64,000 nt of DNA from Sphingomonas sp. HDW15A (GTDB taxonomy: Bacteria > Pseudomonadota > Alphaproteobacteria > Sphingomonadales > Sphingomonadaceae), in contig NZ_CP049870.1 in the NCBI RefSeq assembly GCF_011301715.1, positions 1,116,001 through 1,180,000 of the forward strand, in the 5' to 3' direction. Numbering within the stretch: position 1 is the stretch's first letter; every line of letters begins with the position of its first letter. The notes beneath the pieces were generated by a model that did no database searches, was not told the origin of the DNA, and saw only the letters and a program-made list of their open reading frames with translations. Positions 1 to 64,000 of this stretch are shown piece after piece. The position numbers and the translations under genes are program-made.

Positions 1-2
1 GC

Positions 3-410
3 TTCTTCTATGGAAGCGATGGGCTGACCTGGTTCGCCGTTCGAACGGGCACGGATGGGAAGAAGGTGATGGAGATGCATCATGATGGCGCAAGCCAGGC
101 CGAACTGTCGACATGGGCCGGGCCAGTTCCAGCCGAAAAGGCGGCCGTGGTTCTGCCGGTCGACCTGCTCGACAGTTACGCCGGGTCCTATTCATCGCCA
201 ATCGGCAATTTCCTGATCACCCGCAGTGAAGGCACGCTTTCAGTCAAGCTGGGGAACCAACCACTTATCGCGTTGAAGGCCGTCTCCATGACCGAATTCG
301 AAGTTGCGCAGGTCGGCGCGAAGCTAACATTCGGACGGATCATCGCGGGCAAGGCCCAGACGATGACGTTGGACCAGAACGGGCAGTCCATTGAGGCCAA
401 GCGACAGTAG
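3..410 (+). CDS. C-terminal end of a serine hydrolase-like protein (5' partial)
   Basis: The reading frame is open from base 3 and runs into the window from the left, so only about 135 C-terminal residues are seen. The segment YAGSYSS followed by alternating short beta-strands (FLITRSEG, LSVKLGN, FEVAQVGAKLTFGR) resembles the small beta-barrel that closes many class C beta-lactamase-like serine hydrolases. The catalytic part would lie to the left, so the enzyme class cannot be confirmed. An internal ATG at 66 exists, but in-frame upstream codons (FFYGSDGLTWFAVR) look coding. A hairpin 17 bases after the stop fits a transcription end. Confidence 0.6.
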   Translation, partial: FFYGSDGLTWFAVRTGTDGKKVMEMHHDGASQAELSTWAGPVPAEKAAVVLPVDLLDSYAGSYSSPIGNFLITRSEGTLSVKLGNQPLIALKAVSMTEFEVAQVGAKLTFGRIIAGKAQTMTLDQNGQSIEAKRQ

Positions 411-426
411 TCCCCTAAAAGCAAAA

Positions 427-450
427 CGCCCGGGCCAAAAAGCCCGGGCG
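427..450 (+). terminator. Hairpin terminator after the partial hydrolase gene
   Basis: Perfect 9-bp stem (CGCCCGGGC / GCCCGGGCG) with a six-base loop CAAAAA, starting 17 bases after the stop at 410. There is no clear T run on the plus strand; the minus strand reads TTTT after the stem, so it may work in both directions. Confidence 0.6.
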
Positions 451-651
451 CCCTTGCGTGACGATTGCTCGTCAGCCCCCTTTGGAGTCTGAAGCGCCGG
501 CTCTTAATCGGCTGCCTCAATTCCGCACGGATCCCTGAGACCGGGCGGTTGGGACGAATTAGGCTTGTCGCGCGCACCTTGTCACGACGCAAATTGCCGT
601 TTCGCGCCCTTTTCGCCACCCATGTGGCGGCTCAGCAACGGTCGCGGCGGA
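451..651. other. Intergenic stretch with no recognisable gene
   Basis: Between the hairpin at 427-450 and the proS promoter at 652 I find no credible gene. A minus-strand frame stays open here but runs through the hairpin and the hydrolase gene, has no Shine-Dalgarno sequence before its GTG and shows no GC-rich third positions, so it is treated as non-coding. Confidence 0.5.
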
Positions 652-680
652 TTGCCTATCGGCAATGCCCTGACTAGGGA
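652..680 (+). promoter_or_regulatory. Predicted housekeeping promoter of proS
   Basis: TTGCCT (652-657), 17-base spacer, TAGGGA (675-680). The predicted transcription start is near 687, about 33 bases before the TTG start codon. The same TTGNC-N17-TA arrangement recurs before icd, rpsB, rpmE, pyrH, dusB and the carbonic anhydrase gene in this window. Confidence 0.55.
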
Positions 681-719
681 GAGCCTCCCTGCCGCGCCGC
701 AACATGAAAGCTTAGAACC

Positions 720-2042
720 TTGCGCCTGTCCCGCTGTTTCCTGCCGGTCCTTAAGGAAAGCCCGACTGACGCCCAGATCGTCAGTCATAAGCTGATGCTC
801 CGCGCCGGGCTCGTCCGCCAGACCGCTGCCGGCATCTACGCCTGGCTGCCGATCGGCTTTCGCGTCCTCCAGAAGATCGAGCAGATCGTCCGCGAGGAGC
901 AGGACAAGGCGGGCGCCATCGAGCTTCTCATGCCCACACTACAGTCTGCAGACTTGTGGCGCCAATCGGGCCGCTACGACGCCTATGGGCCGGAAATGCT
1001 GCGCATCAAGGACCGTCACGAGCGCGAGATGCTCTACGGCCCGACCAACGAGGAAATGATCACTGCGCTCTTCCGCGACGACGTGAAGAGCTACCGCGAC
1101 CTCCCGCGCACACTCTACCACATCCAGTGGAAGTTTCGCGACGAGGTCCGCCCGCGCTTCGGCGTGATGCGTGGCCGCGAGTTCCTGATGAAGGACGCCT
1201 ACAGCTTCGACCTCGACGAGGCCGGCGCACGCCAGAGCTACTACACGCAAATGCTGGCCTATCTACGAACTTTCCAGCGCATGGGCATCCAAGCCGTGCC
1301 GATGAAGGCGGCCTCCGGCCCCATCGGTGGCGATCTTAGCCACGAATTCATCGTCCTTGCGCCCACCGGTGAGAGCGAGGTCTTCTACGACGCGGCCTTC
1401 GACGAGTTCGACTGGGCACAGCCGGGCCTCCGCTACGACGACCCCGCCGGACTTGAGAAACTGTTCCAGCAGGTGACCGCAACATATTCTGCGACCGACG
1501 AAACCCATGACGAGGCGCGCTGGGCCGAGGTCGCCGAAGGCCGCCGACGCACCGGTCGCGGAATCGAGGTCGGGCACATCTTCTATTTCGGCAAGAAATA
1601 TTCGGAATCGATGGGTCTCAAGGTTTCCGGCCCCGACGGATCGATGGTGACCCCGGAGATGGGCAGCTACGGAATAGGCGTCTCGCGGCTTGTCGGCGCA
1701 ATCATCGAGGCGAGCCACGACGACAATGGCATCATCTGGCCGGACGCGGTCGCGCCGTGGAAGGTCGGGATCGTCACCATGCGCGGCGACGATGCCCCGT
1801 CCATCGCCGCGGCCGAGGAACTTTACTCCAGGCTCACTGAAGCCGATGTCGACGTGCTCTACGACGACCGCGACGAGCGCGGCGGCGTCAAGCTCGGTTC
1901 GATGGACCTCATCGGCCTGCCCTGGCAGGTAATCATCGGCCCGCGCGGGCTCGAAAAGGGCGTCGTCGAACTCAAGAACCGCAAGACCGGCGAGCGCGAG
2001 GAGCTCTCGCTCGAATCCGCGCATGCGCGCCTGACCGCATGA
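720..2042 (+). CDS. proS: Proline--tRNA ligase (short alphaproteobacterial type)
   Basis: Charges tRNA-Pro with proline in the cytoplasm. The 440-residue length is that of the short ProRS form without the inserted editing domain found in the approximately 570-residue E. coli enzyme. Class II signatures are visible: [16 protein letters not shown] around residues 142-157 and motif 3 [13 protein letters not shown] near residue 315, followed by an anticodon-binding domain from about 345. The start is TTG at 720: the product begins [15 protein letters not shown] as expected for the family, and an in-frame stop lies just upstream. It overlaps the next gene by four bases (ATGA), so proS heads an operon with the Lol genes. 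Confidence 0.96.
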
Positions 2043-3289
2043 TCCTCAACCGCTACGAACGGATGATCGCCAAGCGCTACTTGCTTCCGGGCAAGGGTGA
2101 GGGCTTCATCTTCATGGTCGCGACGATCAGCCTGATCGCGGTCGCGTTAGGCGTCGCCGCGCTGATCGTCGTGATGAGTGTTATGAACGGCTTTCGGGCG
2201 GAGCTGTTCGACAAGAGCGTGGGCCTCAACGGCCACGCCATCATCCAGGGCTACGACGGTCGGCTGTCGAACTGGGAGCAGATCGCCGTCGCTGCCCGCA
2301 AGACGCCGGGCGTCACCTCCGCACAGCCGCTGATCGAGCAGCCGCTGATGGCATCGGCCAACGGCCGCGTCGAAGGGGTGCTGGTCCGCGGCGTGCTGAC
2401 CCAGGACATTCGCACCAACAAGGTGATGAACGAGAACGTCCGCTCGGGCGACATGCGCTCGATCACGCCCGGCAGCGGACGCGTCGCCATCGGTATTCGG
2501 CTCGCCGAAAAACTTGGCGCCTATCCGGGCTCGGAAATCGCCCTGATCAGCCCGGAAGGCCGATCGACCCCGATCGGTACAGTGCCACGCATCGTAAGCT
2601 ACACCGTCGGCGCGGTGTTCGAGGTCGGCATCTACGACTTCGACAGCGCGTTCGTCGTCATGCCGATGCAGGACGCGCAAACCTTGCTGATGATGGGCGA
2701 CGATGTTGGGCTGGTCGAGGTCCAGACGACGGATCCCGACAATGTCGGTCAAATCCTCGCGCCGCTTCAGTCGGTGGTGGCCGGCAAAGGCATCGTTATC
2801 GATTGGAAGCAGATGAATTCCGCCCTGTTCGAAGCGCTCGAGATCGAACGGGTGGCGATGTTCTTCGTCCTTTCGCTGATCATCCTGGTCGCGGTGTTCA
2901 ACATCCTTTCGTCCCTGATCATGCTGGTTCGCGCCAAAACCCGCGACATCGCCATCCTGCGAACCATGGGGGCCAGTCGCTCAGGCCTGATGAAGGTCTA
3001 CATGACGGTCGGAACTATCATTGGCGGCGTCGGAATTATGGCCGGACTATTGCTCGGCGCGATAATCCTGCTGTTCCGGCAGCAGATAACCGGCGCCTTC
3101 CAGCTCGCTACGGGTGCCAACCTTTGGGACCCGTCAGTGCGCTTCCTTACCGAGATGCCGGCCAAGACCGATCCAGTGGAAGTCGCCGCCATAGTCATCA
3201 CCGCGCTGGTGCTGAGTTTCCTCGCGACGATTTATCCGGCTTACAAGGCCGCCTCGACCGACCCAGTGCAGGTGCTCCGCTATGAGTGA
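2039..3289 (+). CDS. lolC: Lipoprotein-releasing ABC transporter permease LolC/E
   Basis: Inner-membrane subunit that extracts outer-membrane lipoproteins and hands them to LolA. At 416 residues it has the usual architecture: a first membrane segment near residues 24-48, a large periplasmic domain (about 50-270), and three C-terminal membrane segments (about 275-300, 320-350, 375-400) of the FtsX type, ending [18 protein letters not shown]. Only one permease gene is present, as usual in alphaproteobacteria where a single LolC/E-like protein probably forms a homodimer. The start overlaps proS by four bases and the stop overlaps lolD by eight, which implies coupled translation. Confidence 0.95.
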
Positions 3290-3956
3290 TGCTGTCCTCC
3301 AGACCCGAGGGCTCAAGCGCAGCTTCATACAGGGTGACGTCACTATCGAGGTGCTTCGCGGCATCGACCTTGCCGTGAAGCAGGGCGAAATCATTGCGCT
3401 GCTTGGACCGTCCGGTTCGGGCAAGTCGACCCTTCTTCAGGCCGTCGGACTGCTCGAAGGCGGGTTCGAAGGCTCGATCAGCATCGCCGGGGAAGAAGCT
3501 GCAAGGCTCGACGACGAGGGACGCACGCGCGTCCGCCGCGACACCTTGGGATTCGTCTATCAGTTCCACCACCTGCTTCCAGACTTCGACGCGATCGAGA
3601 ACGTCATGCTCCCGCAACTCATCCGGGACGTCTCCCCGGATGACGCTCGGGCGCGCGCTTCAGAACTGCTCGGCAAGCTCGGCCTTTCACAGCGGCTCGA
3701 TCATCGCCCGTCGAAACTCTCCGGCGGCGAACAGCAGCGTGTGGCCGTCGCCCGTGCGCTCGCCAACCGGCCGCCCTTAGTGCTGGCCGACGAGCCGACC
3801 GGCAACCTCGACGAGGCCACCGCCGATCGAGTCCTGGCGGAGTTCCTTTCACTTGTGCGCGGGGAGGGCAGCGCCGCGCTGATTGCCACCCACAATGAGC
3901 GCCTCGCGGCCAAGATGGACCGGGTCGTCCGCCTCCATGAGGGCCATCTCCAATGA
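3282..3956 (+). CDS. lolD: Lipoprotein-releasing ABC transporter ATPase LolD
   Basis: ATPase partner of the permease encoded just upstream; powers lipoprotein release from the inner membrane. The 224 residues contain Walker [10 protein letters not shown] (42-50), the ABC signature LSGGEQQR near residue 146, Walker [14 protein letters not shown] near 165-177 and a switch histidine in IATHNERLA. The eight-base overlap with lolC and the four-base overlap with the following gene show one compact operon. Confidence 0.96.
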
Positions 3957-4486
3957 GTGCGGCGTTGGTCCTCGCAACCTTGTTGCAGGGGTCGACGCCG
4001 TCGCCGCCGCCATCCGGGCCTGGGTGCAACAGCCCTGAATCGCATCAATGGGATTTCTGGGTCGGTTCGTGGGAGGTCCGTCCCAATGGTGCTGAAAAGG
4101 TCATCGCCCATTCGCTGATCGAGAAAAAATATACCGGTTGTGCCATCCGCGAAAACTGGATGCCCGTCGGTAGGGAGCTGAACGGCGGTGGCGGCAGTCT
4201 CAGTTTTTACGATCCGGCCCGCAAGAAATGGCGGCAGGTGTGGATCGACAGCAGCGGCACCCGCGTCGATCTAGATGGCGGCTTTGAGGACGGAGCCATG
4301 ATGATCGTTGGCGAATGGGCCAATTTCGTCGGCCCCGGGAAGGGCGCGCTTGTGAAGATGCGCTATCAGCTCCAGCCCGACGGCCAGGTTCGGCAGTGGA
4401 GCGAAGCCTCGACCGACGGAGGCAAGACTTGGTCGCCGGGTTTCGATTTTCTTTATCGGCGCGCACCCCTGCCTCACTTCAAATAA
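3953..4486 (+). CDS. DUF1579-like secreted protein
   Basis: Product of 177 residues with a weak secretion-type start ([14 protein letters not shown]) and then a domain containing [16 protein letters not shown] and [13 protein letters not shown]. The W-D-F-W-x-G-x-W pattern near residue 33 is typical of DUF1579 and related beta-barrel proteins of unknown function. Its ATG overlaps the lolD stop (ATGA), so it is the last gene of the proS-lolCD operon; dnaE starts 61 bases later. Family assignment is by motif only, and the substrate or role is unknown. Confidence 0.7.
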
Positions 4487-4547
4487 TTGTGGAAAAGGCC
4501 GTGAGCCGGCCTTGGTCGCTGGGTCCGCGCGGCGCATAGTGCTGGCA

Positions 4548-7998
<3,451 letters not shown>

Positions 7999-8001
7999 GC
8001 C

Positions 8002-8994
8002 TTAGCCAACCTCATTGCCGGGAGCTGGCCCGGGCTCGTCCTGGGTCTGCTCAACCGGTGATTGTTCAGGCGGCGGTCCAAGCAGCACGCCGGGCTGGTC
8101 GGCGCTCGGCTCCGCCGGAGCGAGAGGATCGGCGGCCACCTCGTTGATCGCCGTCGTGTCGACGGTTTCTTCCGGTGGCGGCGGCGTTGCCGTTTCATAT
8201 TCGTCGCCCGGAATGACCGTCGGCTTGGTGACCTTAGGCGGCGCCTTCTGCGGCGGCGCAACTGTGCCCTGGTAGACACAGGCGTCGAGGCCGTCGCGGC
8301 CGACTACGCCGATCCGCGCGGCGATGCTATTGCCATAGCGGCGAGTGAAGCCCTTGGGCGCGATGGCGCCGCGCTTCTTCGGCAGCGGCAGGACGGCGGC
8401 AATCCGTGCGGCTTCGGTGGCGGTCATCGCGCTCGCATCATGCCCAAAATAGCGCATCGACCCGGCGTTTGCGCCATAGGTGCCGATACCGGTCTCGGCG
8501 ACGTTGAGGTAGACCTCCATGATTCGCCGCTTCCCCCAGATCTTCTCGATCAGGAAGGTGAAATAGGCCTCCATTCCTTTGCGGAAATAGCCACCGCCCT
8601 GCCAAAGGAAGACGTTCTTCGCGGTCTGCTGGCTGATCGTGGAGCCGCCGCGAATCCGCCCGCCGCTGGCATTACGCTTGGCTGCGTCCTGGATGGCGTC
8701 CCAGTCGAAGCCCTGATGCGCGCAGAATTTGCTGTCCTCCGCGCCGATCGCCGCGCTTACCATGTCGCGGTCCATTTCGTCCAGACTCATCCAGTCCTTG
8801 TCGATTCCTCGGCCTGCGACCAGGTCGCCAACCATCGTCGCTGTGATCGGCGGCGGGACGAAACGGTAGATCACGACCAGGCCGATGGTGATCAGGAAGA
8901 ACCACAGGATAAGCTTGAACAGGAAGCGGCCGATGCCGCTTTTGGAGGAACGCTTGCGCTTGTAGGCGGGGATGGTTGTCGGTCGCTTGGCCAT
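8002..8994 (-). CDS. mtgA: Monofunctional peptidoglycan transglycosylase with a long acidic tail
   Basis: Polymerises glycan strands from lipid II at the inner membrane. After a basic N-terminus and one membrane anchor (about residues 22-42), the family 51 glycosyltransferase domain shows EDSKFCAHQGFDW with the catalytic glutamate, GGSTISQQTAKN, and EVYLNVAETG. The domain ends near residue 235; the remaining 95 or so residues are rich in Pro, Glu and Ala (for example TATPPPPEE) and are not part of typical MtgA, which has about 230-240 residues. Its stop lies three bases from the dnaE stop, so the genes converge. Start ATG 8994 follows a plausible TAGTCA -10 element about 15 bases upstream. 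Confidence 0.93.
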   Translation of the reverse strand: MAKRPTTIPAYKRKRSSKSGIGRFLFKLILWFFLITIGLVVIYRFVPPPITATMVGDLVAGRGIDKDWMSLDEMDRDMVSAAIGAEDSKFCAHQGFDWDAIQDAAKRNASGGRIRGGSTISQQTAKNVFLWQGGGYFRKGMEAYFTFLIEKIWGKRRIMEVYLNVAETGIGTYGANAGSMRYFGHDASAMTATEAARIAAVLPLPKKRGAIAPKGFTRRYGNSIAARIGVVGRDGLDACVYQGTVAPPQKAPPKVTKPTVIPGDEYETATPPPPEETVDTTAINEVAADPLAPAEPSADQPGVLLGPPPEQSPVEQTQDEPGPAPGNEVG

Positions 8995-9056
8995 CGCTTT
9001 TGACTAGCAAGCCGCAATCAAAAGGAAAGCCCCGGCGGCGCCCGCCTCAGAAACGC

Positions 9057-9120
9057 GAAAGCCCCGGCAACCGAAGTTGCCGGGGCTCCATGGTTTTGGT
9101 CCGAAGACCTCAACCACGCG
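9057..9120 (-). ncRNA. Candidate small RNA ending in a strong UUCG terminator
   Basis: Between the divergent genes mtgA and the 9334 gene lie two hairpins with UUCG tetraloops only if read on the minus strand: GGUC-UUCG-GACC with an outer GGTT/AACC extension (9092-9115), and a perfect 12-bp stem closed by UUCG (9060-9087) followed by TTTCGCGTTT. UUCG loops mark the transcribed strand, and no protein gene lies upstream of them in that orientation. This suggests a short transcript ending near 9057. The 5' end is unknown and no convincing N17 promoter was found; an attenuator in a long mtgA leader is the alternative. Confidence 0.35.
9060..9087 (-). terminator. 12-bp UUCG hairpin terminator upstream of mtgA
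   Basis: AGCCCCGGCAAC (9060-9071) pairs perfectly with GTTGCCGGGGCT (9076-9087); the loop is TTCG on the minus strand. A short T-rich tail follows on the minus strand. Confidence 0.55.
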
Positions 9121-9333
9121 ATTGTTAGACCATGATTCGAGTAGCGAGTCCAGCACCCGGCAAAAGAAATATTTTCGGCCATTATCTGAACCGTGGATAA
9201 CATTGTCGTTGTGAAGACCCTGTTTCGCGCCGAACCGATGCAGAATCCCGTCAGGTTCATTCGGCGCACAGGCTCAAAACGCCATGATGAGGCGTTTGTT
9301 TTCTGAGATTTAGCAAGAAACGGAAGGTCAATC
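9121..9333. other. Intergenic region upstream of the Arg/Gln repeat gene
   Basis: No open frame of note. It must hold the promoter of the gene at 9334 and possibly the start of the candidate minus-strand RNA. An inverted repeat AAACGCC...GGCGTTT lies at about 9278-9299. I see no clear -35/-10 pair. Confidence 0.4.
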
Positions 9334-10959
9334 ATGACCCGCAAGATGATTTTGATCGCCGGCGTTGCCGGCCTCGCCCTGATCGCGCCGGCGAATGCCG
9401 AGCGTGGCGGCCGCGACAAGGGCGGCGAAGCTGCCGGTGCGCCGCAGCAGCAACGGGCGGAGCGCCCGCAACGTGCGGAACGACCGCAGATGGAGCGTGT
9501 CGAACGCCCGCAGCGCATGGAGCGGCAGGCTCAGCGCGCAGAACGTCCGCAGCAGATCGAGCGTCAGCAGGTTCGGCAGGTTGAACGGGTTCAGCGCGTG
9601 CAGCGGCAGGAAAGCCGCCGCGCGGAACGCCCGCATCGGGTCGAGCGCCAGCAAATCCGCCAAGTTGAGCGTGCTCAGCGCTTGGAGCGCCAAGACGTTC
9701 GCCGAGCCGAACGTCCCCAACGGATCGAGCGTCAGCAGGTTCGCCAGGTGAAGCGCACCCAGCGCCTGGAGCGGCAGGAAATCCGTCGCGCCGAACGTCC
9801 GCAGCGCATCGAACGCCAGCAGCTGCGGCAGGTTGAACGCGCCCAAGGTATCGAGCGCCAGCAACTACGTCAGGACGTTCGCCGGGCCGAACGTGTTCAG
9901 CGGATCCAGCGTCAGGCACTTCGCGACAATGGCCGTGAGCTTAGGCAGGCTGCGAGGGAAGATCGCAAGCTGCGCCGCACAGCGCAATTCGCCGATCGCC
10001 AACAGCGTCAGTTCGACCGGATCGTCGATCGTCGCGAAATGCGTCCGATGAAGGAAATCCGCCAGCAGCGCGTCGCGCTAGGCGAACGCATCGCGGCAAC
10101 CGCCTTCGCGCCGGTCCCGGCCATTTACGGCACGCGCTACGTGGACACGCCGGACTATTACTATCGCTATGACGACGATTACGGCTACGTCTACCGGATC
10201 GACCGCGACAACAGCATCGTCAGCGGACTCTACCCGCTGTTCGGCGGCTATTCGGTCGGCGATCCGTGGCCGTCGACATATCGAAGCAGCTATGTGCCGT
10301 ACGGCTACCAGGCCTATTATTACGACACACCGGACTATTATTACCGCTACGACGGCAATGCGATCTATCAGGTCGACGCCGGCACGCAGCTGATTTCGGG
10401 CATCGTCGCGCTACTGCTCGGCCAGTCGCTCGGCATCGGCCAGGTGCTTCCGTCGAGCTACAACACGTACAACGTCCCGCTGCCCTATCGCAGCAGCTAT
10501 TACGACACCAACGATGCATGGTACCGTTATGGTGACGGCTTCATCTATCAGGTCGACCCGTACACGCGCCGGATCGAGGACCGCTATCCGCTCTACGCGG
10601 ACAGCTACATGGTCGGGCAGCCGTGGCCGGTGGCCTATCCAGACTACAACGTGCCTTACGGCTACCGCGACCTCTATTACGATACGCCGCAGTATAATTA
10701 CCGCTACGCTAATGGCGGCATCTATCAGGTTGATCCGACGACGCAGCTGATTACGGCGCTGGTGGCGCTCGTCAGCGGCCAGCAGTTCGGGGTCGGCCAG
10801 CCGATGCCGGTCGGCTACAGCACTTACAACGTGCCCTTCGCGTATCGTGACCGATATTATGACACTCAAGACGATTACTACCGCTACGCCAATGGCTACA
10901 TCTACGAGGTGGATGCCGACACCGGCATCATCGAAGACGCTTATCCCGTCTACGCCTGA
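9334..10959 (+). CDS. Secreted two-part repeat protein: Arg/Gln/Glu helix plus YRY repeats
   Basis: Unrecognised 541-residue protein. Residues 1-22 form a signal peptide ending APANA. Residues about 23-250 are almost only Arg, Gln, Glu, Val and Ala, with a 28-residue unit (AERPQRIERQQVRQVKR type) at 69-96, 97-124 and 125-152, a 32-residue variant at 153-184 and a degenerate fifth copy; 28 residues is four heptads, so a long charged helix is likely. From about 263 come five Tyr-rich units (DTPDYYYRYDG-IYQVD) of two alternating kinds: one with a hydrophobic QLISGIVALLLGQ stretch and one with DRYPLYADSY. The IYQVDPxT motif recalls RcnB-like periplasmic proteins. Secretion to the periplasm or surface is inferred; function is unknown. 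Confidence 0.85.
   Translation: MTRKMILIAGVAGLALIAPANAERGGRDKGGEAAGAPQQQRAERPQRAERPQMERVERPQRMERQAQRAERPQQIERQQVRQVERVQRVQRQESRRAERPHRVERQQIRQVERAQRLERQDVRRAERPQRIERQQVRQVKRTQRLERQEIRRAERPQRIERQQLRQVERAQGIERQQLRQDVRRAERVQRIQRQALRDNGRELRQAAREDRKLRRTAQFADRQQRQFDRIVDRREMRPMKEIRQQRVALGERIAATAFAPVPAIYGTRYVDTPDYYYRYDDDYGYVYRIDRDNSIVSGLYPLFGGYSVGDPWPSTYRSSYVPYGYQAYYYDTPDYYYRYDGNAIYQVDAGTQLISGIVALLLGQSLGIGQVLPSSYNTYNVPLPYRSSYYDTNDAWYRYGDGFIYQVDPYTRRIEDRYPLYADSYMVGQPWPVAYPDYNVPYGYRDLYYDTPQYNYRYANGGIYQVDPTTQLITALVALVSGQQFGVGQPMPVGYSTYNVPFAYRDRYYDTQDDYYRYANGYIYEVDADTGIIEDAYPVYA
9538..9873 (+). repeat. 84-bp tandem coding repeats
   Basis: Direct repeats of 84 bp inside the 9334 gene, three regular units followed by a 96-bp variant, each beginning with a codon string for AERP. 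They encode the 28-residue charged helical unit. Silent divergence between units argues for age and for selection on the protein. Confidence 0.8.
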
Positions 10960-10982
10960 CCTGTAGATTGAAAGTCGCAAGG

Positions 10983-11016
10983 GAAGGGGGCGGAGCCGCA
11001 AGGTTCCGCCCCCTTC
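10983..11016 (+). terminator. Terminator hairpin of the repeat-protein gene
   Basis: 15-bp stem GAAGGGGGCGGAGCC / GGTTCCGCCCCCTTC with one G-T pair and a GCAA (GNRA) loop on the plus strand, 24 bases after the stop. A weak T-containing tail (GTCTTG) follows. Confidence 0.75.
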
Positions 11017-11019
11017 GTC

Positions 11020-11048
11020 TTGCCGCGCCGCAGCAAGGCTTATATCTG
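11020..11048 (+). promoter_or_regulatory. Predicted alaS promoter placed for leaderless transcription
   Basis: TTGCCG (11020-11025), 17-base spacer, TATCTG (11043-11048). Seven bases separate the -10 box from the ATG at 11056, so transcription would begin at or next to the start codon. No Shine-Dalgarno sequence precedes the ATG. Confidence 0.45.
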
Positions 11049-11055
11049 CGGCCTC

Positions 11056-13712
11056 ATGACATCGACCAACGACCTTCGCCGCGGTTTCCTCGAATATTTC
11101 GAGCGGGAAGGGCATGCGCGCGTGCAATCCGCGCCACTGGTCCCGCACAACGACCCGACACTGATGTTCGTCAACGCGGGCATGGTGCCGTTCAAGAACG
11201 TTTTCACGGGCCTCGAAACGCGGCCCTACAAGACCGCAGTGTCCTCTCAGAAATGTGTTCGCGCCGGCGGCAAGCACAACGATCTCGACAATGTCGGCTA
11301 TACCGCGCGGCACCACACCTTCTTCGAAATGCTGGGGAATTTTTCCTTCGGCGACTATTTCAAGGACCAGGCGATCAATCAAGCCTGGACCCTGCTCACG
11401 AAGGAGTGGGGGCTGTCGCCTGACCGGCTGACCGTCACCGTCTACCACACCGACGACGAAGCCTTCGACATCTGGAAGAAGGTAACCGGCTTTTCCGATG
11501 ACAAGATCATCCGCATCCCCACCAAGGACAATTTCTGGGCGATGGGCTCGGACGGCCCGTGCGGTCCGTGTTCCGAGATTTTCTTCGACCATGGCGACCA
11601 TCTTCCCGGCGGCCCTCCAGGTTCTCCCAACGAGGACGGCGACCGCTTCGTCGAGATCTGGAACCTCGTCTTCATGCAGTTCGAGCAGGCCAATGACGAA
11701 ATCGTCAGCGAGCTGCCGAGCAAGAGCATCGACACCGGCATGGGCCTCGAGCGTGTCGCCGCCGTCATGCAGGGCGTCCACGACAATTACGACACGGACA
11801 CGTTCAAGGCGCTGATCCACGCGTCAGAGGAGCTGACCCGGACGCGCGCCGAAGGGGAAAGACAAGCCTCGCACCGGGTCATCGCCGACCATCTTCGCGC
11901 GTCCGGCTTTCTCGTCGCCGACGGCGTTCTCCCGGCCAATGAGGGGCGTGGCTATGTCCTTCGCCGGATCATGCGCCGTGCAATGCGCCATGCGCACCTG
12001 CTTGGCGCGAAGGATCCGTTGATGCATCGGCTTGTCCCGCAGCTGGTTGCAGAGATGGGTCAGGCGTATCCGGAGCTGGTTCGTGCACAGCCGCTCATTG
12101 AAGCGACCCTGCTCCAGGAAGAGACCCGCTTTCGCCAGACGCTCGCCAATGGCCTCAAGCTGCTCGACGAAGCGACTTCAGGCCTTGAACGTGGTGGCAC
12201 GCTGCCCGGCGAGACTGCCTTCAAGCTCTACGACACGTTTGGCTTTCCCTACGATCTCACCGAAGATGCGCTCCGCCCGCGCGGGATCGCCGTCGATCGC
12301 ACCGGTTTCGACAGTTCCATGGCCGAACAAAAGGCCAAAGCCCGCGCCGCCTGGAAAGGCTCGGGCGAAAAGGCCAGCGACGAATTGTGGTTTGACCTGG
12401 CAGAGGAGGTCGGTGCGACCGAATTCACCGGCTATTCTAGCCACGAGGGCGAGGGCCAGGTTCAGGCGCTCGTCAAGGACGGCAAGCGCGTCGAGCGCGC
12501 CGCCCAGGGCGAGGAAGTGCTCGTCGTGCTGAACCAGACACCCTTCTATGGCGAGAGCGGGGGACAAATCGGTGATGCCGGAAAACTGACGTCGCTCAAG
12601 GGGTTGGAAGCCATCGTTGAGGATACGTCGAAGCCGCTCGGAAAACTTCATGTGCTCCGCGCAATGGTGCAGAAAGGCGAAATCCACGTCGGGGAATCGA
12701 TCCATCAGTCGGTGGATGTCGTGCGCCGCACCGCGACCCGCGCCAACCACAGCGCAACGCATTTGCTTCACGCCGCGCTGCGCAAGGTGCTCGGCGAGCA
12801 TGTCACGCAAAAGGGCAGCCTTGTCGCGCCCGACCGCCTGCGCTTCGATTTCTCGCATCCCAAAGCGCTCTCGCCCGACGAAATCGCGGCGATCGAGGCG
12901 GACGTGAATGCCGAGATTCGCGCCAACGAGCCGGTTTCGACGCGGCTCATGACCCCGGACGAGGCGGTCGCAGCCGGTGCGCTCGCCCTGTTCGGTGAGA
13001 AATATGGCGACGAGGTTCGAGTCCTCAGCATGGGCCGGCAAGGCGATGATCGTCACTACTCCGTGGAGCTGTGCGGCGGCACGCACGTCGACGCCACTGG
13101 CGATATCGCCCTGTTCAAGATCATCGGCGAAAGCGCGGTCTCATCAGGCGTTCGCCGCATCGAGGCGCTGACTGGGGAGGGTGCGCTCGCCTGGCTGAAC
13201 GCCCGAGAAGCCCGGCTTCGCGACGTCGCCGCCAGCCTCAAGACCGCACCCGAAGACGTGCCTTTGCGCGTCGCTAGTCTCGTCGAGAGCAACCGCCGGC
13301 TCGAAAAGGAACTCGCGGACGCGAAGAAAGCGCTCGCAATGGGCGGGGGCGGGAAGAGCGAAGCGGTGGGCCTGGAAGATGTCGCCGGCTTGAAATTCCT
13401 CGGTCAGGTTGTCGAAGGCCTCGATCCCAAGGGTCTTCGCGGTGAGGTCGACGGGATGAAGCAGCGCGTCGGCAGCGGCATCGCCGCGCTTGTAGCAGTC
13501 AATGATGGCCGCGCGAGCGTGGCGGTCGGGGTTACCGACGATCTCGTCGGCCAAGTCAGCGCCGTGGACCTGGTCAAGGCAGCCGTAACCGCGCTCGGCG
13601 GGCAAGGAGGCGGCGGCCGTCCCGACATGGCGCAGGGCGGGGGCCCGATGGCGAAAAGGCGGATGAGGCGCTCGCTGCCGTTCGCGAAACGCTGGCCCGG
13701 GTTGCCGCCTAA
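11056..13712 (+). CDS. alaS: Alanine--tRNA ligase, with one apparent 1-base deletion near the 3' end
   Basis: Charges tRNA-Ala and hydrolyses mischarged Ser/Gly-tRNA. The class II core starts [15 protein letters not shown] and contains [12 protein letters not shown]; the editing domain shows [15 protein letters not shown] and the zinc-site element [11 protein letters not shown]; the C-Ala oligomerisation domain follows. After [13 protein letters not shown] the frame slips: one extra G in the run 13639-13643 restores [22 protein letters not shown] and a TAA at 13710, giving 885 residues. Without it the protein ends in an unrelated Arg/Pro-rich tail at 13770. The start ATG 11056 is preferred to in-frame codons near 11020 that fall in the promoter. 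The corrected end overlaps the convergent antiporter gene by four bases. Confidence 0.95.
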
Positions 13713-15466
13713 CTGCTCAGGCGCCGGCGCCCAAGGGTCGGCTCCGCATCGAGTTCGCCGTCGCGCATGATCGCCGCCCGGAGGTCGCTGCGTTTCTCGT
13801 GGATGCTGGCGATGACCGGCCCCATGGCGACGCCGATGTCGACTAGCACGGCCTCCGACAGCTGAAGCGAGGCCTCCACCGCTTCCGGCACGGCATCGGT
13901 CACTCCCGCTTTGTAAAGCCGGGCCGCATGGTCGGTGTCGCGTGCCCGGGCAATGATGGGCAGTTCGGTGTGTGCTTCCCGAAGCCTCCTGGTCAGCCGC
14001 GTCGCCAACACAGGATCGTCCATCGTCAGGACGACAGCCTTCGCCTTGCCGAGATCGAGCTTTTCGACAAGTTCGCGGCGGGCAATGTCCCCAAACATCA
14101 CGGAATAGCCCGCCTCCCTCGCTTCGATGAAGCCGTCGATGTCGTTCTCGATCGCAAGATACGGACGACCGTGCGCATCCAGCATGTCGGCGACGATCCG
14201 GCCAACCCGACCAAAGCCGACAATGACGGTCAGCCCCTCGGTCGGACCAAGCTCGATTGAAGCGAGCGTCCTGCGGTCGACCCGCCGCGCAGTCCAACGG
14301 CCCAGGCTCGCGAGCAGCGGCGTGATGGTGAGGCCGATCGCCGTCGCCGCCGACCAGAAGGCTACCGTGTCGGGGGTCAGGATGCCGACCGCCCCGGCCG
14401 CGCCGAGCACGATCAGAGTGGTTTCCGATGGGCTTGCCATCAGCACGCCCGTCTCGGCAGCCACGCCGAGCCGCGCTCCGGAGAGCCGCAGCAATGCACC
14501 GGTCACAATGGCTTTCACCAGGATTACCGCGGTCAGCGCAGCAAGCAGCTCGACCCACTGATCGAGCAGCGCCATGACTTCGATGCGCATTCCCACACTG
14601 ATCAGGAAGACGCCAAGAGCGAGGCCTTTAAGCGGCTCGATCACGACATCGACTTCATGCTGGTAATCGGTCTCGGCAATGACGAGCCCGGCCACAAGTG
14701 CGCCAAGGATCGGCGACAAGCCGACCGCTCGAGTCAGCACTGCGGAAAGGATGACCACTAGTAGCGAGATCGCCAGGAACAGCTCGGGCTTTTTCGATCG
14801 CGCAGCCTGCGCGAACAATGAGGGCAGCAAGAAACGTCCGGCCACCAGGATGCCGAGGATCACCAGAGTGCCTTCGAGTGCGATCGAGCTGAGGCTGGCA
14901 GTGCTCGTCGCCGCGCCGCCCGCCGCTCCGATCAGGAACAGCATGGGCACAAGCGCCAGATCTTCGAACAGCAGCATGGACAGCGCTGCGCGGCCGACCG
15001 GGCCTTGGGTTCCGCTGATCGGAAGGACGAGCGCGGTCGAGCTCATGGCCAGGGCAAGGCTCAGCCAGAGCGCGCTTTGCGTCGGCCAATCCACTGCGAT
15101 CAGGAATCCGCCGATCAGCGCCGCAGTGCCGAGCATTTCGGCAGCGCCAATGCCGAAGACCATCTTTCGCATCGCGATGAGCCTCCGGAAGCTGAGCTCC
15201 AGCCCGATGGAGAAAAGCAGCAGGATGATTCCCAGCTCGGCGAACGGCTCGATCCCCTCGGGATTGGTGATCGTGATAGCTTGGAGCCAGGGATACTGAT
15301 CAGTCAGTGCTCCGAGGCCGAATGGTCCCACGATGATCCCGACGATGATGAAACCGATGACCGGATTGATTCGGAAGCGCGCAAACGTCGGAATGATGAT
15401 TCCCGCTGCACCAAGGATAGTCAGCGCGTCGGACAGTGCTGGGGTAATCTCCGCTTCGGTGGCCAT
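13709..15466 (-). CDS. CPA2-family monovalent cation/proton antiporter with TrkA-N domain (Kef/YbaL type)
   Basis: Inner-membrane potassium or sodium/proton exchanger. The first 390 or so residues are highly hydrophobic with about twelve membrane segments, including [15 protein letters not shown] near residue 38 and the [12 protein letters not shown] element near residue 83 typical of CPA2 carriers. A cytoplasmic Rossmann RCK domain follows, with [16 protein letters not shown] near residue 412. The 585-residue length matches KefB/YbaL relatives. Whether it is glutathione-gated cannot be told, as no KefF/KefG partner lies next to it. It is convergent with alaS and divergent from the small DUF2945 gene. 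Confidence 0.9.
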
Positions 15467-15548
15467 GTGCCCTTAAAAGCATGGCGTGTCAGACTTGTCA
15501 CCGGCACCAGCGGGCTGCCCACGCGTTTCCTTGCCAAGGAGATCGGAC

Positions 15549-15755
15549 GTGACGAAAAGCTTCAAGGCCGGCGACAGGGTCGAATGGGACAGTCCAGGCG
15601 GTCATTCCGAGGGCAAAGTGGTCATGAAGCTCACAAGCCCGACAAAGATCAAGTATCACAAGGCTGCGGCATCGAAAGACTACCCCGAATATCTCGTCGA
15701 AAGCGACACCGGCAAACGCGCCGCTCACAAGCCGTCGGCTCTCACCAAGACTTGA
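15549..15755 (+). CDS. Small DUF2945 (HVA1/Tudor-like) protein
   Basis: Sixty-eight residues beginning at GTG 15549, which sits eight bases after a good AAGGAG ribosome binding site (15536-15541). The sequence FKAGDRVEWDSPGGHSEGKV, then YLVESDTGKRAAHKPSAL, matches the DUF2945 pattern of a small beta-barrel. An in-frame upstream extension to 15486 is rejected because the frame there overlaps the antiporter upstream region and lacks a binding site. Function unknown; related proteins are often small soluble domains in alphaproteobacteria and fungi. Confidence 0.8.
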   Translation: MTKSFKAGDRVEWDSPGGHSEGKVVMKLTSPTKIKYHKAAASKDYPEYLVESDTGKRAAHKPSALTKT

Positions 15756-15786
15756 CCTGACGCCTTGACGTCACGCTAATCGGCGG

Positions 15787-16991
15787 ATGGCGGATGTTTT
15801 GATCGTTGGCGGCGGCCCGGCTGGAATGATGGCAGGGCTCCTGTTCGCTCGCGCTGGCGTCTCCGTGAAAGTGATTGAGAAGCACGGGGACTTCTTCCGC
15901 GATTTTCGAGGCGACACCGTTCACCCCTCGACCATGGAGGTCCTCGACCAGCTGGGCCTTCTCAGACGGTTCTTGGGACGGCAGCACAATCGCATAACCT
16001 CCGCACGAATCCGGATCGCAGGCCGTGACTGGACCATCGGCGACCTGTCGCACCTCGACACCCCGGCGCCATTCATTGCCATGATGCCGCAGTGGGAGTT
16101 TCTCGACTTCCTGCGCGACGAAGCGGTCGCCTATCCCGGCTTCGCGCTGGCAATGAGCGAGCCGGTCGCCGGTTTCCTAGAAGAGAGCGGGCGCATCGCC
16201 GGCGTCCGTTTTGCCTCGGGCGGAGAGGAGCGGGCCGGCAAACTCGTAATTGCCGCCGATGGACGCTCGTCCCTCGTCCGCTCGAGCGGGATTCTGCCTG
16301 TCGAAACGCTTGGCGCGCCGATGGACGTCCTGTGGTTCGAGCTGCCTAAGACCGACGATGGCGGTGACGCGCTTCGCGGTTCCGTGGAGCCCGGACGTAT
16401 GGTCGTGCTGATCGACCGGGACACCTACTGGCAGACCGCGTTTCTGATCCCAAAGGGCGAGGAACTGAACGTCCGTGCCCGTGGACTTTGCTGGTTGCGC
16501 CAGGAAGTCAGCAAGGCCTTCCCCGGGATGGACTTTTCCGGCGGTCTTGCCAGCGACGACGACGTCAAGCTGCTCAGCGTCTCGCTCGACCGGCTGACGA
16601 GCTGGTCGCGGCCGGGCCTGTTGGCGATCGGCGACGCTGCCCATGCGATGAGCCCGATCGGCGGGATTGGCATCAATCTCGCAATTCAGGATGCAGTCGC
16701 GGCGGCCAACATCCTCGCCGGACCGCTAGCCGCTGGAGCAAATGCCGACCCTATCCTGATCAGGGTTCGGAAGCGCCGCGAATTTCCAACGCGGGTGATT
16801 CAGGCAGGTCAGAAAACGGCGCAGGACAGGATCATTGGGCGCGTTTTGGGGGAGGCCCGGTAAGCGTGCCGCGACTGGTGCGGTTGCTTGATCGCTATCC
16901 GCTGCTCCGGCGGATCCCCGGCCGAATCATTGGCCTAGGCGTCCGGCGAGAGCGTGTGCGCTCGCCGAACGCTTATCTGTCAACAGCTTAG
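15787..16991 (+). CDS. FAD-dependent monooxygenase (PHBH-like), with one apparent 1-base deletion
   Basis: Class A flavoprotein hydroxylase of the FAD_binding_3 family. The N-terminal dinucleotide fold is [14 protein letters not shown] (residues 4-17) and the second FAD motif is [22 protein letters not shown] near residue 284. In the raw sequence it stops at 16863 right after GRVLGEAR, but one added G in the GGGGG run 16848-16852 continues the frame as [37 protein letters not shown], the usual C-terminal helix of this family, ending at 16991 with 401 residues. The corrected stop overlaps the end of convergent icd. Substrate is unknown. Confidence 0.88.
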
Positions 16992-18208
16992 GACCAGCTG
17001 CTCATTTCTGTTTCGAGGTTCTGGACGATTGCCTCGAAGAATTGCTCGGTGGTCATCCAAGCCTGATCCGGCCCGACGAGGATTGCGAGGTCCTTGGTCA
17101 TCTTGCCGCTCTCGACAGTCTCGATGCACACCCGTTCGAGCGTCTCGGCAAAGCGAACGACGTCGGGCGTTTCGTCGAACTTGCCGCGGAATTTGAGGCC
17201 GCCGGTCCAGGCGAAGATCGACGCGATCGGGTTGGTTGAGGTCGCCTTACCCTGCTGGTGCATGCGAAAGTGTCGGGTGACGGTGCCGTGGGCCGCTTCG
17301 GCCTCGATCGTCTTGCCGTCCGGAGTCATCAGGACGCTGGTCATGAGGCCAAGGCTTCCGAAGCCTTGCGCGACCTGGTCCGACTGGACGTCGCCGTCGT
17401 AATTCTTGCAGGCCCAGACGAACTTGCCGCTCCACTTGAGCGCGCTCGCGACCATATCGTCGATCAGTCGGTGCTGATACTCGATCCCTGCCTTCTCGAA
17501 CGCGGCCTTGAATTCGGCGTCGTAGGTTTCCTGGAAGATGTCCTTGAAACGCCCGTCATAGGCCTTCAGGATCGTGTTCTTGGTCGAAAGATAGACCGGC
17601 CAGCCACGCTGGAGCCCGAAGTTGAGGCTTGCCCGGGCGAACTCGCGGATCGAATCGTCGAGGTTGTACATGCCCATCGCGACGCCGGCGGAGGGAAAAT
17701 CGAACACCTCATGCTCGATCTCCTCGCCGTTCTCGCCGACCCACTTGATGGTCAGCTTGCCCTTGCCCGGGACCTTGAAATCGGTCGCCTTATACTGGTC
17801 GCCAAAGGCGTGACGGCCAACGACGATCGGGTCGGTCCAGCCCGGGATCAGCCGCGGGACGTTGGCGATGACGATCGGCTCGCGGAAGACGACACCGCCC
17901 AGGATATTGCGGATCGTGCCGTTCGGCGATTTCCACATTTTCTTGAGGCCGAACTCCTCGACGCGCGCCTCGTCCGGAGTGATCGTCGCGCACTTTACGC
18001 CGACGCCATATTGCTTGATCGCTTCCGCGGCCTCGACCGTGATGCGGTCCTCGGTCTCGTCGCGCTTCTGGACGCTCAGGTCGTAATATTTAAGGTCGAT
18101 GTCGAGATAAGGCTGGATCAGCCGCTCGCGGATCCATTGCCAGATGATGCGGGTCATTTCGTCGCCGTCGAGCTCGACGACCGGGTTCTTAACCTTGATC
18201 TTCGCCAT
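16988..18208 (-). CDS. icd: NADP-dependent isocitrate dehydrogenase (eukaryote-like type)
   Basis: Oxidatively decarboxylates isocitrate to 2-oxoglutarate in the citric acid cycle. The 406-residue product starts [20 protein letters not shown] and contains [38 protein letters not shown] and [12 protein letters not shown], all typical of the homodimeric subfamily shared by alphaproteobacteria and mitochondria, unlike the shorter-diverged E. coli Icd. The start at 18208 is chosen because family members begin MAKIKV; five more in-frame residues upstream (MENRR) are unlikely. A good promoter lies at 18248-18276, giving a leader of about 33 bases. Confidence 0.96.
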
Positions 18209-18247
18209 GCGCCTATTTTCCATCGCTGCGGGTGGGATTGGGTGGGG

Positions 18248-18276
18248 CGATTAGGCGCGAGGCGGCGACAAGGCAA
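18248..18276 (-). promoter_or_regulatory. Predicted icd promoter
   Basis: On the minus strand TTGCCT (18276-18271), 17-base spacer, TAATCG (18253-18248). Transcription would start near 18241, 33 bases before the icd ATG. Confidence 0.5.
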
Positions 18277-18285
18277 CCGCCCGCA

Positions 18286-18314
18286 TTGCCGGGGCGTCCG
18301 CGCCTTACTAAGGA
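18286..18314 (+). promoter_or_regulatory. Predicted psd promoter overlapping its ribosome binding site
   Basis: TTGCCG (18286-18291), 17-base spacer, TAAGGA (18309-18314). TAAGGAG also reads as a Shine-Dalgarno sequence for the ATG at 18321. If it is the -10 box, the mRNA would start at the start codon; both readings cannot hold for the same transcript. Confidence 0.4.
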
Positions 18315-18320
18315 GTCGCC

Positions 18321-19049
18321 ATGCCTGCACTCGAAAAGCCCGACAGCCAGCTGACCGCGGTCAAATGGCGATTCCCCTCGGTCCATCCGGAGGGGCGCAA
18401 GTTCACCCTAATTTCCGCCTTTTTCACTTTGGTCGCTTTCTGGGCGTTCCCGGACATGATCGGCTGGTTGATGGTCGGCCTGACCATCTGGGTCGCAACG
18501 TTCTTTCGAGATCCGGTGCGAACGACCCCCGTCGATCCCAAGCTGATCGTCGCGCCTGCCGACGGCCTGGTGACGATGATTTCCCGCGTGCCCGCACCGG
18601 CCGAGCTTGCGGCCGACGGAATGGCCGGCGAATACACCCGCGTCTCGATTTTCATGAGCGTTTTCGACGTCCACATTAATCGATCGCCGATTGCGGGGAC
18701 GGTCCGGCGCATCGCCTACATTCCGGGCAAGTTCCTCAACGCCGACCTCGACAAGGCCAGCGAGGACAATGAGCGCCAGCATTTCCTCGTCGAACGCGAC
18801 GACGGGACGCGGATTGCCTTCACCCAGATAGCCGGTCTCGTTGCCCGCCGGATCATGTCCTTCGTGTCTGAGGGTGATCGCGTGGGCGCAGGCGAGCGCA
18901 TCGGCCTCATCCGCTTCGGCAGCCGGGTCGATGTCTTCCTGCCTTCGGGGACAGGAAGCCTCGTCCTCCTCGGCCAGCGCACGATCGCTGGCGAAACGGT
19001 TCTTGGCGAGCTGGGTGTCGATCCCCATCGCAGCGGATCGAGCCAGTAA
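18321..19049 (+). CDS. psd: Phosphatidylserine decarboxylase proenzyme
   Basis: Converts phosphatidylserine to phosphatidylethanolamine at the inner membrane. The 242-residue product is the short alphaproteobacterial form with two hydrophobic segments near residues 28-62 ([29 protein letters not shown]). [16 protein letters not shown] is the conserved core, and the autocatalytic cleavage site that forms the pyruvoyl group is Gly-Ser in [12 protein letters not shown], Ser about 201. The stop TAA overlaps the ATG of pssA by one base, so the two consecutive steps of phosphatidylethanolamine synthesis are coupled, although in reverse order to the pathway. Confidence 0.96.
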
Positions 19050-19813
19050 TGGGCGTCCCTTCCGGCGAAGGAGGCGGCCTGCCGCTGCGCGCCTTCATCC
19101 CTAACGCTGTCACGGCCATGGCGCTTTGCCTCGGCCTTACCGGCGTGCGGTTCGCAATCGGCGGGGAGTTCGATAAGGCGCTCGCGGCGATCATCCTCGC
19201 CGGGGTGCTGGACGGTATGGACGGCCGCATCGCGCGCTTGCTTCGCGCTCAGAGCCGGTTCGGCGCCGAACTTGACTCACTTAGCGACAACATCGCCTTC
19301 GGCACCGCTCCGGCGCTGATACTTTTCCTGTGGTCCCTCAACGACGCACCGAAATTCGGCTGGGTCGCGGCGCTTGCGCTCGCCGTTGCGTGCGCGCTTC
19401 GCCTGGCGCGCTTCAATGCCCGGATCGACTCAGCGGACCAGCCGCACAAATCCGCTGGATTCAACACCGGCGTTCCGGCCCCAGCCGGGGCGGGCCTGGC
19501 CTTCGTGCCCATCTATTTGTGGCTTATCACCAGCGACGAATTGTTTCGCAGTTGGGCGCTGGTCATGCCGTGGACCTTGTTCATCGCTGTCCTGATGATT
19601 TCCAGCATCCCGACCTTCAGCTGGACGTCCATCCGGATCCGCAAGAGCTGGCGGCTCATGGCCTTGGCGGGCGTTGCATTGTTCGGCGCCGCCTTGCTCA
19701 CGGTACCGTGGATCACGCTGCTCGCGATCTCCACAGTCTACCTGGCCGTGCTGCCTTTCAGCATCGCCGCCTACGCAAGGGTCAGGCAGCGGCGCGCAAC
19801 CGCGGCGGGCTGA
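19049..19813 (+). CDS. pssA: CDP-diacylglycerol--serine O-phosphatidyltransferase
   Basis: Makes phosphatidylserine from CDP-diacylglycerol and serine. The full CDP-alcohol phosphotransferase motif D-G-x2-A-R-x8-G-x3-D-x3-D is present as DGRIARLLRAQSRFGAELDS and the next LSD, near residues 56-78. Several membrane segments fill the rest of the 254 residues. It overlaps psd by one base. The 3' end overlaps a small convergent gene by 32 bases. A CDP-diacylglycerol synthase gene (cdsA) that supplies its substrate is 4.5 kb downstream. Confidence 0.95.
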   Translation: MGVPSGEGGGLPLRAFIPNAVTAMALCLGLTGVRFAIGGEFDKALAAIILAGVLDGMDGRIARLLRAQSRFGAELDSLSDNIAFGTAPALILFLWSLNDAPKFGWVAALALAVACALRLARFNARIDSADQPHKSAGFNTGVPAPAGAGLAFVPIYLWLITSDELFRSWALVMPWTLFIAVLMISSIPTFSWTSIRIRKSWRLMALAGVALFGAALLTVPWITLLAISTVYLAVLPFSIAAYARVRQRRATAAG

Positions 19814-20003
19814 CGGACCGCTGCGCGCGGCGCTGCGGGTAGCGGGAGGACAGGCGGATCGTCAGGGGCGGGATGGCTTCCACCGGCCGGCCGGCAAGCG
19901 CGGCGCGGATCCGAGAGGCTTTTCCTTCCAACGTCGCAGCCATTGCGACAACGGTCAGCCACGCGATGGACAGGAAGAAAACGGTTCCGAGGGCCATGGT
20001 CAT
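19782..20003 (-). CDS. Small single-pass membrane protein
   Basis: Seventy-three residues starting MTMALGTVFFLSIAWLTVVA, one membrane segment followed by a basic, Arg-rich tail (SSRYPQRRAQRS). ATG 20003 is chosen because AAGGAA lies nine bases upstream; longer in-frame starts would put promoter-like sequence inside the gene. It overlaps the pssA 3' end by 32 bases tail to tail. A GGAAC-type (EcfG) promoter-like element lies at 20028-20053. No family recognised. Confidence 0.6.
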   Translation of the reverse strand: MTMALGTVFFLSIAWLTVVAMAATLEGKASRIRAALAGRPVEAIPPLTIRLSSRYPQRRAQRSVSPPRLRAAA

Positions 20004-20027
20004 GTTTCGTTCCTTGCTTGAGCGCCA

Positions 20028-20053
20028 AACCGAGAAAGGGAGCATTTCGTTCC
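20028..20053 (-). promoter_or_regulatory. Possible EcfG-type stress promoter
   Basis: Minus strand GGAAC (20053-20049), 17-base spacer, GGTT (20031-20028), one mismatch from the alphaproteobacterial EcfG consensus GGAAC-N16/17-CGTT. It lies 25 bases before the ATG of the small membrane protein. Confidence 0.35.
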
Positions 20054-20128
20054 ATTTCGGGCGCTTATTGAGCCTGATGCGTTGTATGTTCTCGCTTTGT
20101 TCTCGTCCTGTCAAGAGCCAAAATGGAC

Positions 20129-20157
20129 TTGCCTTTGGCGCACGCCTTGGCTAGGGG
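20129..20157 (+). promoter_or_regulatory. Predicted rpsB-tsf promoter
   Basis: TTGCCT (20129-20134), 17-base spacer, TAGGGG (20152-20157) within GCTAGGGGCGCG. The same 12-base -10 neighbourhood (CTAGGGGCGCG) occurs in the rpmE promoter. Transcription would start near 20164, leaving an approximately 88-base leader. Confidence 0.55.
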
Positions 20158-20191
20158 CGCGTCATTCCACAGGCGAACCCGTACATAGCGG

Positions 20192-20211
20192 TGCCGGTCG
20201 AAAGGCCGGTG
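20192..20211 (+). promoter_or_regulatory. GAAA-capped hairpin in the rpsB leader
   Basis: CCGGTC (20194-20199) pairs with GGCCGG (20204-20209) around a GAAA tetraloop, with G-T extensions. It lies 41 bases before the rpsB start in the predicted leader, a place where S2 autoregulatory structures are known in other bacteria. Function here is inference. Confidence 0.35.
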
Positions 20212-20251
20212 ACTTGGGTCTGCCGAGGTATAACCGCGAAGGAGAAATGAC

Positions 20252-21007
20252 ATGGCGGCTAATGTCGTCACCATGCAGCAATTGCTCGAGGCCGGAGCGC
20301 ATTTCGGCCACCAGACCCACCGTTGGAACCCGCGCATGAAGCCGTACATCTTCGGCGACCGCAACGGCGTTCACATCATCGACCTGTCGCAGACCGTGCC
20401 GCTTTTCGCGCGCGCACTCGACTTCGTCCAGCAGACCGTTTCGCGCGGCGGCAAGGTGCTGTTCGTCGGTACCAAGCGCCAGGCGCAGGATCCGATCGCC
20501 GAGACTGCTCGCGCCTCGGGCCAGCACTTCGTCAACCATCGCTGGCTCGGTGGCATGCTGACCAACTGGAAGACCATTTCCAACTCGATCAAGCGCTTCA
20601 AGAGCCTTGAGGAGCAGCTCAGCGGTGACACCGCTGGTCTCACCAAGAAGGAAGTGCTCCAGCTCACCCGCGAGCGCGACAAGCTTGAGAAGAGCCTCGG
20701 CGGAATCCGCGACATGGGCGGCCTTCCGGACGTCATGTTCGTCGTCGATTCGAACAAGGAAGAGCTGGCGATCAAGGAAGCCAACGTGCTTGGCATCCCG
20801 GTCGTCGCGATCCTCGACTCGAATTCGAACCCGCAGGGCATTGCATTCCCGGTTCCGGGCAACGACGACGCCAGCCGTGCTATTCGCCTCTACTGCGAAG
20901 CGATCGCCAATGCCTGCCAGGCAGGGAAGACCGGCGAGCGCCAGTCGAAGGGCGAGGATATCGGCGCGATGGCCGAACCGCCGGCCGAAGCCGCCGTCGA
21001 AGCGTAA
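20252..21007 (+). CDS. rpsB: 30S ribosomal protein S2
   Basis: Small-subunit protein that helps recruit S1 and is needed for initiation. The 251 residues include [20 protein letters not shown] at the start, [13 protein letters not shown] near residue 88 and [17 protein letters not shown] near residue 189, all S2 signatures. A strong GAAGGAG binding site lies seven bases before the ATG. It is followed 24 bases later by tsf, the usual pair, and the two share one promoter and the terminator at 22002. Confidence 0.98.
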
Positions 21008-21031
21008 CTTTCAAGAACAAGGAGCCACACC

Positions 21032-21976
21032 ATGGCTGAGATCACCGCTGCTTCGGTGAAGGAACTGCGCGAGCGCACTGGCGCCGGCATGATGGACTGC
21101 AAGAAGGCGTTGGGTGAAACCAACGGCGACATGGAAGCCGCCATCGACTGGCTGCGCACCAAGGGCCTCGCCGCCGCCGCCAAGAAGGCGGGCCGCACGG
21201 CTGCCGAGGGTCTCGTCGGCGTTGCCGTCGAAGGCACCAAGGGCGCAGTCGTCGAAGTCAATTCGGAGACCGACTTCGTCGCCAAGAACGAGCAGTTCCA
21301 GGAGTTCGTCCGCGAGGTCAGCAAGCTGGCGCTCGGCGCCAATGGCGACATAGAGGCGTTGAAGGCCGCGTCCTATCCGGGCGGCGGAACCGTCGAAGAA
21401 AAACTGACCGACAACATTGCCACCATCGGCGAAAACCAGTCGCTCCGCCGTACCGCGCTGCTCGAAGTGTCTGAAGGCGCTGTCGTCAGCTACGTCCACA
21501 ATGCCGCAGCCTCCAACATGGGCAAGATCGGCGTATTGGTCGCGCTCGAAGGTTCGGCGCCGGCCGACACGCTGACCGCTCTCGGCAAGCAGCTGGCCAT
21601 GCACATCGCCGCGGCCAACCCGCTGGCGCTGAACGGCGACGACCTTGACCCGGCGCTGATCGAGCGCGAGCGCGCGATCGCCATCGAGAAGGCGAACGAG
21701 AGCGGCAAGCCGGCCAACATCGTCGAGAAGATGGTCGAAGGCTCGATGGCCAAGTTCCGCAAGGAAAATGCGCTGCTCAGCCAGCTGTTCGTGATGGACA
21801 ACAAGACCCCGGTCGCGGACGTCGTCGCCGGTGCCGCGAAGGACTCCGGCGGATCGATCGCGCTCAAGAACTTCGTCCGCTTCCAGCTGGGCGAAGGCAT
21901 TGAGAAGAAGCAGGACGACTTCGCCGCCGAGGTCGCTGCGGCTGCCGGCGTCAAGAAGGACGAGCCGGTCGCCTGA
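21032..21976 (+). CDS. tsf: Elongation factor Ts
   Basis: Guanine-nucleotide exchange factor for EF-Tu. The 314-residue protein begins with the UBA-like domain ([19 protein letters not shown]) and has the EF-Tu contact motif [12 protein letters not shown] near residue 78, followed by the two core subdomains and a coiled-coil insertion. An AAGGAG site precedes the ATG. The UUCG hairpin terminator follows 25 bases after the stop. Confidence 0.98.
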
Positions 21977-22001
21977 AGACCGCCCGATTACCGAAAAAGG
22001 G

Positions 22002-22030
22002 AAGGGCGGAGCTTCGACTCCGCCCTTTTC
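22002..22030 (+). terminator. Rho-independent terminator after tsf
   Basis: AAGGGCGGAG (22002-22011) pairs with CTCCGCCCTT (22018-22027) around CTTCGA, i.e. a UUCG-type loop on the plus strand, followed by TTC. Confidence 0.85.
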
Positions 22031-22173
22031 ATGTCAGCTTATCTTCGCAGCCTCGGCCTTGCAGTCATAAGGAAGGTCCGATCGCTGCAGAAATCGGGCC
22101 ATCTTGCCGCCCCCTGTTGCCCAAAGATGGTGAGGCGAATTCGCCGTTCACTCAAGTCAGGCAATCAAGGCGG

Positions 22174-22202
22174 TTGGCATGGCCTCACGCGCACCGTAAA
22201 GG
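22174..22202 (+). promoter_or_regulatory. Predicted pyrH operon promoter
   Basis: TTGGCA (22174-22179), 17-base spacer, TAAAGG (22197-22202). Transcription would start about 22209, 23 bases before the pyrH ATG and just ahead of its GGAGG binding site. Confidence 0.5.
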
Positions 22203-22231
22203 CCTTCGCCACTATGGCACGTGGAGGAACG

Positions 22232-22954
22232 ATGACCCGCCAAAGCTTCAAGCGCATCCTTTTGAAGCTTTCGGGAGAAGCGCTGATGGGTTCGAACCCG
22301 TTCGGGATCGATCCGCAGACCGTCGCCGACCTCGCCGCGGAAGTGAAATCGGCCAAGGAACAGGGGCTCGAGCTTTGCCTGGTCATCGGTGGCGGCAACA
22401 TCTTCCGCGGGATGGCCGGCGCCGCGAAGGGAATGGATCGTGCTCAGGCCGACTATATGGGCATGCTTGCCACGGTCATGAACGCGCTGGCTATGCAGAA
22501 CGCGCTCGAGCAGATCGGCGTCGAAACGCGCGTCCAGTCCGCAATCAAGATGGACCAGGTCTGTGAGCCGGTCATCCGTCGCCGCGCCGAACGGCACCTT
22601 GCCAAGGGGCGAGTCGTGATTTTCGCTGCCGGTGTCGGAAGTCCGTACTTCACCACCGATACCGGTGCCGCGCTTCGCGCTGCTGAGATGAAATGCGACG
22701 CCTTGTTCAAGGGTACCAGCGTAGACGGCGTTTACGACAGCGATCCCAAGACGACAGTCGGCGCGAAACGCTACGAAACCATCGGCTTTGACCGCGTGCT
22801 TGGCGACGACCTTCGGGTCATGGACGCATCCGCAGTGGCCCTGTGCCGAGACAATGATATTCCGATCGTCGTGTTCAATATCCGCCAATCGGGCAACCTC
22901 GCCCGGGTCCTGGCCGGTGAGGGAACGGCGACAATCGTCCAGAACGAGGAGTAA
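22232..22954 (+). CDS. pyrH: UMP kinase
   Basis: Hexameric amino-acid-kinase-fold enzyme that phosphorylates UMP to UDP. The 240 residues show [13 protein letters not shown] at the start, [14 protein letters not shown] near residue 52 and [17 protein letters not shown] near residue 137. ATG 22232 lies four bases after GGAGGAA; upstream in-frame starts to 22031 cross the promoter and the tsf terminator and are rejected. It begins the operon pyrH-frr-uppS-cdsA-dxr-rseP, with four bases between its stop and frr. Confidence 0.97.
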
Positions 22955-22958
22955 GACG

Positions 22959-23516
22959 ATGCCCACCTACGACAAGGCCGACATTCAGCGACGCATGCAC
23001 GGCGCTGTCGAATCGTTGAAGCATGACCTTGGCGGCCTCCGTACTGGGCGCGCTTCGACCGCCTTGCTCGATCCGATCCAGGTCGAGGTCTATGGCGCGA
23101 ACATGCCCTTGAACCAGCTCGCGACCGTCTCGGTGCCGGAACCGCGCATGCTCTCAGTCCAGGTATGGGACCGCTCGAACGTGCAGCCGGTCGAAAAGGC
23201 CATTCGCTCGGCCGGCCTGGGCCTCAACCCGGTTACTGACGGCCAGCTCATCCGCCTGCCGATCCCCGATCTCACGGAGGAACGACGCAAGGAACTCGCC
23301 AAGCTTTGTGGTCAATATGCCGAAAAGGCGCGAATTGCCGTCCGCAATGTCCGCCGGGACGGCATGGATCATCTTAAGACCGACGAGAAGAAGCACGAGA
23401 TCAGTGAAGACGAGCATCGCCGCCTTGATCAGGAAGTGCAAAAGCTGACGGACGATACGATCAAGGAAATCGACGCCGTGGCCCATGCCAAGGAACAGGA
23501 AATCCTCGGCAAGTGA
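22959..23516 (+). CDS. frr: Ribosome recycling factor
   Basis: Splits post-termination ribosomes together with EF-G. The 185-residue product contains the conserved core [20 protein letters not shown] near residue 27 and [15 protein letters not shown] [16 protein letters not shown] near residue 130. AGGAGTAAG overlaps the pyrH stop and serves as its binding site. The 3' end overlaps uppS by 32 bases in another frame. Confidence 0.97.
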
Positions 23517-24270
23517 CAGTTCGCTCCGCCGTTTCGCGGGGACTGAAACGGCACCGGATAACGGCGCCGGATCCGCCGTGGCACGCCATGTTGCCATAAT
23601 TATGGACGGTAACGGGCGCTGGGCCTCGAAACGCGGGCTTCCGCGCTCGGCTGGCCATCGTGCCGGTGCCGAGGCGGTTCGGCGCACCTTGCGAGCCGCG
23701 GTCGAGGAGGGCGTGGAGGTTTTGACCCTCTACGCCTTCTCCTCGGAGAACTGGCGACGGTCTGAAGAGGAGGTCAGCGACCTCAAGGGACTGCTCCTAT
23801 ACTATGTGGAGCGCGAGCTCGACACGATCGCGAGCGAGGGCGTCAAACTCCGCCTGATCGGCGACCCGGCTGCTTTTGGACCCAATCTTGCCACCAAGCT
23901 CGAAACGGCTGTCGAACGCACGAAGGATAATGACAATCTGACTCTCGTCGTCGCTCTCAATTACGGGTCGCGCGCTGAACTGGTCGAGGTCGCACGCCGC
24001 TTGGCGGAGAAAGCCGCGAAGGGCGAGTTGCGCGCCGAGCAGATCGACGAAAGACTCATCGACGAGGAGATGCATACGGCAGGTCTTCCACCGCTCGACC
24101 TGCTGATCCGCACCTCCGGCGAAGTGCGGCTAAGCAACTTCCTGCTGTGGCAGGCGGCATATTCCGAGTTGCTCTTCGTCGAAACATTATGGCCGGATTT
24201 CGACGGCTCCGACTTTCGTCAGGCTCTTGCCGAATTCGCGCGGCGCCAACGGCGTTTCGGAGGACGATGA
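23485..24270 (+). CDS. uppS: Isoprenyl transferase (undecaprenyl diphosphate synthase)
   Basis: Condenses isopentenyl diphosphate units to the C55 carrier lipid for peptidoglycan. Motifs [20 protein letters not shown] (catalytic Asp in MDGNGRWA), [13 protein letters not shown] and [19 protein letters not shown] are all present. The start at 23485 is the furthest in-frame ATG and gives 261 residues with a 33-residue hydrophilic lead; a later GTG at 23578 would leave almost nothing before HVAII. Translational coupling through the 32-base overlap with frr favours 23485. Confidence 0.95.
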
Positions 24271-24899
24271 GCGATCTCGCACTGCGGTCGTTGAGCGGCA
24301 TCACGCTCATTCTCATCGCGCTCGCGGCGGCGTTTCTCGGCGGATATGTCTTCGCCGTGCTCGCAGCATCCGCGGCGGTCCTGATGTTCGCCGAATGGCG
24401 AAAGATCACGTCGGGCTGGGGCTTCGCCTGGTCGGCGGCAGGATTCTTCTACGCGCTCCTTCCCGCTTTGGCGTTGCTATGGATCCGGGACCGCGCGGAC
24501 CAGGGCTTCGAGCTTTTGATCTGGGTTTTCATCGTCACATGGTCGACTGACATCGGCGCATATTTCGCTGGCCGTGCGATCGGCGGACCGAAGCTCGCGC
24601 CATCGATCAGTCCCAACAAGACGATCGCCGGACTGTTCGGCGGGATCGTCAGCGCTGGCCTTGCCGGATTTGCCTGGTCGCAGTTCGCGCATCTCCCGGC
24701 TTTGCTCATCTGGGTCGCGCCATTGCTCGCCGTCGCAGCGCAGGTCGGTGACTTGTTCGAAAGCTGGATGAAGCGCAAAGCAGGGGTCAAGGATAGCGGC
24801 ACTTGGCTTCCCGGCCACGGTGGAGCGCTTGACCGCCTCGACGGTCTTGTGCCGGTCGCGGTCATTACTGCCGCCTTGGTCCTTGGAGGCTATGCGTGA
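24267..24899 (+). CDS. cdsA: Phosphatidate cytidylyltransferase
   Basis: Makes CDP-diacylglycerol from phosphatidic acid and CTP at the inner membrane, feeding pssA and other phospholipid routes. The C-terminal signature S-x-x-K-R-x4-K-D-S-G-x4-P-G-H-G-G-x-x-D-R-x-D is present as KRKAGVKDSGTWLPGHGG followed by ALDRLD. Several membrane segments precede it. At 210 residues it is shorter than the E. coli enzyme, mainly at the N-terminus. ATG 24267 overlaps the uppS stop (ATGA), which decides the start against earlier in-frame codons. Confidence 0.95.
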   Translation: MSDLALRSLSGITLILIALAAAFLGGYVFAVLAASAAVLMFAEWRKITSGWGFAWSAAGFFYALLPALALLWIRDRADQGFELLIWVFIVTWSTDIGAYFAGRAIGGPKLAPSISPNKTIAGLFGGIVSAGLAGFAWSQFAHLPALLIWVAPLLAVAAQVGDLFESWMKRKAGVKDSGTWLPGHGGALDRLDGLVPVAVITAALVLGGYA

Positions 24900-26053
24900 A
24901 GACCGTCTCGATCCTCGGCGCAACAGGTTCGGTTGGGACTTCGACCCTGGACATCGTGGAGCGGCATCCCGACCTTTATCGAGTCGCCGCGCTTACCGCC
25001 GCGAACAACGTCAACGCCTTGGCCGACGCGGCTGTTCGAACACGCGCCTCGCTCGCGGTTGTCGCCGACGACACGCGATATGCGGAATTGAAGGAGCGGT
25101 TGGCGGGCAGCGATTGTCGCGTCGCGAGCGGCCCTGAAGGCCTTCGGGAAGCGGCCGCCGGCGAGGCTGATTGGGTAATGGCTGCGATCGTTGGTTGCGC
25201 GGGCCTCGAGCCGGTGATGGCCGCGGTTTCGGCAGGAAAGACCGTTGCCCTGGCCAATAAAGAGGCTCTTGTTACCGCCGGTGCCCTGATGACGGATGCA
25301 GCAAGCCGGTCGGGCGGTATCATCCTTCCAGTGGACAGCGAACATAACGCTATCTTTCAATGTCTTGGAACTCGGAATTGTGAAACTGTCAGAAGACTAG
25401 TGCTCACCGCAAGCGGCGGACCGTTCCGAACCTGGTCCGCGGTTGCCATGGCCGATGCCACGCCGAAGCAGGCCGTGGCGCACCCCAACTGGTCGATGGG
25501 CGCCAAGATCAGCATCGACAGCGCGACGATGATGAACAAGGGTCTCGAACTGATCGAAGCTCATCACTTGTTCGGGCTGCCATCGGACAGGATCGACGTC
25601 ATGGTCCATCCGCAGTCCGTTATTCATTCGATGGTGGAGTTCATCGACGGCTCCATTCTCGCGCAGATGGGATCGCCCGACATGCGCATACCGATCGCGC
25701 ACACGCTCGCTTACCCGGCCAGGGTTGAAAGCGGAGCGGAACGGCTAGACCTGATCCGTTTTGGCCAGCTGACCTTTGAGGAACCCGACGAGGCGCGTTT
25801 TCCAGCGCTCCGGCTCGCGCGAGAGGCGCTTGAGGCCGGAGGAAACGCGGCGATCGTGCTCAATGCAGCGAACGAGGTCGCGGTCGCCGCATTCTTGGCG
25901 GGCAGGATCTCATTCGGTGAAATCGCGAAGATGGCAGAAGAAGCCCTTGCCAGCCGGCCGAATACCTCCCCGGCATCGATCGAAGATGTCATAGCTATCG
26001 ATGCCGTGGCCCGGCGCCAGGCCCAAACGAATTTGGAAGGCGCGGCCGCATGA
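24896..26053 (+). CDS. dxr: 1-deoxy-D-xylulose 5-phosphate reductoisomerase
   Basis: Second step of the MEP isoprenoid pathway, converting DXP to MEP with NADPH. The 385 residues begin VSILGATGSVGTSTLDIV (nucleotide-binding), and carry ALANKEALVTAG, LPVDSEHNAIFQC, and LTASGGPFR followed by the WSMGAKISIDSATMMNKGLE active-site segment. The start is GTG at 24896, overlapping the cdsA TGA. The pathway enzymes IspD-IspF are encoded at 57564 in the same window. Confidence 0.97.
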   Translation: MKTVSILGATGSVGTSTLDIVERHPDLYRVAALTAANNVNALADAAVRTRASLAVVADDTRYAELKERLAGSDCRVASGPEGLREAAAGEADWVMAAIVGCAGLEPVMAAVSAGKTVALANKEALVTAGALMTDAASRSGGIILPVDSEHNAIFQCLGTRNCETVRRLVLTASGGPFRTWSAVAMADATPKQAVAHPNWSMGAKISIDSATMMNKGLELIEAHHLFGLPSDRIDVMVHPQSVIHSMVEFIDGSILAQMGSPDMRIPIAHTLAYPARVESGAERLDLIRFGQLTFEEPDEARFPALRLAREALEAGGNAAIVLNAANEVAVAAFLAGRISFGEIAKMAEEALASRPNTSPASIEDVIAIDAVARRQAQTNLEGAAA

Positions 26054-27179
26054 TTCTCTCGCAACCGCCTTTGTGGCTTATCGTCATCGCGTTCCTCGCG
26101 GCGATCGGCCCATTAGTAATCGTCCATGAGCTCGGCCATTATTGGGTGGCGCGCCTTTTCGGCGTCGGGCGGAGCAATTTTCGATCGGTTTCGGCCGAGA
26201 AATCGGCGGTTGGACCGACAAGCGCGGGACACGTTGGCGGATCGGCTGGCTGCCGCTTGGCGGATATGTGAAATTCGTAGGTGACAGCGACCCCACGTCG
26301 CTCACTCACGAGCGCGATCGGAACTCGCGCGCGAAGGGCCTGCCCTATGACGGCAGGCCGCCTTGGCAACGGTTCCTGATTATCCTCGCGGGGCCAATGG
26401 CCAATTTTGTCCTTGCGATCCTTATATTCGCTGCCTTCTTCGCGGCGTTCGGGGTTCCACGGACGTCGAGCACAGTGAGCGCCGTCGTCGAAGGGAGCGC
26501 TGCCCAGGCGGCGGGCATTCGTCCCGGCGATCGACTCGTTTCGGTTGCGGGACGCGACACGCCGAGGTTCGAGGATGTAACCCGCGTCGTCAGCATGCGT
26601 CCCGGCGAGGTCGTGCCTATCGCTTTCGTCCGGGATGGCCGAGAAATCTCGGTATCCGCAAAACTGGCCCAGGACATGAGCCGCGATCGGTTCGGCCAGG
26701 AATTCCGGATCGGGCGGCTGGGAATTTATGGTGGAACGCCGGAATATCAGCGGGTGCCCGCGTACGTTCTGCTTCCACTGGCGGCGGAGCATGTGGGCAT
26801 CATGGTCGGGGCAATTTTTGATGGCCTTGGTCAAATCATTACTGGAGCCCGCCCACTCGAAGAACTTGGCGGGCCGCTTCGGATGGCTCAGATTGCCGGC
26901 CAGCAGGCTTCGCTTGGGCTCCTCGACTTCGTTCAGCTCATCGCCTTCTTCTCCATAAATCTCGGGTTCATCAATCTCTTGCCAGTTCCCGTTCTCGATG
27001 GCGGCCATCTTGTTCTCACTGCGCTCGAAGCCGTTCGGCGGAAGCCGATCAGTCCGCGAGCGACAGAGTGGGCATTCCGTGGCGGCCTGGCCTTCCTGCT
27101 CACCCTGATGATCGTCGCGACATTCAACGATCTTGGCGCATTCGGGCTGTGGGAGAGCGTTGGGCGCTTGATTGGTTGA
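26050..27179 (+). CDS. rseP: RIP metalloprotease RseP, with one apparent 1-base deletion
   Basis: Site-2 intramembrane zinc protease that cleaves anti-sigma factors and remnant signal peptides. The zinc motif HELGH is at residues 26-30, one PDZ domain is centred on AAQAAGIRPGDRLVSVAG, and the second catalytic motif is NLLPVPVLDGGHL. The raw frame breaks after ARLFGVG; adding one G to the GGG at 26167-26169 gives FGVGAEQFSIGFGREIGG and a 376-residue protein of normal length. The PDZ and C-terminal parts are otherwise intact. It overlaps dxr (ATGA) and bamA follows 82 bases later, the usual order. Confidence 0.93.
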
Positions 27180-27261
27180 GGCCGATGGGGCAGGGCTGGC
27201 AGGGCTTTTTCTGGCCGGTTCCAACGGGAACCTCGGCTAAATCATTTGAAGGGCGGGATGC

Positions 27262-29928
27262 GTGAATTCAGGAAGTAATGCGGTTCGCAGGCGCGCGTGC
27301 ACCTTGTTGCTGGTCGGTACGATGCTGGGTGGAGTGCCCGCCGTGGCCGAGGCCCAGGATGCGACGAACGCGCCGCAGGATCCCGCAGCTGCCCAGGCCG
27401 CTCCGGCCCCGGTAACACCGGCGGCGCCGGAGTCCGGTTCGATCCGCTCGATCTCCGTTCGAGGCGCCCAGAGGCTCGAGCCTGCCACGGTTATCGCCTA
27501 CTCGGGTCTTCAGCCAGGCCAGACCTACACGACAGAGTCCCTCGATGCCGCCCTTAAGGAGCTGTACGCGACCGAGCTGTTCGCGGACGTCGTGATTTCT
27601 GGCGCGGAAACCGGCCAGCTAACGATCACGGTCCGCGAGAATCCCGTCATCAACCGGATTCTTCTGGAGGGCAATCGGCGCATCAAGGATGACAAGATCC
27701 AGCCGGAAATACGATTGGCGCCGCGGCAGATTTTCACGCGTTCCAAGGTTCGCGGTGACGTGGACCGGATCATCGAGCTCTACAAGCGCAGCGGCCGCTT
27801 CGCTGCAACGGTCGAGCCGAAGGTCGTGGAGTTGGAGCAGAACCGCGTCGATCTCGTCTTCGAGATCAACGAAGGACCGGTGTCGAAAGTCCGGGCAATC
27901 AACATCATTGGCAACGAGCAGTACGACGACGGCCGCCTGCGCAAGGAAATGTACACGCGGGAGGCCGGCGGAATCCTGGGAATTCTGCGTCAGAACGACA
28001 GCTACGACCCTGACCGCCTGGCGGCCGACCAGCAGAAGCTGCGGGCCTTCTATCTGACCGAAGGTTATGCGGACTTCCGCGTCGTCTCGGCGCTGGCCGA
28101 GCTGACCCCCGATCGGCGCGACTTCGTCATCACATACGTGATCGAGGAAGGGCCGCGTTACAAGTTTGGCACCGTCGAGCTGGAAAGCGAAGTCCGCGAC
28201 CTTAGCGCGGAGACCCTGAAGCCGGTGCTTCCGATGAAGACCGGCGACTGGTTCAATGCCAAGCAGGTCGAGGACGTTGTCACCGGGCTCAACGAGATCG
28301 CCGGCGCCCAAGGTTATGCTTTTGCCGAGGTCACGCCCGCCTACGACCGCGACGCCGAGAACCGCGTGATGAACATCCGGCTGACGATCAACGACAGCCC
28401 GCGCGTCTATGTCGAGCGGATCGACATCAACGGAAACACGGTGACCCGCGACAAGGTCATCCGCCGCGAGTTCCGGATCAATGAGGGCGACGCCTTCAAC
28501 GCCGTGCGAATCAAGCGTTCGCAAGATCGGTTGCAAAGCCTGGGCTTTTTCCAGGAAGACCTGGAGATCAAGCAAACCCAGGGTTCCGCGCCGGACCGCG
28601 TGGTGTTGAGCGTCGATGTTGAGGAAAAATCGACCGGCGAACTGCAGCTCTCAGCCGGCTATTCGAGCCTCGAGCGTTTCATCATTGCCGCCAACGTCGC
28701 TCAGCGGAACTTCATGGGGAAGGGCCAGGAGCTGAATGCCGGGGTGAACTGGTCGCGCTACACCCGGTCGGTCAATCTGGGTTTCACCGAGCCCCAGCTA
28801 TTCGACAAAAACGTTCTCCTTGGAGCGGACCTGTTTCGCCGTGACTACAATAGCTACAGCACGGTCGACGGCGATCGGAAGACAACGTACTCGCAGGTAA
28901 GCACGGGCGGCGCCTTGCGCATCGGCTTCCCGCTAACCGAGTTCTTGAGCATTGGCGGCCGTTACTCTCTCGTCAACGACGAGCTCACCCTTGACGAAGA
29001 CCGTTACTACAGCGACTTCGACCCGGGCGAAGGCGAGGATCTTCGGTGCGATCCTATCAAGGCCGGCCGCTACCTTTGCGACGAGATCGGCACGTTCTTG
29101 ACGTCGATGATAGGCTACTCGGTCATTTTCGACAATCGAAACGGAATTCGCGCGACCCGTGGTCAACGCATGATCCTCAGCCAGGATTTCGCGGGTCTTG
29201 GAGGGGACACGAAGTTTATTCGGACGCGCGGCCAGGCAACCAAATATTGGCGCCTGCCGAAGGACTTCATTCTTTCCGCTCACATGGAGGGCGGCTACAT
29301 CCATCCGCTTCAGGATGAGCCTAGCGAGGGCAGTGACGCGGTCCGCCTGACCGATCGCTTCTTCGGCGCCCAGATGCGTGGTTTCGACATTCGCGGAATC
29401 GGTCCGCGCATTGTTCGCCAGCCGTATGATCTCGCCGGGGTCCTGCTTGACGACGAGACGGGCAACGATCCGATCGGCGGTCGCGCTTATTATCTCGGTC
29501 GGCTCGAACTCGAGATTCCGGTCAGCGCCAATATCCGCAGTTTGGGACTAAGACCGTCGGCGTTTATCGATGTCGGTTCGGTATTCGACATTACCAAGCC
29601 CAACCTCGATGACGTTCTTGCCATCTGCACGCCGAACCGGGCAGGACTCGACGTCGTGTTCATTCGGCCTGGCGACGCCAATACGAATTGTCCGGCAGAT
29701 ATCCCTGAGCCCGGCGATCCCGACGACCAGGTCGTCGATTACCTGAAGCTTCCGGGGTACAAGGAATCCTTCCTTGGCAATTCCGCCAAGCCGCGCCTCT
29801 CTGTAGGTATCGGGGTCAACTGGAACTCGCCGTTCGGTCCGTTGCGTATCGACCTTGCCAAGGCCCTCCTTTCCCAAGAGGGCGATGAAACCAAGATCTT
29901 TTCCTTCAACGTAGGAACTCAATTCTGA
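27262..29928 (+). CDS. bamA: Outer membrane protein assembly factor BamA
   Basis: Central beta-barrel of the BAM complex that folds outer-membrane proteins. GTG 27262 starts a signal peptide with a hydrophobic core LLLVGTMLGGVPAVAEAQ. Five POTRA domains follow (about residues 60-410; SISVRGAQRLEPATV, NPVINRILLEGNRRIKDDKI, GPVSKVRAINIIGNEQY, RVYVERIDINGNTVTRDKV), then the Omp85 barrel with the loop-6 segment MRGFDIRGIGPR near residue 709. The last residue is Phe as needed for barrel assembly. Total 888 residues. An insertion around GLDVVFIRPGDANTNCPADI before the last strands is a lineage-specific loop. Confidence 0.97.
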   Translation: MNSGSNAVRRRACTLLLVGTMLGGVPAVAEAQDATNAPQDPAAAQAAPAPVTPAAPESGSIRSISVRGAQRLEPATVIAYSGLQPGQTYTTESLDAALKELYATELFADVVISGAETGQLTITVRENPVINRILLEGNRRIKDDKIQPEIRLAPRQIFTRSKVRGDVDRIIELYKRSGRFAATVEPKVVELEQNRVDLVFEINEGPVSKVRAINIIGNEQYDDGRLRKEMYTREAGGILGILRQNDSYDPDRLAADQQKLRAFYLTEGYADFRVVSALAELTPDRRDFVITYVIEEGPRYKFGTVELESEVRDLSAETLKPVLPMKTGDWFNAKQVEDVVTGLNEIAGAQGYAFAEVTPAYDRDAENRVMNIRLTINDSPRVYVERIDINGNTVTRDKVIRREFRINEGDAFNAVRIKRSQDRLQSLGFFQEDLEIKQTQGSAPDRVVLSVDVEEKSTGELQLSAGYSSLERFIIAANVAQRNFMGKGQELNAGVNWSRYTRSVNLGFTEPQLFDKNVLLGADLFRRDYNSYSTVDGDRKTTYSQVSTGGALRIGFPLTEFLSIGGRYSLVNDELTLDEDRYYSDFDPGEGEDLRCDPIKAGRYLCDEIGTFLTSMIGYSVIFDNRNGIRATRGQRMILSQDFAGLGGDTKFIRTRGQATKYWRLPKDFILSAHMEGGYIHPLQDEPSEGSDAVRLTDRFFGAQMRGFDIRGIGPRIVRQPYDLAGVLLDDETGNDPIGGRAYYLGRLELEIPVSANIRSLGLRPSAFIDVGSVFDITKPNLDDVLAICTPNRAGLDVVFIRPGDANTNCPADIPEPGDPDDQVVDYLKLPGYKESFLGNSAKPRLSVGIGVNWNSPFGPLRIDLAKALLSQEGDETKIFSFNVGTQF

Positions 29929-30509
29929 TGCGTAAGCTCATCACCACACTCACGCTCGCGGGTGCTGCCATTATCGCATCCGCGCCGCTTCAGGCGCAAA
30001 GCGCGACAGTGCTCACAGTCGATACCGACCGTATTCTTGCGGAGTGCACCGCGTGCAAGTCCGCATCCAGCCAGATTCAGAGCCAGATCACATCGGCACG
30101 CCAGCGTGCCCAGGCGCTCGAAGGCCAGTTGCGTACCGAGGCGCAGGGCCTGGAGGCCCAGGTAAAAGCGCTCAACGGGCGCCAGCCCGACGCCGCCCTC
30201 CAGCAAAAGATTACAGCGTTCCAGACCAAGCAAAACCAGGCTCGTACGGAACTTGGCAACCGTGAGCGTCAGATCGAATCCATTCAGGCGCATGTCCAGC
30301 AGCAGATCGGGACTCGCGTTGTGCAGATCGCCGAGCAGGTGCGGGCTCGCCGTCAGGCTTCGGTCGTAATGGCCAAAGGCTCGCTGATGGCGGTCGATCC
30401 ACGCGCGGACGTAACTGGCGATGTTTTGGCCGCGCTGAATCAGCAGCTGCCGTCAGTGAGTGTCACGCCTCTGCCGCAGCAGCAGCAAAGCTCCACTTCA
30501 GGTCGGTAA
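29928..30509 (+). CDS. Skp/OmpH-family periplasmic chaperone
   Basis: Periplasmic holdase for unfolded outer-membrane proteins, placed as usual between bamA and fabZ. The 193 residues start with a signal peptide ([20 protein letters not shown], cleaved near AQA) and then a long Gln/Arg/Glu-rich coiled-coil region (about 55-130) forming the tentacles. [20 protein letters not shown] matches the N-terminal strand of the family; two cysteines at CTAC are unusual and could form a disulfide. The ATG overlaps the bamA stop by one base. Confidence 0.9.
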
Positions 30510-30516
30510 TTCAACG

Positions 30517-30984
30517 GTGGAAACCGATAACGCCGCCATCGGGCCGCTCGACGTCAGGCGGGTGATGGCGGCGCTGCCTCACAGATACCCGATGCTGCTG
30601 GTCGATCGCGTCGAGCGCATCGAACGCGATGTCTCGATTACCGCCATCAAGGCCGTGTCGATGAACGAGCAATTCTTTCAGGGGCACTTTCCTGGCCGCC
30701 CAATTATGCCCGGTGTCCTGATCGTGGAGGCGCTTGCTCAGGCCGCGGGCGTGCTGGCGGTCGAAAGTCTCGATCTCGCCGGCTCAGGCAAGCTCGTCTA
30801 TTTCATGGCAATTGAGGGCGCCAAGTTCCGCACTCCGGTGGAACCGGGATGCCTCCTGACACTCGACGTCGAGTTCGTGCAGAAGAGGGCGAGCGTCTGC
30901 AAGTTTGCCGGAAGGGCGTCGGTCGATGGCAAGCTTGCCGCCGAGGCGCAGTTCACGGCGATGATCGCGGATCCGCCGGCCTAG
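30517..30984 (+). CDS. fabZ: 3-hydroxyacyl-ACP dehydratase FabZ
   Basis: Dehydrates beta-hydroxyacyl-ACP in fatty-acid elongation. The hot-dog fold core has [12 protein letters not shown] and the active-site stretch [20 protein letters not shown], with catalytic His and Glu. GTG 30517 is the likely start, giving 155 residues; extending to 30460 would run inside the preceding gene. It closes the bamA-skp-fabZ group. In related genomes rpmE usually follows nearby; here a four-gene B12 uptake cluster on the other strand lies between them. Confidence 0.95.
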
Positions 30985-31685
30985 CTCAGCTGCAGGCCGA
31001 GCTCAGCGGCAGAGATCCGAAAGATATTTTCGAAACTCACGCTCGTCAAAAAGCAGTCCGGCGGGCCGTCGAACGCAATCGACCCGTTTTCGACCCCTAT
31101 GACGCGGTCGAAATGATGTAATTGTGCAAGGTCGTGCAGCGTTGCGAGCGTCGCAGCGCTCGCGTCTCTTTTCCGTTCTTGGAGACGGTCCAGAAGCCTG
31201 CGAACCCAGTAAGGGTCGAGATTCGCAAGCGGTTCATCGAGGAGCATCAGCGCTGGGTCTGCGGCGAACATTCTGGCAAGCAGAACCCGCGATCGCTCGC
31301 CAGTGGATAACCGGTCGACAGTGCGTCCCGCCAAAGGTGCCAGCTCAAACGCTTCGAATTCATCTTCAATCGCCTTCGAGTCGTGGCTGCTAAGGCCAAG
31401 TGTCAGGAGGTCACGTACGCGAACCGGCCAGGCCGTGTCGCGCGATGCCGGCAGCAAGCCGATCAGGCGCGTCCGGCGATTGGGTGCGACCGCGGCAATG
31501 ACCTCTCCGCCTATCTCAACTTCGCCGCTCGCCTCCTCGACCTGAGCGAGAGCCCTCAAAAGACTGGTTTTCCCGCCACCGTTCGGCCCCACGACGGCAA
31601 TCAATTCCGCCGCCTGAATCGAGAGGCTGAGCGGCCCAATTCGGCCCGGGATGGAAATCTCATGGGCTGATGCCAGTGAAGTCAT
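30981..31685 (-). CDS. btuD: ABC transporter ATPase for vitamin B12 (BtuD-like)
   Basis: Cytoplasmic ATPase of the cobalamin importer. The 234-residue product contains Walker [15 protein letters not shown] signature [14 protein letters not shown] and Walker [16 protein letters not shown] 31685 overlaps the btuC stop by four bases and the product then starts [11 protein letters not shown]; the long in-frame extension further upstream lies wholly inside btuC. It is the last gene of the riboswitch-led operon and is convergent with fabZ, stop codons overlapping by four bases. Iron-siderophore or haem specificity would be the alternative without the riboswitch. Confidence 0.88.
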
Positions 31686-32641
31686 GACGTCAGCCTCCGC
31701 CGCATCGACAGCAGGATGGCGATGAATATCGGAGTGCCGGCAATCGTTGTGAGAACGCCCACGGGGATAGACCGGTTGACCTCGACCATTCGCGAAACCA
31801 GGTCCGCGGCGACGACCAACGAGGCGCCTATGGCGGCTGCGGGAATCATCGCGCGGCCGGGGTGCCCGGCCGATATGCGCCGAGCGATGACAGGGGCGAT
31901 GAGTCCGACAAAGCCAATCGCGCCGCAAACCGCCACGCATGCCCCGACTGCGATCGATGAAAGAACGATGATTTCGAGCGCGAGGCGCCGAGGGCGGAGT
32001 CCGGCAGCTGCGACCACGTCTTCCCCCAAAACAAGTAAATCGATGGCATTAGCCCGCCGGGCAATGAGCACGCCGGCTAGTCCCGCAGGAATCAGGGCCA
32101 CTGCAGCCTGTGCCAAGCTGCGGTCGGCGAAGCTGCCCATCAGCCAGTCGAACGCGTCGTAAAAGGCAAAGGGGGAAGGGGCCAGGGCCAAGGACAGGCT
32201 TGTGGCCGCACCGGCAGCAAGCGCGATTGCGAGACCTGCAAGCAGAAGTGACGCGGGTTCCGCCCGGCGACCTGCGAGAATGACAAGAAGAGCAAGCGCG
32301 CAAAGCGCGCCAACGGCGCCCGCAAATGCCATTGCCAGGGGCGATGAAAGGCCGAGCCAGTAAGCGGCGATGACCGCGCCAAGAGCAGCTCCGCCTGTGG
32401 ATCCCGTGAGGTCGGGCGATGCGAGCGGGTTCGCGAACAAGGCTTGCAGCGCCGCGCCAGTCAGACCCAGCGTGGCACCGTAGCCTAGCGCAAGCATTGT
32501 TCGCGGAGCGCGCAACTCAAACAAGAAGGTCTCAAGCAATTCCGGGCGGGCAAGGCGAATTGCCTCGACGGGCGCCCAGGGCAGAAGCAAATGCGCTGCC
32601 GCCAGAAGCAAAAGTCCGATTGCGATCGTGATCCGGCTCAA
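31682..32641 (-). CDS. btuC: ABC transporter permease for vitamin B12 (FecCD/BtuC family)
   Basis: Inner-membrane channel of the importer, 319 residues with about ten membrane segments. LRAPRTMLALGYGATLGLTG is the usual FecCD-family N-terminal motif, and the ATPase-coupling region includes GFVGLIAPVIARRISAGHPG. ATGA overlaps join it to btuF upstream and btuD downstream, so all four Btu genes are translated from one message. Confidence 0.9.
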   Translation of the reverse strand: MSRITIAIGLLLLAAAHLLLPWAPVEAIRLARPELLETFLFELRAPRTMLALGYGATLGLTGAALQALFANPLASPDLTGSTGGAALGAVIAAYWLGLSSPLAMAFAGAVGALCALALLVILAGRRAEPASLLLAGLAIALAAGAATSLSLALAPSPFAFYDAFDWLMGSFADRSLAQAAVALIPAGLAGVLIARRANAIDLLVLGEDVVAAAGLRPRRLALEIIVLSSIAVGACVAVCGAIGFVGLIAPVIARRISAGHPGRAMIPAAAIGASLVVAADLVSRMVEVNRSIPVGVLTTIAGTPIFIAILLSMRRRLTS

Positions 32642-33390
32642 TGCGGTAACCTTCGCATTCGATTGACCTCACCGATCATCAAGGGGCCGGCACACGTCCA
32701 TGCTCGGCCATCGACGGCATGCATGCGCGAGTGAAGGCGCCGGACAACCGGATGTGCGAACCAAGTTTGGCCGGACGACATTTGGCCCGATCGATAGGTT
32801 GAACGGAGGATGATTGGCGGCGGATTCGCAAGCAGATCTTCAAAGGTGACCTTGTCAGAAAAGGCCTTGGCGTGCCGATAGCCAGCTAGCGCCATCCACT
32901 GCGCGGCCGGGGACCAACTGCCGATCGAAACGCCGCCACCGGATAGAAAAAGAGCATCGCTCGTCGTTCGAGGTCGGGTCCGTTTCAGCTTTGCGATCTT
33001 GCGCAGGTATGGCGCTGCCCGTTTTGGGTCACCAAGTGCGGCCGCCACGAGACGAAGATTGCGCTCGACGCCAGCTATATCCATCGGCGACAGTAAGTCG
33101 ATTGTGCGGATCTCCATTTTCCGCGCCAACTCGTCTGTGGAGCGGCCAAGCCGGCCCATTGTCAAAAGGATTGTCGGCCGGCGCGTAATGGCCTGCTCCA
33201 ATTCACCGCGGTTGGACGGTATCGCCCGCGCTTTTCGGAACAGAGGCGATTCCTGCGGATCGTGCGACAGACGCGAAACGCTGACCAATTCGCCCGGTCG
33301 AGCGAGCAGAAGCGCATATTCATCCGCGCACAGGTTGAGCGAAGCGATGCGCACCGTACTAGCGGCCGCCAGCAACGCGAAGGCCGGCAT
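32638..33390 (-). CDS. btuF: Periplasmic cobalamin-binding protein (BtuF-like) with a very short leader
   Basis: Substrate-binding protein of the class III (helical-backbone) fold: VRIASLNLCADEYALLLARP then a Rossmann-like lobe and RRPTILLTMGRLG. ATG 33390 is preceded by a clear AAGGAGAGG site. The stretch before the mature start is only MPAFALLAAAST, which has a small hydrophobic core but no positively charged n-region, so export is uncertain. The start lies 32 bases inside the end of btuB in another frame, showing coupling. Total 250 residues, near normal for BtuF. Confidence 0.82.
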   Translation of the reverse strand: MPAFALLAAASTVRIASLNLCADEYALLLARPGELVSVSRLSHDPQESPLFRKARAIPSNRGELEQAITRRPTILLTMGRLGRSTDELARKMEIRTIDLLSPMDIAGVERNLRLVAAALGDPKRAAPYLRKIAKLKRTRPRTTSDALFLSGGGVSIGSWSPAAQWMALAGYRHAKAFSDKVTFEDLLANPPPIILRSTYRSGQMSSGQTWFAHPVVRRLHSRMHAVDGRAWTCAGPLMIGEVNRMRRLPH

Positions 33391-35190
33391 ATGCGCCTCT
33401 CCTTAGAGTGCGATAGCCGACGACGTCCTCATAGTCGGCATCGAAAACGTTGCTGAAGCGCGCGAACAGTTCAGTCTTTCTTGAAACGCGCCAACCGAGC
33501 CTTGCACTGCCAAGCCAGAAGGCATCGAGATCAACCAGTTCGAACGGGAAGCTGTCGCGGCGGTCGCGATTCTCTCCGGTGTAGGCAACAGACAGGCCAT
33601 AGGTCAGGCGACCACGAACGCCATTCGCGGAAAGAAAACCGCTATGTTTAGGGCGCCTTATCTCTTGTTCATCAGGGGAGTTATGAACCTGCTGGGTCGA
33701 GTCGAGCCAGGACATGCCCGCGGACAGGTCGAGCCACTTACCCGGTGACCAATGAAGCTCGGCCTCAATGCCCTGGCGTTTGCTCGTGCCGTCCGCGTTC
33801 AGAGTGCTGGTGAAGGTCGCATTGTCGACGATTTCGTCTTTCAGACGTTGGCGGAAATAGGTGACCGATGCCCTGACGCGCGAGTCGTTATAGCGGCCGC
33901 TCAACTCATAGCCTCGCGATCGTTCGGGCTTGAGGTCGGGATTGCCTGTGAACCCCCGGGGAAGAAGCCGTAGAGGTCGTTGAAGCTCGGTTGCGCGATC
34001 CCTTCGCCCCAGGAAGCGGTGATCGAAATACCGGGCCCGAAAGTGGCCAGCGCGGAAAGGCGCGCCGTCGTTGTATCCTTGAAGCGGTTGAACGCGTCAT
34101 GGCGAACGGCAACGTCCGTCACCAGCCATTCGCCCAGTTTCGCCTGCCACTCCATTGTTGCGGAAAGATGGTTGCGGGAGCGCTTCTGATCGGTGAATCC
34201 GCCGAACGCCTCATCCTCGGCGCGATAATGCTCCCATTCCCCCTCGATCGCGCCGGTGAGGCGATGCCCGACGCCTCTCGTTTCGAACACCCGTGACACT
34301 TGGCCGCTCGTCGCCCAGCGCCTGGCGTCGGTCCTGTTGAGAAAGTTGTCGTCCAGGGAATTGCGATTGCTCGACCCCAATAGCGAAGCTGCGAGTCGCG
34401 CGTCCCATCGGTCGCCCTTATGCGAGATCCAGACTCGTCCCGCAGAGAGCCGGTTCCTTGTCTCGTCGCGCGTATCGGCACGTGAGAACGTCAGCGGGCT
34501 GAACCCGTCGAACTGGCTCTCCGAGCGTATGGCAAAGCCATTGATCCCCGCTTCGCTAGTGTCCCCAAGCGCGACCGCAGCCCGGCCTCGTAATGCTATA
34601 TTGGAATAACCGTCCCTGTCCCCGCCCGACGTGCCAAAAGCGTCAATTCCGTCTGAGCCCTGGATCCCGGCGCCCAACGCCAACCCAAGTCGGCCTGTCG
34701 CCAATCCGGCAGTCGCGGACGCCCTGTAGAAGCCGTAGGAGCCAATTTCGCCATGCGCTGACGAGCCAGTTGCCGTAATTCCGTCGACGGCGACGACCCC
34801 GCCGATGGCCTCTGAACCCCACAATGCCGATTGCGGACCGCGCACGACCTCGATCCGGGATGCAAGGTCAGCGTTCAGCAGTTCGAAGCGCGGCTCGTTC
34901 GCTGCCGCGGGATCGTTCGCGCGGATGCCGTCGACGAATAACAAGGTATGATTGGCCTCGGCACCCCGGATACGAACCTGCGCCTGTGAGCCGGGCGTGC
35001 CACTGACCGAAACGGCGGCAGTTGGCGTCAAACGCAGGAAGTCGAGTGTCATCGGCTCACCGATCCTCGTGATGGTCTCGGCGTCGATGACGATGCTGCT
35101 CGCAGCGCTTTCGGCCTGTTCCTGCTCGGTCCTTGAAGCGGTGATAACGATGCTATCGCTCTGCAAGGGCCCGACGGGCGGAATGTCCAT
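33359..35190 (-). CDS. btuB: TonB-dependent vitamin B12 receptor (BtuB-like), with one apparent 1-base deletion
   Basis: Outer-membrane receptor: TonB-box-like DSIVITASRTEQEQ, plug domain with VRIRGAEANHTLLFVDGI and RIEVVRGPQSALWGSEAIGG, then the barrel. The frame breaks after LYGFFPGG; one extra G (plus-strand C run 33953-33957) restores GFTGNPDLKPERSRGYELSG and a 610-residue protein. ATG 35190 follows AGAGGAAA and is used here; upstream codons lie in the riboswitch. The protein then starts MDIPPVGPLQSDS with no signal peptide, and none is visible in any frame upstream, which is odd for an outer-membrane protein. Confidence 0.88.
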
Positions 35191-35214
35191 ATGCTTTCCT
35201 CTCATGACTGTCGT

Positions 35215-35385
35215 CACGAAAGGGACCGCGCGAAATTGCCGGACTGCCCCACGCCCCATTGCTGACTCCGGCAACAGAAACGGACGACAGCCTTGGGGAA
35301 GTATCTGGCTCGTCGCCATGAGGACGACTGACAGTTGCGGGCACAGCGCCGGAGTTTCACCGGCTTCCTTGCACCCAAGGCTCGC
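35215..35385 (-). promoter_or_regulatory. Cobalamin riboswitch controlling the btu operon
   Basis: The minus strand contains the conserved adenosylcobalamin aptamer core GCCGGTGAAACTCCGGC (about 35345-35361) followed by GCTGTGCCCGCAACTGT, and upstream GCCTTGGGTGCAAGGAA; a diverged B12-box-like GCCGGAGTCAGC lies near 35263-35274. It ends about 25 bases before the btuB start, so binding probably masks translation or transcription when B12 is plentiful. Exact ends are estimates. Confidence 0.9.
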
Positions 35386-35389
35386 GTAT

Positions 35390-35419
35390 CGGCTAGGAGG
35401 GGACCCCAAACCTTGTCAA
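35390..35419 (-). promoter_or_regulatory. Predicted btu operon promoter
   Basis: Minus strand TTGACA (35419-35414), 18-base spacer, TAGCCG (35395-35390). Transcription would start near 35383, just before the riboswitch. Its -35 box occupies the same bases as the rpmE -35 box on the other strand. Confidence 0.5.
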
Positions 35420-35441
35420 GCGAATGCCCTTCCGCTAGGGG
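35413..35441 (+). promoter_or_regulatory. Predicted rpmE promoter
   Basis: TTGTCA (35413-35418), 17-base spacer, TAGGGG (35436-35441) in GCTAGGGGCGCG, the same -10 context as rpsB. Start near 35448 gives a 48-base leader. Confidence 0.55.
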
Positions 35442-35458
35442 CGCGCGACACCTTACTG

Positions 35459-35476
35459 GGCTGGTCGGAACCAGCC
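35459..35476 (+). promoter_or_regulatory. Hairpin in the rpmE leader
   Basis: GGCTGGT pairs with ACCAGCC around CGGA, 19 bases before the rpmE start and just ahead of its AAGGAAA binding site. Placement suits autoregulation by L31, but this is inference. Confidence 0.35.
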
Positions 35477-35495
35477 GCTATCCAAGGAAAATGCC

Positions 35496-35726
35496 ATGAA
35501 GTCCGGGACTCACCCCGATTATCACATGATCAACGTCGAAATGACCGACGGCACGACCTTCCAGACCCGCTCCACCTGGGGCAAGGAAGGCGACACGCTG
35601 CACCTCGACATCGATCCCAAGACCCACCCGGCCTGGACCGGCGGCAATACCCGCCTGCTTCAGGAAGGCGGCCAGGTCGCGCGCTTCAACAAGCGCTTTG
35701 GCGGCCTCTCGCTCTCGAAAAAGTAG
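35496..35726 (+). CDS. rpmE: 50S ribosomal protein L31
   Basis: The 76-residue product starts [19 protein letters not shown] and ends [13 protein letters not shown], matching the alphaproteobacterial L31 group. The zinc-binding cysteines of the C+ type are absent, so this is the zinc-independent form. It has its own promoter and a leader hairpin. The acetyltransferase gene follows after 11 bases. Confidence 0.95.
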
Positions 35727-35737
35727 ACCTGCCCTCC

Positions 35738-36274
35738 GTGGCAGAGAAGCTTCGCTCGGCTCCGACACTGGAGACCGGGCGATTGCTTTTGCGGGCCTGG
35801 CGCAAGGACGACTTTCGCCCCTGGCAGGCAATCATGCATCAGCCAGACGTGCACCGTCACTTCGGACCGACTCCGATCGGCGAGGAAGAGCTTTGGCGGC
35901 GGATGGCGGCTGGCGTCGGAAGTTGGCCGCTCCTCGGCATCGGAAGCTGGGCAGTCGAGCGAAAGGCCGATGGCCGTCTCATTGGCAACGTCGGTCTGTT
36001 CAATGCCTGGCGCGCGCTCGAGCCCGTTTTCGGCGAGGAACCCGAGATGGGCTGGATTTTCTCGACCGAAGTTCATGGGCAGGGCATGGCGGGCGAAGCG
36101 TGCCGCGCGGCGCTCGACTGGTTCGATGCCCACGTCGAGCCGGTGCCGGTCTGGGCGATCATCGCCCCTGAAAACACGCCCTCGCTTAAGCTGGCGGAGC
36201 GCCTCGGTTTCATTCACCATAACGAGACGATTTACAATGGTGAGCCGACGTTCGTCTTGAAGCGCACGCTTTAG
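35738..36274 (+). CDS. GNAT-family N-acetyltransferase (RimJ/RimL type)
   Basis: The 178-residue product begins with LETGRLLLRAWRKDDF, typical of the RimJ/RimL-like branch, and has the acetyl-CoA loop MGWIFSTEVHGQGMAGEACRAAL (Q/R-x-x-G-x-G/A variant HGQGMAGEA) and ENTPSLKLAERLGF at the end. GTG 35738 is the first usable in-frame start after rpmE. Targets could be a ribosomal protein or a small amine; nothing in the sequence decides. It probably shares the rpmE transcript. Confidence 0.85.
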   Translation: MAEKLRSAPTLETGRLLLRAWRKDDFRPWQAIMHQPDVHRHFGPTPIGEEELWRRMAAGVGSWPLLGIGSWAVERKADGRLIGNVGLFNAWRALEPVFGEEPEMGWIFSTEVHGQGMAGEACRAALDWFDAHVEPVPVWAIIAPENTPSLKLAERLGFIHHNETIYNGEPTFVLKRTL

Positions 36275-36277
36275 CGT

Positions 36278-38185
<1,908 letters not shown>

Positions 38186-38190
38186 CGCGA

Positions 38191-38748
38191 TCAGGCCTTG
38201 AAGTCGATTTTCGGGGCCGACTGGATCGCCGGATCCTCGTCCTTGTAATATTCCTCTTCGGTGAAGCCGAGCGGCCGCGCGAAGAACATGTCCGGGAAGG
38301 ACTGGATGCGCGTATTCAGGTCTCGCGCCGTCGCATTGTAGTAGCGGCGCGCTGACTGAAGCTCCCCTTCAATGGTGCTCAGTTCACCCTGGAGTTGCTG
38401 GAAGTTCTCGCTCGCGCGCAGTTCCGGATAGGCCTCGGCGACCGCGAACAGGCGTCCGATCAGCCCGGTCATCTGGGCATCAGCCGCGGCAGTGGCGGCA
38501 ACCCCGCTCGCGCCCGTCATGGCTCCGCGGGCCGCCGTGATCGCCTCGAAGGTGGCTTTTTCGTGACTCGCATACCCTTTCACAGTCTCGACCAGGTTGG
38601 GGATGAGGTCTGCGCGGCGGCGAAGCTGCACGGTGATCCCGCTGAAGGCTTCCTTCACCAGTGCGCGCAAGCGCACCAGCCGATTGTAGATCATCACCGC
38701 GAACAGGATGATGACGAAAACGACGGCGAAAATGATGCCCAAGGTCAT
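38191..38748 (-). CDS. lemA: LemA-family membrane protein
   Basis: The 185-residue product has an N-terminal membrane anchor (IIFAVVFVIILFAVMIYNRL) and the LemA core LRRRADLIPNLVETVKGYA near residue 42, with RYYNATARDLNTRIQSFPD and FARPLGFTEEEYY at the end. The ATG overlaps a GGGGGAGAC purine-rich site. It forms a two-gene operon with the DUF2207 gene. The cellular role of LemA proteins is not established. Confidence 0.93.
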   Translation of the reverse strand: MTLGIIFAVVFVIILFAVMIYNRLVRLRALVKEAFSGITVQLRRRADLIPNLVETVKGYASHEKATFEAITAARGAMTGASGVAATAAADAQMTGLIGRLFAVAEAYPELRASENFQQLQGELSTIEGELQSARRYYNATARDLNTRIQSFPDMFFARPLGFTEEEYYKDEDPAIQSAPKIDFKA

Positions 38749-38796
38749 GGTTGTCTCCCCCTCAACAGGGTAGGACCATAATCGGCAGCAACAATC

Positions 38797-39987
38797 CTAG
38801 AAAGCGGAAATGCCGGTAATGGCCCGACCCATGATGAGGGCATGCACGTCATGCGTCCCTTCATAGGTGTTGACCGTCTCGAGGTTTGCAGCGTGGCGCA
38901 TCACCTGGAACTCCGCGGAAATGCCGTTGCCGCCGTGCATGTCGCGGGCGATCCGCGCGATGTCGAGCGCTTTGCCGACATTGTTACGCTTGATGAGGCT
39001 AATCGTCTCAGGGATCAGCACTCCATCTTCCATCCTCCGCCCGACGCGAAGGGCCGCCTGAAGCCCGAGCGTGATGTCGGTGATCATGTTCGCCAGCTTC
39101 AGCTGGACGAGCTGATTGGCGGCGAGCGGGCGATCGAATTGCTTGCGGTCGAGCGTGTAGCGGCGTGCAGCGGCGTAACAGGCTTCAGCCGCTCCCATTG
39201 CGCCCCAGCCGATGCCGTAACGCGCGCGATTGAGGCATCCGAACGGGCCCTTCAGTCCTGAAATCTCAGGGAACAGGGCGTCCTCGCCGATCTCGACTCC
39301 ATCCATGACGATCTCGCCGGTGATCGAGGCGCGCAAGGAGAGCTTCTCCTTGATCTTGGGCGCGGACAGCCCCTTCATGCCCTTTTCCAGCACGAACCCA
39401 CGGATCGCGCCGCCATGCGCCTCGGACTTCGCCCAAACGACGAAGACGTCGGCGATCGGCGAGTTGGTGATCCACATCTTCGAGCCGCGGAGGCGATAGC
39501 CGCCCTCGATCTTCTCGGCCCGGGTACGCATCCCGCCGGGATCCGAGCCGGCGTCCGGTTCGGTCAGCCCGAAGCAACCGACCAGCTCGCCGCTGGCCAG
39601 GCCGGGCAAATACTTCCGCCTCTGCTCTTCCGATCCGTAGGCATTGATCGGGTGCATGACGAGCGAGCTCTGGACCGAGCAGGCGGAGCGGTAGCCGCTG
39701 TCGACCCGCTCAACCGCGCGGGCAATGAGGCCATAGCTGACGTAGCCGAGGCCGGCGCCGCCATATTCGGGCGAGATCGTCGCGCCTAACAGGCCAAGCT
39801 TGCCCATCTCGCGCATGATTTCGCGGTCGAAATCTTCCTCGAGATAGGCCTTTGTGACCCGCGGCTGAAGCTCCGCTTGGGCGTAATTCTCGGCGGTGTC
39901 GCGCACCATCCGTTCTTCGTCGCTCAACTGTTCGTTGAGCCCGAAGGGGTCCTCCCAGTCGAATGGCTTGATCACCGGCTCACCCAC
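38797..39987 (-). CDS. Acyl-CoA dehydrogenase, glutaryl-CoA dehydrogenase type
   Basis: FAD enzyme of 396 residues. [24 protein letters not shown] at the N-terminus, [20 protein letters not shown] in the middle and [44 protein letters not shown] at the end are characteristic of GcdH, with the catalytic Glu in the YEGTHDVH segment. Glutaryl-CoA is the likely substrate (lysine/tryptophan breakdown), though other short-chain substrates are possible. The start is GTG 39987; no partner gene lies next to it. Confidence 0.9.
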
Positions 39988-40047
39988 CTGGCCGCGCTCC
40001 CTTTGGTTGTCGGATGCGCGGCCTTTAGCGGCAGAACGGCCGTCCCG

Positions 40048-42150
40048 CTAGCTGGCTGGCGTTGGCGTGCCGCCGCCGAAACTGCGCTTGTAGGTGATGC
40101 GGAATTGCTGGTGCGAGTTGCGCTCGCGATATTCGCGCAGGTTCGGCCCCTCGAACGAGCGGTTCGGGAAGGTGAACTGGCGGTCGCGGATGCCATGTGT
40201 GCCAAACAGGTTGTTCACGTTGAGCGTCCAGGTTGTCTTTGCCGTGGGGCGGAACTCCAAGAACGCATTGCCGAACGGTCCGCCGTTGAAGTTGATGTCT
40301 TCTTCGTTCGCCCGGAAAATGGTGAACTTGTCGCGATCGCTGACGTCGAAGCCATAGGCCCACCTGCCTATGTCGCGGCGCACTTCTACATACCATTCCC
40401 ATGATGGATAATAGAATGAGAAGTCGCGCATCTCGTCGCTGATCGGGTCGTGAACGCGGGTTTTCTGAATCGTACCGTCGAATTTCGCGCGGACCCCGGT
40501 GAGGCCGAAGCGGTCGAGCGGAGCGTCGATTGCGAGGTGGGCGAATAGCCGCTTTCCAGTGCCGATGTTGCCGGGAGCGTCGAAGCCTTCTTCGGTTAGG
40601 ATCCGGTCTTGCAGCATGCTGATATGGTCATAGCCGAGGTCGAGCTTGACGAGTCCGCTGTCGAAAAGAGGCCGATCGACGCTCGCCCGTATTTCCCAAG
40701 CGCGTTGTGGCTCCAGGTCGGCGTTGCCGCCATTGACCCGGTCGTCGCTGAGCTGCGCCGAGCTAATGAAGTCATAGAAATCGAGCTGCGCGACGGTGCG
40801 CCGGATCGAAAACTGGCTGTGCCAGCCGCTCTTGCCCTTCCAGTCGAGCGTGAGACTCGGTTTCAGGAACTTCAGGACACGATCTGCAGTCGTGTCGCCG
40901 CGCACGGCAAGATCCGAATATTCATAATTCAGCCCGGCATCGACGCGGACGGCGCTGGAAACCTGCTTGCCGGCCTTGACGTAAAATTCCGCGCGCTGTT
41001 CCTCGACCGTCGCCTGGTCGATCGGAAGGTCGATCCGCTCCCGGAAGCCGTCCGGGCCGAGCACGAAGAGGTTGAGGTCGGCATCGAGCGTGTTGAACGC
41101 GGCTTCCGCGCCCATTTCATAGGTAAGGCCGAACAGGCTGGAGTGGCTCCAGCTGAGCCGGCCGAGGGTCTCGCCACGCTGGACTTCCTGTCCCTGTTCG
41201 AAACCGCCGACGACTTCGCCGTCGATCCGCTCGAGCACGGTATCGAGATTCTCCTGGTCGCGGCGGTTGAGCAAGGCGACGAACTTGATTGCGCCGCCGC
41301 CAAGTGGACGGGTGATGTCGCCGCCAATCTCGAAGGCCGGCGCCTTGGCATATTGGAAAAGGCGATCGTCGCGCTCGGGCTCACCGACGGGATAGACCTT
41401 ATTTTTCTGGACAAAATCCTCGTGGAACAGCGAAAATCGCCCGTTGACGTGCGCAGAATGGTTCGGCGCCTGTTCGAACGACCAAGTCCCCGAAATGAAC
41501 GGGTTCTCGGGGCGGTAGCGATTTTCCTTGCGGCGCTTCTCGATCAGCTCGCCCGTATCCGGATCGGTGATCGTGTCCGTGCCCTCGTCAGCGGCATCGT
41601 CGTTCGCCGTACCGGCAGCGACGTTAAATGTGGAGTTGCCGTTTTTCCACGTGGCGGATCCGGAGAGGTTCGGGATGATCGCGCCCGTCCGCAGGGTCCG
41701 CGCGCTGGCAGTAACCGTGGCGTCGAAACCGCCTTCAGCCGAAAGGATCACATTAAGCACCTGGCTCTTGCCGGAATATTCCGAACCGTAAAGTGAGCCA
41801 CTGCCCATTTCGACCCGGACAACCCGGCTAGCTGGAATTCGCGCCAGGATCGTAGAAAGGGATTCCGCCTTCGAACTTGGGCGAGCGCCGTTGAAGACGA
41901 CGTTTCCGGCGGCCCCCACGAACCCGCGGATATCGCTATTGCCCTCTTCCAGCTGGAAGCCCGGAACGCGCAAAACAATGTCGAGTGCAGTCCTTGGCGA
42001 ATAGGTGGCGAAGAAATCCGCATTGTAGACGGACGTGCCCGCGGTGGAGGGCGGGGTCACTTTTGACGACACATCTTCCTGAGCCAAGGCTGGCGAGGTC
42101 CACGCGATTGCCGCGACACCGACCGAACTCAAAACACACAAACGCACCAT
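40048..42150 (-). CDS. TonB-dependent outer membrane receptor
   Basis: A 700-residue receptor with signal peptide MVRLCVLSSVGVAAIAWTSP ending ALAQ, plug domain (TALDIVLRVPGFQLEEG, FNGARPSSKAESLSTILARI, RVEMGSGSLYGSEYSGKSQ) and a long barrel with DADLNLFVLGPDGFRERID and INFNGGPFGNAFLEFRP. ATG 42150 is used because the signal peptide begins there; ten further in-frame residues upstream add nothing. The plug type is common in the large receptor families of sphingomonads, but the ligand is unknown. No riboswitch or transporter genes adjoin it. Confidence 0.9.
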   Translation of the reverse strand: MVRLCVLSSVGVAAIAWTSPALAQEDVSSKVTPPSTAGTSVYNADFFATYSPRTALDIVLRVPGFQLEEGNSDIRGFVGAAGNVVFNGARPSSKAESLSTILARIPASRVVRVEMGSGSLYGSEYSGKSQVLNVILSAEGGFDATVTASARTLRTGAIIPNLSGSATWKNGNSTFNVAAGTANDDAADEGTDTITDPDTGELIEKRRKENRYRPENPFISGTWSFEQAPNHSAHVNGRFSLFHEDFVQKNKVYPVGEPERDDRLFQYAKAPAFEIGGDITRPLGGGAIKFVALLNRRDQENLDTVLERIDGEVVGGFEQGQEVQRGETLGRLSWSHSSLFGLTYEMGAEAAFNTLDADLNLFVLGPDGFRERIDLPIDQATVEEQRAEFYVKAGKQVSSAVRVDAGLNYEYSDLAVRGDTTADRVLKFLKPSLTLDWKGKSGWHSQFSIRRTVAQLDFYDFISSAQLSDDRVNGGNADLEPQRAWEIRASVDRPLFDSGLVKLDLGYDHISMLQDRILTEEGFDAPGNIGTGKRLFAHLAIDAPLDRFGLTGVRAKFDGTIQKTRVHDPISDEMRDFSFYYPSWEWYVEVRRDIGRWAYGFDVSDRDKFTIFRANEEDINFNGGPFGNAFLEFRPTAKTTWTLNVNNLFGTHGIRDRQFTFPNRSFEGPNLREYRERNSHQQFRITYKRSFGGGTPTPAS

Positions 42151-42217
42151 GACTGCCCCTGTATTAGAACGATAACACACCTAGGATTGAAATGACCGCC
42201 GCACCAGCGACGTTCGA

Positions 42218-42236
42218 CGAGTCGACAAACGACTCG
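42218..42236. repeat. 7-bp inverted repeat upstream of the TonB receptor
   Basis: CGAGTCG (42218-42224) and CGACTCG (42230-42236) around ACAAA, 68 bases before the receptor start. Could be an operator or a terminator for the tRNA transcript. Confidence 0.35.
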
Positions 42237-42318
42237 ACGGACAATCGGCGGTCTCGCGACGAGGGGATGCGCGCCATGCTCGGCTGATCCGGGCCGGATT
42301 CAAATAACGTCTGGAAGG

Positions 42319-42408
<90 letters not shown>

Positions 42409-42643
42409 GGATTGCCGTGCCTTTATCACTTTCCCGGAAGCGCGAAAGTCCCTCCCGGACCCGACAAGCGGACGGAGCACGGATTATCTCGAATGGGTGC
42501 CCAGCCGGATCCGTGTCTAGGCGTCGGCCAAGGTGGCGTTCAGCTATCGTTACCCAAACGGCGACGGAATGTTGTCGCAGCGCGACGAACGCCTATGTGC
42601 CCAGGACGGGTGAGCCGCTAGCCTGTCGACGAAGGAGAATGTT

Positions 42644-43762
42644 TTGTCGGTTGCCCGGTACAGTCTGCTTGCAATGCTATTGGTCTCGACGACGGCTTCG
42701 GCACAGACGGCCGATCCGCTCGCTCCATTGCCGGGTGTGGTCCACACCCAGGCGCCGCGGCCAACACAGGCGTCGGCGCAAAGCGGGGGACTGCAGAGCA
42801 CCACGATCCCCACTGGCTTCGAACGATATAAGCAGTCACTCGCTTCGAAAGCCCGCGTCGCGGGGGTCCGCGAGGCCACGATCGCCAATGTCATTCCATA
42901 TCTGACGCTTGACGGTACGGTTATGCGGCTGGATCGCGCCCAGCCCGGCAATATCGGTAATCCCAATGCCACGCCGCCATTCTGGCCCTATCGCCGCGCT
43001 CACGTCACTCCTGATCTGATACGTCGCGGACAGGCCAACTATTCGTCGATGTGGCCTTACCTTTCGCGGATCGAGCAACGCTATGGCGTTCCGGCGTCCA
43101 TCACGCTTGCGATATGGGGCAAGGAAACCAGCTATGGCCGGGTCAAGGGCACATTCGATGTCCTGCGATCGCTCGCTACGCTGGCGTATGAGGGCCGTCG
43201 GCGCCCATTGTTCGAAGCCGAGTTCCTCGCCGCCATGCAGTTGATCGATCAGGGCGTTCCACGCTCGCGGCTTAGGGGTAGCTGGGCGGGAGCAATGGGC
43301 CACCCGCAATTCATGCCGACGAATGTCCTTCGGCTTCGTGCGGACGGCGACGGTGACGGCAACCGCGACATCTGGAACAGCCAACTCGACGGACTGGCAT
43401 CGATCGCGAACTACCTTCGGACTAAGGGTTGGCAGCCTGGCATGCTGTGGGGAATTCCTGTCCGCGTGCCCTCGGGATTCGACCGATCCGCGGTGCGCAA
43501 CCTCGCTACCGCGGCGGAATGCCCGCGTGTGCATGCGAGGCACAGCCGCCCTTTGACGATGAGTGAGTGGCGGGCCCGAGGTATTGTGCCCCTTGGTCGT
43601 TCACTTCGCGATTCTGATCGTGCCACTCTACTCGAGCCTGATGGCCCCGGAGCGACCGCCTATCTGCTGACAGACAATTACCGCGTGATCCTCGATTACA
43701 ATTGCTCGAATTTCTATGCGTTGTCCGTTGCCTTGCTGGCGGACGGCATCATCGGACGCTAG
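42644..43762 (+). CDS. Lytic murein transglycosylase (MltB/SLT_2 family)
   Basis: Cleaves peptidoglycan glycan strands in the periplasm. The 372-residue product has a signal peptide (SLLAMLLVSTTASA), then ITLAIWGKETSYGRVKGTFD with the catalytic Glu, GSWAGAMGHPQFMPTN and ADGDGDGNRDIWNSQLDGLASIANYL, all SLT_2 signatures, and a C-terminal peptidoglycan-binding-like part. The start is TTG 42644 after AAGGAG; the closer ATG at 42639 is out of frame. It is followed 34 bases later by another cell-wall enzyme, dacC. Confidence 0.93.
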   Translation: MSVARYSLLAMLLVSTTASAQTADPLAPLPGVVHTQAPRPTQASAQSGGLQSTTIPTGFERYKQSLASKARVAGVREATIANVIPYLTLDGTVMRLDRAQPGNIGNPNATPPFWPYRRAHVTPDLIRRGQANYSSMWPYLSRIEQRYGVPASITLAIWGKETSYGRVKGTFDVLRSLATLAYEGRRRPLFEAEFLAAMQLIDQGVPRSRLRGSWAGAMGHPQFMPTNVLRLRADGDGDGNRDIWNSQLDGLASIANYLRTKGWQPGMLWGIPVRVPSGFDRSAVRNLATAAECPRVHARHSRPLTMSEWRARGIVPLGRSLRDSDRATLLEPDGPGATAYLLTDNYRVILDYNCSNFYALSVALLADGIIGR

Positions 43763-43796
43763 GGTTTCTTCCAACCCGATAGGAGTCGCCCAACCA

Positions 43797-44975
43797 GTGT
43801 TCCGTTCAGCAGTTTCCGTTTCGCTCGCCGCCGCTCTTCTCGCTTCTGCCTCGACGGCCAAGGCTCCGCCGTTCGATACGCCCGCGCCGGTCGCTTACCT
43901 GCTCGATTTATCGTCCGGCGCAGTATTGTTGTCGAGGGACGCCGATCGCCGGATACCTCCGGCCTCGATGGCCAAAATGATGACGACCGAAGTCGCGTTC
44001 GAGCTGATCGACAAGGGCCAGCTGCCGCTCTCCAAGATGTGCACGGTGCGGCCGGAGACATGGCAGAAATGGCACGGACCGGCTGCCGGTTCGACAATGT
44101 TCCTATCGCCAAACGAAAAGGTCAGCGTTGAGAATCTCCTACACGGTATTGTCACGCTTTCCGGTAACGACGCCTCCGTCGTGCTCGCCGAGTGCATTGC
44201 CGGAACCGAAGAGGCTTTTGCCAATCAAATGAACGCGCTGGCTCGCGAGCTTGGAATGACGAACAGCAATTTCGGTAACAGCAATGGCTGGCCGGACGAA
44301 GGGCGCACCTATGTGACTGCTCGCGACCTCGCGACGCTCGCGCGCGCTTCGGTGGAGCGTCACCCCAAACTCTACAAGCAGTTCTATGGGCAGCCCAGCT
44401 TCACCTGGGGCAAGACCATGGGCTCGGGTCAGGCCATCACGCAGGGCAATCGTAACCCATTGCTCGGCAAGGTCGCGGGCGCGGATGGCCTCAAGACCGG
44501 CCACACCGAAGAAGCGGGATACGGCTTCACGGGTTCGGCCGAGCAGAACGGGCGGCGACTGATCATGGTTGTCGCAGGCCTCGACAGCTACAATCAGCGC
44601 ATCGGCGAGTCCGTGAGAATGATGGAGTGGGGCTTCAACGCCTGGAGCGCCAAGCCGCTGTACAAGTCCGGTGCGCAGGTTGGCTTCGCAAAAGTCCAGC
44701 TTGGAAGCGACGATGAAGTAGCGCTGGTCGCTCCGCGGGACCTGTCACTGACGGTGCCGGCGGGCCTTGCAACCCGGCCGATGGCAATGAAGGTTCGCTA
44801 CAAAGGGCCATTGAGAGCGCCGATTGCCAAGGGGGCGCATGTTGCCGACCTTGTCGTGTCGTCATCCGACACCGGCGAGCAGGTCATGCCACTCGTCGCG
44901 GCGGAGGCGGTCGAGCAAGCCGGTTTCTTCACGCGAGCCTGGATCGGGCTCAAGCAATTGATCGGCATGGCCTGA
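43797..44975 (+). CDS. dacC: D-alanyl-D-alanine carboxypeptidase (PBP5/6 family)
   Basis: Trims the terminal D-Ala from peptidoglycan stem peptides. Penicillin-binding motifs are intact: SMAK (catalytic Ser and Lys), SGN in TLSGNDASVVLAE, and KTG in GLKTGHTEEAGYG. The 392 residues end in an amphipathic helix (FFTRAWIGLKQLIGMA) that tethers such enzymes to the inner membrane. GTG 43797 gives a clean signal peptide (SAVSVSLAAALLASASTAKA); an upstream in-frame start at 43716 lies inside mltB and is rejected. tmk follows after four bases. Confidence 0.94.
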   Translation: MFRSAVSVSLAAALLASASTAKAPPFDTPAPVAYLLDLSSGAVLLSRDADRRIPPASMAKMMTTEVAFELIDKGQLPLSKMCTVRPETWQKWHGPAAGSTMFLSPNEKVSVENLLHGIVTLSGNDASVVLAECIAGTEEAFANQMNALARELGMTNSNFGNSNGWPDEGRTYVTARDLATLARASVERHPKLYKQFYGQPSFTWGKTMGSGQAITQGNRNPLLGKVAGADGLKTGHTEEAGYGFTGSAEQNGRRLIMVVAGLDSYNQRIGESVRMMEWGFNAWSAKPLYKSGAQVGFAKVQLGSDDEVALVAPRDLSLTVPAGLATRPMAMKVRYKGPLRAPIAKGAHVADLVVSSSDTGEQVMPLVAAEAVEQAGFFTRAWIGLKQLIGMA

Positions 44976-44979
44976 CCTG

Positions 44980-45609
44980 ATGGGCCGTGGCCGCTTCATC
45001 AGCCTTGAAGGCGGGGAAGGGGTCGGCAAGTCGACCCAGCTCGAAGCGCTCGCCGAGGCTCTTCACGGGCGAGGTCTCCGGGTCGTCGTGACCCGCGAGC
45101 CCGGCGGCAGCCCCGGCGCTGAGGCAATACGGCAGCTTCTGCTTGAGGGTGACGAAAACCGCTGGAATCCGCGCGCCGAAGCCTTGCTCTTCGCCGCCGC
45201 TCGATCCGACCATGTTGAATCGACGATAAAGCCCGCGCTTGAACGCGGGGACTGGGTGCTTAGCGACCGATTCCTTGATTCATCGCTTGCCTATCAAGGG
45301 TTGGCGGGCGGCCTTGGAATCGACGCCGTTCGCGATCTTCATCGCTTCGGCAGCGACGATTTCCTTCCGGACAGGACGCTCGTCCTGCAATTACCGGAGA
45401 ACGAAGCTTCGGCCAGGGCGCGCGTTCGCGACGGGCATCTTGGCGACCGTATCGGCTCGCGTCCGCCGTCCTATCACGCTGCCGTCGACGCCGGCTTCCG
45501 GGAAATGGCCGTTCGAGAGCCCCATCGTGTTCGTCTCGTGGATGCCAGCGGCCCCGCGGCGACGGTGACAGCACGCTTGCTCTACGCGTTGGGCGATTTG
45601 CTCCCGTGA
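44980..45609 (+). CDS. tmk: Thymidylate kinase
   Basis: Phosphorylates dTMP to dTDP. The 209 residues contain the P-loop FISLEGGEGVGKSTQ, the DR(Y/H) motif in WVLSDRFLDSSLAYQG and the lid region after LPENEASARARVRD. It begins the operon tmk-holB-metG-tatD-MBL hydrolase-retropepsin; GTG of holB overlaps its stop. Confidence 0.96.
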   Translation: MGRGRFISLEGGEGVGKSTQLEALAEALHGRGLRVVVTREPGGSPGAEAIRQLLLEGDENRWNPRAEALLFAAARSDHVESTIKPALERGDWVLSDRFLDSSLAYQGLAGGLGIDAVRDLHRFGSDDFLPDRTLVLQLPENEASARARVRDGHLGDRIGSRPPSYHAAVDAGFREMAVREPHRVRLVDASGPAATVTARLLYALGDLLP

Positions 45610-46565
45610 TCCTCGGCCACGACAAGCAGATCGGCGATTTTATGGCCGCTTGGAGAAGCGGATCGATGCACCATGCCTGGCTGCTGGGCGGTCCACGGGG
45701 TGTCGGGAAGGCAACCTTCGCCCGCGCCGCAGCGGCACGGCTGCTGGCAGAGGCAGCAGGCCAAGTTCCGCCTGAAAGTCACCTTGCCATCGACCGGGAA
45801 TTGCCGACAGCGCGATTCATCGAAGGCCAGGCTCATCCGGATTTTCGCTATGTCGAGCGCGGGCCAAACAAAACCGGCTCGGCCTTGGCGCGGAACATCA
45901 CCGTCGACCAGATTCGCGAACTTTCGAGCTTGTTCGATTCCACGCCCGCTTTGTCCGACTGGCGTGTGGCAATTGTCGATAGCGTCGACGATTTGGAGCC
46001 GGGTGCCGCGAACGCATTGCTCAAGATGCTCGAGGAACCACCGGCGAAGTGCCTCTTCCTGCTCGTCAGCCATGTTCCAGGGCGCTTGCTGCCGACAATT
46101 CGATCGCGCTGTAGAACCCTGGCCTTTCAGGCACTTGACGATGACGTCATGGCGTCGATCGCAGATTTCCATGATGTACCTCCTGCTCTTGTGAGAGGGG
46201 CCGGCGGCTCACCCGGAAAGCTTCTGGCATCGGCCAGTCTCGATCTTGAGCCGCTTCGTAGCGAGGCGCTGAAATTGATGCGCCAAGGCGATCCCAGCAA
46301 CGCATGCCGCGCCAAGCTCTCTCAGTCGTTAAGCGCTCGGAATAGCGGGGATCGCTACGCGGCGTTCCTGGCTATGGTGCCCGCACTTATCGCCTCCGAA
46401 GCACGCGAATTGGATGGGGATGCCCGGCTGCGCGCTCTCGACGCCTATGGGGAGGCCCGCACCCTCAGCCAGGTCGCCCCGCGGCTTTCGCTCGACCCTG
46501 CAACGACGGCGTTTCGAATGGGATCGATTCTCGCTTCGGTTGCTCCCTCGCACGAGCGCGTCTAG
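45606..46565 (+). CDS. holB: DNA polymerase III delta-prime subunit
   Basis: Clamp-loader subunit. The 319 residues show MHHAWLLGGPRGVGKATFAR (P-loop-like), DQIRELSSLFDSTP, VAIVDSVDDLEPGAANALLKMLEEPP and LVSHVPGRLLPTIRSRC, which are the AAA+ sensor regions of HolB. The start is GTG 45606 overlapping the tmk stop. The order tmk-holB-metG-tatD is conserved in many alphaproteobacteria. Confidence 0.95.
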   Translation: MILGHDKQIGDFMAAWRSGSMHHAWLLGGPRGVGKATFARAAAARLLAEAAGQVPPESHLAIDRELPTARFIEGQAHPDFRYVERGPNKTGSALARNITVDQIRELSSLFDSTPALSDWRVAIVDSVDDLEPGAANALLKMLEEPPAKCLFLLVSHVPGRLLPTIRSRCRTLAFQALDDDVMASIADFHDVPPALVRGAGGSPGKLLASASLDLEPLRSEALKLMRQGDPSNACRAKLSQSLSARNSGDRYAAFLAMVPALIASEARELDGDARLRALDAYGEARTLSQVAPRLSLDPATTAFRMGSILASVAPSHERV

Positions 46566-46575
46566 GCGTCCGGCC

Positions 46576-48084
46576 ATGGCCGAGCCTTTCTACATCACCA
46601 CCGCCATTTCCTACCCAAACGGCAAGCCGCATATCGGCCATGCCTATGAGGCGATTGCCGCTGACGTGATCGCGCGTTTTCAACGTGCCCAGGGGCGCGA
46701 TGTCCGGCTCGTGACGGGAACCGACGAGCATGGCCTGAAGATGGTCCAGACAGCGCGTGCGGAAGGTGTCGATACGCGGACTTACGCTGACAAAATGTCA
46801 CAATATTTTCGTATGATGTGCGACGATCTCAATATTTCTTACGATGCGTTCGTGCGCACAACCGAACAGCGTCATGCGGACGCCAGCATTGCCATTTGGA
46901 AGGCAATGGAAGCTGCGGGCGACCTTTACCTCGATCGCTACGAAGGCTGGTACTCGGTGCGCGACGAAGCTTTCTACGACGAGAGCGAACTGGTCGGGGA
47001 GGGGGATGAGCGCCGCTCACCGCAGGGAACCCCAGTCGAGTGGACCGTCGAAGAGACCTGGTTTTTTCGGCTCTCGAAATATCAGGATCGCTTGGTCCAG
47101 CTCTATCGCGATAATCCCGCCTTCATCCAGCCTGACAGCCGCCGAAACGAGGTCGTGCGTTTCGTGGAGGGCGGGTTGAAGGATCTTAGCGTCTCACGGA
47201 CGAGTTTCGACTGGGGCGTTCCGGTTCCAGGATCTCCGGGCCACGTCATGTACGTATGGGTCGATGCGCTGACGACCTACATGACCGGGGTCGGCTATCC
47301 GCAGCGGGAAGGGGACTACGATCGATTCTGGCCGGCCGACATCCACCTAATCGGCAAGGACATCGTCCGCTTTCACGCCGTCTACTGGCCTGCGTTCCTG
47401 ATGTCCGCGAACCTGCCGCTGCCAAAGCAGGTGTATGGCCATGGGTTCCTGCTCGCGCGCGGCGGCGAAAAGATGTCGAAAAGTGCCGGCAATGTCGTCG
47501 ACCCGATGGAGCTAGCCGACCGGTTCGGAGTGGACAACCTTCGCTATTTCCTGATGCGGGAAATCAGCTTCGGCCAGGACGGAAGCTATAGCGCCGAAGC
47601 TATCGTGACACGCTGCAATGCGGAGCTCGCCAACAGCTTCGGCAACCTCGCCCAACGCACGTTGTCGATGATATTCAAGAATTTGGAAGGCGTCCTTCCC
47701 GAAGCGGGGAAGGACGAGGCCGACCGCAGCCTCCTCGACAAGGTGCATTCAGCCTGCCGCGATCTCGATAAGGAGTTCGCTGGCCTGGCTTTTTCCCAGG
47801 GGCTCGACGCCTGGATGAGCGCGGTGTTCGCCTGCAACGCCTACGTCGATGAAACCGCCCCGTGGGCGCTCAAGAAGGGCGATCCTGAGCGTATGGCCGC
47901 TGTTCTCGGTACGCTGGTCGTGGCCATCCGCGCTTTGGCGGTCGCTGTCCATCCGGTCATTCCTGCCTCGGCCGAACGCCTGATAACGTTGATCGATTCC
48001 GGAAAAGCCGGGGCCGCAATCGCGCAGCCAAGTCCCATCTTTCCGCGTTTGGAGCTGCCTGAGGATGCGGAGAAGCCGGCGTGA
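46576..48084 (+). CDS. metG: Methionine--tRNA ligase
   Basis: Class I synthetase of 502 residues. The HIGH motif is in YPNGKPHIGHAYEAIAAD and the KMSKS loop in ARGGEKMSKSAGNVVDPMEL; the anticodon-binding helical domain follows. The C-terminal tRNA-binding domain seen in E. coli MetG is absent, as usual for this alphaproteobacterial group. ATG 46576 is 11 bases after holB; earlier in-frame codons fall inside holB. Confidence 0.96.
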   Translation: MAEPFYITTAISYPNGKPHIGHAYEAIAADVIARFQRAQGRDVRLVTGTDEHGLKMVQTARAEGVDTRTYADKMSQYFRMMCDDLNISYDAFVRTTEQRHADASIAIWKAMEAAGDLYLDRYEGWYSVRDEAFYDESELVGEGDERRSPQGTPVEWTVEETWFFRLSKYQDRLVQLYRDNPAFIQPDSRRNEVVRFVEGGLKDLSVSRTSFDWGVPVPGSPGHVMYVWVDALTTYMTGVGYPQREGDYDRFWPADIHLIGKDIVRFHAVYWPAFLMSANLPLPKQVYGHGFLLARGGEKMSKSAGNVVDPMELADRFGVDNLRYFLMREISFGQDGSYSAEAIVTRCNAELANSFGNLAQRTLSMIFKNLEGVLPEAGKDEADRSLLDKVHSACRDLDKEFAGLAFSQGLDAWMSAVFACNAYVDETAPWALKKGDPERMAAVLGTLVVAIRALAVAVHPVIPASAERLITLIDSGKAGAAIAQPSPIFPRLELPEDAEKPA

Positions 48085-48857
48085 CGCTGATCGATAGCCA
48101 CTGCCATCTCAATTATGAAGGTCTCGCCGACCGGCAAAGTGAAGTGTTGGACAATGCGCGGTCGCGGGGAATTGGCGGATTTCTGAATATTTCGACGCGC
48201 CAGAGCGAATGGCGGGAGGTCATCGCGCTGGCGGAGCGCGAGCCCGACGTGTGGGCGACGGTCGGGATCCATCCGCATGAGGCGGATAATCATCCGGACT
48301 TGGGCTCGGCTGCGCTCGTCCAAGCCGCGGATCATCCGCGTGTCATCGCCATCGGTGAGTGCGGGCTGGACTATTTTTACGACAAGTCGGACCGCGCATC
48401 CCAGCGCGAGCGCTTCCTCGCCCACATCGACGCTGCTCGCATGACCGGCCTTCCATTGGTGATCCATACCCGGGAAGCGGAAGCGGATACGGCGGCGATG
48501 CTCTCCGAAGCGGTAGGGAAGGGCGGAGTTACCGGCGTACTCCACTGCTTCACCGGGAGCAGGGCGCTGGCTGAAAAAGCACTCGACCTGGGCTTCTACA
48601 TATCGTTGTCAGGTATCGTCACCTTTAAGAACGCGCAGGACCTGCAGGGAACAGCGAAAATTCTTCCGTCCGACCGCGTGCTTGTGGAAACCGACAGTCC
48701 TTTCCTTGCTCCGGTGCCCAACCGCGGGAAGACTTGCGAGCCGGCATTTGTCGCCGACACGGCCGCATTCGTTGCGGACCTTCGCGGTGAGACAATCGAA
48801 GAATTGGCGCAAGCGACGACGAACAACTTCTTCAGATTGTTTGCGAAAGCTTCATGA
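48081..48857 (+). CDS. tatD: TatD-family metal-dependent hydrolase
   Basis: TIM-barrel metallohydrolase with nuclease activity reported for family members. Metal ligands are visible in DSHCHLNYEG (residues 4-13), TVGIHPHEADNH, IGECGLDYFYD, LVIHTREAEAD, LHCFTG and VETDSPFLAP. The GTG start overlaps the metG stop. It is normally coupled to metG and the following MBL gene. Total 258 residues. Confidence 0.94.
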   Translation: MTLIDSHCHLNYEGLADRQSEVLDNARSRGIGGFLNISTRQSEWREVIALAEREPDVWATVGIHPHEADNHPDLGSAALVQAADHPRVIAIGECGLDYFYDKSDRASQRERFLAHIDAARMTGLPLVIHTREAEADTAAMLSEAVGKGGVTGVLHCFTGSRALAEKALDLGFYISLSGIVTFKNAQDLQGTAKILPSDRVLVETDSPFLAPVPNRGKTCEPAFVADTAAFVADLRGETIEELAQATTNNFFRLFAKAS

Positions 48858-49621
48858 AGTTCCGGATCCTGGGATGCGGGACATCATCCGGGGTCCCGCG
48901 AATTGGCAACGACTGGGGCGATTGCGACCCGCATGAGCCGAAGAACCGGCGGATGCGCTCATCGATTCTCGCCGAAGTCGGTGGCGAGACCATACTCGTC
49001 GATTGCGGGCCAGACCTTCGCGCCCAACTGCTCACGGCAGGCACCAAGCGGATCGACCGGTTGGTCGTCACGCACGATCATGCCGACCATTGCCACGGAA
49101 TCGACGAACTGCGACCGCTCGCGCAGACCGCCGGCGGTCCCATCCCGATCCATGCCAGGCAAAAGACCCTCGACCGGCTTGCCGTCCGCTTTCGCTATGT
49201 CTTCGAGAATGTCGGGCTTTACCGCCCGATTCTGGAGCCGGTAGCGATCGATAGCGACTGGGCACTCGGGCAGGCGAATATTGCCTTCGTCGACCAGCCT
49301 CATGGCGGGATTACGTCCCTGGGGATTCGCTTCGAGGAAACCGGCAGAAGCTGCGGCTATGCCATCGATTTTCACGATCTCACGCTCGAAATGGCTGAAC
49401 TGTACCGCGGCGTCGATCTTTGGATTGCCGATTGTCTGCGGCGGCGTCCGCATCCGACCCACGCGCATCTCGAGGCTGTTCTCGGCTGGGCGAAGGAACT
49501 TGGCGTCGGACAGCTACTCCTGACGCATTTGGACAACAGCATGGATTTCGCCAGCTTGAGCACCACATTGCCGGACTGGGCGCAGCCCGCATTCGATGGT
49601 CAGGAGATTGAGCTCAGGTGA
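48854..49621 (+). CDS. MBL-fold metallohydrolase (PhnP-like)
   Basis: The 255-residue protein has the start LGCGTSSGVPRIGNDWGDCD and the zinc motif VVTHDHADHCHGIDELRP, as in PhnP/phosphodiesterase-like proteins; further metal ligands are in DQPHGGITSLG and LTHLDNSMDF. Members cleave phosphoribosyl cyclic phosphates in phosphonate breakdown, but here there is no phn operon and the gene travels with tatD, so its substrate is open. It overlaps tatD by four bases (ATGA). Confidence 0.88.
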   Translation: MKFRILGCGTSSGVPRIGNDWGDCDPHEPKNRRMRSSILAEVGGETILVDCGPDLRAQLLTAGTKRIDRLVVTHDHADHCHGIDELRPLAQTAGGPIPIHARQKTLDRLAVRFRYVFENVGLYRPILEPVAIDSDWALGQANIAFVDQPHGGITSLGIRFEETGRSCGYAIDFHDLTLEMAELYRGVDLWIADCLRRRPHPTHAHLEAVLGWAKELGVGQLLLTHLDNSMDFASLSTTLPDWAQPAFDGQEIELR

Positions 49622-50205
49622 CGAACGATACGATGCTCGGCGGGCTCTATATCGTCATCGCGCTGACCCTGGTCATCGGCGCGCTGATCAGCCGCCGGGA
49701 GCCGATTGCGAAACTTCTCGTCATCGCATTCGCCTGGTTGGCGATTTTTGGCGCTGGGTTCGTCCTTTTCACCTTCCGGGATGACCTGTCGTACCTCGGC
49801 CAGAGACTTCAAGCTGAAGCGACCGGCGAGCCAGTGGAAGTCGGTCGGACATTGCGCATTCCCATGGCGATCGACGGTCATTTCTGGGTCGAGGCAGCCG
49901 TGAACGGTCAACCAGTCAGGTTTCTCGTCGATAGCGGCGCGACGATGACGACGATCGATCGCGACACCGCACGCCGAGCCGGCATCGACGTCGACCCGAT
50001 GCGTTCAGACGTAGTGCGTACTGGGAACGGTCTGATCCGCGTTGCCGCGGGTCGTGCAAACAGTGTGAAGATCGGTGACATCGAACGTGAGCGCGTTGGC
50101 ATGCACATCACCGAACAGGCCGAGATCAATGTCCTGGGCATGAATTTTTTGTCTTCGCTTGACCGCTGGGGCGTCGAAGGCCGATGGCTCGTACTGGAGT
50201 CCTGA
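49618..50205 (+). CDS. Retropepsin-like aspartic protease, membrane-anchored (TIGR02281 type)
   Basis: The 195-residue product has two N-terminal membrane segments (LYIVIALTLVIGALISRR and LLVIAFAWLAIFGAGFVLF), and then an aspartic protease fold with the D-S-G motif in RFLVDSGATMTTIDRDTARRAG and a closing LGMNFLSSLDRWGVEG. Such proteins resemble half a pepsin and act as dimers. GTG 49618 overlaps the preceding stop. It ends the tmk operon. The physiological target is unknown. Confidence 0.85.
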   Translation: MTNDTMLGGLYIVIALTLVIGALISRREPIAKLLVIAFAWLAIFGAGFVLFTFRDDLSYLGQRLQAEATGEPVEVGRTLRIPMAIDGHFWVEAAVNGQPVRFLVDSGATMTTIDRDTARRAGIDVDPMRSDVVRTGNGLIRVAAGRANSVKIGDIERERVGMHITEQAEINVLGMNFLSSLDRWGVEGRWLVLES

Positions 50206-50218
50206 GGGGCCCGCCCTC

Positions 50219-50275
50219 GCGCACACAGGCATATACTTTACATAATGCTTATTATCAGACTTATTGAGATTACCA
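50219..50275 (+). promoter_or_regulatory. AT-rich segment upstream of mazG, possible promoter/operator
   Basis: Within GC-rich surroundings the stretch CATATACTTTACATAATGCT followed by TATTATCAGACTTATTGAG is strikingly AT-rich. It contains ATAA-TGC-TTAT as an inverted repeat near 50240-50250 and could hold a -10 box and a Fur-family-like site. No N17 pair was identified. Confidence 0.3.
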
Positions 50276-50289
50276 AGCGGGGGTCCCTC

Positions 50290-51045
50290 ATGGCTATTGA
50301 GCGGCTCGCTGACATCATGCGCCGTCTGCGCGATCCGGCTACCGGTTGTGAATGGGATCGCGCTCAGACCTTCGATACGATCACGCCTTATACGATTGAG
50401 GAAGCCTACGAGGTCGCTGACGCAATCGAGCGCCGCGATATGGACGAACTGGCGGACGAACTGGGCGACCTGCAGCTTCAGGTCGTTTTCCATGCCCAGA
50501 TGGCGGCGGAAGCCGGTCATTTCACGCTCAACGACGTCATTACGCGCATCTGCGACAAGCTCGAACGGCGCCATCCGCATATTTTCGGCGATGCACCGGA
50601 GGGCGGCCATCACCTGTGGGAGCAGATCAAGGCTGAGGAACGGGCCTCCAAAACGGACACGAGCGCCTTGGCGGGCGTCGCCCTCGCCCTTCCCGCCTTG
50701 GAGCGAGCGGAAAAGCTCCAGCGGCGTGCCGCACGCACCGGGTTCGACTGGCCAGACCACCTCGGTGCGCGTGAGAAAGTGGAAGAAGAACTCGCCGAAC
50801 TCGACCGTGAACACGATCCACATCGTCGCGAAGAGGAGCTTGGCGACCTTCTTTTCGCGGTGGTGAATCTGGCCCGTAAACTCGGCGTTGCCCCCGAAAA
50901 TGCTCTTCGCAAAGCCAACAAAAAGTTTGAGCGGCGCTTTCGTTCGATTGAGGCCCAGCCCGGCTTCAATGCCCTTAGCCTCGATGAGAAAGAGGCATTG
51001 TGGGCTGCTGAAAAGCTGCGCGAAGCCACCGATCAGAGGGCCTGA
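50290..51045 (+). CDS. mazG: Nucleoside triphosphate pyrophosphohydrolase MazG
   Basis: Hydrolyses NTPs to NMP and diphosphate. The 251 residues form two MazG domains: DPATGCEWDRAQTFDTITPY then EEAYEVADAIERRDMDELADELGDLQLQVVFHAQMA (E-x2-E...E-x2-D metal motif), and a second repeat EKVEEELAELDRE..REEELGDLLFAVVNLARKLG. ATG 50290 is preferred over an in-frame ATG at 50245 that falls in the AT-rich region. The 3' end overlaps hflX by 13 bases, convergent. Confidence 0.94.
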   Translation: MAIERLADIMRRLRDPATGCEWDRAQTFDTITPYTIEEAYEVADAIERRDMDELADELGDLQLQVVFHAQMAAEAGHFTLNDVITRICDKLERRHPHIFGDAPEGGHHLWEQIKAEERASKTDTSALAGVALALPALERAEKLQRRAARTGFDWPDHLGAREKVEEELAELDREHDPHRREEELGDLLFAVVNLARKLGVAPENALRKANKKFERRFRSIEAQPGFNALSLDEKEALWAAEKLREATDQRA

Positions 51046-52298
51046 AATTTCTCCCAGTCGGCCTGAGCCAGCCGGACGTCCATCTCGACCATGTCCGCGT
51101 CCAGACGCTGCTCGACGACGTCCCCGTGGGCGTGAAGCCAAGCGATACGCTCGCCATTATCTGCCGGCAAACGAACGGAATGCAGTTCCGCGCCGCGATG
51201 AAGGCGTTTGGCAACCGTTTCCCGGAGGACGTCCACCCCCTCGCCGGACAGGGCCGAAAGTAAGACGACGTCCTCTCGTCGCGCCGCTTCTCCTTTGACA
51301 GCAGCAAGACTATCCGGATCGAGCGCATCGATCTTGTTCCATACTTCGAGAATCGGCGGGCCTTCGCCTTCTTCCAACCCGAGCGACTGCAGGACTGACT
51401 GCACGTCGGCCGCCTGGGCTTCACTGTCGGGATGCGCGATGTCGCGAACATGGAGTATGAGGTCGGCGCCGGTCACTTCCTCCAGCGTCGCCCGGAAAGC
51501 CGCAATCAGTTCCGTTGGAAGGTCGGAGACGAACCCCACCGTATCGCTGAGGATCGCCTTGGAATGCCCTGGCAGGCGGATTTCACGCATTGTGGGGTCC
51601 AACGTGGCGAACAGCAGGTCTTCCGCCATGACGTTCGCCCGAGTCATCCGATTGAAAAGCGTCGACTTTCCGGCATTCGTGTAGCCGACAAGTGCGATTA
51701 CAGGCCATGGCGCGCGCTGGCGGCGCTCGCGGTGAAGGCCGCGCGTTCGCCGTACGTCCTCAAGTTCGCGCCGGATCTTGGCCATCCGATTGCGGATCAG
51801 CCGGCGGTCAGCCTCAATCTGGGTTTCGCCGGGGCCGCCGAGAAAGCCGAATCCGCCGCGCTGGCGTTCAAGGTGAGTCCAACTGCGAACCAGCCGTCCG
51901 GCCTGGTAATCGAGGTGTGCCAGTTCGACTTGCAACCTCCCTTCCGCGGTTGCGGCGCGCTCACCGAAGATCTCCAGGATCAGGCCGGTTCGGTCGATAA
52001 CCTTCGCTTTTGTAAGCTCTTCAAGCGTCTTCTGCTGAACGGGTGTCAAGGCCGCGTCGACCACCAGCAACCCGGCTTCGTGATCTTTGAGCATTCCGGC
52101 GACCTGCTCCGCCTGTCCCGGACCGATCAGACTGGCAGGCCTTGGCGCCCGAACCTTCAAGGCCTGGCGCGCGACGACATCAATGCCGATCGCTCCAGCA
52201 AGGCCTTCGGCTTCATCAAGGCGGGCCTCGGTAGAGCGCATCGATGCATTGCCGGCGATGTCGGGAAGAAGAATGACCGCGCGCTCGCCTCTGCTCAC
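51033..52298 (-). CDS. hflX: GTPase HflX
   Basis: Ribosome-associated GTPase. The 421-residue product contains the HflX N-terminal domain (TGLILEIFGERAATAEGRLQ), the coiled link with GGPGETQIEADRRLIRNR and the G domain with ALVGYTNAGKSTLFNRMT, DTVGFVSDLPT and NKID. The start used is GTG 52298; the in-frame stretch just upstream ([10 protein letters not shown]) resembles the N-terminus of relatives, so translation may begin slightly earlier at a non-standard codon. It is 29 bases downstream of hfq, the normal neighbour. Confidence 0.95.
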   Translation of the reverse strand: MSRGERAVILLPDIAGNASMRSTEARLDEAEGLAGAIGIDVVARQALKVRAPRPASLIGPGQAEQVAGMLKDHEAGLLVVDAALTPVQQKTLEELTKAKVIDRTGLILEIFGERAATAEGRLQVELAHLDYQAGRLVRSWTHLERQRGGFGFLGGPGETQIEADRRLIRNRMAKIRRELEDVRRTRGLHRERRQRAPWPVIALVGYTNAGKSTLFNRMTRANVMAEDLLFATLDPTMREIRLPGHSKAILSDTVGFVSDLPTELIAAFRATLEEVTGADLILHVRDIAHPDSEAQAADVQSVLQSLGLEEGEGPPILEVWNKIDALDPDSLAAVKGEAARREDVVLLSALSGEGVDVLRETVAKRLHRGAELHSVRLPADNGERIAWLHAHGDVVEQRLDADMVEMDVRLAQADWEKFQAL

Positions 52299-52327
52299 GC
52301 CGCCATCGTCGCTTCTGTTGAATACGC

Positions 52328-52813
52328 TCAGTGACTGTCCCCTTCCGGCTCTCCGCCAAGGTCGAGCGCCGACGCGGGCTGGAGAGTGGAGATGGCGTGC
52401 TTGTAGACGAGCTGCGAATGCCCGCCGCGTTCTAGAAGGATAACGAAGGCATCAAAGCCGGCGATCGATCCTTGCAGCATCACGCCGTTTACAAGGAACA
52501 TCGTCATGGGTTCCAATTGTCTTTGCGCTGCGCCCAGAAACATGTCCTGAAGGCCGGTCTTGTCCGAGCTCGGGTTGCGACCTTCACTGAGTTCGCCAGG
52601 CGAGGATTGCGGCTGGATCGTCGAGATAGCGTGCTTGTAGATGAGCTGCGGCGCGCCTTCGCGGCGCAGAAGAACCGAGAATGCGTCGAACCAGGTGATG
52701 ACGCCTTGCAGCTTTACGCCCTTCACAAGGAAGATCGTGACCGGTGTCTTCGATCGCCTCAACGCATTGAGGAACTGATCCTGTAGGCCGGGCGTGCCGG
52801 CGGCGTTCTTCAT
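52328..52813 (-). CDS. hfq: Tandem two-domain Hfq RNA chaperone
   Basis: Hfq is normally 70-100 residues and forms a hexamer; this chain of 161 residues has two complete Hfq/Sm folds. Domain 1 (about 10-68) starts [20 protein letters not shown] and ends [10 protein letters not shown]; domain 2 (about 88-146) starts [20 protein letters not shown] and ends [10 protein letters not shown], with an 18-residue Ser/Glu-rich linker. Both keep the proximal-face YKH (59-61, 137-139) and Gln-Asp. The rim arginine pair is present in domain 1 (R19-R20) but reduced to Q97-R98 in domain 2, and distal-face Tyr25 (E. coli numbering) is Phe in both. A trimer would mimic the hexamer with alternating rims. It lies in its usual place between ntrX and hflX. 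Confidence 0.95.
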
Positions 52814-54192
52814 TCCTCGATATCGCGTCGATCAGCCAGCCCGAGCGCTTTCAATTTCCGGTGAAGCGCGGAGCGTTCCATGCCGATAAAAGTGGCTGTG
52901 CGCGAAATGTTACCGGAGAAACGCCGGATCTGGATACGGAGATACTCGCGCTCGAAGCTCTCGCGCGCCTCGCGCAACGGCGAGCCCATGATTGCCATCG
53001 ATGCGGCGCCGAGGCCGCTATTGCCTTCCGAATCGACAATTTCGCTGGGCAAGAGGTCGATATCGATCCGTTCGACGCGGTCACCGGGCGCAAGAATCAA
53101 AGTTCGCTCGATGATATTGCGAAGCTGACGCACGTTCCCAGGCCAGTCATGGGCCTGAAGCGCGGCCAGCGCTTCTTCGGTGATCGTCGGAGGGGCGATC
53201 CTTCGCTCCGCAGAAAAGCGCGCGAGGAAATGGGCGACGAGATCGGGGATGTCCTCGCGGCGTTCCTTGAGCGACGGAATACGAACGGGCACCACATTAA
53301 GCCGGTAGTAAAGGTCCTCGCGGAACCGGCCGGCCGCAATCTCCTCTGACAGCTCGCGTGAAGTCGCGCTGAGCACTCGCACATCGACCTTGACAGGCCG
53401 CTGGCCTCCGACGCGGCTGTAGCTCTGGTCGGTCAGCACGCGAAGGATTTTCGCTTGCGTGGTCAGCGGCATATCAGCGATTTCGTCAATGAAGAGCGTC
53501 CCACCATGGGCCTGCTCGAGCAGGCCTGGCCGGGCGACGCCATCGTCCTCCGCCCCGAACAGCTCTTCTTCCATCCTGTCGGGGCTCATCATCGCCGCCG
53601 AAACCGTAATGAATGGGGCTGAGGCTCGTGGGCTCCACTGGTGGATCATGCGCGCGGCAATCTCCTTGCCGACGCCTGCCGGACCAGTAATCAATACCCG
53701 GCTTCCGGTCGGCGCAACGCGCTTAAGGGTGGCCCGGACATTGTTGATTGCCACCGATGAGCCGTCGAGTTGGTCGTCCGGGCCGATCTTCGCACGAAAT
53801 GCCGCATTTTCCCGCCTCAGGCGATCGGTCTCGGTCGCCCGGCCCACCAGGTGCAGGAGTTTACCGGCCTCGAAGGGCTTTTCGATGAAATCGACGGCGC
53901 CTTCGCGAATAGCCGCCACGGCCGTATCCAGATTGCCGTGTCCGGAAATCATGATGACGGGCAGCGTCGAGTCACGGCGTTTGACCTGTTCGAGTACCTG
54001 CAGCCCGTCCTGCCGGGAGCCCTGCAGCCAAACGTCTAGCAGCACTAGCGAGGGTCGGCGATCCTCGATGGCTTCAAGCGCGGAATCGCTGTCGGCCGCC
54101 GTCCGGACCGAATAGCCCTCGTCTTCCAGGACACCGGCCACCAGCTCGCGAATGTCAGCTTCATCGTCGACGACCAGAACGTCAAGCGCCAT
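52810..54192 (-). CDS. ntrX: Response regulator NtrX lacking the GAFTGA loop
   Basis: Partner regulator of the NtrY kinase. Receiver domain at residues 1-125 with phospho-acceptor D53 (LVLLDVWL); AAA+ domain with [18 protein letters not shown] and [15 protein letters not shown]-terminal Fis-type helix-turn-helix ([20 protein letters not shown]). Where sigma-54 activators carry ELFG-x3-GAFTGA, this protein reads [19 protein letters not shown] near residue 209, so the sigma-54 contact loop is missing and it probably acts as an ordinary DNA-binding regulator. ATG 54192 overlaps the ntrY TGA (TGATG); an adjacent TTG gives one extra residue. Its stop overlaps hfq. Confidence 0.93.
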
Positions 54193-56464
54193 CAAAGCGG
54201 TCCTTCTTCGTCATATTCCCCATCGTCAGCGAGCGGAGTCGATGGCTCGCCGGGCACCTCCTCGGCAAGCGATTCCAGCCGGTCGGCATCGAATGCAATT
54301 CGGACGTGCGTGCCGCCCCCGTTCCTGTCGAGAAAGGCAATCTCGCCCAAATGTTCCTCGACGATCTTCTTTACGATCGCCAGCCCCAGGCCGGTCCCAC
54401 GTACGCGCGTGGTCATGTAGGGCTCGGTCAGCCGCTCGCGTTCCTGCGGAAGCCCGACGCCCGTATCGGTGACATCGATAATGACCTGATCGTTTTCCCG
54501 CCGGACCTTGAGGTCGACCCGGTCACCCTCGAAGTTGGTCTCGCCGCGATTGCGCCTGGCCTCGATCGCTTCGACGGCATTCTTGACGACGTTCGTGAGG
54601 GCCTGGCTGAGCTGCCGCCGGTCGCAAACCATGGCGATCTTGCCACTCGGCGGCTCGATCGAGAACCCGATTCCCGGATGCGCGACTTCGTGAAGGAAGA
54701 GTGCCGCTCGAGCGATTTCATGCACGTTTTCATGCCGGAAAACAGGTTTCGGCATTCTGGCAAAGTTGCTGAACTCGTCGACCATCCGCCTGAGGTCGCC
54801 GACCTGCCGCACGATCGTGCCGGTCAGGCGTTCGAACGTGTCGCGGTCCGATTGCACCTCGTTGCCATAGCGGCGCTGGAGTCGCTCGGCCGCGAGCTGA
54901 ATAGGCGTGAGCGGGTTCTTGATCTCGTGCGCGATGCGCCGGGCAATGTCGGACCAGGCCGCACGACGCTGGTCGCTCAGCTGATCGGTGATGTCGTCGA
55001 ACGTCAGCACCGATCCGTCGGCGTAGCGGACACGCTTGACCGCCAACGTGCGCTGCCCGCCTTCTGCGGCAGCAACCACCACGTTCGCATCGCGCGCTTC
55101 GCCGCTCATGAATTCCGCAAGTTCACTTGTAACGTCCTCTAGCGAATGGCCTTCGATCTCTTCGCCTTCCGGCTTCAACAGATTCTGCGCCGAGCGATTG
55201 ACGAGGAGAATCCGGCCGGATTCGTCAAGCGCGATGACCCCGGCAGTCACGCTGGATAGCACCGCCTCGATGAAGGCGCGGCGCGTATCTAGCTGCTCAT
55301 TGGCAGCGACCAGCGCGCCGGTCTGCTCCTGGAGCCGACCGGTCATGCGGTTGAAGGCAGACGCAAGTACGCCAATCTCGTCATTCGGTTCGTGGACGGG
55401 AACTCGAACGGAAAAATCCCCTTCTTCAACTCGGCCCACGGCCCGACCAACTCGCCAACCGGCCGGACCAGGCGGTCCGCGATTTTGAGCGCGAAAAAGA
55501 TGGCTAGCCCGACGATCAGCAGGGCGCCAATCAGAAGCGCCCCATTGAAGCGCAGCTGGTAAAGCCGGGAGCGCGCGATGAGCTCGCGATAATCCGCAAG
55601 CAGGCTGCTTCCACCGGATATTTGCTTTGCGAATTCCGGATCAAAGACCCGGCTGGCATAAAGGTAAGCGCCCGGACCGTAGTCCAGGCGCGTGAGCGCC
55701 CCGATCCGGTCGTTGCTATTGACCGGCACGCTTTCCCGATTGCCGAGAGCTGCGATTGTCTTCGGGGTAATGACCTCATTGAGCGCGCGATCGTAAGGAT
55801 TGACCAGCGCAAGCGACTGGATTGTTCCGTCAGGCCCTACGGTGAAAATAATCGCTTCCGACAGGTTTCGCTGCAGTACCTGGGTCGCGAATCCTTGAGC
55901 GAACACGGGGTTCTCAATCGAAACCTCTTTGAGGTAACCGGCCACGTCCCCGCTCATCGTGGTCGTTTCGGCTGAGACGCGGTCCACCTCGCGGTCATAA
56001 GCTCCGCGGACCAAGGCAACGGAATTTTCGACAAGTCCCTTGGCGCGGTCAGAAAACCAGAATTCTAACCCGGACTGAAATAGAAGTGACGCGAATATCG
56101 CCACCATAACGGTTGGGACTGCAGCAACGACAGAAAATAGCGCGACCAGCCGGGTGTGCAGTCGTCCGCCGGCTAGTCCCCTCTCCTCCGCACGGGCCAT
56201 GGCTAGGCGCCGGGAGAGCAGAACCATGAGCGCGATTGCGGGTATGAGGATCGAGACGAGAAGAAGTGCGATCAGCGGCGGCGAGAGGAAGCTCTGGGGG
56301 TCGTCGCCGCCGATAAGAACGGTGACACTGAGTGCGAGCATCCCGACCAGCAGGGCGGCCATCGCAGCGGTCGCGACCTTGTAAATGCGGCCGCTCGCCC
56401 TTTCCCGAGCAAGCCAATTAAGCCCCTTTTGGCTCAACGATGACTCGGTCGCGACAGCATCCAT
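54192..56464 (-). CDS. ntrY: Sensor histidine kinase NtrY, with one apparent 1-base deletion
   Basis: Membrane histidine kinase. N-terminal membrane segments (about residues 28-100), a periplasmic sensor region, a further segment, HAMP, PAS (VTAGVIALDESGRILLVN), the HisKA box RRIAHEIKNPLTPIQLAAER and an ATPase domain with GTGLGLAIVKKIVEEH. The frame breaks inside the HAMP domain after RLVRPVGELVG; one added base at the CCC 55442-55444 (a G on the coding strand) gives GAVGRVEEGDFSVRVPV and a 757-residue protein. Directly upstream is dusB; the ntrB and ntrC genes that usually lie between are absent. Confidence 0.93.
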
Positions 56465-56516
56465 CGCGCCGCCCTAGCACGGACGCGTTGCCTAAAAAAC
56501 ACAGTTGCGAAAATGC

Positions 56517-57515
56517 TCAGGCAGCCGCCCTCGAAAGCCACGGCGAATAGAACTCACCAAGCATTGCGAGCACCGCATCCGGATCGTCTAGCTGGTTGAC
56601 CTTGTTGCGGAATTCAGCCGATCCGGTGAGTCCCTTCGTGTACCAGCCAATATGCTTGCGAGCGAGATTGACTCCGGTCTGTCGCCCATAGAGCGACTGC
56701 ATCGCATCATATTGCTCGATAATAACAGCCAGCTGCTCGTCCATCGAGGGCTCCGGCTTGTCGCCATTGCCTGATAGGTCGGCCATGACCTGGCCAAGCA
56801 GCCACGGTCGGCCATAAGCGCCGCGGCCGATCATCACGCCGTCGGCGCCGGATTGAGCGAGCGCCTCGCGCGCATCTTCGCGGCTGCAGATGTCGCCGTT
56901 GACGATGACAGGAAGGCTGGTCGCCTCCTTGACCCTTCGAACGAAGCGCCAGTCGGCCGACCCCTTGTACATCTGGTTGCGGGTACGGCCGTGGACGGTA
57001 ATCATCTTCACGCCGAGATCCTCGGCGATGCGCGCCAGATCTGGCGCGTTGAGGCTGTCGTGGCACCAGCCCATGCGCATCTTGAGCGTGACTGGTACTT
57101 TCACGGCTTTCACTGTCGAATCAATGATCTCACCGGCAAGCTTGAGATCACGCATAAGCGCGCTTCCGGCATCGCCGTTGACCACCTTCTTGACCGGACA
57201 GCCCATGTTGATGTCGATGATTGCCGCGCCGCGTTGCTCGTTGAGCTTGGCGGCCTCCGCCATCTCCCTCGGCGTACAGCCGGCGAGCTGGAGCGACACG
57301 GGTTCCTCGGTCGGATCCCATGCGGCCTTTTGAAGCGACTGGCGCGTTTCGCGGATCATCGCCTGGCTGGCGATCATCTCGCTGACCGTCAGCCCGGCGC
57401 CATAGCGCTTGACGATCTTCCGGAACGGCAGGTCGGTGACGCCTGTCATCGGCGCCAGGATGACGGGCGCGTCAATGGTCAGCGGACCGACCGTGATGGG
57501 CTTCAGCGTTTGCAT
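56517..57515 (-). CDS. dusB: tRNA-dihydrouridine synthase B
   Basis: Flavoenzyme that reduces uridines in the tRNA D-loop. The 332 residues show VILAPMTGVTDLPFRKIVKR at the start, INMGCPVKKVVNGDAGSALM with the catalytic Cys, VHGRTRNQMYKGSADW and VIVNGDICS. ATG 57515 is used because family members start about here and the predicted promoter ends five bases upstream; a longer frame to 57668 runs antisense into ispDF. Transcription from that promoter would start about five bases before the ATG. Confidence 0.95.
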   Translation of the reverse strand: MQTLKPITVGPLTIDAPVILAPMTGVTDLPFRKIVKRYGAGLTVSEMIASQAMIRETRQSLQKAAWDPTEEPVSLQLAGCTPREMAEAAKLNEQRGAAIIDINMGCPVKKVVNGDAGSALMRDLKLAGEIIDSTVKAVKVPVTLKMRMGWCHDSLNAPDLARIAEDLGVKMITVHGRTRNQMYKGSADWRFVRRVKEATSLPVIVNGDICSREDAREALAQSGADGVMIGRGAYGRPWLLGQVMADLSGNGDKPEPSMDEQLAVIIEQYDAMQSLYGRQTGVNLARKHIGWYTKGLTGSAEFRNKVNQLDDPDAVLAMLGEFYSPWLSRAAA

Positions 57516-57525
57516 GGGAGGCGCG

Positions 57526-57554
57526 CCTTTACAGAAAGGGCCGGAAACGGGCAA
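57526..57554 (-). promoter_or_regulatory. Predicted dusB-ntrYX promoter
   Basis: Minus strand TTGCCC (57554-57549), 17-base spacer, TAAAGG (57531-57526). The -10 box is ten bases from the dusB ATG, so the leader would be very short. Confidence 0.5.
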
Positions 57555-57563
57555 GGCGCAGAT

Positions 57564-58703
57564 ATGTCGGTCACCGCCATCATTGTTGCAGCCGGGAGCG
57601 GTAGCCGCATGGGCGGCGAATTGCCCAAGCAATTTCGCGAGATAGCGGGCAAGGCCGTCCTCGCCCACGCGGTCGACGCGCTCCGATCACATTCTGGTGT
57701 GGATTCCATCAGAATCGTCATCGCTCCAGGACAGGAAATCACAGCGAAAGCAGCAATGGGCGATCGCGACGTCGGCCCATTCGTCACCGGCGGAGCGACG
57801 CGCGGGGAAAGCGTTGCCAATGGCCTCCGCGGAGTCGCGGACGACGAATTGGTGCTCATCCATGACGCTGCCCGTCCCTTCTGCCCGCCGCAAGTCATCG
57901 ACCGGCTGCTTGCCGCGTTGGAGCAGGCTCCGGCCGCGATCCCTGCCCTGCCCGTCGCCGATACCCTTGCAGCGGGCACAGATCGGATCGAGCGGATGGC
58001 CGACCGCAAAGGCCTGGTGCGTGTGCAGACGCCGCAGGCTTTCCGCGTCCGCGAACTGCGTGCGGCTCTCGCGAAGTCTGGAGGCGTGGAACTGACGGAC
58101 GAGAGCAGTGCGATGGTAGCCGCAGGGATGGGTGTCGTAATCGTGGAAGGCGACCCGATGCTCGAGAAACTGACGACACAGGCGGATTTCGACCGCGCCG
58201 AAGCATTACAGGGCGCTGCCCTTGTGTCCCGGACGGGTATGGGCTTCGACGTTCATGCCTTTTCCGGCGAAGGACCAATCATGATGGGAGGCATCGCGAT
58301 TCCACACGAGCGCGGGCTGGCCGGCCATAGCGACGCCGATGTCGTGCTCCACGCCATTACCGACGCCATTCTAGGCGCGATCGCTGAAGGCGATATCGGC
58401 CAGCACTTTCCGCCGTCCGACCCACAATGGAAGGGCGCGTCATCCGACCGGTTCTTGGCCCACGCGGCCCAACTGGCGCGCAATGGCGGCGGGAAAATCG
58501 ATCATGTCGACTGCACGGTGATTTGCGAAGTGCCCAAGGTCGGTCCATATCGCGAAGCCATGCGCAACCGCGTCGCCGAAATCCTCGATCTTCCTGTTCC
58601 CAAAGTGAGCATCAAAGCAACCACGACGGAACGCCTCGGCTTCGCCGGGCGCGGCGAAGGAATTGCTGCGCAGGCGATCGCCACCATTAGGATGCCCCAA
58701 TGA
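57564..58703 (+). CDS. ispDF: Bifunctional IspD-IspF enzyme of the MEP pathway
   Basis: Fusion of 379 residues. IspD (about 1-222) makes CDP-ME: AIIVAAGSGSRMGGELPKQF is the CTP-binding loop and HDAARPF is conserved. IspF (about 226-379) makes the cyclodiphosphate: MGFDVHAFSGEGPIMMGGI carries the zinc-binding Asp-x-His, and GHSDADVVLHAITDAILGA and TTTERLGFAGRGEGIAAQA follow. IspE is not nearby. ATG 57564 is chosen by fit to IspD N-termini; earlier in-frame codons are antisense to dusB. pncC overlaps the stop by four bases. Confidence 0.96.
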   Translation: MSVTAIIVAAGSGSRMGGELPKQFREIAGKAVLAHAVDALRSHSGVDSIRIVIAPGQEITAKAAMGDRDVGPFVTGGATRGESVANGLRGVADDELVLIHDAARPFCPPQVIDRLLAALEQAPAAIPALPVADTLAAGTDRIERMADRKGLVRVQTPQAFRVRELRAALAKSGGVELTDESSAMVAAGMGVVIVEGDPMLEKLTTQADFDRAEALQGAALVSRTGMGFDVHAFSGEGPIMMGGIAIPHERGLAGHSDADVVLHAITDAILGAIAEGDIGQHFPPSDPQWKGASSDRFLAHAAQLARNGGGKIDHVDCTVICEVPKVGPYREAMRNRVAEILDLPVPKVSIKATTTERLGFAGRGEGIAAQAIATIRMPQ

Positions 58704-59203
58704 TCTCGCTGCTTCCTGACGAACTCATTGAAAAGGCACGCGAGGTCGTCGAGGCCAATCGCAAGGCCGGCCGGAGAATTGCCGTGGCGGAGAGCTGCAC
58801 CGGCGGGCTCGTCAGCGCGGCAATCACCGAAATACCGGGCTCTTCGGAAGTGTTTGATGCCGGCTTCGTGACCTATTCGAACCAGGCGAAAATGGATCGT
58901 TTGAACGTCAACGAAGACGTAATTGGGACCTTTGGCGCGGTCAGCGTGGCAACGGCCTGGGCAATGGCGCAGGGCGCGCTTAGCGCCTCCGACGCGGACG
59001 TGGCAGTGGCAATTACCGGAATCGCCGGGCCGGACGGCGGATCAGAGCAAAAGCCAGTGGGCACTGTCGTGTTTGCGCGTGCGACCGCCAAGGACGGACC
59101 GGATGACGTCATGGCAGACAGCAAGCTGTTCGATGCCAGTGAAGGCCGATCAGGTATCCGGCTTCAGGCGGCGCTTTGTGCGCTCGACTTGTTGATGCCG
59201 TAG
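58700..59203 (+). CDS. pncC: Nicotinamide-nucleotide amidohydrolase (CinA C-terminal domain)
   Basis: The 167-residue product is the stand-alone CinA C-terminal domain that deamidates NMN to nicotinate mononucleotide in NAD recycling. RRIAVAESCTGGLVSAAITEIPGSS, VTYSNQAKMDRLNV and ITGIAGPDGGSEQKPVGTV are the family motifs. ATGA overlap with ispDF shows one transcript. Its last 40 bases overlap the convergent ratA gene. Confidence 0.93.
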   Translation: MISLLPDELIEKAREVVEANRKAGRRIAVAESCTGGLVSAAITEIPGSSEVFDAGFVTYSNQAKMDRLNVNEDVIGTFGAVSVATAWAMAQGALSASDADVAVAITGIAGPDGGSEQKPVGTVVFARATAKDGPDDVMADSKLFDASEGRSGIRLQAALCALDLLMP

Positions 59204-59622
59204 AGCGCGGCGGCGCGCTGTTCGAATGCTGATGTCATCCGCCGCAGCGCACGGTCGAACATCTGCCCCGCCAAGGCCTCGAAAATCCGCGATTTGAAAG
59301 CAAAGTCGACCGAGAAGCCGACGTTGGTTCCGCCTTCAACGGCCTCGAACTGCCACTCGTTGTGGAGATACTTAAGCGGCCCTTCGACATAATCGACCAC
59401 GATCCGGCCGGGCCGTTCCTTCGTCACCCGGGATGTAAAGCGTTCCTTGAAGGCATTGAACCCCACGACCAGGTCGGCGACGGTCTCCGTTTCGCTGCTC
59501 GAGCGGATCCGGACGGCCACGACCCAGGGCAGGAACTCGTCATAGCGGGCAATGTCGGCGACAAGGTCGAACAATTGCTCCGGCGTATAGGGAAGGAATT
59601 TGGTCTCGCTGTGCCGGGGCAT
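59164..59622 (-). CDS. RatA/Coq10-type START-domain protein
   Basis: A 152-residue polyketide cyclase/START protein. FLPYTPEQLFDLVADIARYDEFLPWVVAVRI and the ending GQMFDRALRRMTSAFEQRAAALYG match the group that includes E. coli RatA and mitochondrial Coq10, the latter a quinone-binding protein. In alphaproteobacteria this gene commonly follows lipA, so a respiratory-lipid role is more likely than a toxin role. The ATG overlaps the lipA TGA. It is convergent with pncC, overlapping by 40 bases. Confidence 0.88.
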   Translation of the reverse strand: MPRHSETKFLPYTPEQLFDLVADIARYDEFLPWVVAVRIRSSSETETVADLVVGFNAFKERFTSRVTKERPGRIVVDYVEGPLKYLHNEWQFEAVEGGTNVGFSVDFAFKSRIFEALAGQMFDRALRRMTSAFEQRAAALYGINKSSAQSAA

Positions 59623-60572
59623 CAGGCGGGTGTGCCTCCTGCCCTCGCGATCTTCTTGTTGCGGGCGTCCTGCATTTTCTTGAAGTCGTCGCCGGCGTGA
59701 TAGCTCGAACGGGTGAGCGGCGAGGCAGCGACGAGCAGGAAGCCCTTCGCGCGAGCAATCGATGCATAGGCGTCGAACGCTGCCGGGGTGACATACTCCT
59801 CCACCTTGGCATGGCGCGGTGTCGGCTGGAGATATTGGCCCATGGTCAGGAAATCGATTCCGGCCGAGCGCATGTCGTCCATGACCTGGTGAACTTCGAG
59901 CCGACCTTCTCCAAGGCCGACCATGATCCCGCTCTTGGTGAAGATGGTCGGATCGAGCTTCTTCACTTGCTCGAGAAGTCGGAGCGAGGCGTAATAACGT
60001 GCTCCCGGCCGGATCGTCGGATAAAGCCTGGGCACCGTTTCCAGGTTGTGATTGTAAACGTCGGGCTTGGCGGCAACGATAGCTTCAACCGCCGCTTCAT
60101 GCTTGTTGCGGAAATCGGGCGTTAGGATTTCTATCGTCGTGTTCGGAGTGTTGCGGCGAAGTGCCTCGATCACCTTCACGAACTGGCTGGCGCCGCCGTC
60201 CGGCAAATCGTCGCGGTCGACGGATGTGACGACAATGTGTTCGAGACCTAGCTCGGCCGCGGCGACCGCGACATGCTCCGGCTCAAGCGCATCGACGGCC
60301 CGAGGCATCCCGGTTTTGACGTTGCAGAAAGCGCAGGCCCGCGTGCACGTGTCACCGAGGATCATCACGGTGGCGTGCTTCTTGGTCCAGCACTCGCCGA
60401 TGTTCGGACAGGCCGCTTCCTCGCAAACGGTCGCCAGGTTGAGCGACCGCATCAGCTTGCGGGTCTGGGCATAGCCCTCGCTCACTGGAGCCTTGACCCG
60501 GATCCAGTCGGGCTTGCGCTGGCGCCCTTCGGCTCCGCTCGGGACGGGTGGCATGTCGATCGGCGCGTTCAT
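59622..60572 (-). CDS. lipA: Lipoyl synthase
   Basis: Radical SAM enzyme that inserts sulfur into octanoyl groups. The radical SAM cluster motif C-x3-C-x2-C is in [16 protein letters not shown], and the auxiliary cluster cysteines are in [32 protein letters not shown] and MVGLGE are also conserved. ATG 60572 gives 316 residues; the longer frame to 60623 would include promoter sequence. A -10-like TATCTG lies six bases before the ATG with little room for a binding site. Confidence 0.97.
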
Positions 60573-60578
60573 GGCGGC

Positions 60579-60607
60579 CAGATAGCGATTGGCGGACTGT
60601 CTTGCCA
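60579..60607 (-). promoter_or_regulatory. Possible lipA promoter overlapping the carbonic anhydrase promoter
   Basis: Minus strand TGGCAA (60607-60602), 17-base spacer, TATCTG (60584-60579), the same -10 as alaS. The -35 match is poor and occupies the same bases as the opposing -35 box. Confidence 0.3.
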
Positions 60608-60630
60608 CCCCTGTGCCGTCCAACTAACCG
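60602..60630 (+). promoter_or_regulatory. Predicted carbonic anhydrase promoter
   Basis: TTGCCA (60602-60607), 17-base spacer, TAACCG (60625-60630). Start near 60637 gives a 22-base leader containing AAGGAT. Confidence 0.5.
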
Positions 60631-60658
60631 AGGCCTCGATAAACAAGGATGACTGCGA

Positions 60659-61291
60659 ATGAAGGGCTTTGGAAACCTGCTGGACGGCTATCGGCGCTTC
60701 CGCGTCAATCGCTTCGAGTCGGAGCGCGAGAGATTTCGTGAGCTCGCCGAGGGCCAGCAGCCGCGAGCCATCATAATTGCCTGCTGCGACAGCCGGGCCG
60801 ACCCTGCGACGATCTTCGATGCCGATCCGGGCGAGATTTTCGTCGTCCGCAACGTCGCCAATCTCGTCCCGCCCTTCGAGCCGACCGGCGGACGTCACGG
60901 CGTCTCGGCGGCGCTGGAGTTCGCTGTCACCCAGCTCAAGGTGCCGGAAATCATCGTCATGGGGCATGAGCGCTGCGGGGGCATTCAAGCGGCGTTGACC
61001 GGCTGCTTCCACGGCGCCGAGCCTGGCGAAGGTGGATTCGTCGACCGGTGGATGGAACAGGTTGCCCAGCTCGCTACGGAGATCGCCGGCTTGAATGGTA
61101 CTGGCGAAGATGCGGCGCGCGTTCTGGAAGAGGCTGCGATCAAGCGAAGCCTGGCAAACCTTCGAACCTTCCCGTTCGTGGCGAAACGCGAAGCAGCCGG
61201 GGACCTTGCGATCCTCGGCTGCCATTTTTCCATCCGTGATGGAGAATTGTATCTACTCGACGAAGCGGAAGATGTTTTCCGTCCTGTCTGA
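60659..61291 (+). CDS. Beta-type carbonic anhydrase
   Basis: Interconverts CO2 and bicarbonate. The 210 residues include zinc ligands C-x-D-S-R in ACCDSRADPATIFDADPGE and H-x2-C in VMGHERCGGIQAA, plus FVVRNVANLVPPFEP. This places it in the plant-like beta class with an acidic residue and Arg near zinc. ATG 60659 follows AAGGATGACTGCGA. It is divergent from lipA on partly overlapping promoters. Confidence 0.94.
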   Translation: MKGFGNLLDGYRRFRVNRFESERERFRELAEGQQPRAIIIACCDSRADPATIFDADPGEIFVVRNVANLVPPFEPTGGRHGVSAALEFAVTQLKVPEIIVMGHERCGGIQAALTGCFHGAEPGEGGFVDRWMEQVAQLATEIAGLNGTGEDAARVLEEAAIKRSLANLRTFPFVAKREAAGDLAILGCHFSIRDGELYLLDEAEDVFRPV

Positions 61292-61311
61292 GCACTATCC
61301 GCTAAAGCGCT

Positions 61312-61638
61312 CTAGCACCTCACGTTATAGTCATAGACCGGACGGCCGTATTGGTCGACGTAATAGCAATAGCCGCGGGTATCACGATAATATTGCTTGT
61401 TGTTGATAACCGCGCCCAGAACCGCGCCGGCAATGCCGCCGATGACCGCGCCTTCGACCGTGCTTACGCCCGGAACCACGGCGCCGAGAACCGCTCCGCC
61501 TGCCGCACCGACAGCAGCGCCAGTCGCAGCGCGGCGCCCCTGATCGTGGTTCTGTCCGTAATAAGGATCGTTATACGTTGAACAGGCCGAAAGCGGCAGT
61601 ACGCTCGCCACGGCCGCAGTTAGGATAAACTTCTTCAT
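61312..61638 (-). CDS. Glycine-zipper lipoprotein
   Basis: The 108-residue product begins with a lipoprotein signal MKKFILTAAVASVLPLSAC, lipobox LSAC with Cys19 as the lipidated residue. It has a glycine-zipper region (GAAVGAAGGAVLGAVVPG, then AVIGGIAGAVLGAVI) and a Tyr-rich end YYRDTRGYCYYVDQYGRP. This is the 17-kDa antigen / 2TM glycine-zipper type found in outer membranes. An AAGGAAGGTGG site precedes the ATG. An EcfG-like element lies 46 bases upstream. Confidence 0.85.
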   Translation of the reverse strand: MKKFILTAAVASVLPLSACSTYNDPYYGQNHDQGRRAATGAAVGAAGGAVLGAVVPGVSTVEGAVIGGIAGAVLGAVINNKQYYRDTRGYCYYVDQYGRPVYDYNVRC

Positions 61639-61683
61639 TTGACCCACCTTCCTTTACTCGCTCCACCCGCCCACGGATTTCAT

Positions 61684-61709
61684 GACGAACGAAGCGGGCA
61701 TTTCGTTCC
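61684..61709 (-). promoter_or_regulatory. Possible EcfG-type promoter of the lipoprotein gene
   Basis: Minus strand GGAAC (61709-61705), 17-base spacer, CGTC (61687-61684), one base off CGTT. The flanking GGAACGAAATG is identical to the element at 20053. The site also forms an inverted repeat GAACGAA-N8-TTCGTTC. Confidence 0.35.
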
Positions 61710-61754
61710 GCCTCCGATGCGGTATGAACGTCTGCCAGAGGACATGAACACAAG

Positions 61755-62486
61755 ATGATTTCCAGCAGCGACCAACACGAGCCCGAGCTGAACATTGCCC
61801 TGCTGATCGACGCCGACAATGCCAGCCCCGATCACCTCGACGACGTGCTGCTGGTGCTGGGTGAGCTTGGAACGATCAACATCCGCCGCGCCTACGGCAA
61901 CTGGTCGAAACCGGCCCTCAAGAACTGGGGCACGCTGACCGGCCTCCATTCGATCGTTCCGATGCAGCAGTTCGACGTGGTGAAGGGCAAGAGTGCGACC
62001 GACATGCGCATGACGATCGATGCAATGGACTTGCTTTATCGCGGCCATGTCGACGGTTTCGGGATCATGTCGAGCGACAGCGATTTCCTGCCACTCGCCC
62101 AACGGATTCGCGAGGACGGCCTGCCTGTCTATGGCTTCGGGACAGCGAAAACGCCAATGAGCTTCCAACAGGCATGCACGCGGTTCTTCGATGTCGCGGC
62201 GCTGGAGACGAATGGCGACGAGGCGCTCGACCCCCCTCCGGCAGCGGCGGGCCAGCGCAAGGTGGACAGCGAGCTGCTGCAGGTGCTCGGCGCGGCCTAC
62301 AAGGCTTCGAAGCGCGACGAGGAAGGCTATGCATCGTTGAGCGAACTTGGCCAACGGGCGACCGCGGTTTCGAGTTTCGCGGTGCGCAATTACGGTTTCA
62401 ATCGTCTTAGCGACCTCATCAAGGCCGTGCCCAACTTCGACACCAAGACTGAGAACGGACGAATGCTGGTCAAGCGCATGCGCTGA
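61755..62486 (+). CDS. NYN-domain RNase-like protein with C-terminal OST-HTH/LOTUS domain
   Basis: The 243-residue protein has a PIN-like NYN nuclease domain (about 10-150): NIALLIDADNASPDHLDD with the acidic cluster D-A-D-N, KGKSATDMRMTIDAMDLLY and GIMSSDSDFLPLAQRIREDG with further acidic metal ligands. After a Pro/Ala linker, residues about 170-243 (LLQVLGAAYKASKRDEEGYASLSELG, YGFNRLSDLIKAVPNF) form an OST-HTH/LOTUS domain, which binds RNA in eukaryotic relatives. A role in RNA cleavage is inferred. It is divergent from the lipoprotein gene. Confidence 0.9.
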   Translation: MISSSDQHEPELNIALLIDADNASPDHLDDVLLVLGELGTINIRRAYGNWSKPALKNWGTLTGLHSIVPMQQFDVVKGKSATDMRMTIDAMDLLYRGHVDGFGIMSSDSDFLPLAQRIREDGLPVYGFGTAKTPMSFQQACTRFFDVAALETNGDEALDPPPAAAGQRKVDSELLQVLGAAYKASKRDEEGYASLSELGQRATAVSSFAVRNYGFNRLSDLIKAVPNFDTKTENGRMLVKRMR

Positions 62487-62496
62487 TCGCGCGTTC

Positions 62497-62521
62497 GGAA
62501 CGCGAGCCCGCCATGCCCGTT
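62497..62521 (+). promoter_or_regulatory. EcfG-type general stress promoter
   Basis: GGAAC (62497-62501), 16-base spacer, CGTT (62518-62521), an exact match to the alphaproteobacterial EcfG/SigT consensus. It starts 11 bases after the NYN gene and leads into the flavin-binding stress gene at 62554. Confidence 0.55.
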
Positions 62522-62553
62522 CTCCCTGCGAACCATCTCGCAGGAGCGCGCAA

Positions 62554-63084
62554 ATGTTCGGCAATGACGAAGACACCGAAACCCGTTTGAAGAAGGCCCT
62601 TTGGAAGGCGCTGGACGACAGCCCGTTTGTTATGCTGGGGCTGCAAGGAGTGGAAGACGACCGCACGCGGCCGATGACGGCGCAGGTCGATGTGCCTGAC
62701 GGAGGCGACAAGGAAGACGGCGGGCCGATCTACTTCTTCGCTTCGAAGACCGACGGGGTCGGACAAGACATAGGCACAAGCGCCCGCGCGGTCGCGACCT
62801 TCACCGGCAAGGACCACAAGCTCTTCGCCCACATCCACGGAACTTTGGTGGCCAGCCAGGACCGCGAAGTCATCGAGCGGCTTTGGAATCCAATCATCGC
62901 CAGCTGGTACAAGGACGGCAAGGACGACCCGGACCTCCTGCTGCTGCGCTTCGACACCGAACGCGCGGAAGTGTGGGAAGCGAACGCCGGCGCGACGCTG
63001 AAAGCCGCAGCGCTCAAGGCGCTGCTCGATGTTGATCCGGGCAAGGAGCATAGTGAAGAACACAAGGCCTCCGTCGCGCTCTAG
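62554..63084 (+). CDS. Pyridoxamine 5'-phosphate oxidase-like general stress protein
   Basis: The 176-residue product has the split-barrel flavin-binding fold: LDDSPFVMLGLQG, MTAQVDVPDG, PIYFFASKTDGVGQDI, ARAVATFTGKDHKLFAHIHG and DLLLLRFDTERAEVWEAN. It resembles the Pfam Pyrid_ox_like / general stress protein 26 group rather than true PdxH. ATG 62554 follows CAGGAGCG. An exact EcfG-type promoter 33-57 bases upstream supports a stress role. Confidence 0.88.
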   Translation: MFGNDEDTETRLKKALWKALDDSPFVMLGLQGVEDDRTRPMTAQVDVPDGGDKEDGGPIYFFASKTDGVGQDIGTSARAVATFTGKDHKLFAHIHGTLVASQDREVIERLWNPIIASWYKDGKDDPDLLLLRFDTERAEVWEANAGATLKAAALKALLDVDPGKEHSEEHKASVAL

Positions 63085-63117
63085 GATTTAGCGGCCCGCC
63101 ATTTCCTTTTCTTGCAC

Positions 63118-63141
63118 ACTGTCTTATATTTGTGGGACAGT
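63118..63141. repeat. Inverted repeat ACTGTC-N12-GACAGT upstream of the 63158 gene
   Basis: Six-base arms (63118-63123 and 63136-63141) 17 bases before the next start codon, just after a TTGCAC that could be a -35 box. May be an operator. Confidence 0.25.
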
Positions 63142-63157
63142 AGTTGAAGAGGGTGGA

Positions 63158-63609
63158 ATGGCGGGTCGTCTAGTTTGGATTCTCGCGGGCGGCGCAGCAA
63201 TCGTCGGCGGAATGGCGATGCAGGAAGATTGGATCCAGTTCGGTTCCGACCATGATCGCGTTGTCGAAGAAGCGATCACCGAGGCCAAGACCGACGAAGG
63301 GCGTATTCTCAGCGCAAAGATCGTCGACGGCGACGGACGGCGGATCGAGGCCAGTTCGGACCAGGTTGATGCCCTGACGAACGCCGTATCCCGTCTGGTC
63401 AAGGCCGAGGCGGCGCTGGCAATCGTTGAGATGGACTCCACCCCGAAGCCGGCGAAGTCGAGGCCGCCCGAGCCCAGCGCGACAAGGCGCGGGCAACCGT
63501 TGATTCGCTCAAGGCTCAGATCCAGGCTCAGGAAAGAGCGGCCAAAACGAGCAACGAGGTCCGCGACCAGGTCCGAGAGGAAGTGCGGGCGGCTGTTCGG
63601 GGCAGCTAA
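63158..63609 (+). CDS. Small membrane-anchored coiled-coil protein, with one apparent 1-base deletion
   Basis: Not recognised. It begins with a membrane segment (VWILAGGAAIVGGMAM), then a hydrophilic part with DGRRIEASSDQVDALTNAV. In the raw sequence it continues in an Arg/Pro-rich frame, but adding one C to the CCCC run 63441-63444 gives TPEAGEVEAARAQRDKARAT and a heptad-rich end (VDSLKAQIQAQERAAK, VREEVRAAVRGS) stopping at 63609, 150 residues. The corrected frame has the Ala/Glu/Lys/Arg composition of a coiled coil and third-position GC like its neighbours. An envelope role is possible. Confidence 0.75.
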
Positions 63610-63695
63610 TCCCGCGCCCACCCCTCGCATTTTTGCCATCAAAGGCGTAACATGGCTTCCGTCCGGATGACGACTTTCCTGACAGGAGGCGACGA

Positions 63696-64000
63696 ATGGA
63701 CGATCCGATTTTCGGGGGAATGGCTGGGCCGACCGGTGGCGGCCGCAATTACTTTCTCTGTTGAGGATAGTGACAGCGTTGCTGTTTGTCATTCACGGGA
63801 CGTCGAAGATCCTAGGCTTTCCCGACACTTCGATGAGCTTTCCGCCGCCCTGGACCCTCTTCTGGATCGCGGGAATGCTGGAGTTGATCGGCGGTCTCCT
63901 GCTGCTCGTCGGGTTCCTTTCGCGGCCGGTAGCGTTTCTGCTCGCCGGCGAAATGGCCATCGCTTACTGGATGATCCACGCACCGGAGAGTATCTACCCT
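63696..64000 (+). CDS. DoxX-family membrane protein (3' partial), with one apparent 1-base deletion
   Basis: A strong AGGAGG precedes ATG 63696. The frame starts MDDPIFGG and, with one G added to the GGGGG at 63714-63718, continues NGWADRWRPQLLSLLRIVTA and LLFVIHGTSKILGFPD, then WIAGMLELIGGLLLLVGFLS and LLAGEMAIAYWMIHAPESIYP, running off the window. The LLRIVTALLFVIHGTSK segment and four-helix layout are typical of DoxX/YphA proteins. Without the correction no frame longer than about 23 residues follows the ATG. DoxX proteins are linked to redox homeostasis in some bacteria. Confidence 0.8.

Follow-up and report, generated by a model that had tools for sequence, protein, structure and literature searches.

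The Hfq encoded in the window (the whole stretch of DNA analysed here, 64,000 nucleotides long) contains two Hfq domains in one chain, and our results show that this arrangement traces to a single tandem duplication, in frame, in an ancestor shared by most Sphingomonadaceae, followed by the divergence of the two domains. The asymmetry of the two domains is a trait of the family and stems from this one fusion. The reading that we favour, and regard as probable, is that the tandem fusion yields an alternating three-chain ring with three tip-regulated rim patches, the rim of domain 2 having decayed after tip loss.

The two-domain architecture of Hfq is already published and is not new here. A tandem Hfq of Novosphingobium was reportedly noted in a 2002 survey, and we infer that the hfq gene of Sphingopyxis granuli is tandem as well. 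The accessible part of Yang et al. (2010; PMC2877685) describes two Sm-like domains in the Hfq of Zymomonas mobilis and of six other Sphingomonadales species, and raises the question of whether three chains form the ring. The window protein resembles ZMO0347 of Z. mobilis and the other tandem Hfqs of the Sphingomonadales in having two Sm-like domains per chain, and it comes from the same order. The literature searched, mostly open-access and partly restricted to the best-ranked hits, yielded no account of unequal surfaces in a tandem Hfq; neither the family-wide, position-specific asymmetry nor the tail-rim pattern described below was seen in it.

The tandem gene and its two folds

The gene lies between ntrX and hflX (Table 1), begins with ATG, has no internal stop in its translation and is the only hfq found in the 2.34-Mb, one-contig genome.

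Table 1. The tandem hfq gene, its parts and its neighbours, in window positions
Feature	Position	Strand	Basis
hfq (161 aa, two Hfq domains, one frame)	52328..52813	minus	ORF translation, profile matches, AlphaFold2
domain 1 of hfq (residues 10-68): rim R19/R20/K22 fully basic; distal K31/K34 (E. coli 28/31)	52610..52786	minus	
linker of hfq (residues 69-87), net charge -1; sits where single-domain Hfq has its acidic C-terminal tail	52553..52609	minus	
domain 2 of hfq (residues 88-146): rim Q97/R98/L100; distal N109/M112 (E. coli 28/31); proximal Q89, K138, H139 retained	52376..52552	minus	
free C-terminal tail of hfq (residues 147-161), net charge -4	52331..52375	minus	
ntrX, upstream of hfq; its stop shares 4 bases with the hfq start	52810..54195	minus	NF051870, 754.5 bits
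hflX, 29 bases downstream of hfq	51033..52298	minus	TIGR03156, 448.2 bits

The sequence-only reading had proposed two complete Hfq domains, at residues 10-68 and 88-146, and both were recovered. The Pfam family Hfq (PF17209) matches the protein in two stretches (182 bits in total), and AlphaFold2, run on an input alignment of 44 tandem proteins (that of the window and 43 from the 80 titled loci introduced below), returned two copies of a helix plus five strands (helix H10-21 and strands within 24-68; helix H88-98 and strands within 102-146), with a mean pLDDT of 86.5, a pTM of 0.82 and low confidence in the linker and at both ends. The fold of the Hfq family (PF17209, TIGR02383), an N-terminal helix followed by five strands, is found twice by model and profile, and for domain 1 also by the match to solved structures, of which the best is Caulobacter crescentus Hfq (6gwk); all 50 structures listed superpose on domain 1. 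The single-domain C. crescentus protein shares with the window protein the fold, the basic rim of domain 1 and a short acidic tail. The E. coli residues R16/R17/R19, Q8, K56, H57, Q33 and Q52 have the same or similar counterparts in window domain 1, although E. coli Hfq differs in having one domain per chain and a longer tail; tails of 38 residues in E. coli and 15 in C. crescentus are given in the accessible portion of PMC6561178.

The continuity of the frame, on which the sequence-only reading depended, also stood: no stop and no plausible start lies between the domains. The sole start-like codon among residues 66-94 is that of M91, inside the domain-2 helix, and a Met occurs at this place in 3 of 160 domain-2 rows, all three being the window itself (L001, L002 and L113). 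A separate domain-2 product from an internal start was rejected as unlikely, since no relative in the 160-row set has a Met there.

Elsewhere in the window, ntrY is split near its HAMP region into two overlapping frames on the minus strand (54192-55439 and 55343-56464), which reflects either a genuine frameshift in this genome or an error in its sequence; both pieces match within one frame in the 30 relatives shown. A cobalamin riboswitch aptamer is also present (35279-35425, minus strand, 48.5 bits).

Distribution and single origin of the fusion

In a 296-genome sample of the order, two Hfq matches were found in 202 of the 213 genomes of the window's own family and one in 11 of them. This family is taken to be Sphingomonadaceae in GTDB's wide sense, and named loci such as those of Sphingomonas and Erythrobacter interleave with its genomes on our trees. 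The 83 genomes from seven other families gave one match in 76 cases, none in 6, and a second, partial match in 1 (G001); the latter covers only 38 positions on a separate contig and was rejected as a tandem gene. All of the 28 two-match genomes fetched from outside the window's own genus, out of the 202, carry the tandem in one frame, and within this genus hfq was matched in 58 of 61 genomes, 50 of which were read. Both domains also share one frame at each of 80 titled loci (Sphingomonas, Sphingobium, Sphingopyxis, Novosphingobium, Erythrobacter, Qipengyuania and others); these are the top 80 of 577 when ranked by their similarity to a tandem query, and are therefore uninformative on the frequency of the tandem gene.

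The NCBIfam model of the two-domain Hfq, NF010691 (176 positions, cut-off 270 bits), matches residues 7-159 of the window protein over model positions 20-174 with 220.6 bits, so that the protein falls under the curated cut-off of this model, which three other genomes of its own family pass. An independent tandem Hfq elsewhere in the class was looked for with the same model (289 genomes, 237 matching) and rejected: among the matches listed, full-length ones come only from 4 own-family genomes, and the next best reaches 147 bits over the first half of the model only.

A tree of HflX, built on 114 of 196 rows with genome G262 appearing twice, places 72 tandem loci on one side of a branch and 42 single-domain loci on the other (support 93, star mark 95). 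The earlier suspicion that the duplication is a clade trait is borne out by this single clade and by the 202 two-match genomes. The single-domain loci of the own family adjoin the tandem clade, except L143, the placement of which is unsure because it grouped with a long outgroup branch. The domain tree (207 rows and 62 columns, from a subsample of the tandem loci and all singles) has domain 2 as one clade (99) and domain 1 as one set (96), interrupted only by E. coli Hfq. One fusion followed by co-inheritance explains both trees, and the window hfq shares the tandem clade, the upstream ntrX and the downstream hflX with the other tandem genes.

A reversion from tandem to single within the family was considered and rejected. 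Indeed, the 11 one-domain genomes retain Asn28 and Lys31 (E. coli numbering, as for all positions below) and branch outside the tandem loci in the HflX tree, so they look ancestral. Regarding the neighbourhood, no ntrX turned up in the flank fetched for the single-domain loci L144, L146, L151, L162 and L083-L112 except L099, hflX being beside hfq there; among the tandem loci it is missing only at L028, a contig end.

Unequal faces, rims and tails

The tandem set comprised 157 rows (160 minus L001 and L002, which are copies of the window, and L194), or 145 distinct chains, 134 of them ordinary and 11 divergent. In L194, domain 1 is split between two frames, possibly by a sequencing error; its genome consists of two contigs and has a completeness of 86%. 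L195 has an unrelated N-terminus on domain 1, without the helix that bears the rim residues; it was excluded from the rim counts of 133 ordinary and 11 divergent chains, as its domain-1 helix could not be aligned, and was scored as having no basic residue in the 145-chain count.

Only three sites reach 90% fixation or more within each domain and yet differ between the domains of the 134 ordinary chains. Position 28 is Lys in domain 1 and Asn in domain 2, position 31 is Lys in domain 1 and Met in domain 2 (100% each in both cases), and position 63 is Met in 95% of domains 1 and Gln in 99% of domains 2. Asn28, Lys31 and Met63 are present in all 34 distinct sequences of single-domain relatives. 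Among 40 single-domain alphaproteobacterial Hfqs, one for each of 40 other families and taken from the upper part of the NF010691 match list, position 28 is Asn in 38, Ser in 1 and Cys in 1, and Lys31 is found in all; Lys28 and Met31 occur in none of the 40. Since single-domain Hfqs have Asn28 (mostly) and Lys31, the differences represent a gain of Lys28 in domain 1 and a loss of Lys31 in domain 2.

In the window protein, the YKHAIST (Sm2) motif, the proximal pocket (Q8/F42/Y55/K56/H57) and the distal pocket (aromatic 25, G29, Q33, Q52, T61) are present in both domains. The individual residues named by the sequence-only reading are all in place, with R19-R20 of domain 1 (E. coli R16-R17) opposed to Q97-R98 of domain 2 in its G94-A95-A96 helix, and K34 opposed to M112 (E. 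coli K31). It did not mention that the residue in the latter contrast belongs to the distal face rather than the rim, nor the third rim position (E. coli R19), where domain 1 has K22 and domain 2 has L100. Rim positions 16/17/19, the basic patch of the annealing Hfqs of Gram-negative bacteria, thus read R/R/K (three of three basic) in domain 1 and Q/R/L (one of three) in domain 2. The general claim of unequal RNA-binding surfaces stands for the rim and proved too narrow: the asymmetry extends to the distal Lys28/Met31 exchange, with chain K31 of window domain 1 at position 28 where single-domain relatives have Asn, and to the tail of domain 1, which has become a near-neutral linker.

The same pattern runs through the family. 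Three basic rim residues are found in domain 1 of all 133 alignable ordinary chains, whereas domain 2 of the 145 distinct chains has three in 1, two in 48, one in 83 and none in 13; domain 2 exceeds domain 1 in 2 of the 145 (L187 and L195) and equals it in 4. In the ordinary chains, the linker is 17-25 residues long and has a mean net charge of -0.13 (-3 or below in 3 of 134), and the domain-2 tail has a mean net charge of -5.7 (-3 or below in 133 of 134).

A fast-evolving subclade of the own genus, with 11 tandem Hfqs (L183-L193; support 99 in the tree of NtrX plus HflX), departs from this pattern. Two origins for it, as in the HflX-only tree that splits the group, were rejected, since NtrX and HflX together unite it. 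Its linkers are short, and its tails have at most 5 residues and net charges from -1 to +2. The full domain-1 rim is kept in only 4 of the 11, compared with 133/133 of the ordinary chains, and the mean net charge of the domain-2 rim is +1.2 versus -0.14 in the other chains. Domain 2 has lost Q33 and R47 in 11/11 and Met31 in 8/11; in domain 1, Lys28 is retained in 11/11, Lys31 is replaced by Arg and Trp38 by Gly in 11/11, and His57 by Gln in 5. This subclade, devoid of the acidic tip, is losing the domain-1 rim as well. This rim loss is one evolutionary event in the tree, not 11, and for this reason no probability was assigned to it; the changes at many other sites in both domains make a general relaxation an alternative for this group.

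A proposed alternating ring and its alternatives

In the proposed assembly, three chains would close into one ring, a pseudo-hexamer of alternating domains 1 and 2; the sequence-only reading had also put forward a three-chain ring, with altered annealing as its prediction. The proximal face of all six subunits would take up uridine tails and their distal face A-rich RNA, whereas the Arg/Lys rim patch, which promotes the pairing of sRNA with mRNA, would be confined to the three domain-1 subunits. In the accessible portion of the C. crescentus study (PMC6561178), the basic rim is packed by the acidic tip of the adjacent subunit, and excerpts of another work propose that a basic patch requires a co-evolving protective tail (PMC5606850). 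Published Hfq work and the pattern found here suggest that the acidic C-terminal tip of each subunit would cover the rim of its neighbour. Where the two domains alternate, the tip of domain 1 would point at domain 2 and that of domain 2 at domain 1; neighbours are always of the other kind, whatever the direction of the tail, so the lost tip (of domain 1) pairs with the decayed rim (of domain 2), and the kept tip with the kept rim. The fusion would have made the domain-1 tip a near-neutral linker, and the domain-2 rim, left without an inhibitor, would have decayed. The domain-2 tip would have stayed acidic and the domain-1 rim basic, which would restrict tail-rim autoinhibition to domain 1 and leave a ring with three regulated annealing sites rather than six. 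Through the Lys28/Met31 exchange, the lysines of the distal face would come to lie on the domain-1 subunits.

Within the ordinary chains, linker net charge as a predictor of domain-2 rim net charge failed (Spearman -0.05, p 0.54), and the tip-rim account therefore rests mainly on the fixed contrast between the domains and on the one divergent clade. Two correlations, both uncorrected, fit the tip-rim idea: tail charge with the domain-1 rim (-0.36) and linker acid count with the domain-2 basic count (0.29).

The most serious competing explanation, which we nevertheless find unlikely, is relaxed constraint: domain 2 would be a structural filler completing the ring, and its rim would have drifted off with no involvement of the acidic tail. 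This would fit the faster evolution of domain 2 (mean pairwise identity of 69%, versus 83% for domain 1), the missing link between linker and domain-2 rim charges in the main group, and the decay of L183-L193 at many domain-2 sites. However, the main pocket residues are retained in both domains, and domain 2 of the ordinary chains keeps Q8, Q33, Q52, Y55, K56, H57 and T61, each in 134/134, as it does Asn28 and Met31; position 41 has become Leu in 92 of them. The fixation of the new Met31 and Gln63 would be unexpected of a mere filler, and the near-constant retention of the acidic tail also speaks against one.

The Lys28/Met31 exchange could instead be a negative-design code by which only unlike domains can adjoin, serving assembly rather than RNA binding. 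Positions 28 and 31 are the only ones 100% fixed in each domain of the 134 chains, and they changed in opposite domains, as such a code would have it. Nevertheless, simulations of Pseudomonas Hfq, in the part of PMC8121710 available, have the distal ARN motif contacted by the backbone of residues 28, 29 and 31, so that an RNA role is at least as likely, and in L183-L193 Met31 was mostly lost while Lys28 was kept throughout. We consider this code improbable. Least probable of all are two homotypic rings of six chains and 12 domains, a domain-1 hexamer pairing RNA tied to a domain-2 hexamer holding it, for which linkers of the observed length might suffice and each domain keeps a complete fold, but which would set acidic domain-2 tails beside mostly lost rims, leave the basic domain-1 rims tailless and sit poorly with the definite intra-chain arrangement that the modelled pTM suggests.

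Building on the alternating ring, a stronger version is possible, although we hold it only tentatively: rim patch and acidic tip would be obligate partners, so that the fusion, by using up one tip in each chain, would have cost the ring the rim under that tip; in the half-rim ring that is left, subunits for pairing would alternate with subunits for holding, the Lys28/Met31 exchange would assign the distal roles, and RNA would meet a three-fold rather than a six-fold symmetry. The accessible results of PMC12262471 report that in E. coli Hfq the R16A change nearly abolished captured RNA-RNA chimeras, with regulation partly kept, and that K31A left 28% of the wild-type chimeras, its effects on regulation being mild. 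Going by these mutants, a half-rim ring may work more slowly or more selectively and yet remain active. Such activity fits the reports of regulation that depends on Hfq in Sphingopyxis and of a stress phenotype in a Zymomonas hfq mutant.

Rings of non-identical subunits with divided roles are familiar from the eukaryotic Sm/Lsm hetero-rings, which are assembled from separate proteins and have seven subunits. The tandem Hfq shares with them a ring of unlike subunits and differs in being made of two fused paralogous domains, probably in three chains. Single-domain alphaproteobacterial Hfqs have one domain per chain, in contrast to the two of the window protein, and therefore all the subunits of their rings have the same rims and tails. 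In this usual ring of six identical subunits, a point mutant alters all six, and the number of rims and tails that are needed stays hidden. The tandem chain would combine one rim-active and one rim-poor subunit, making each position separately testable, and is in this sense a natural experiment on the ring. The tandem Hfq family would also be an evolutionary test of the published idea that basic rim and protective acidic tail co-evolve, and the family-wide asymmetry together with the tail-rim pattern would make it a clean test system.
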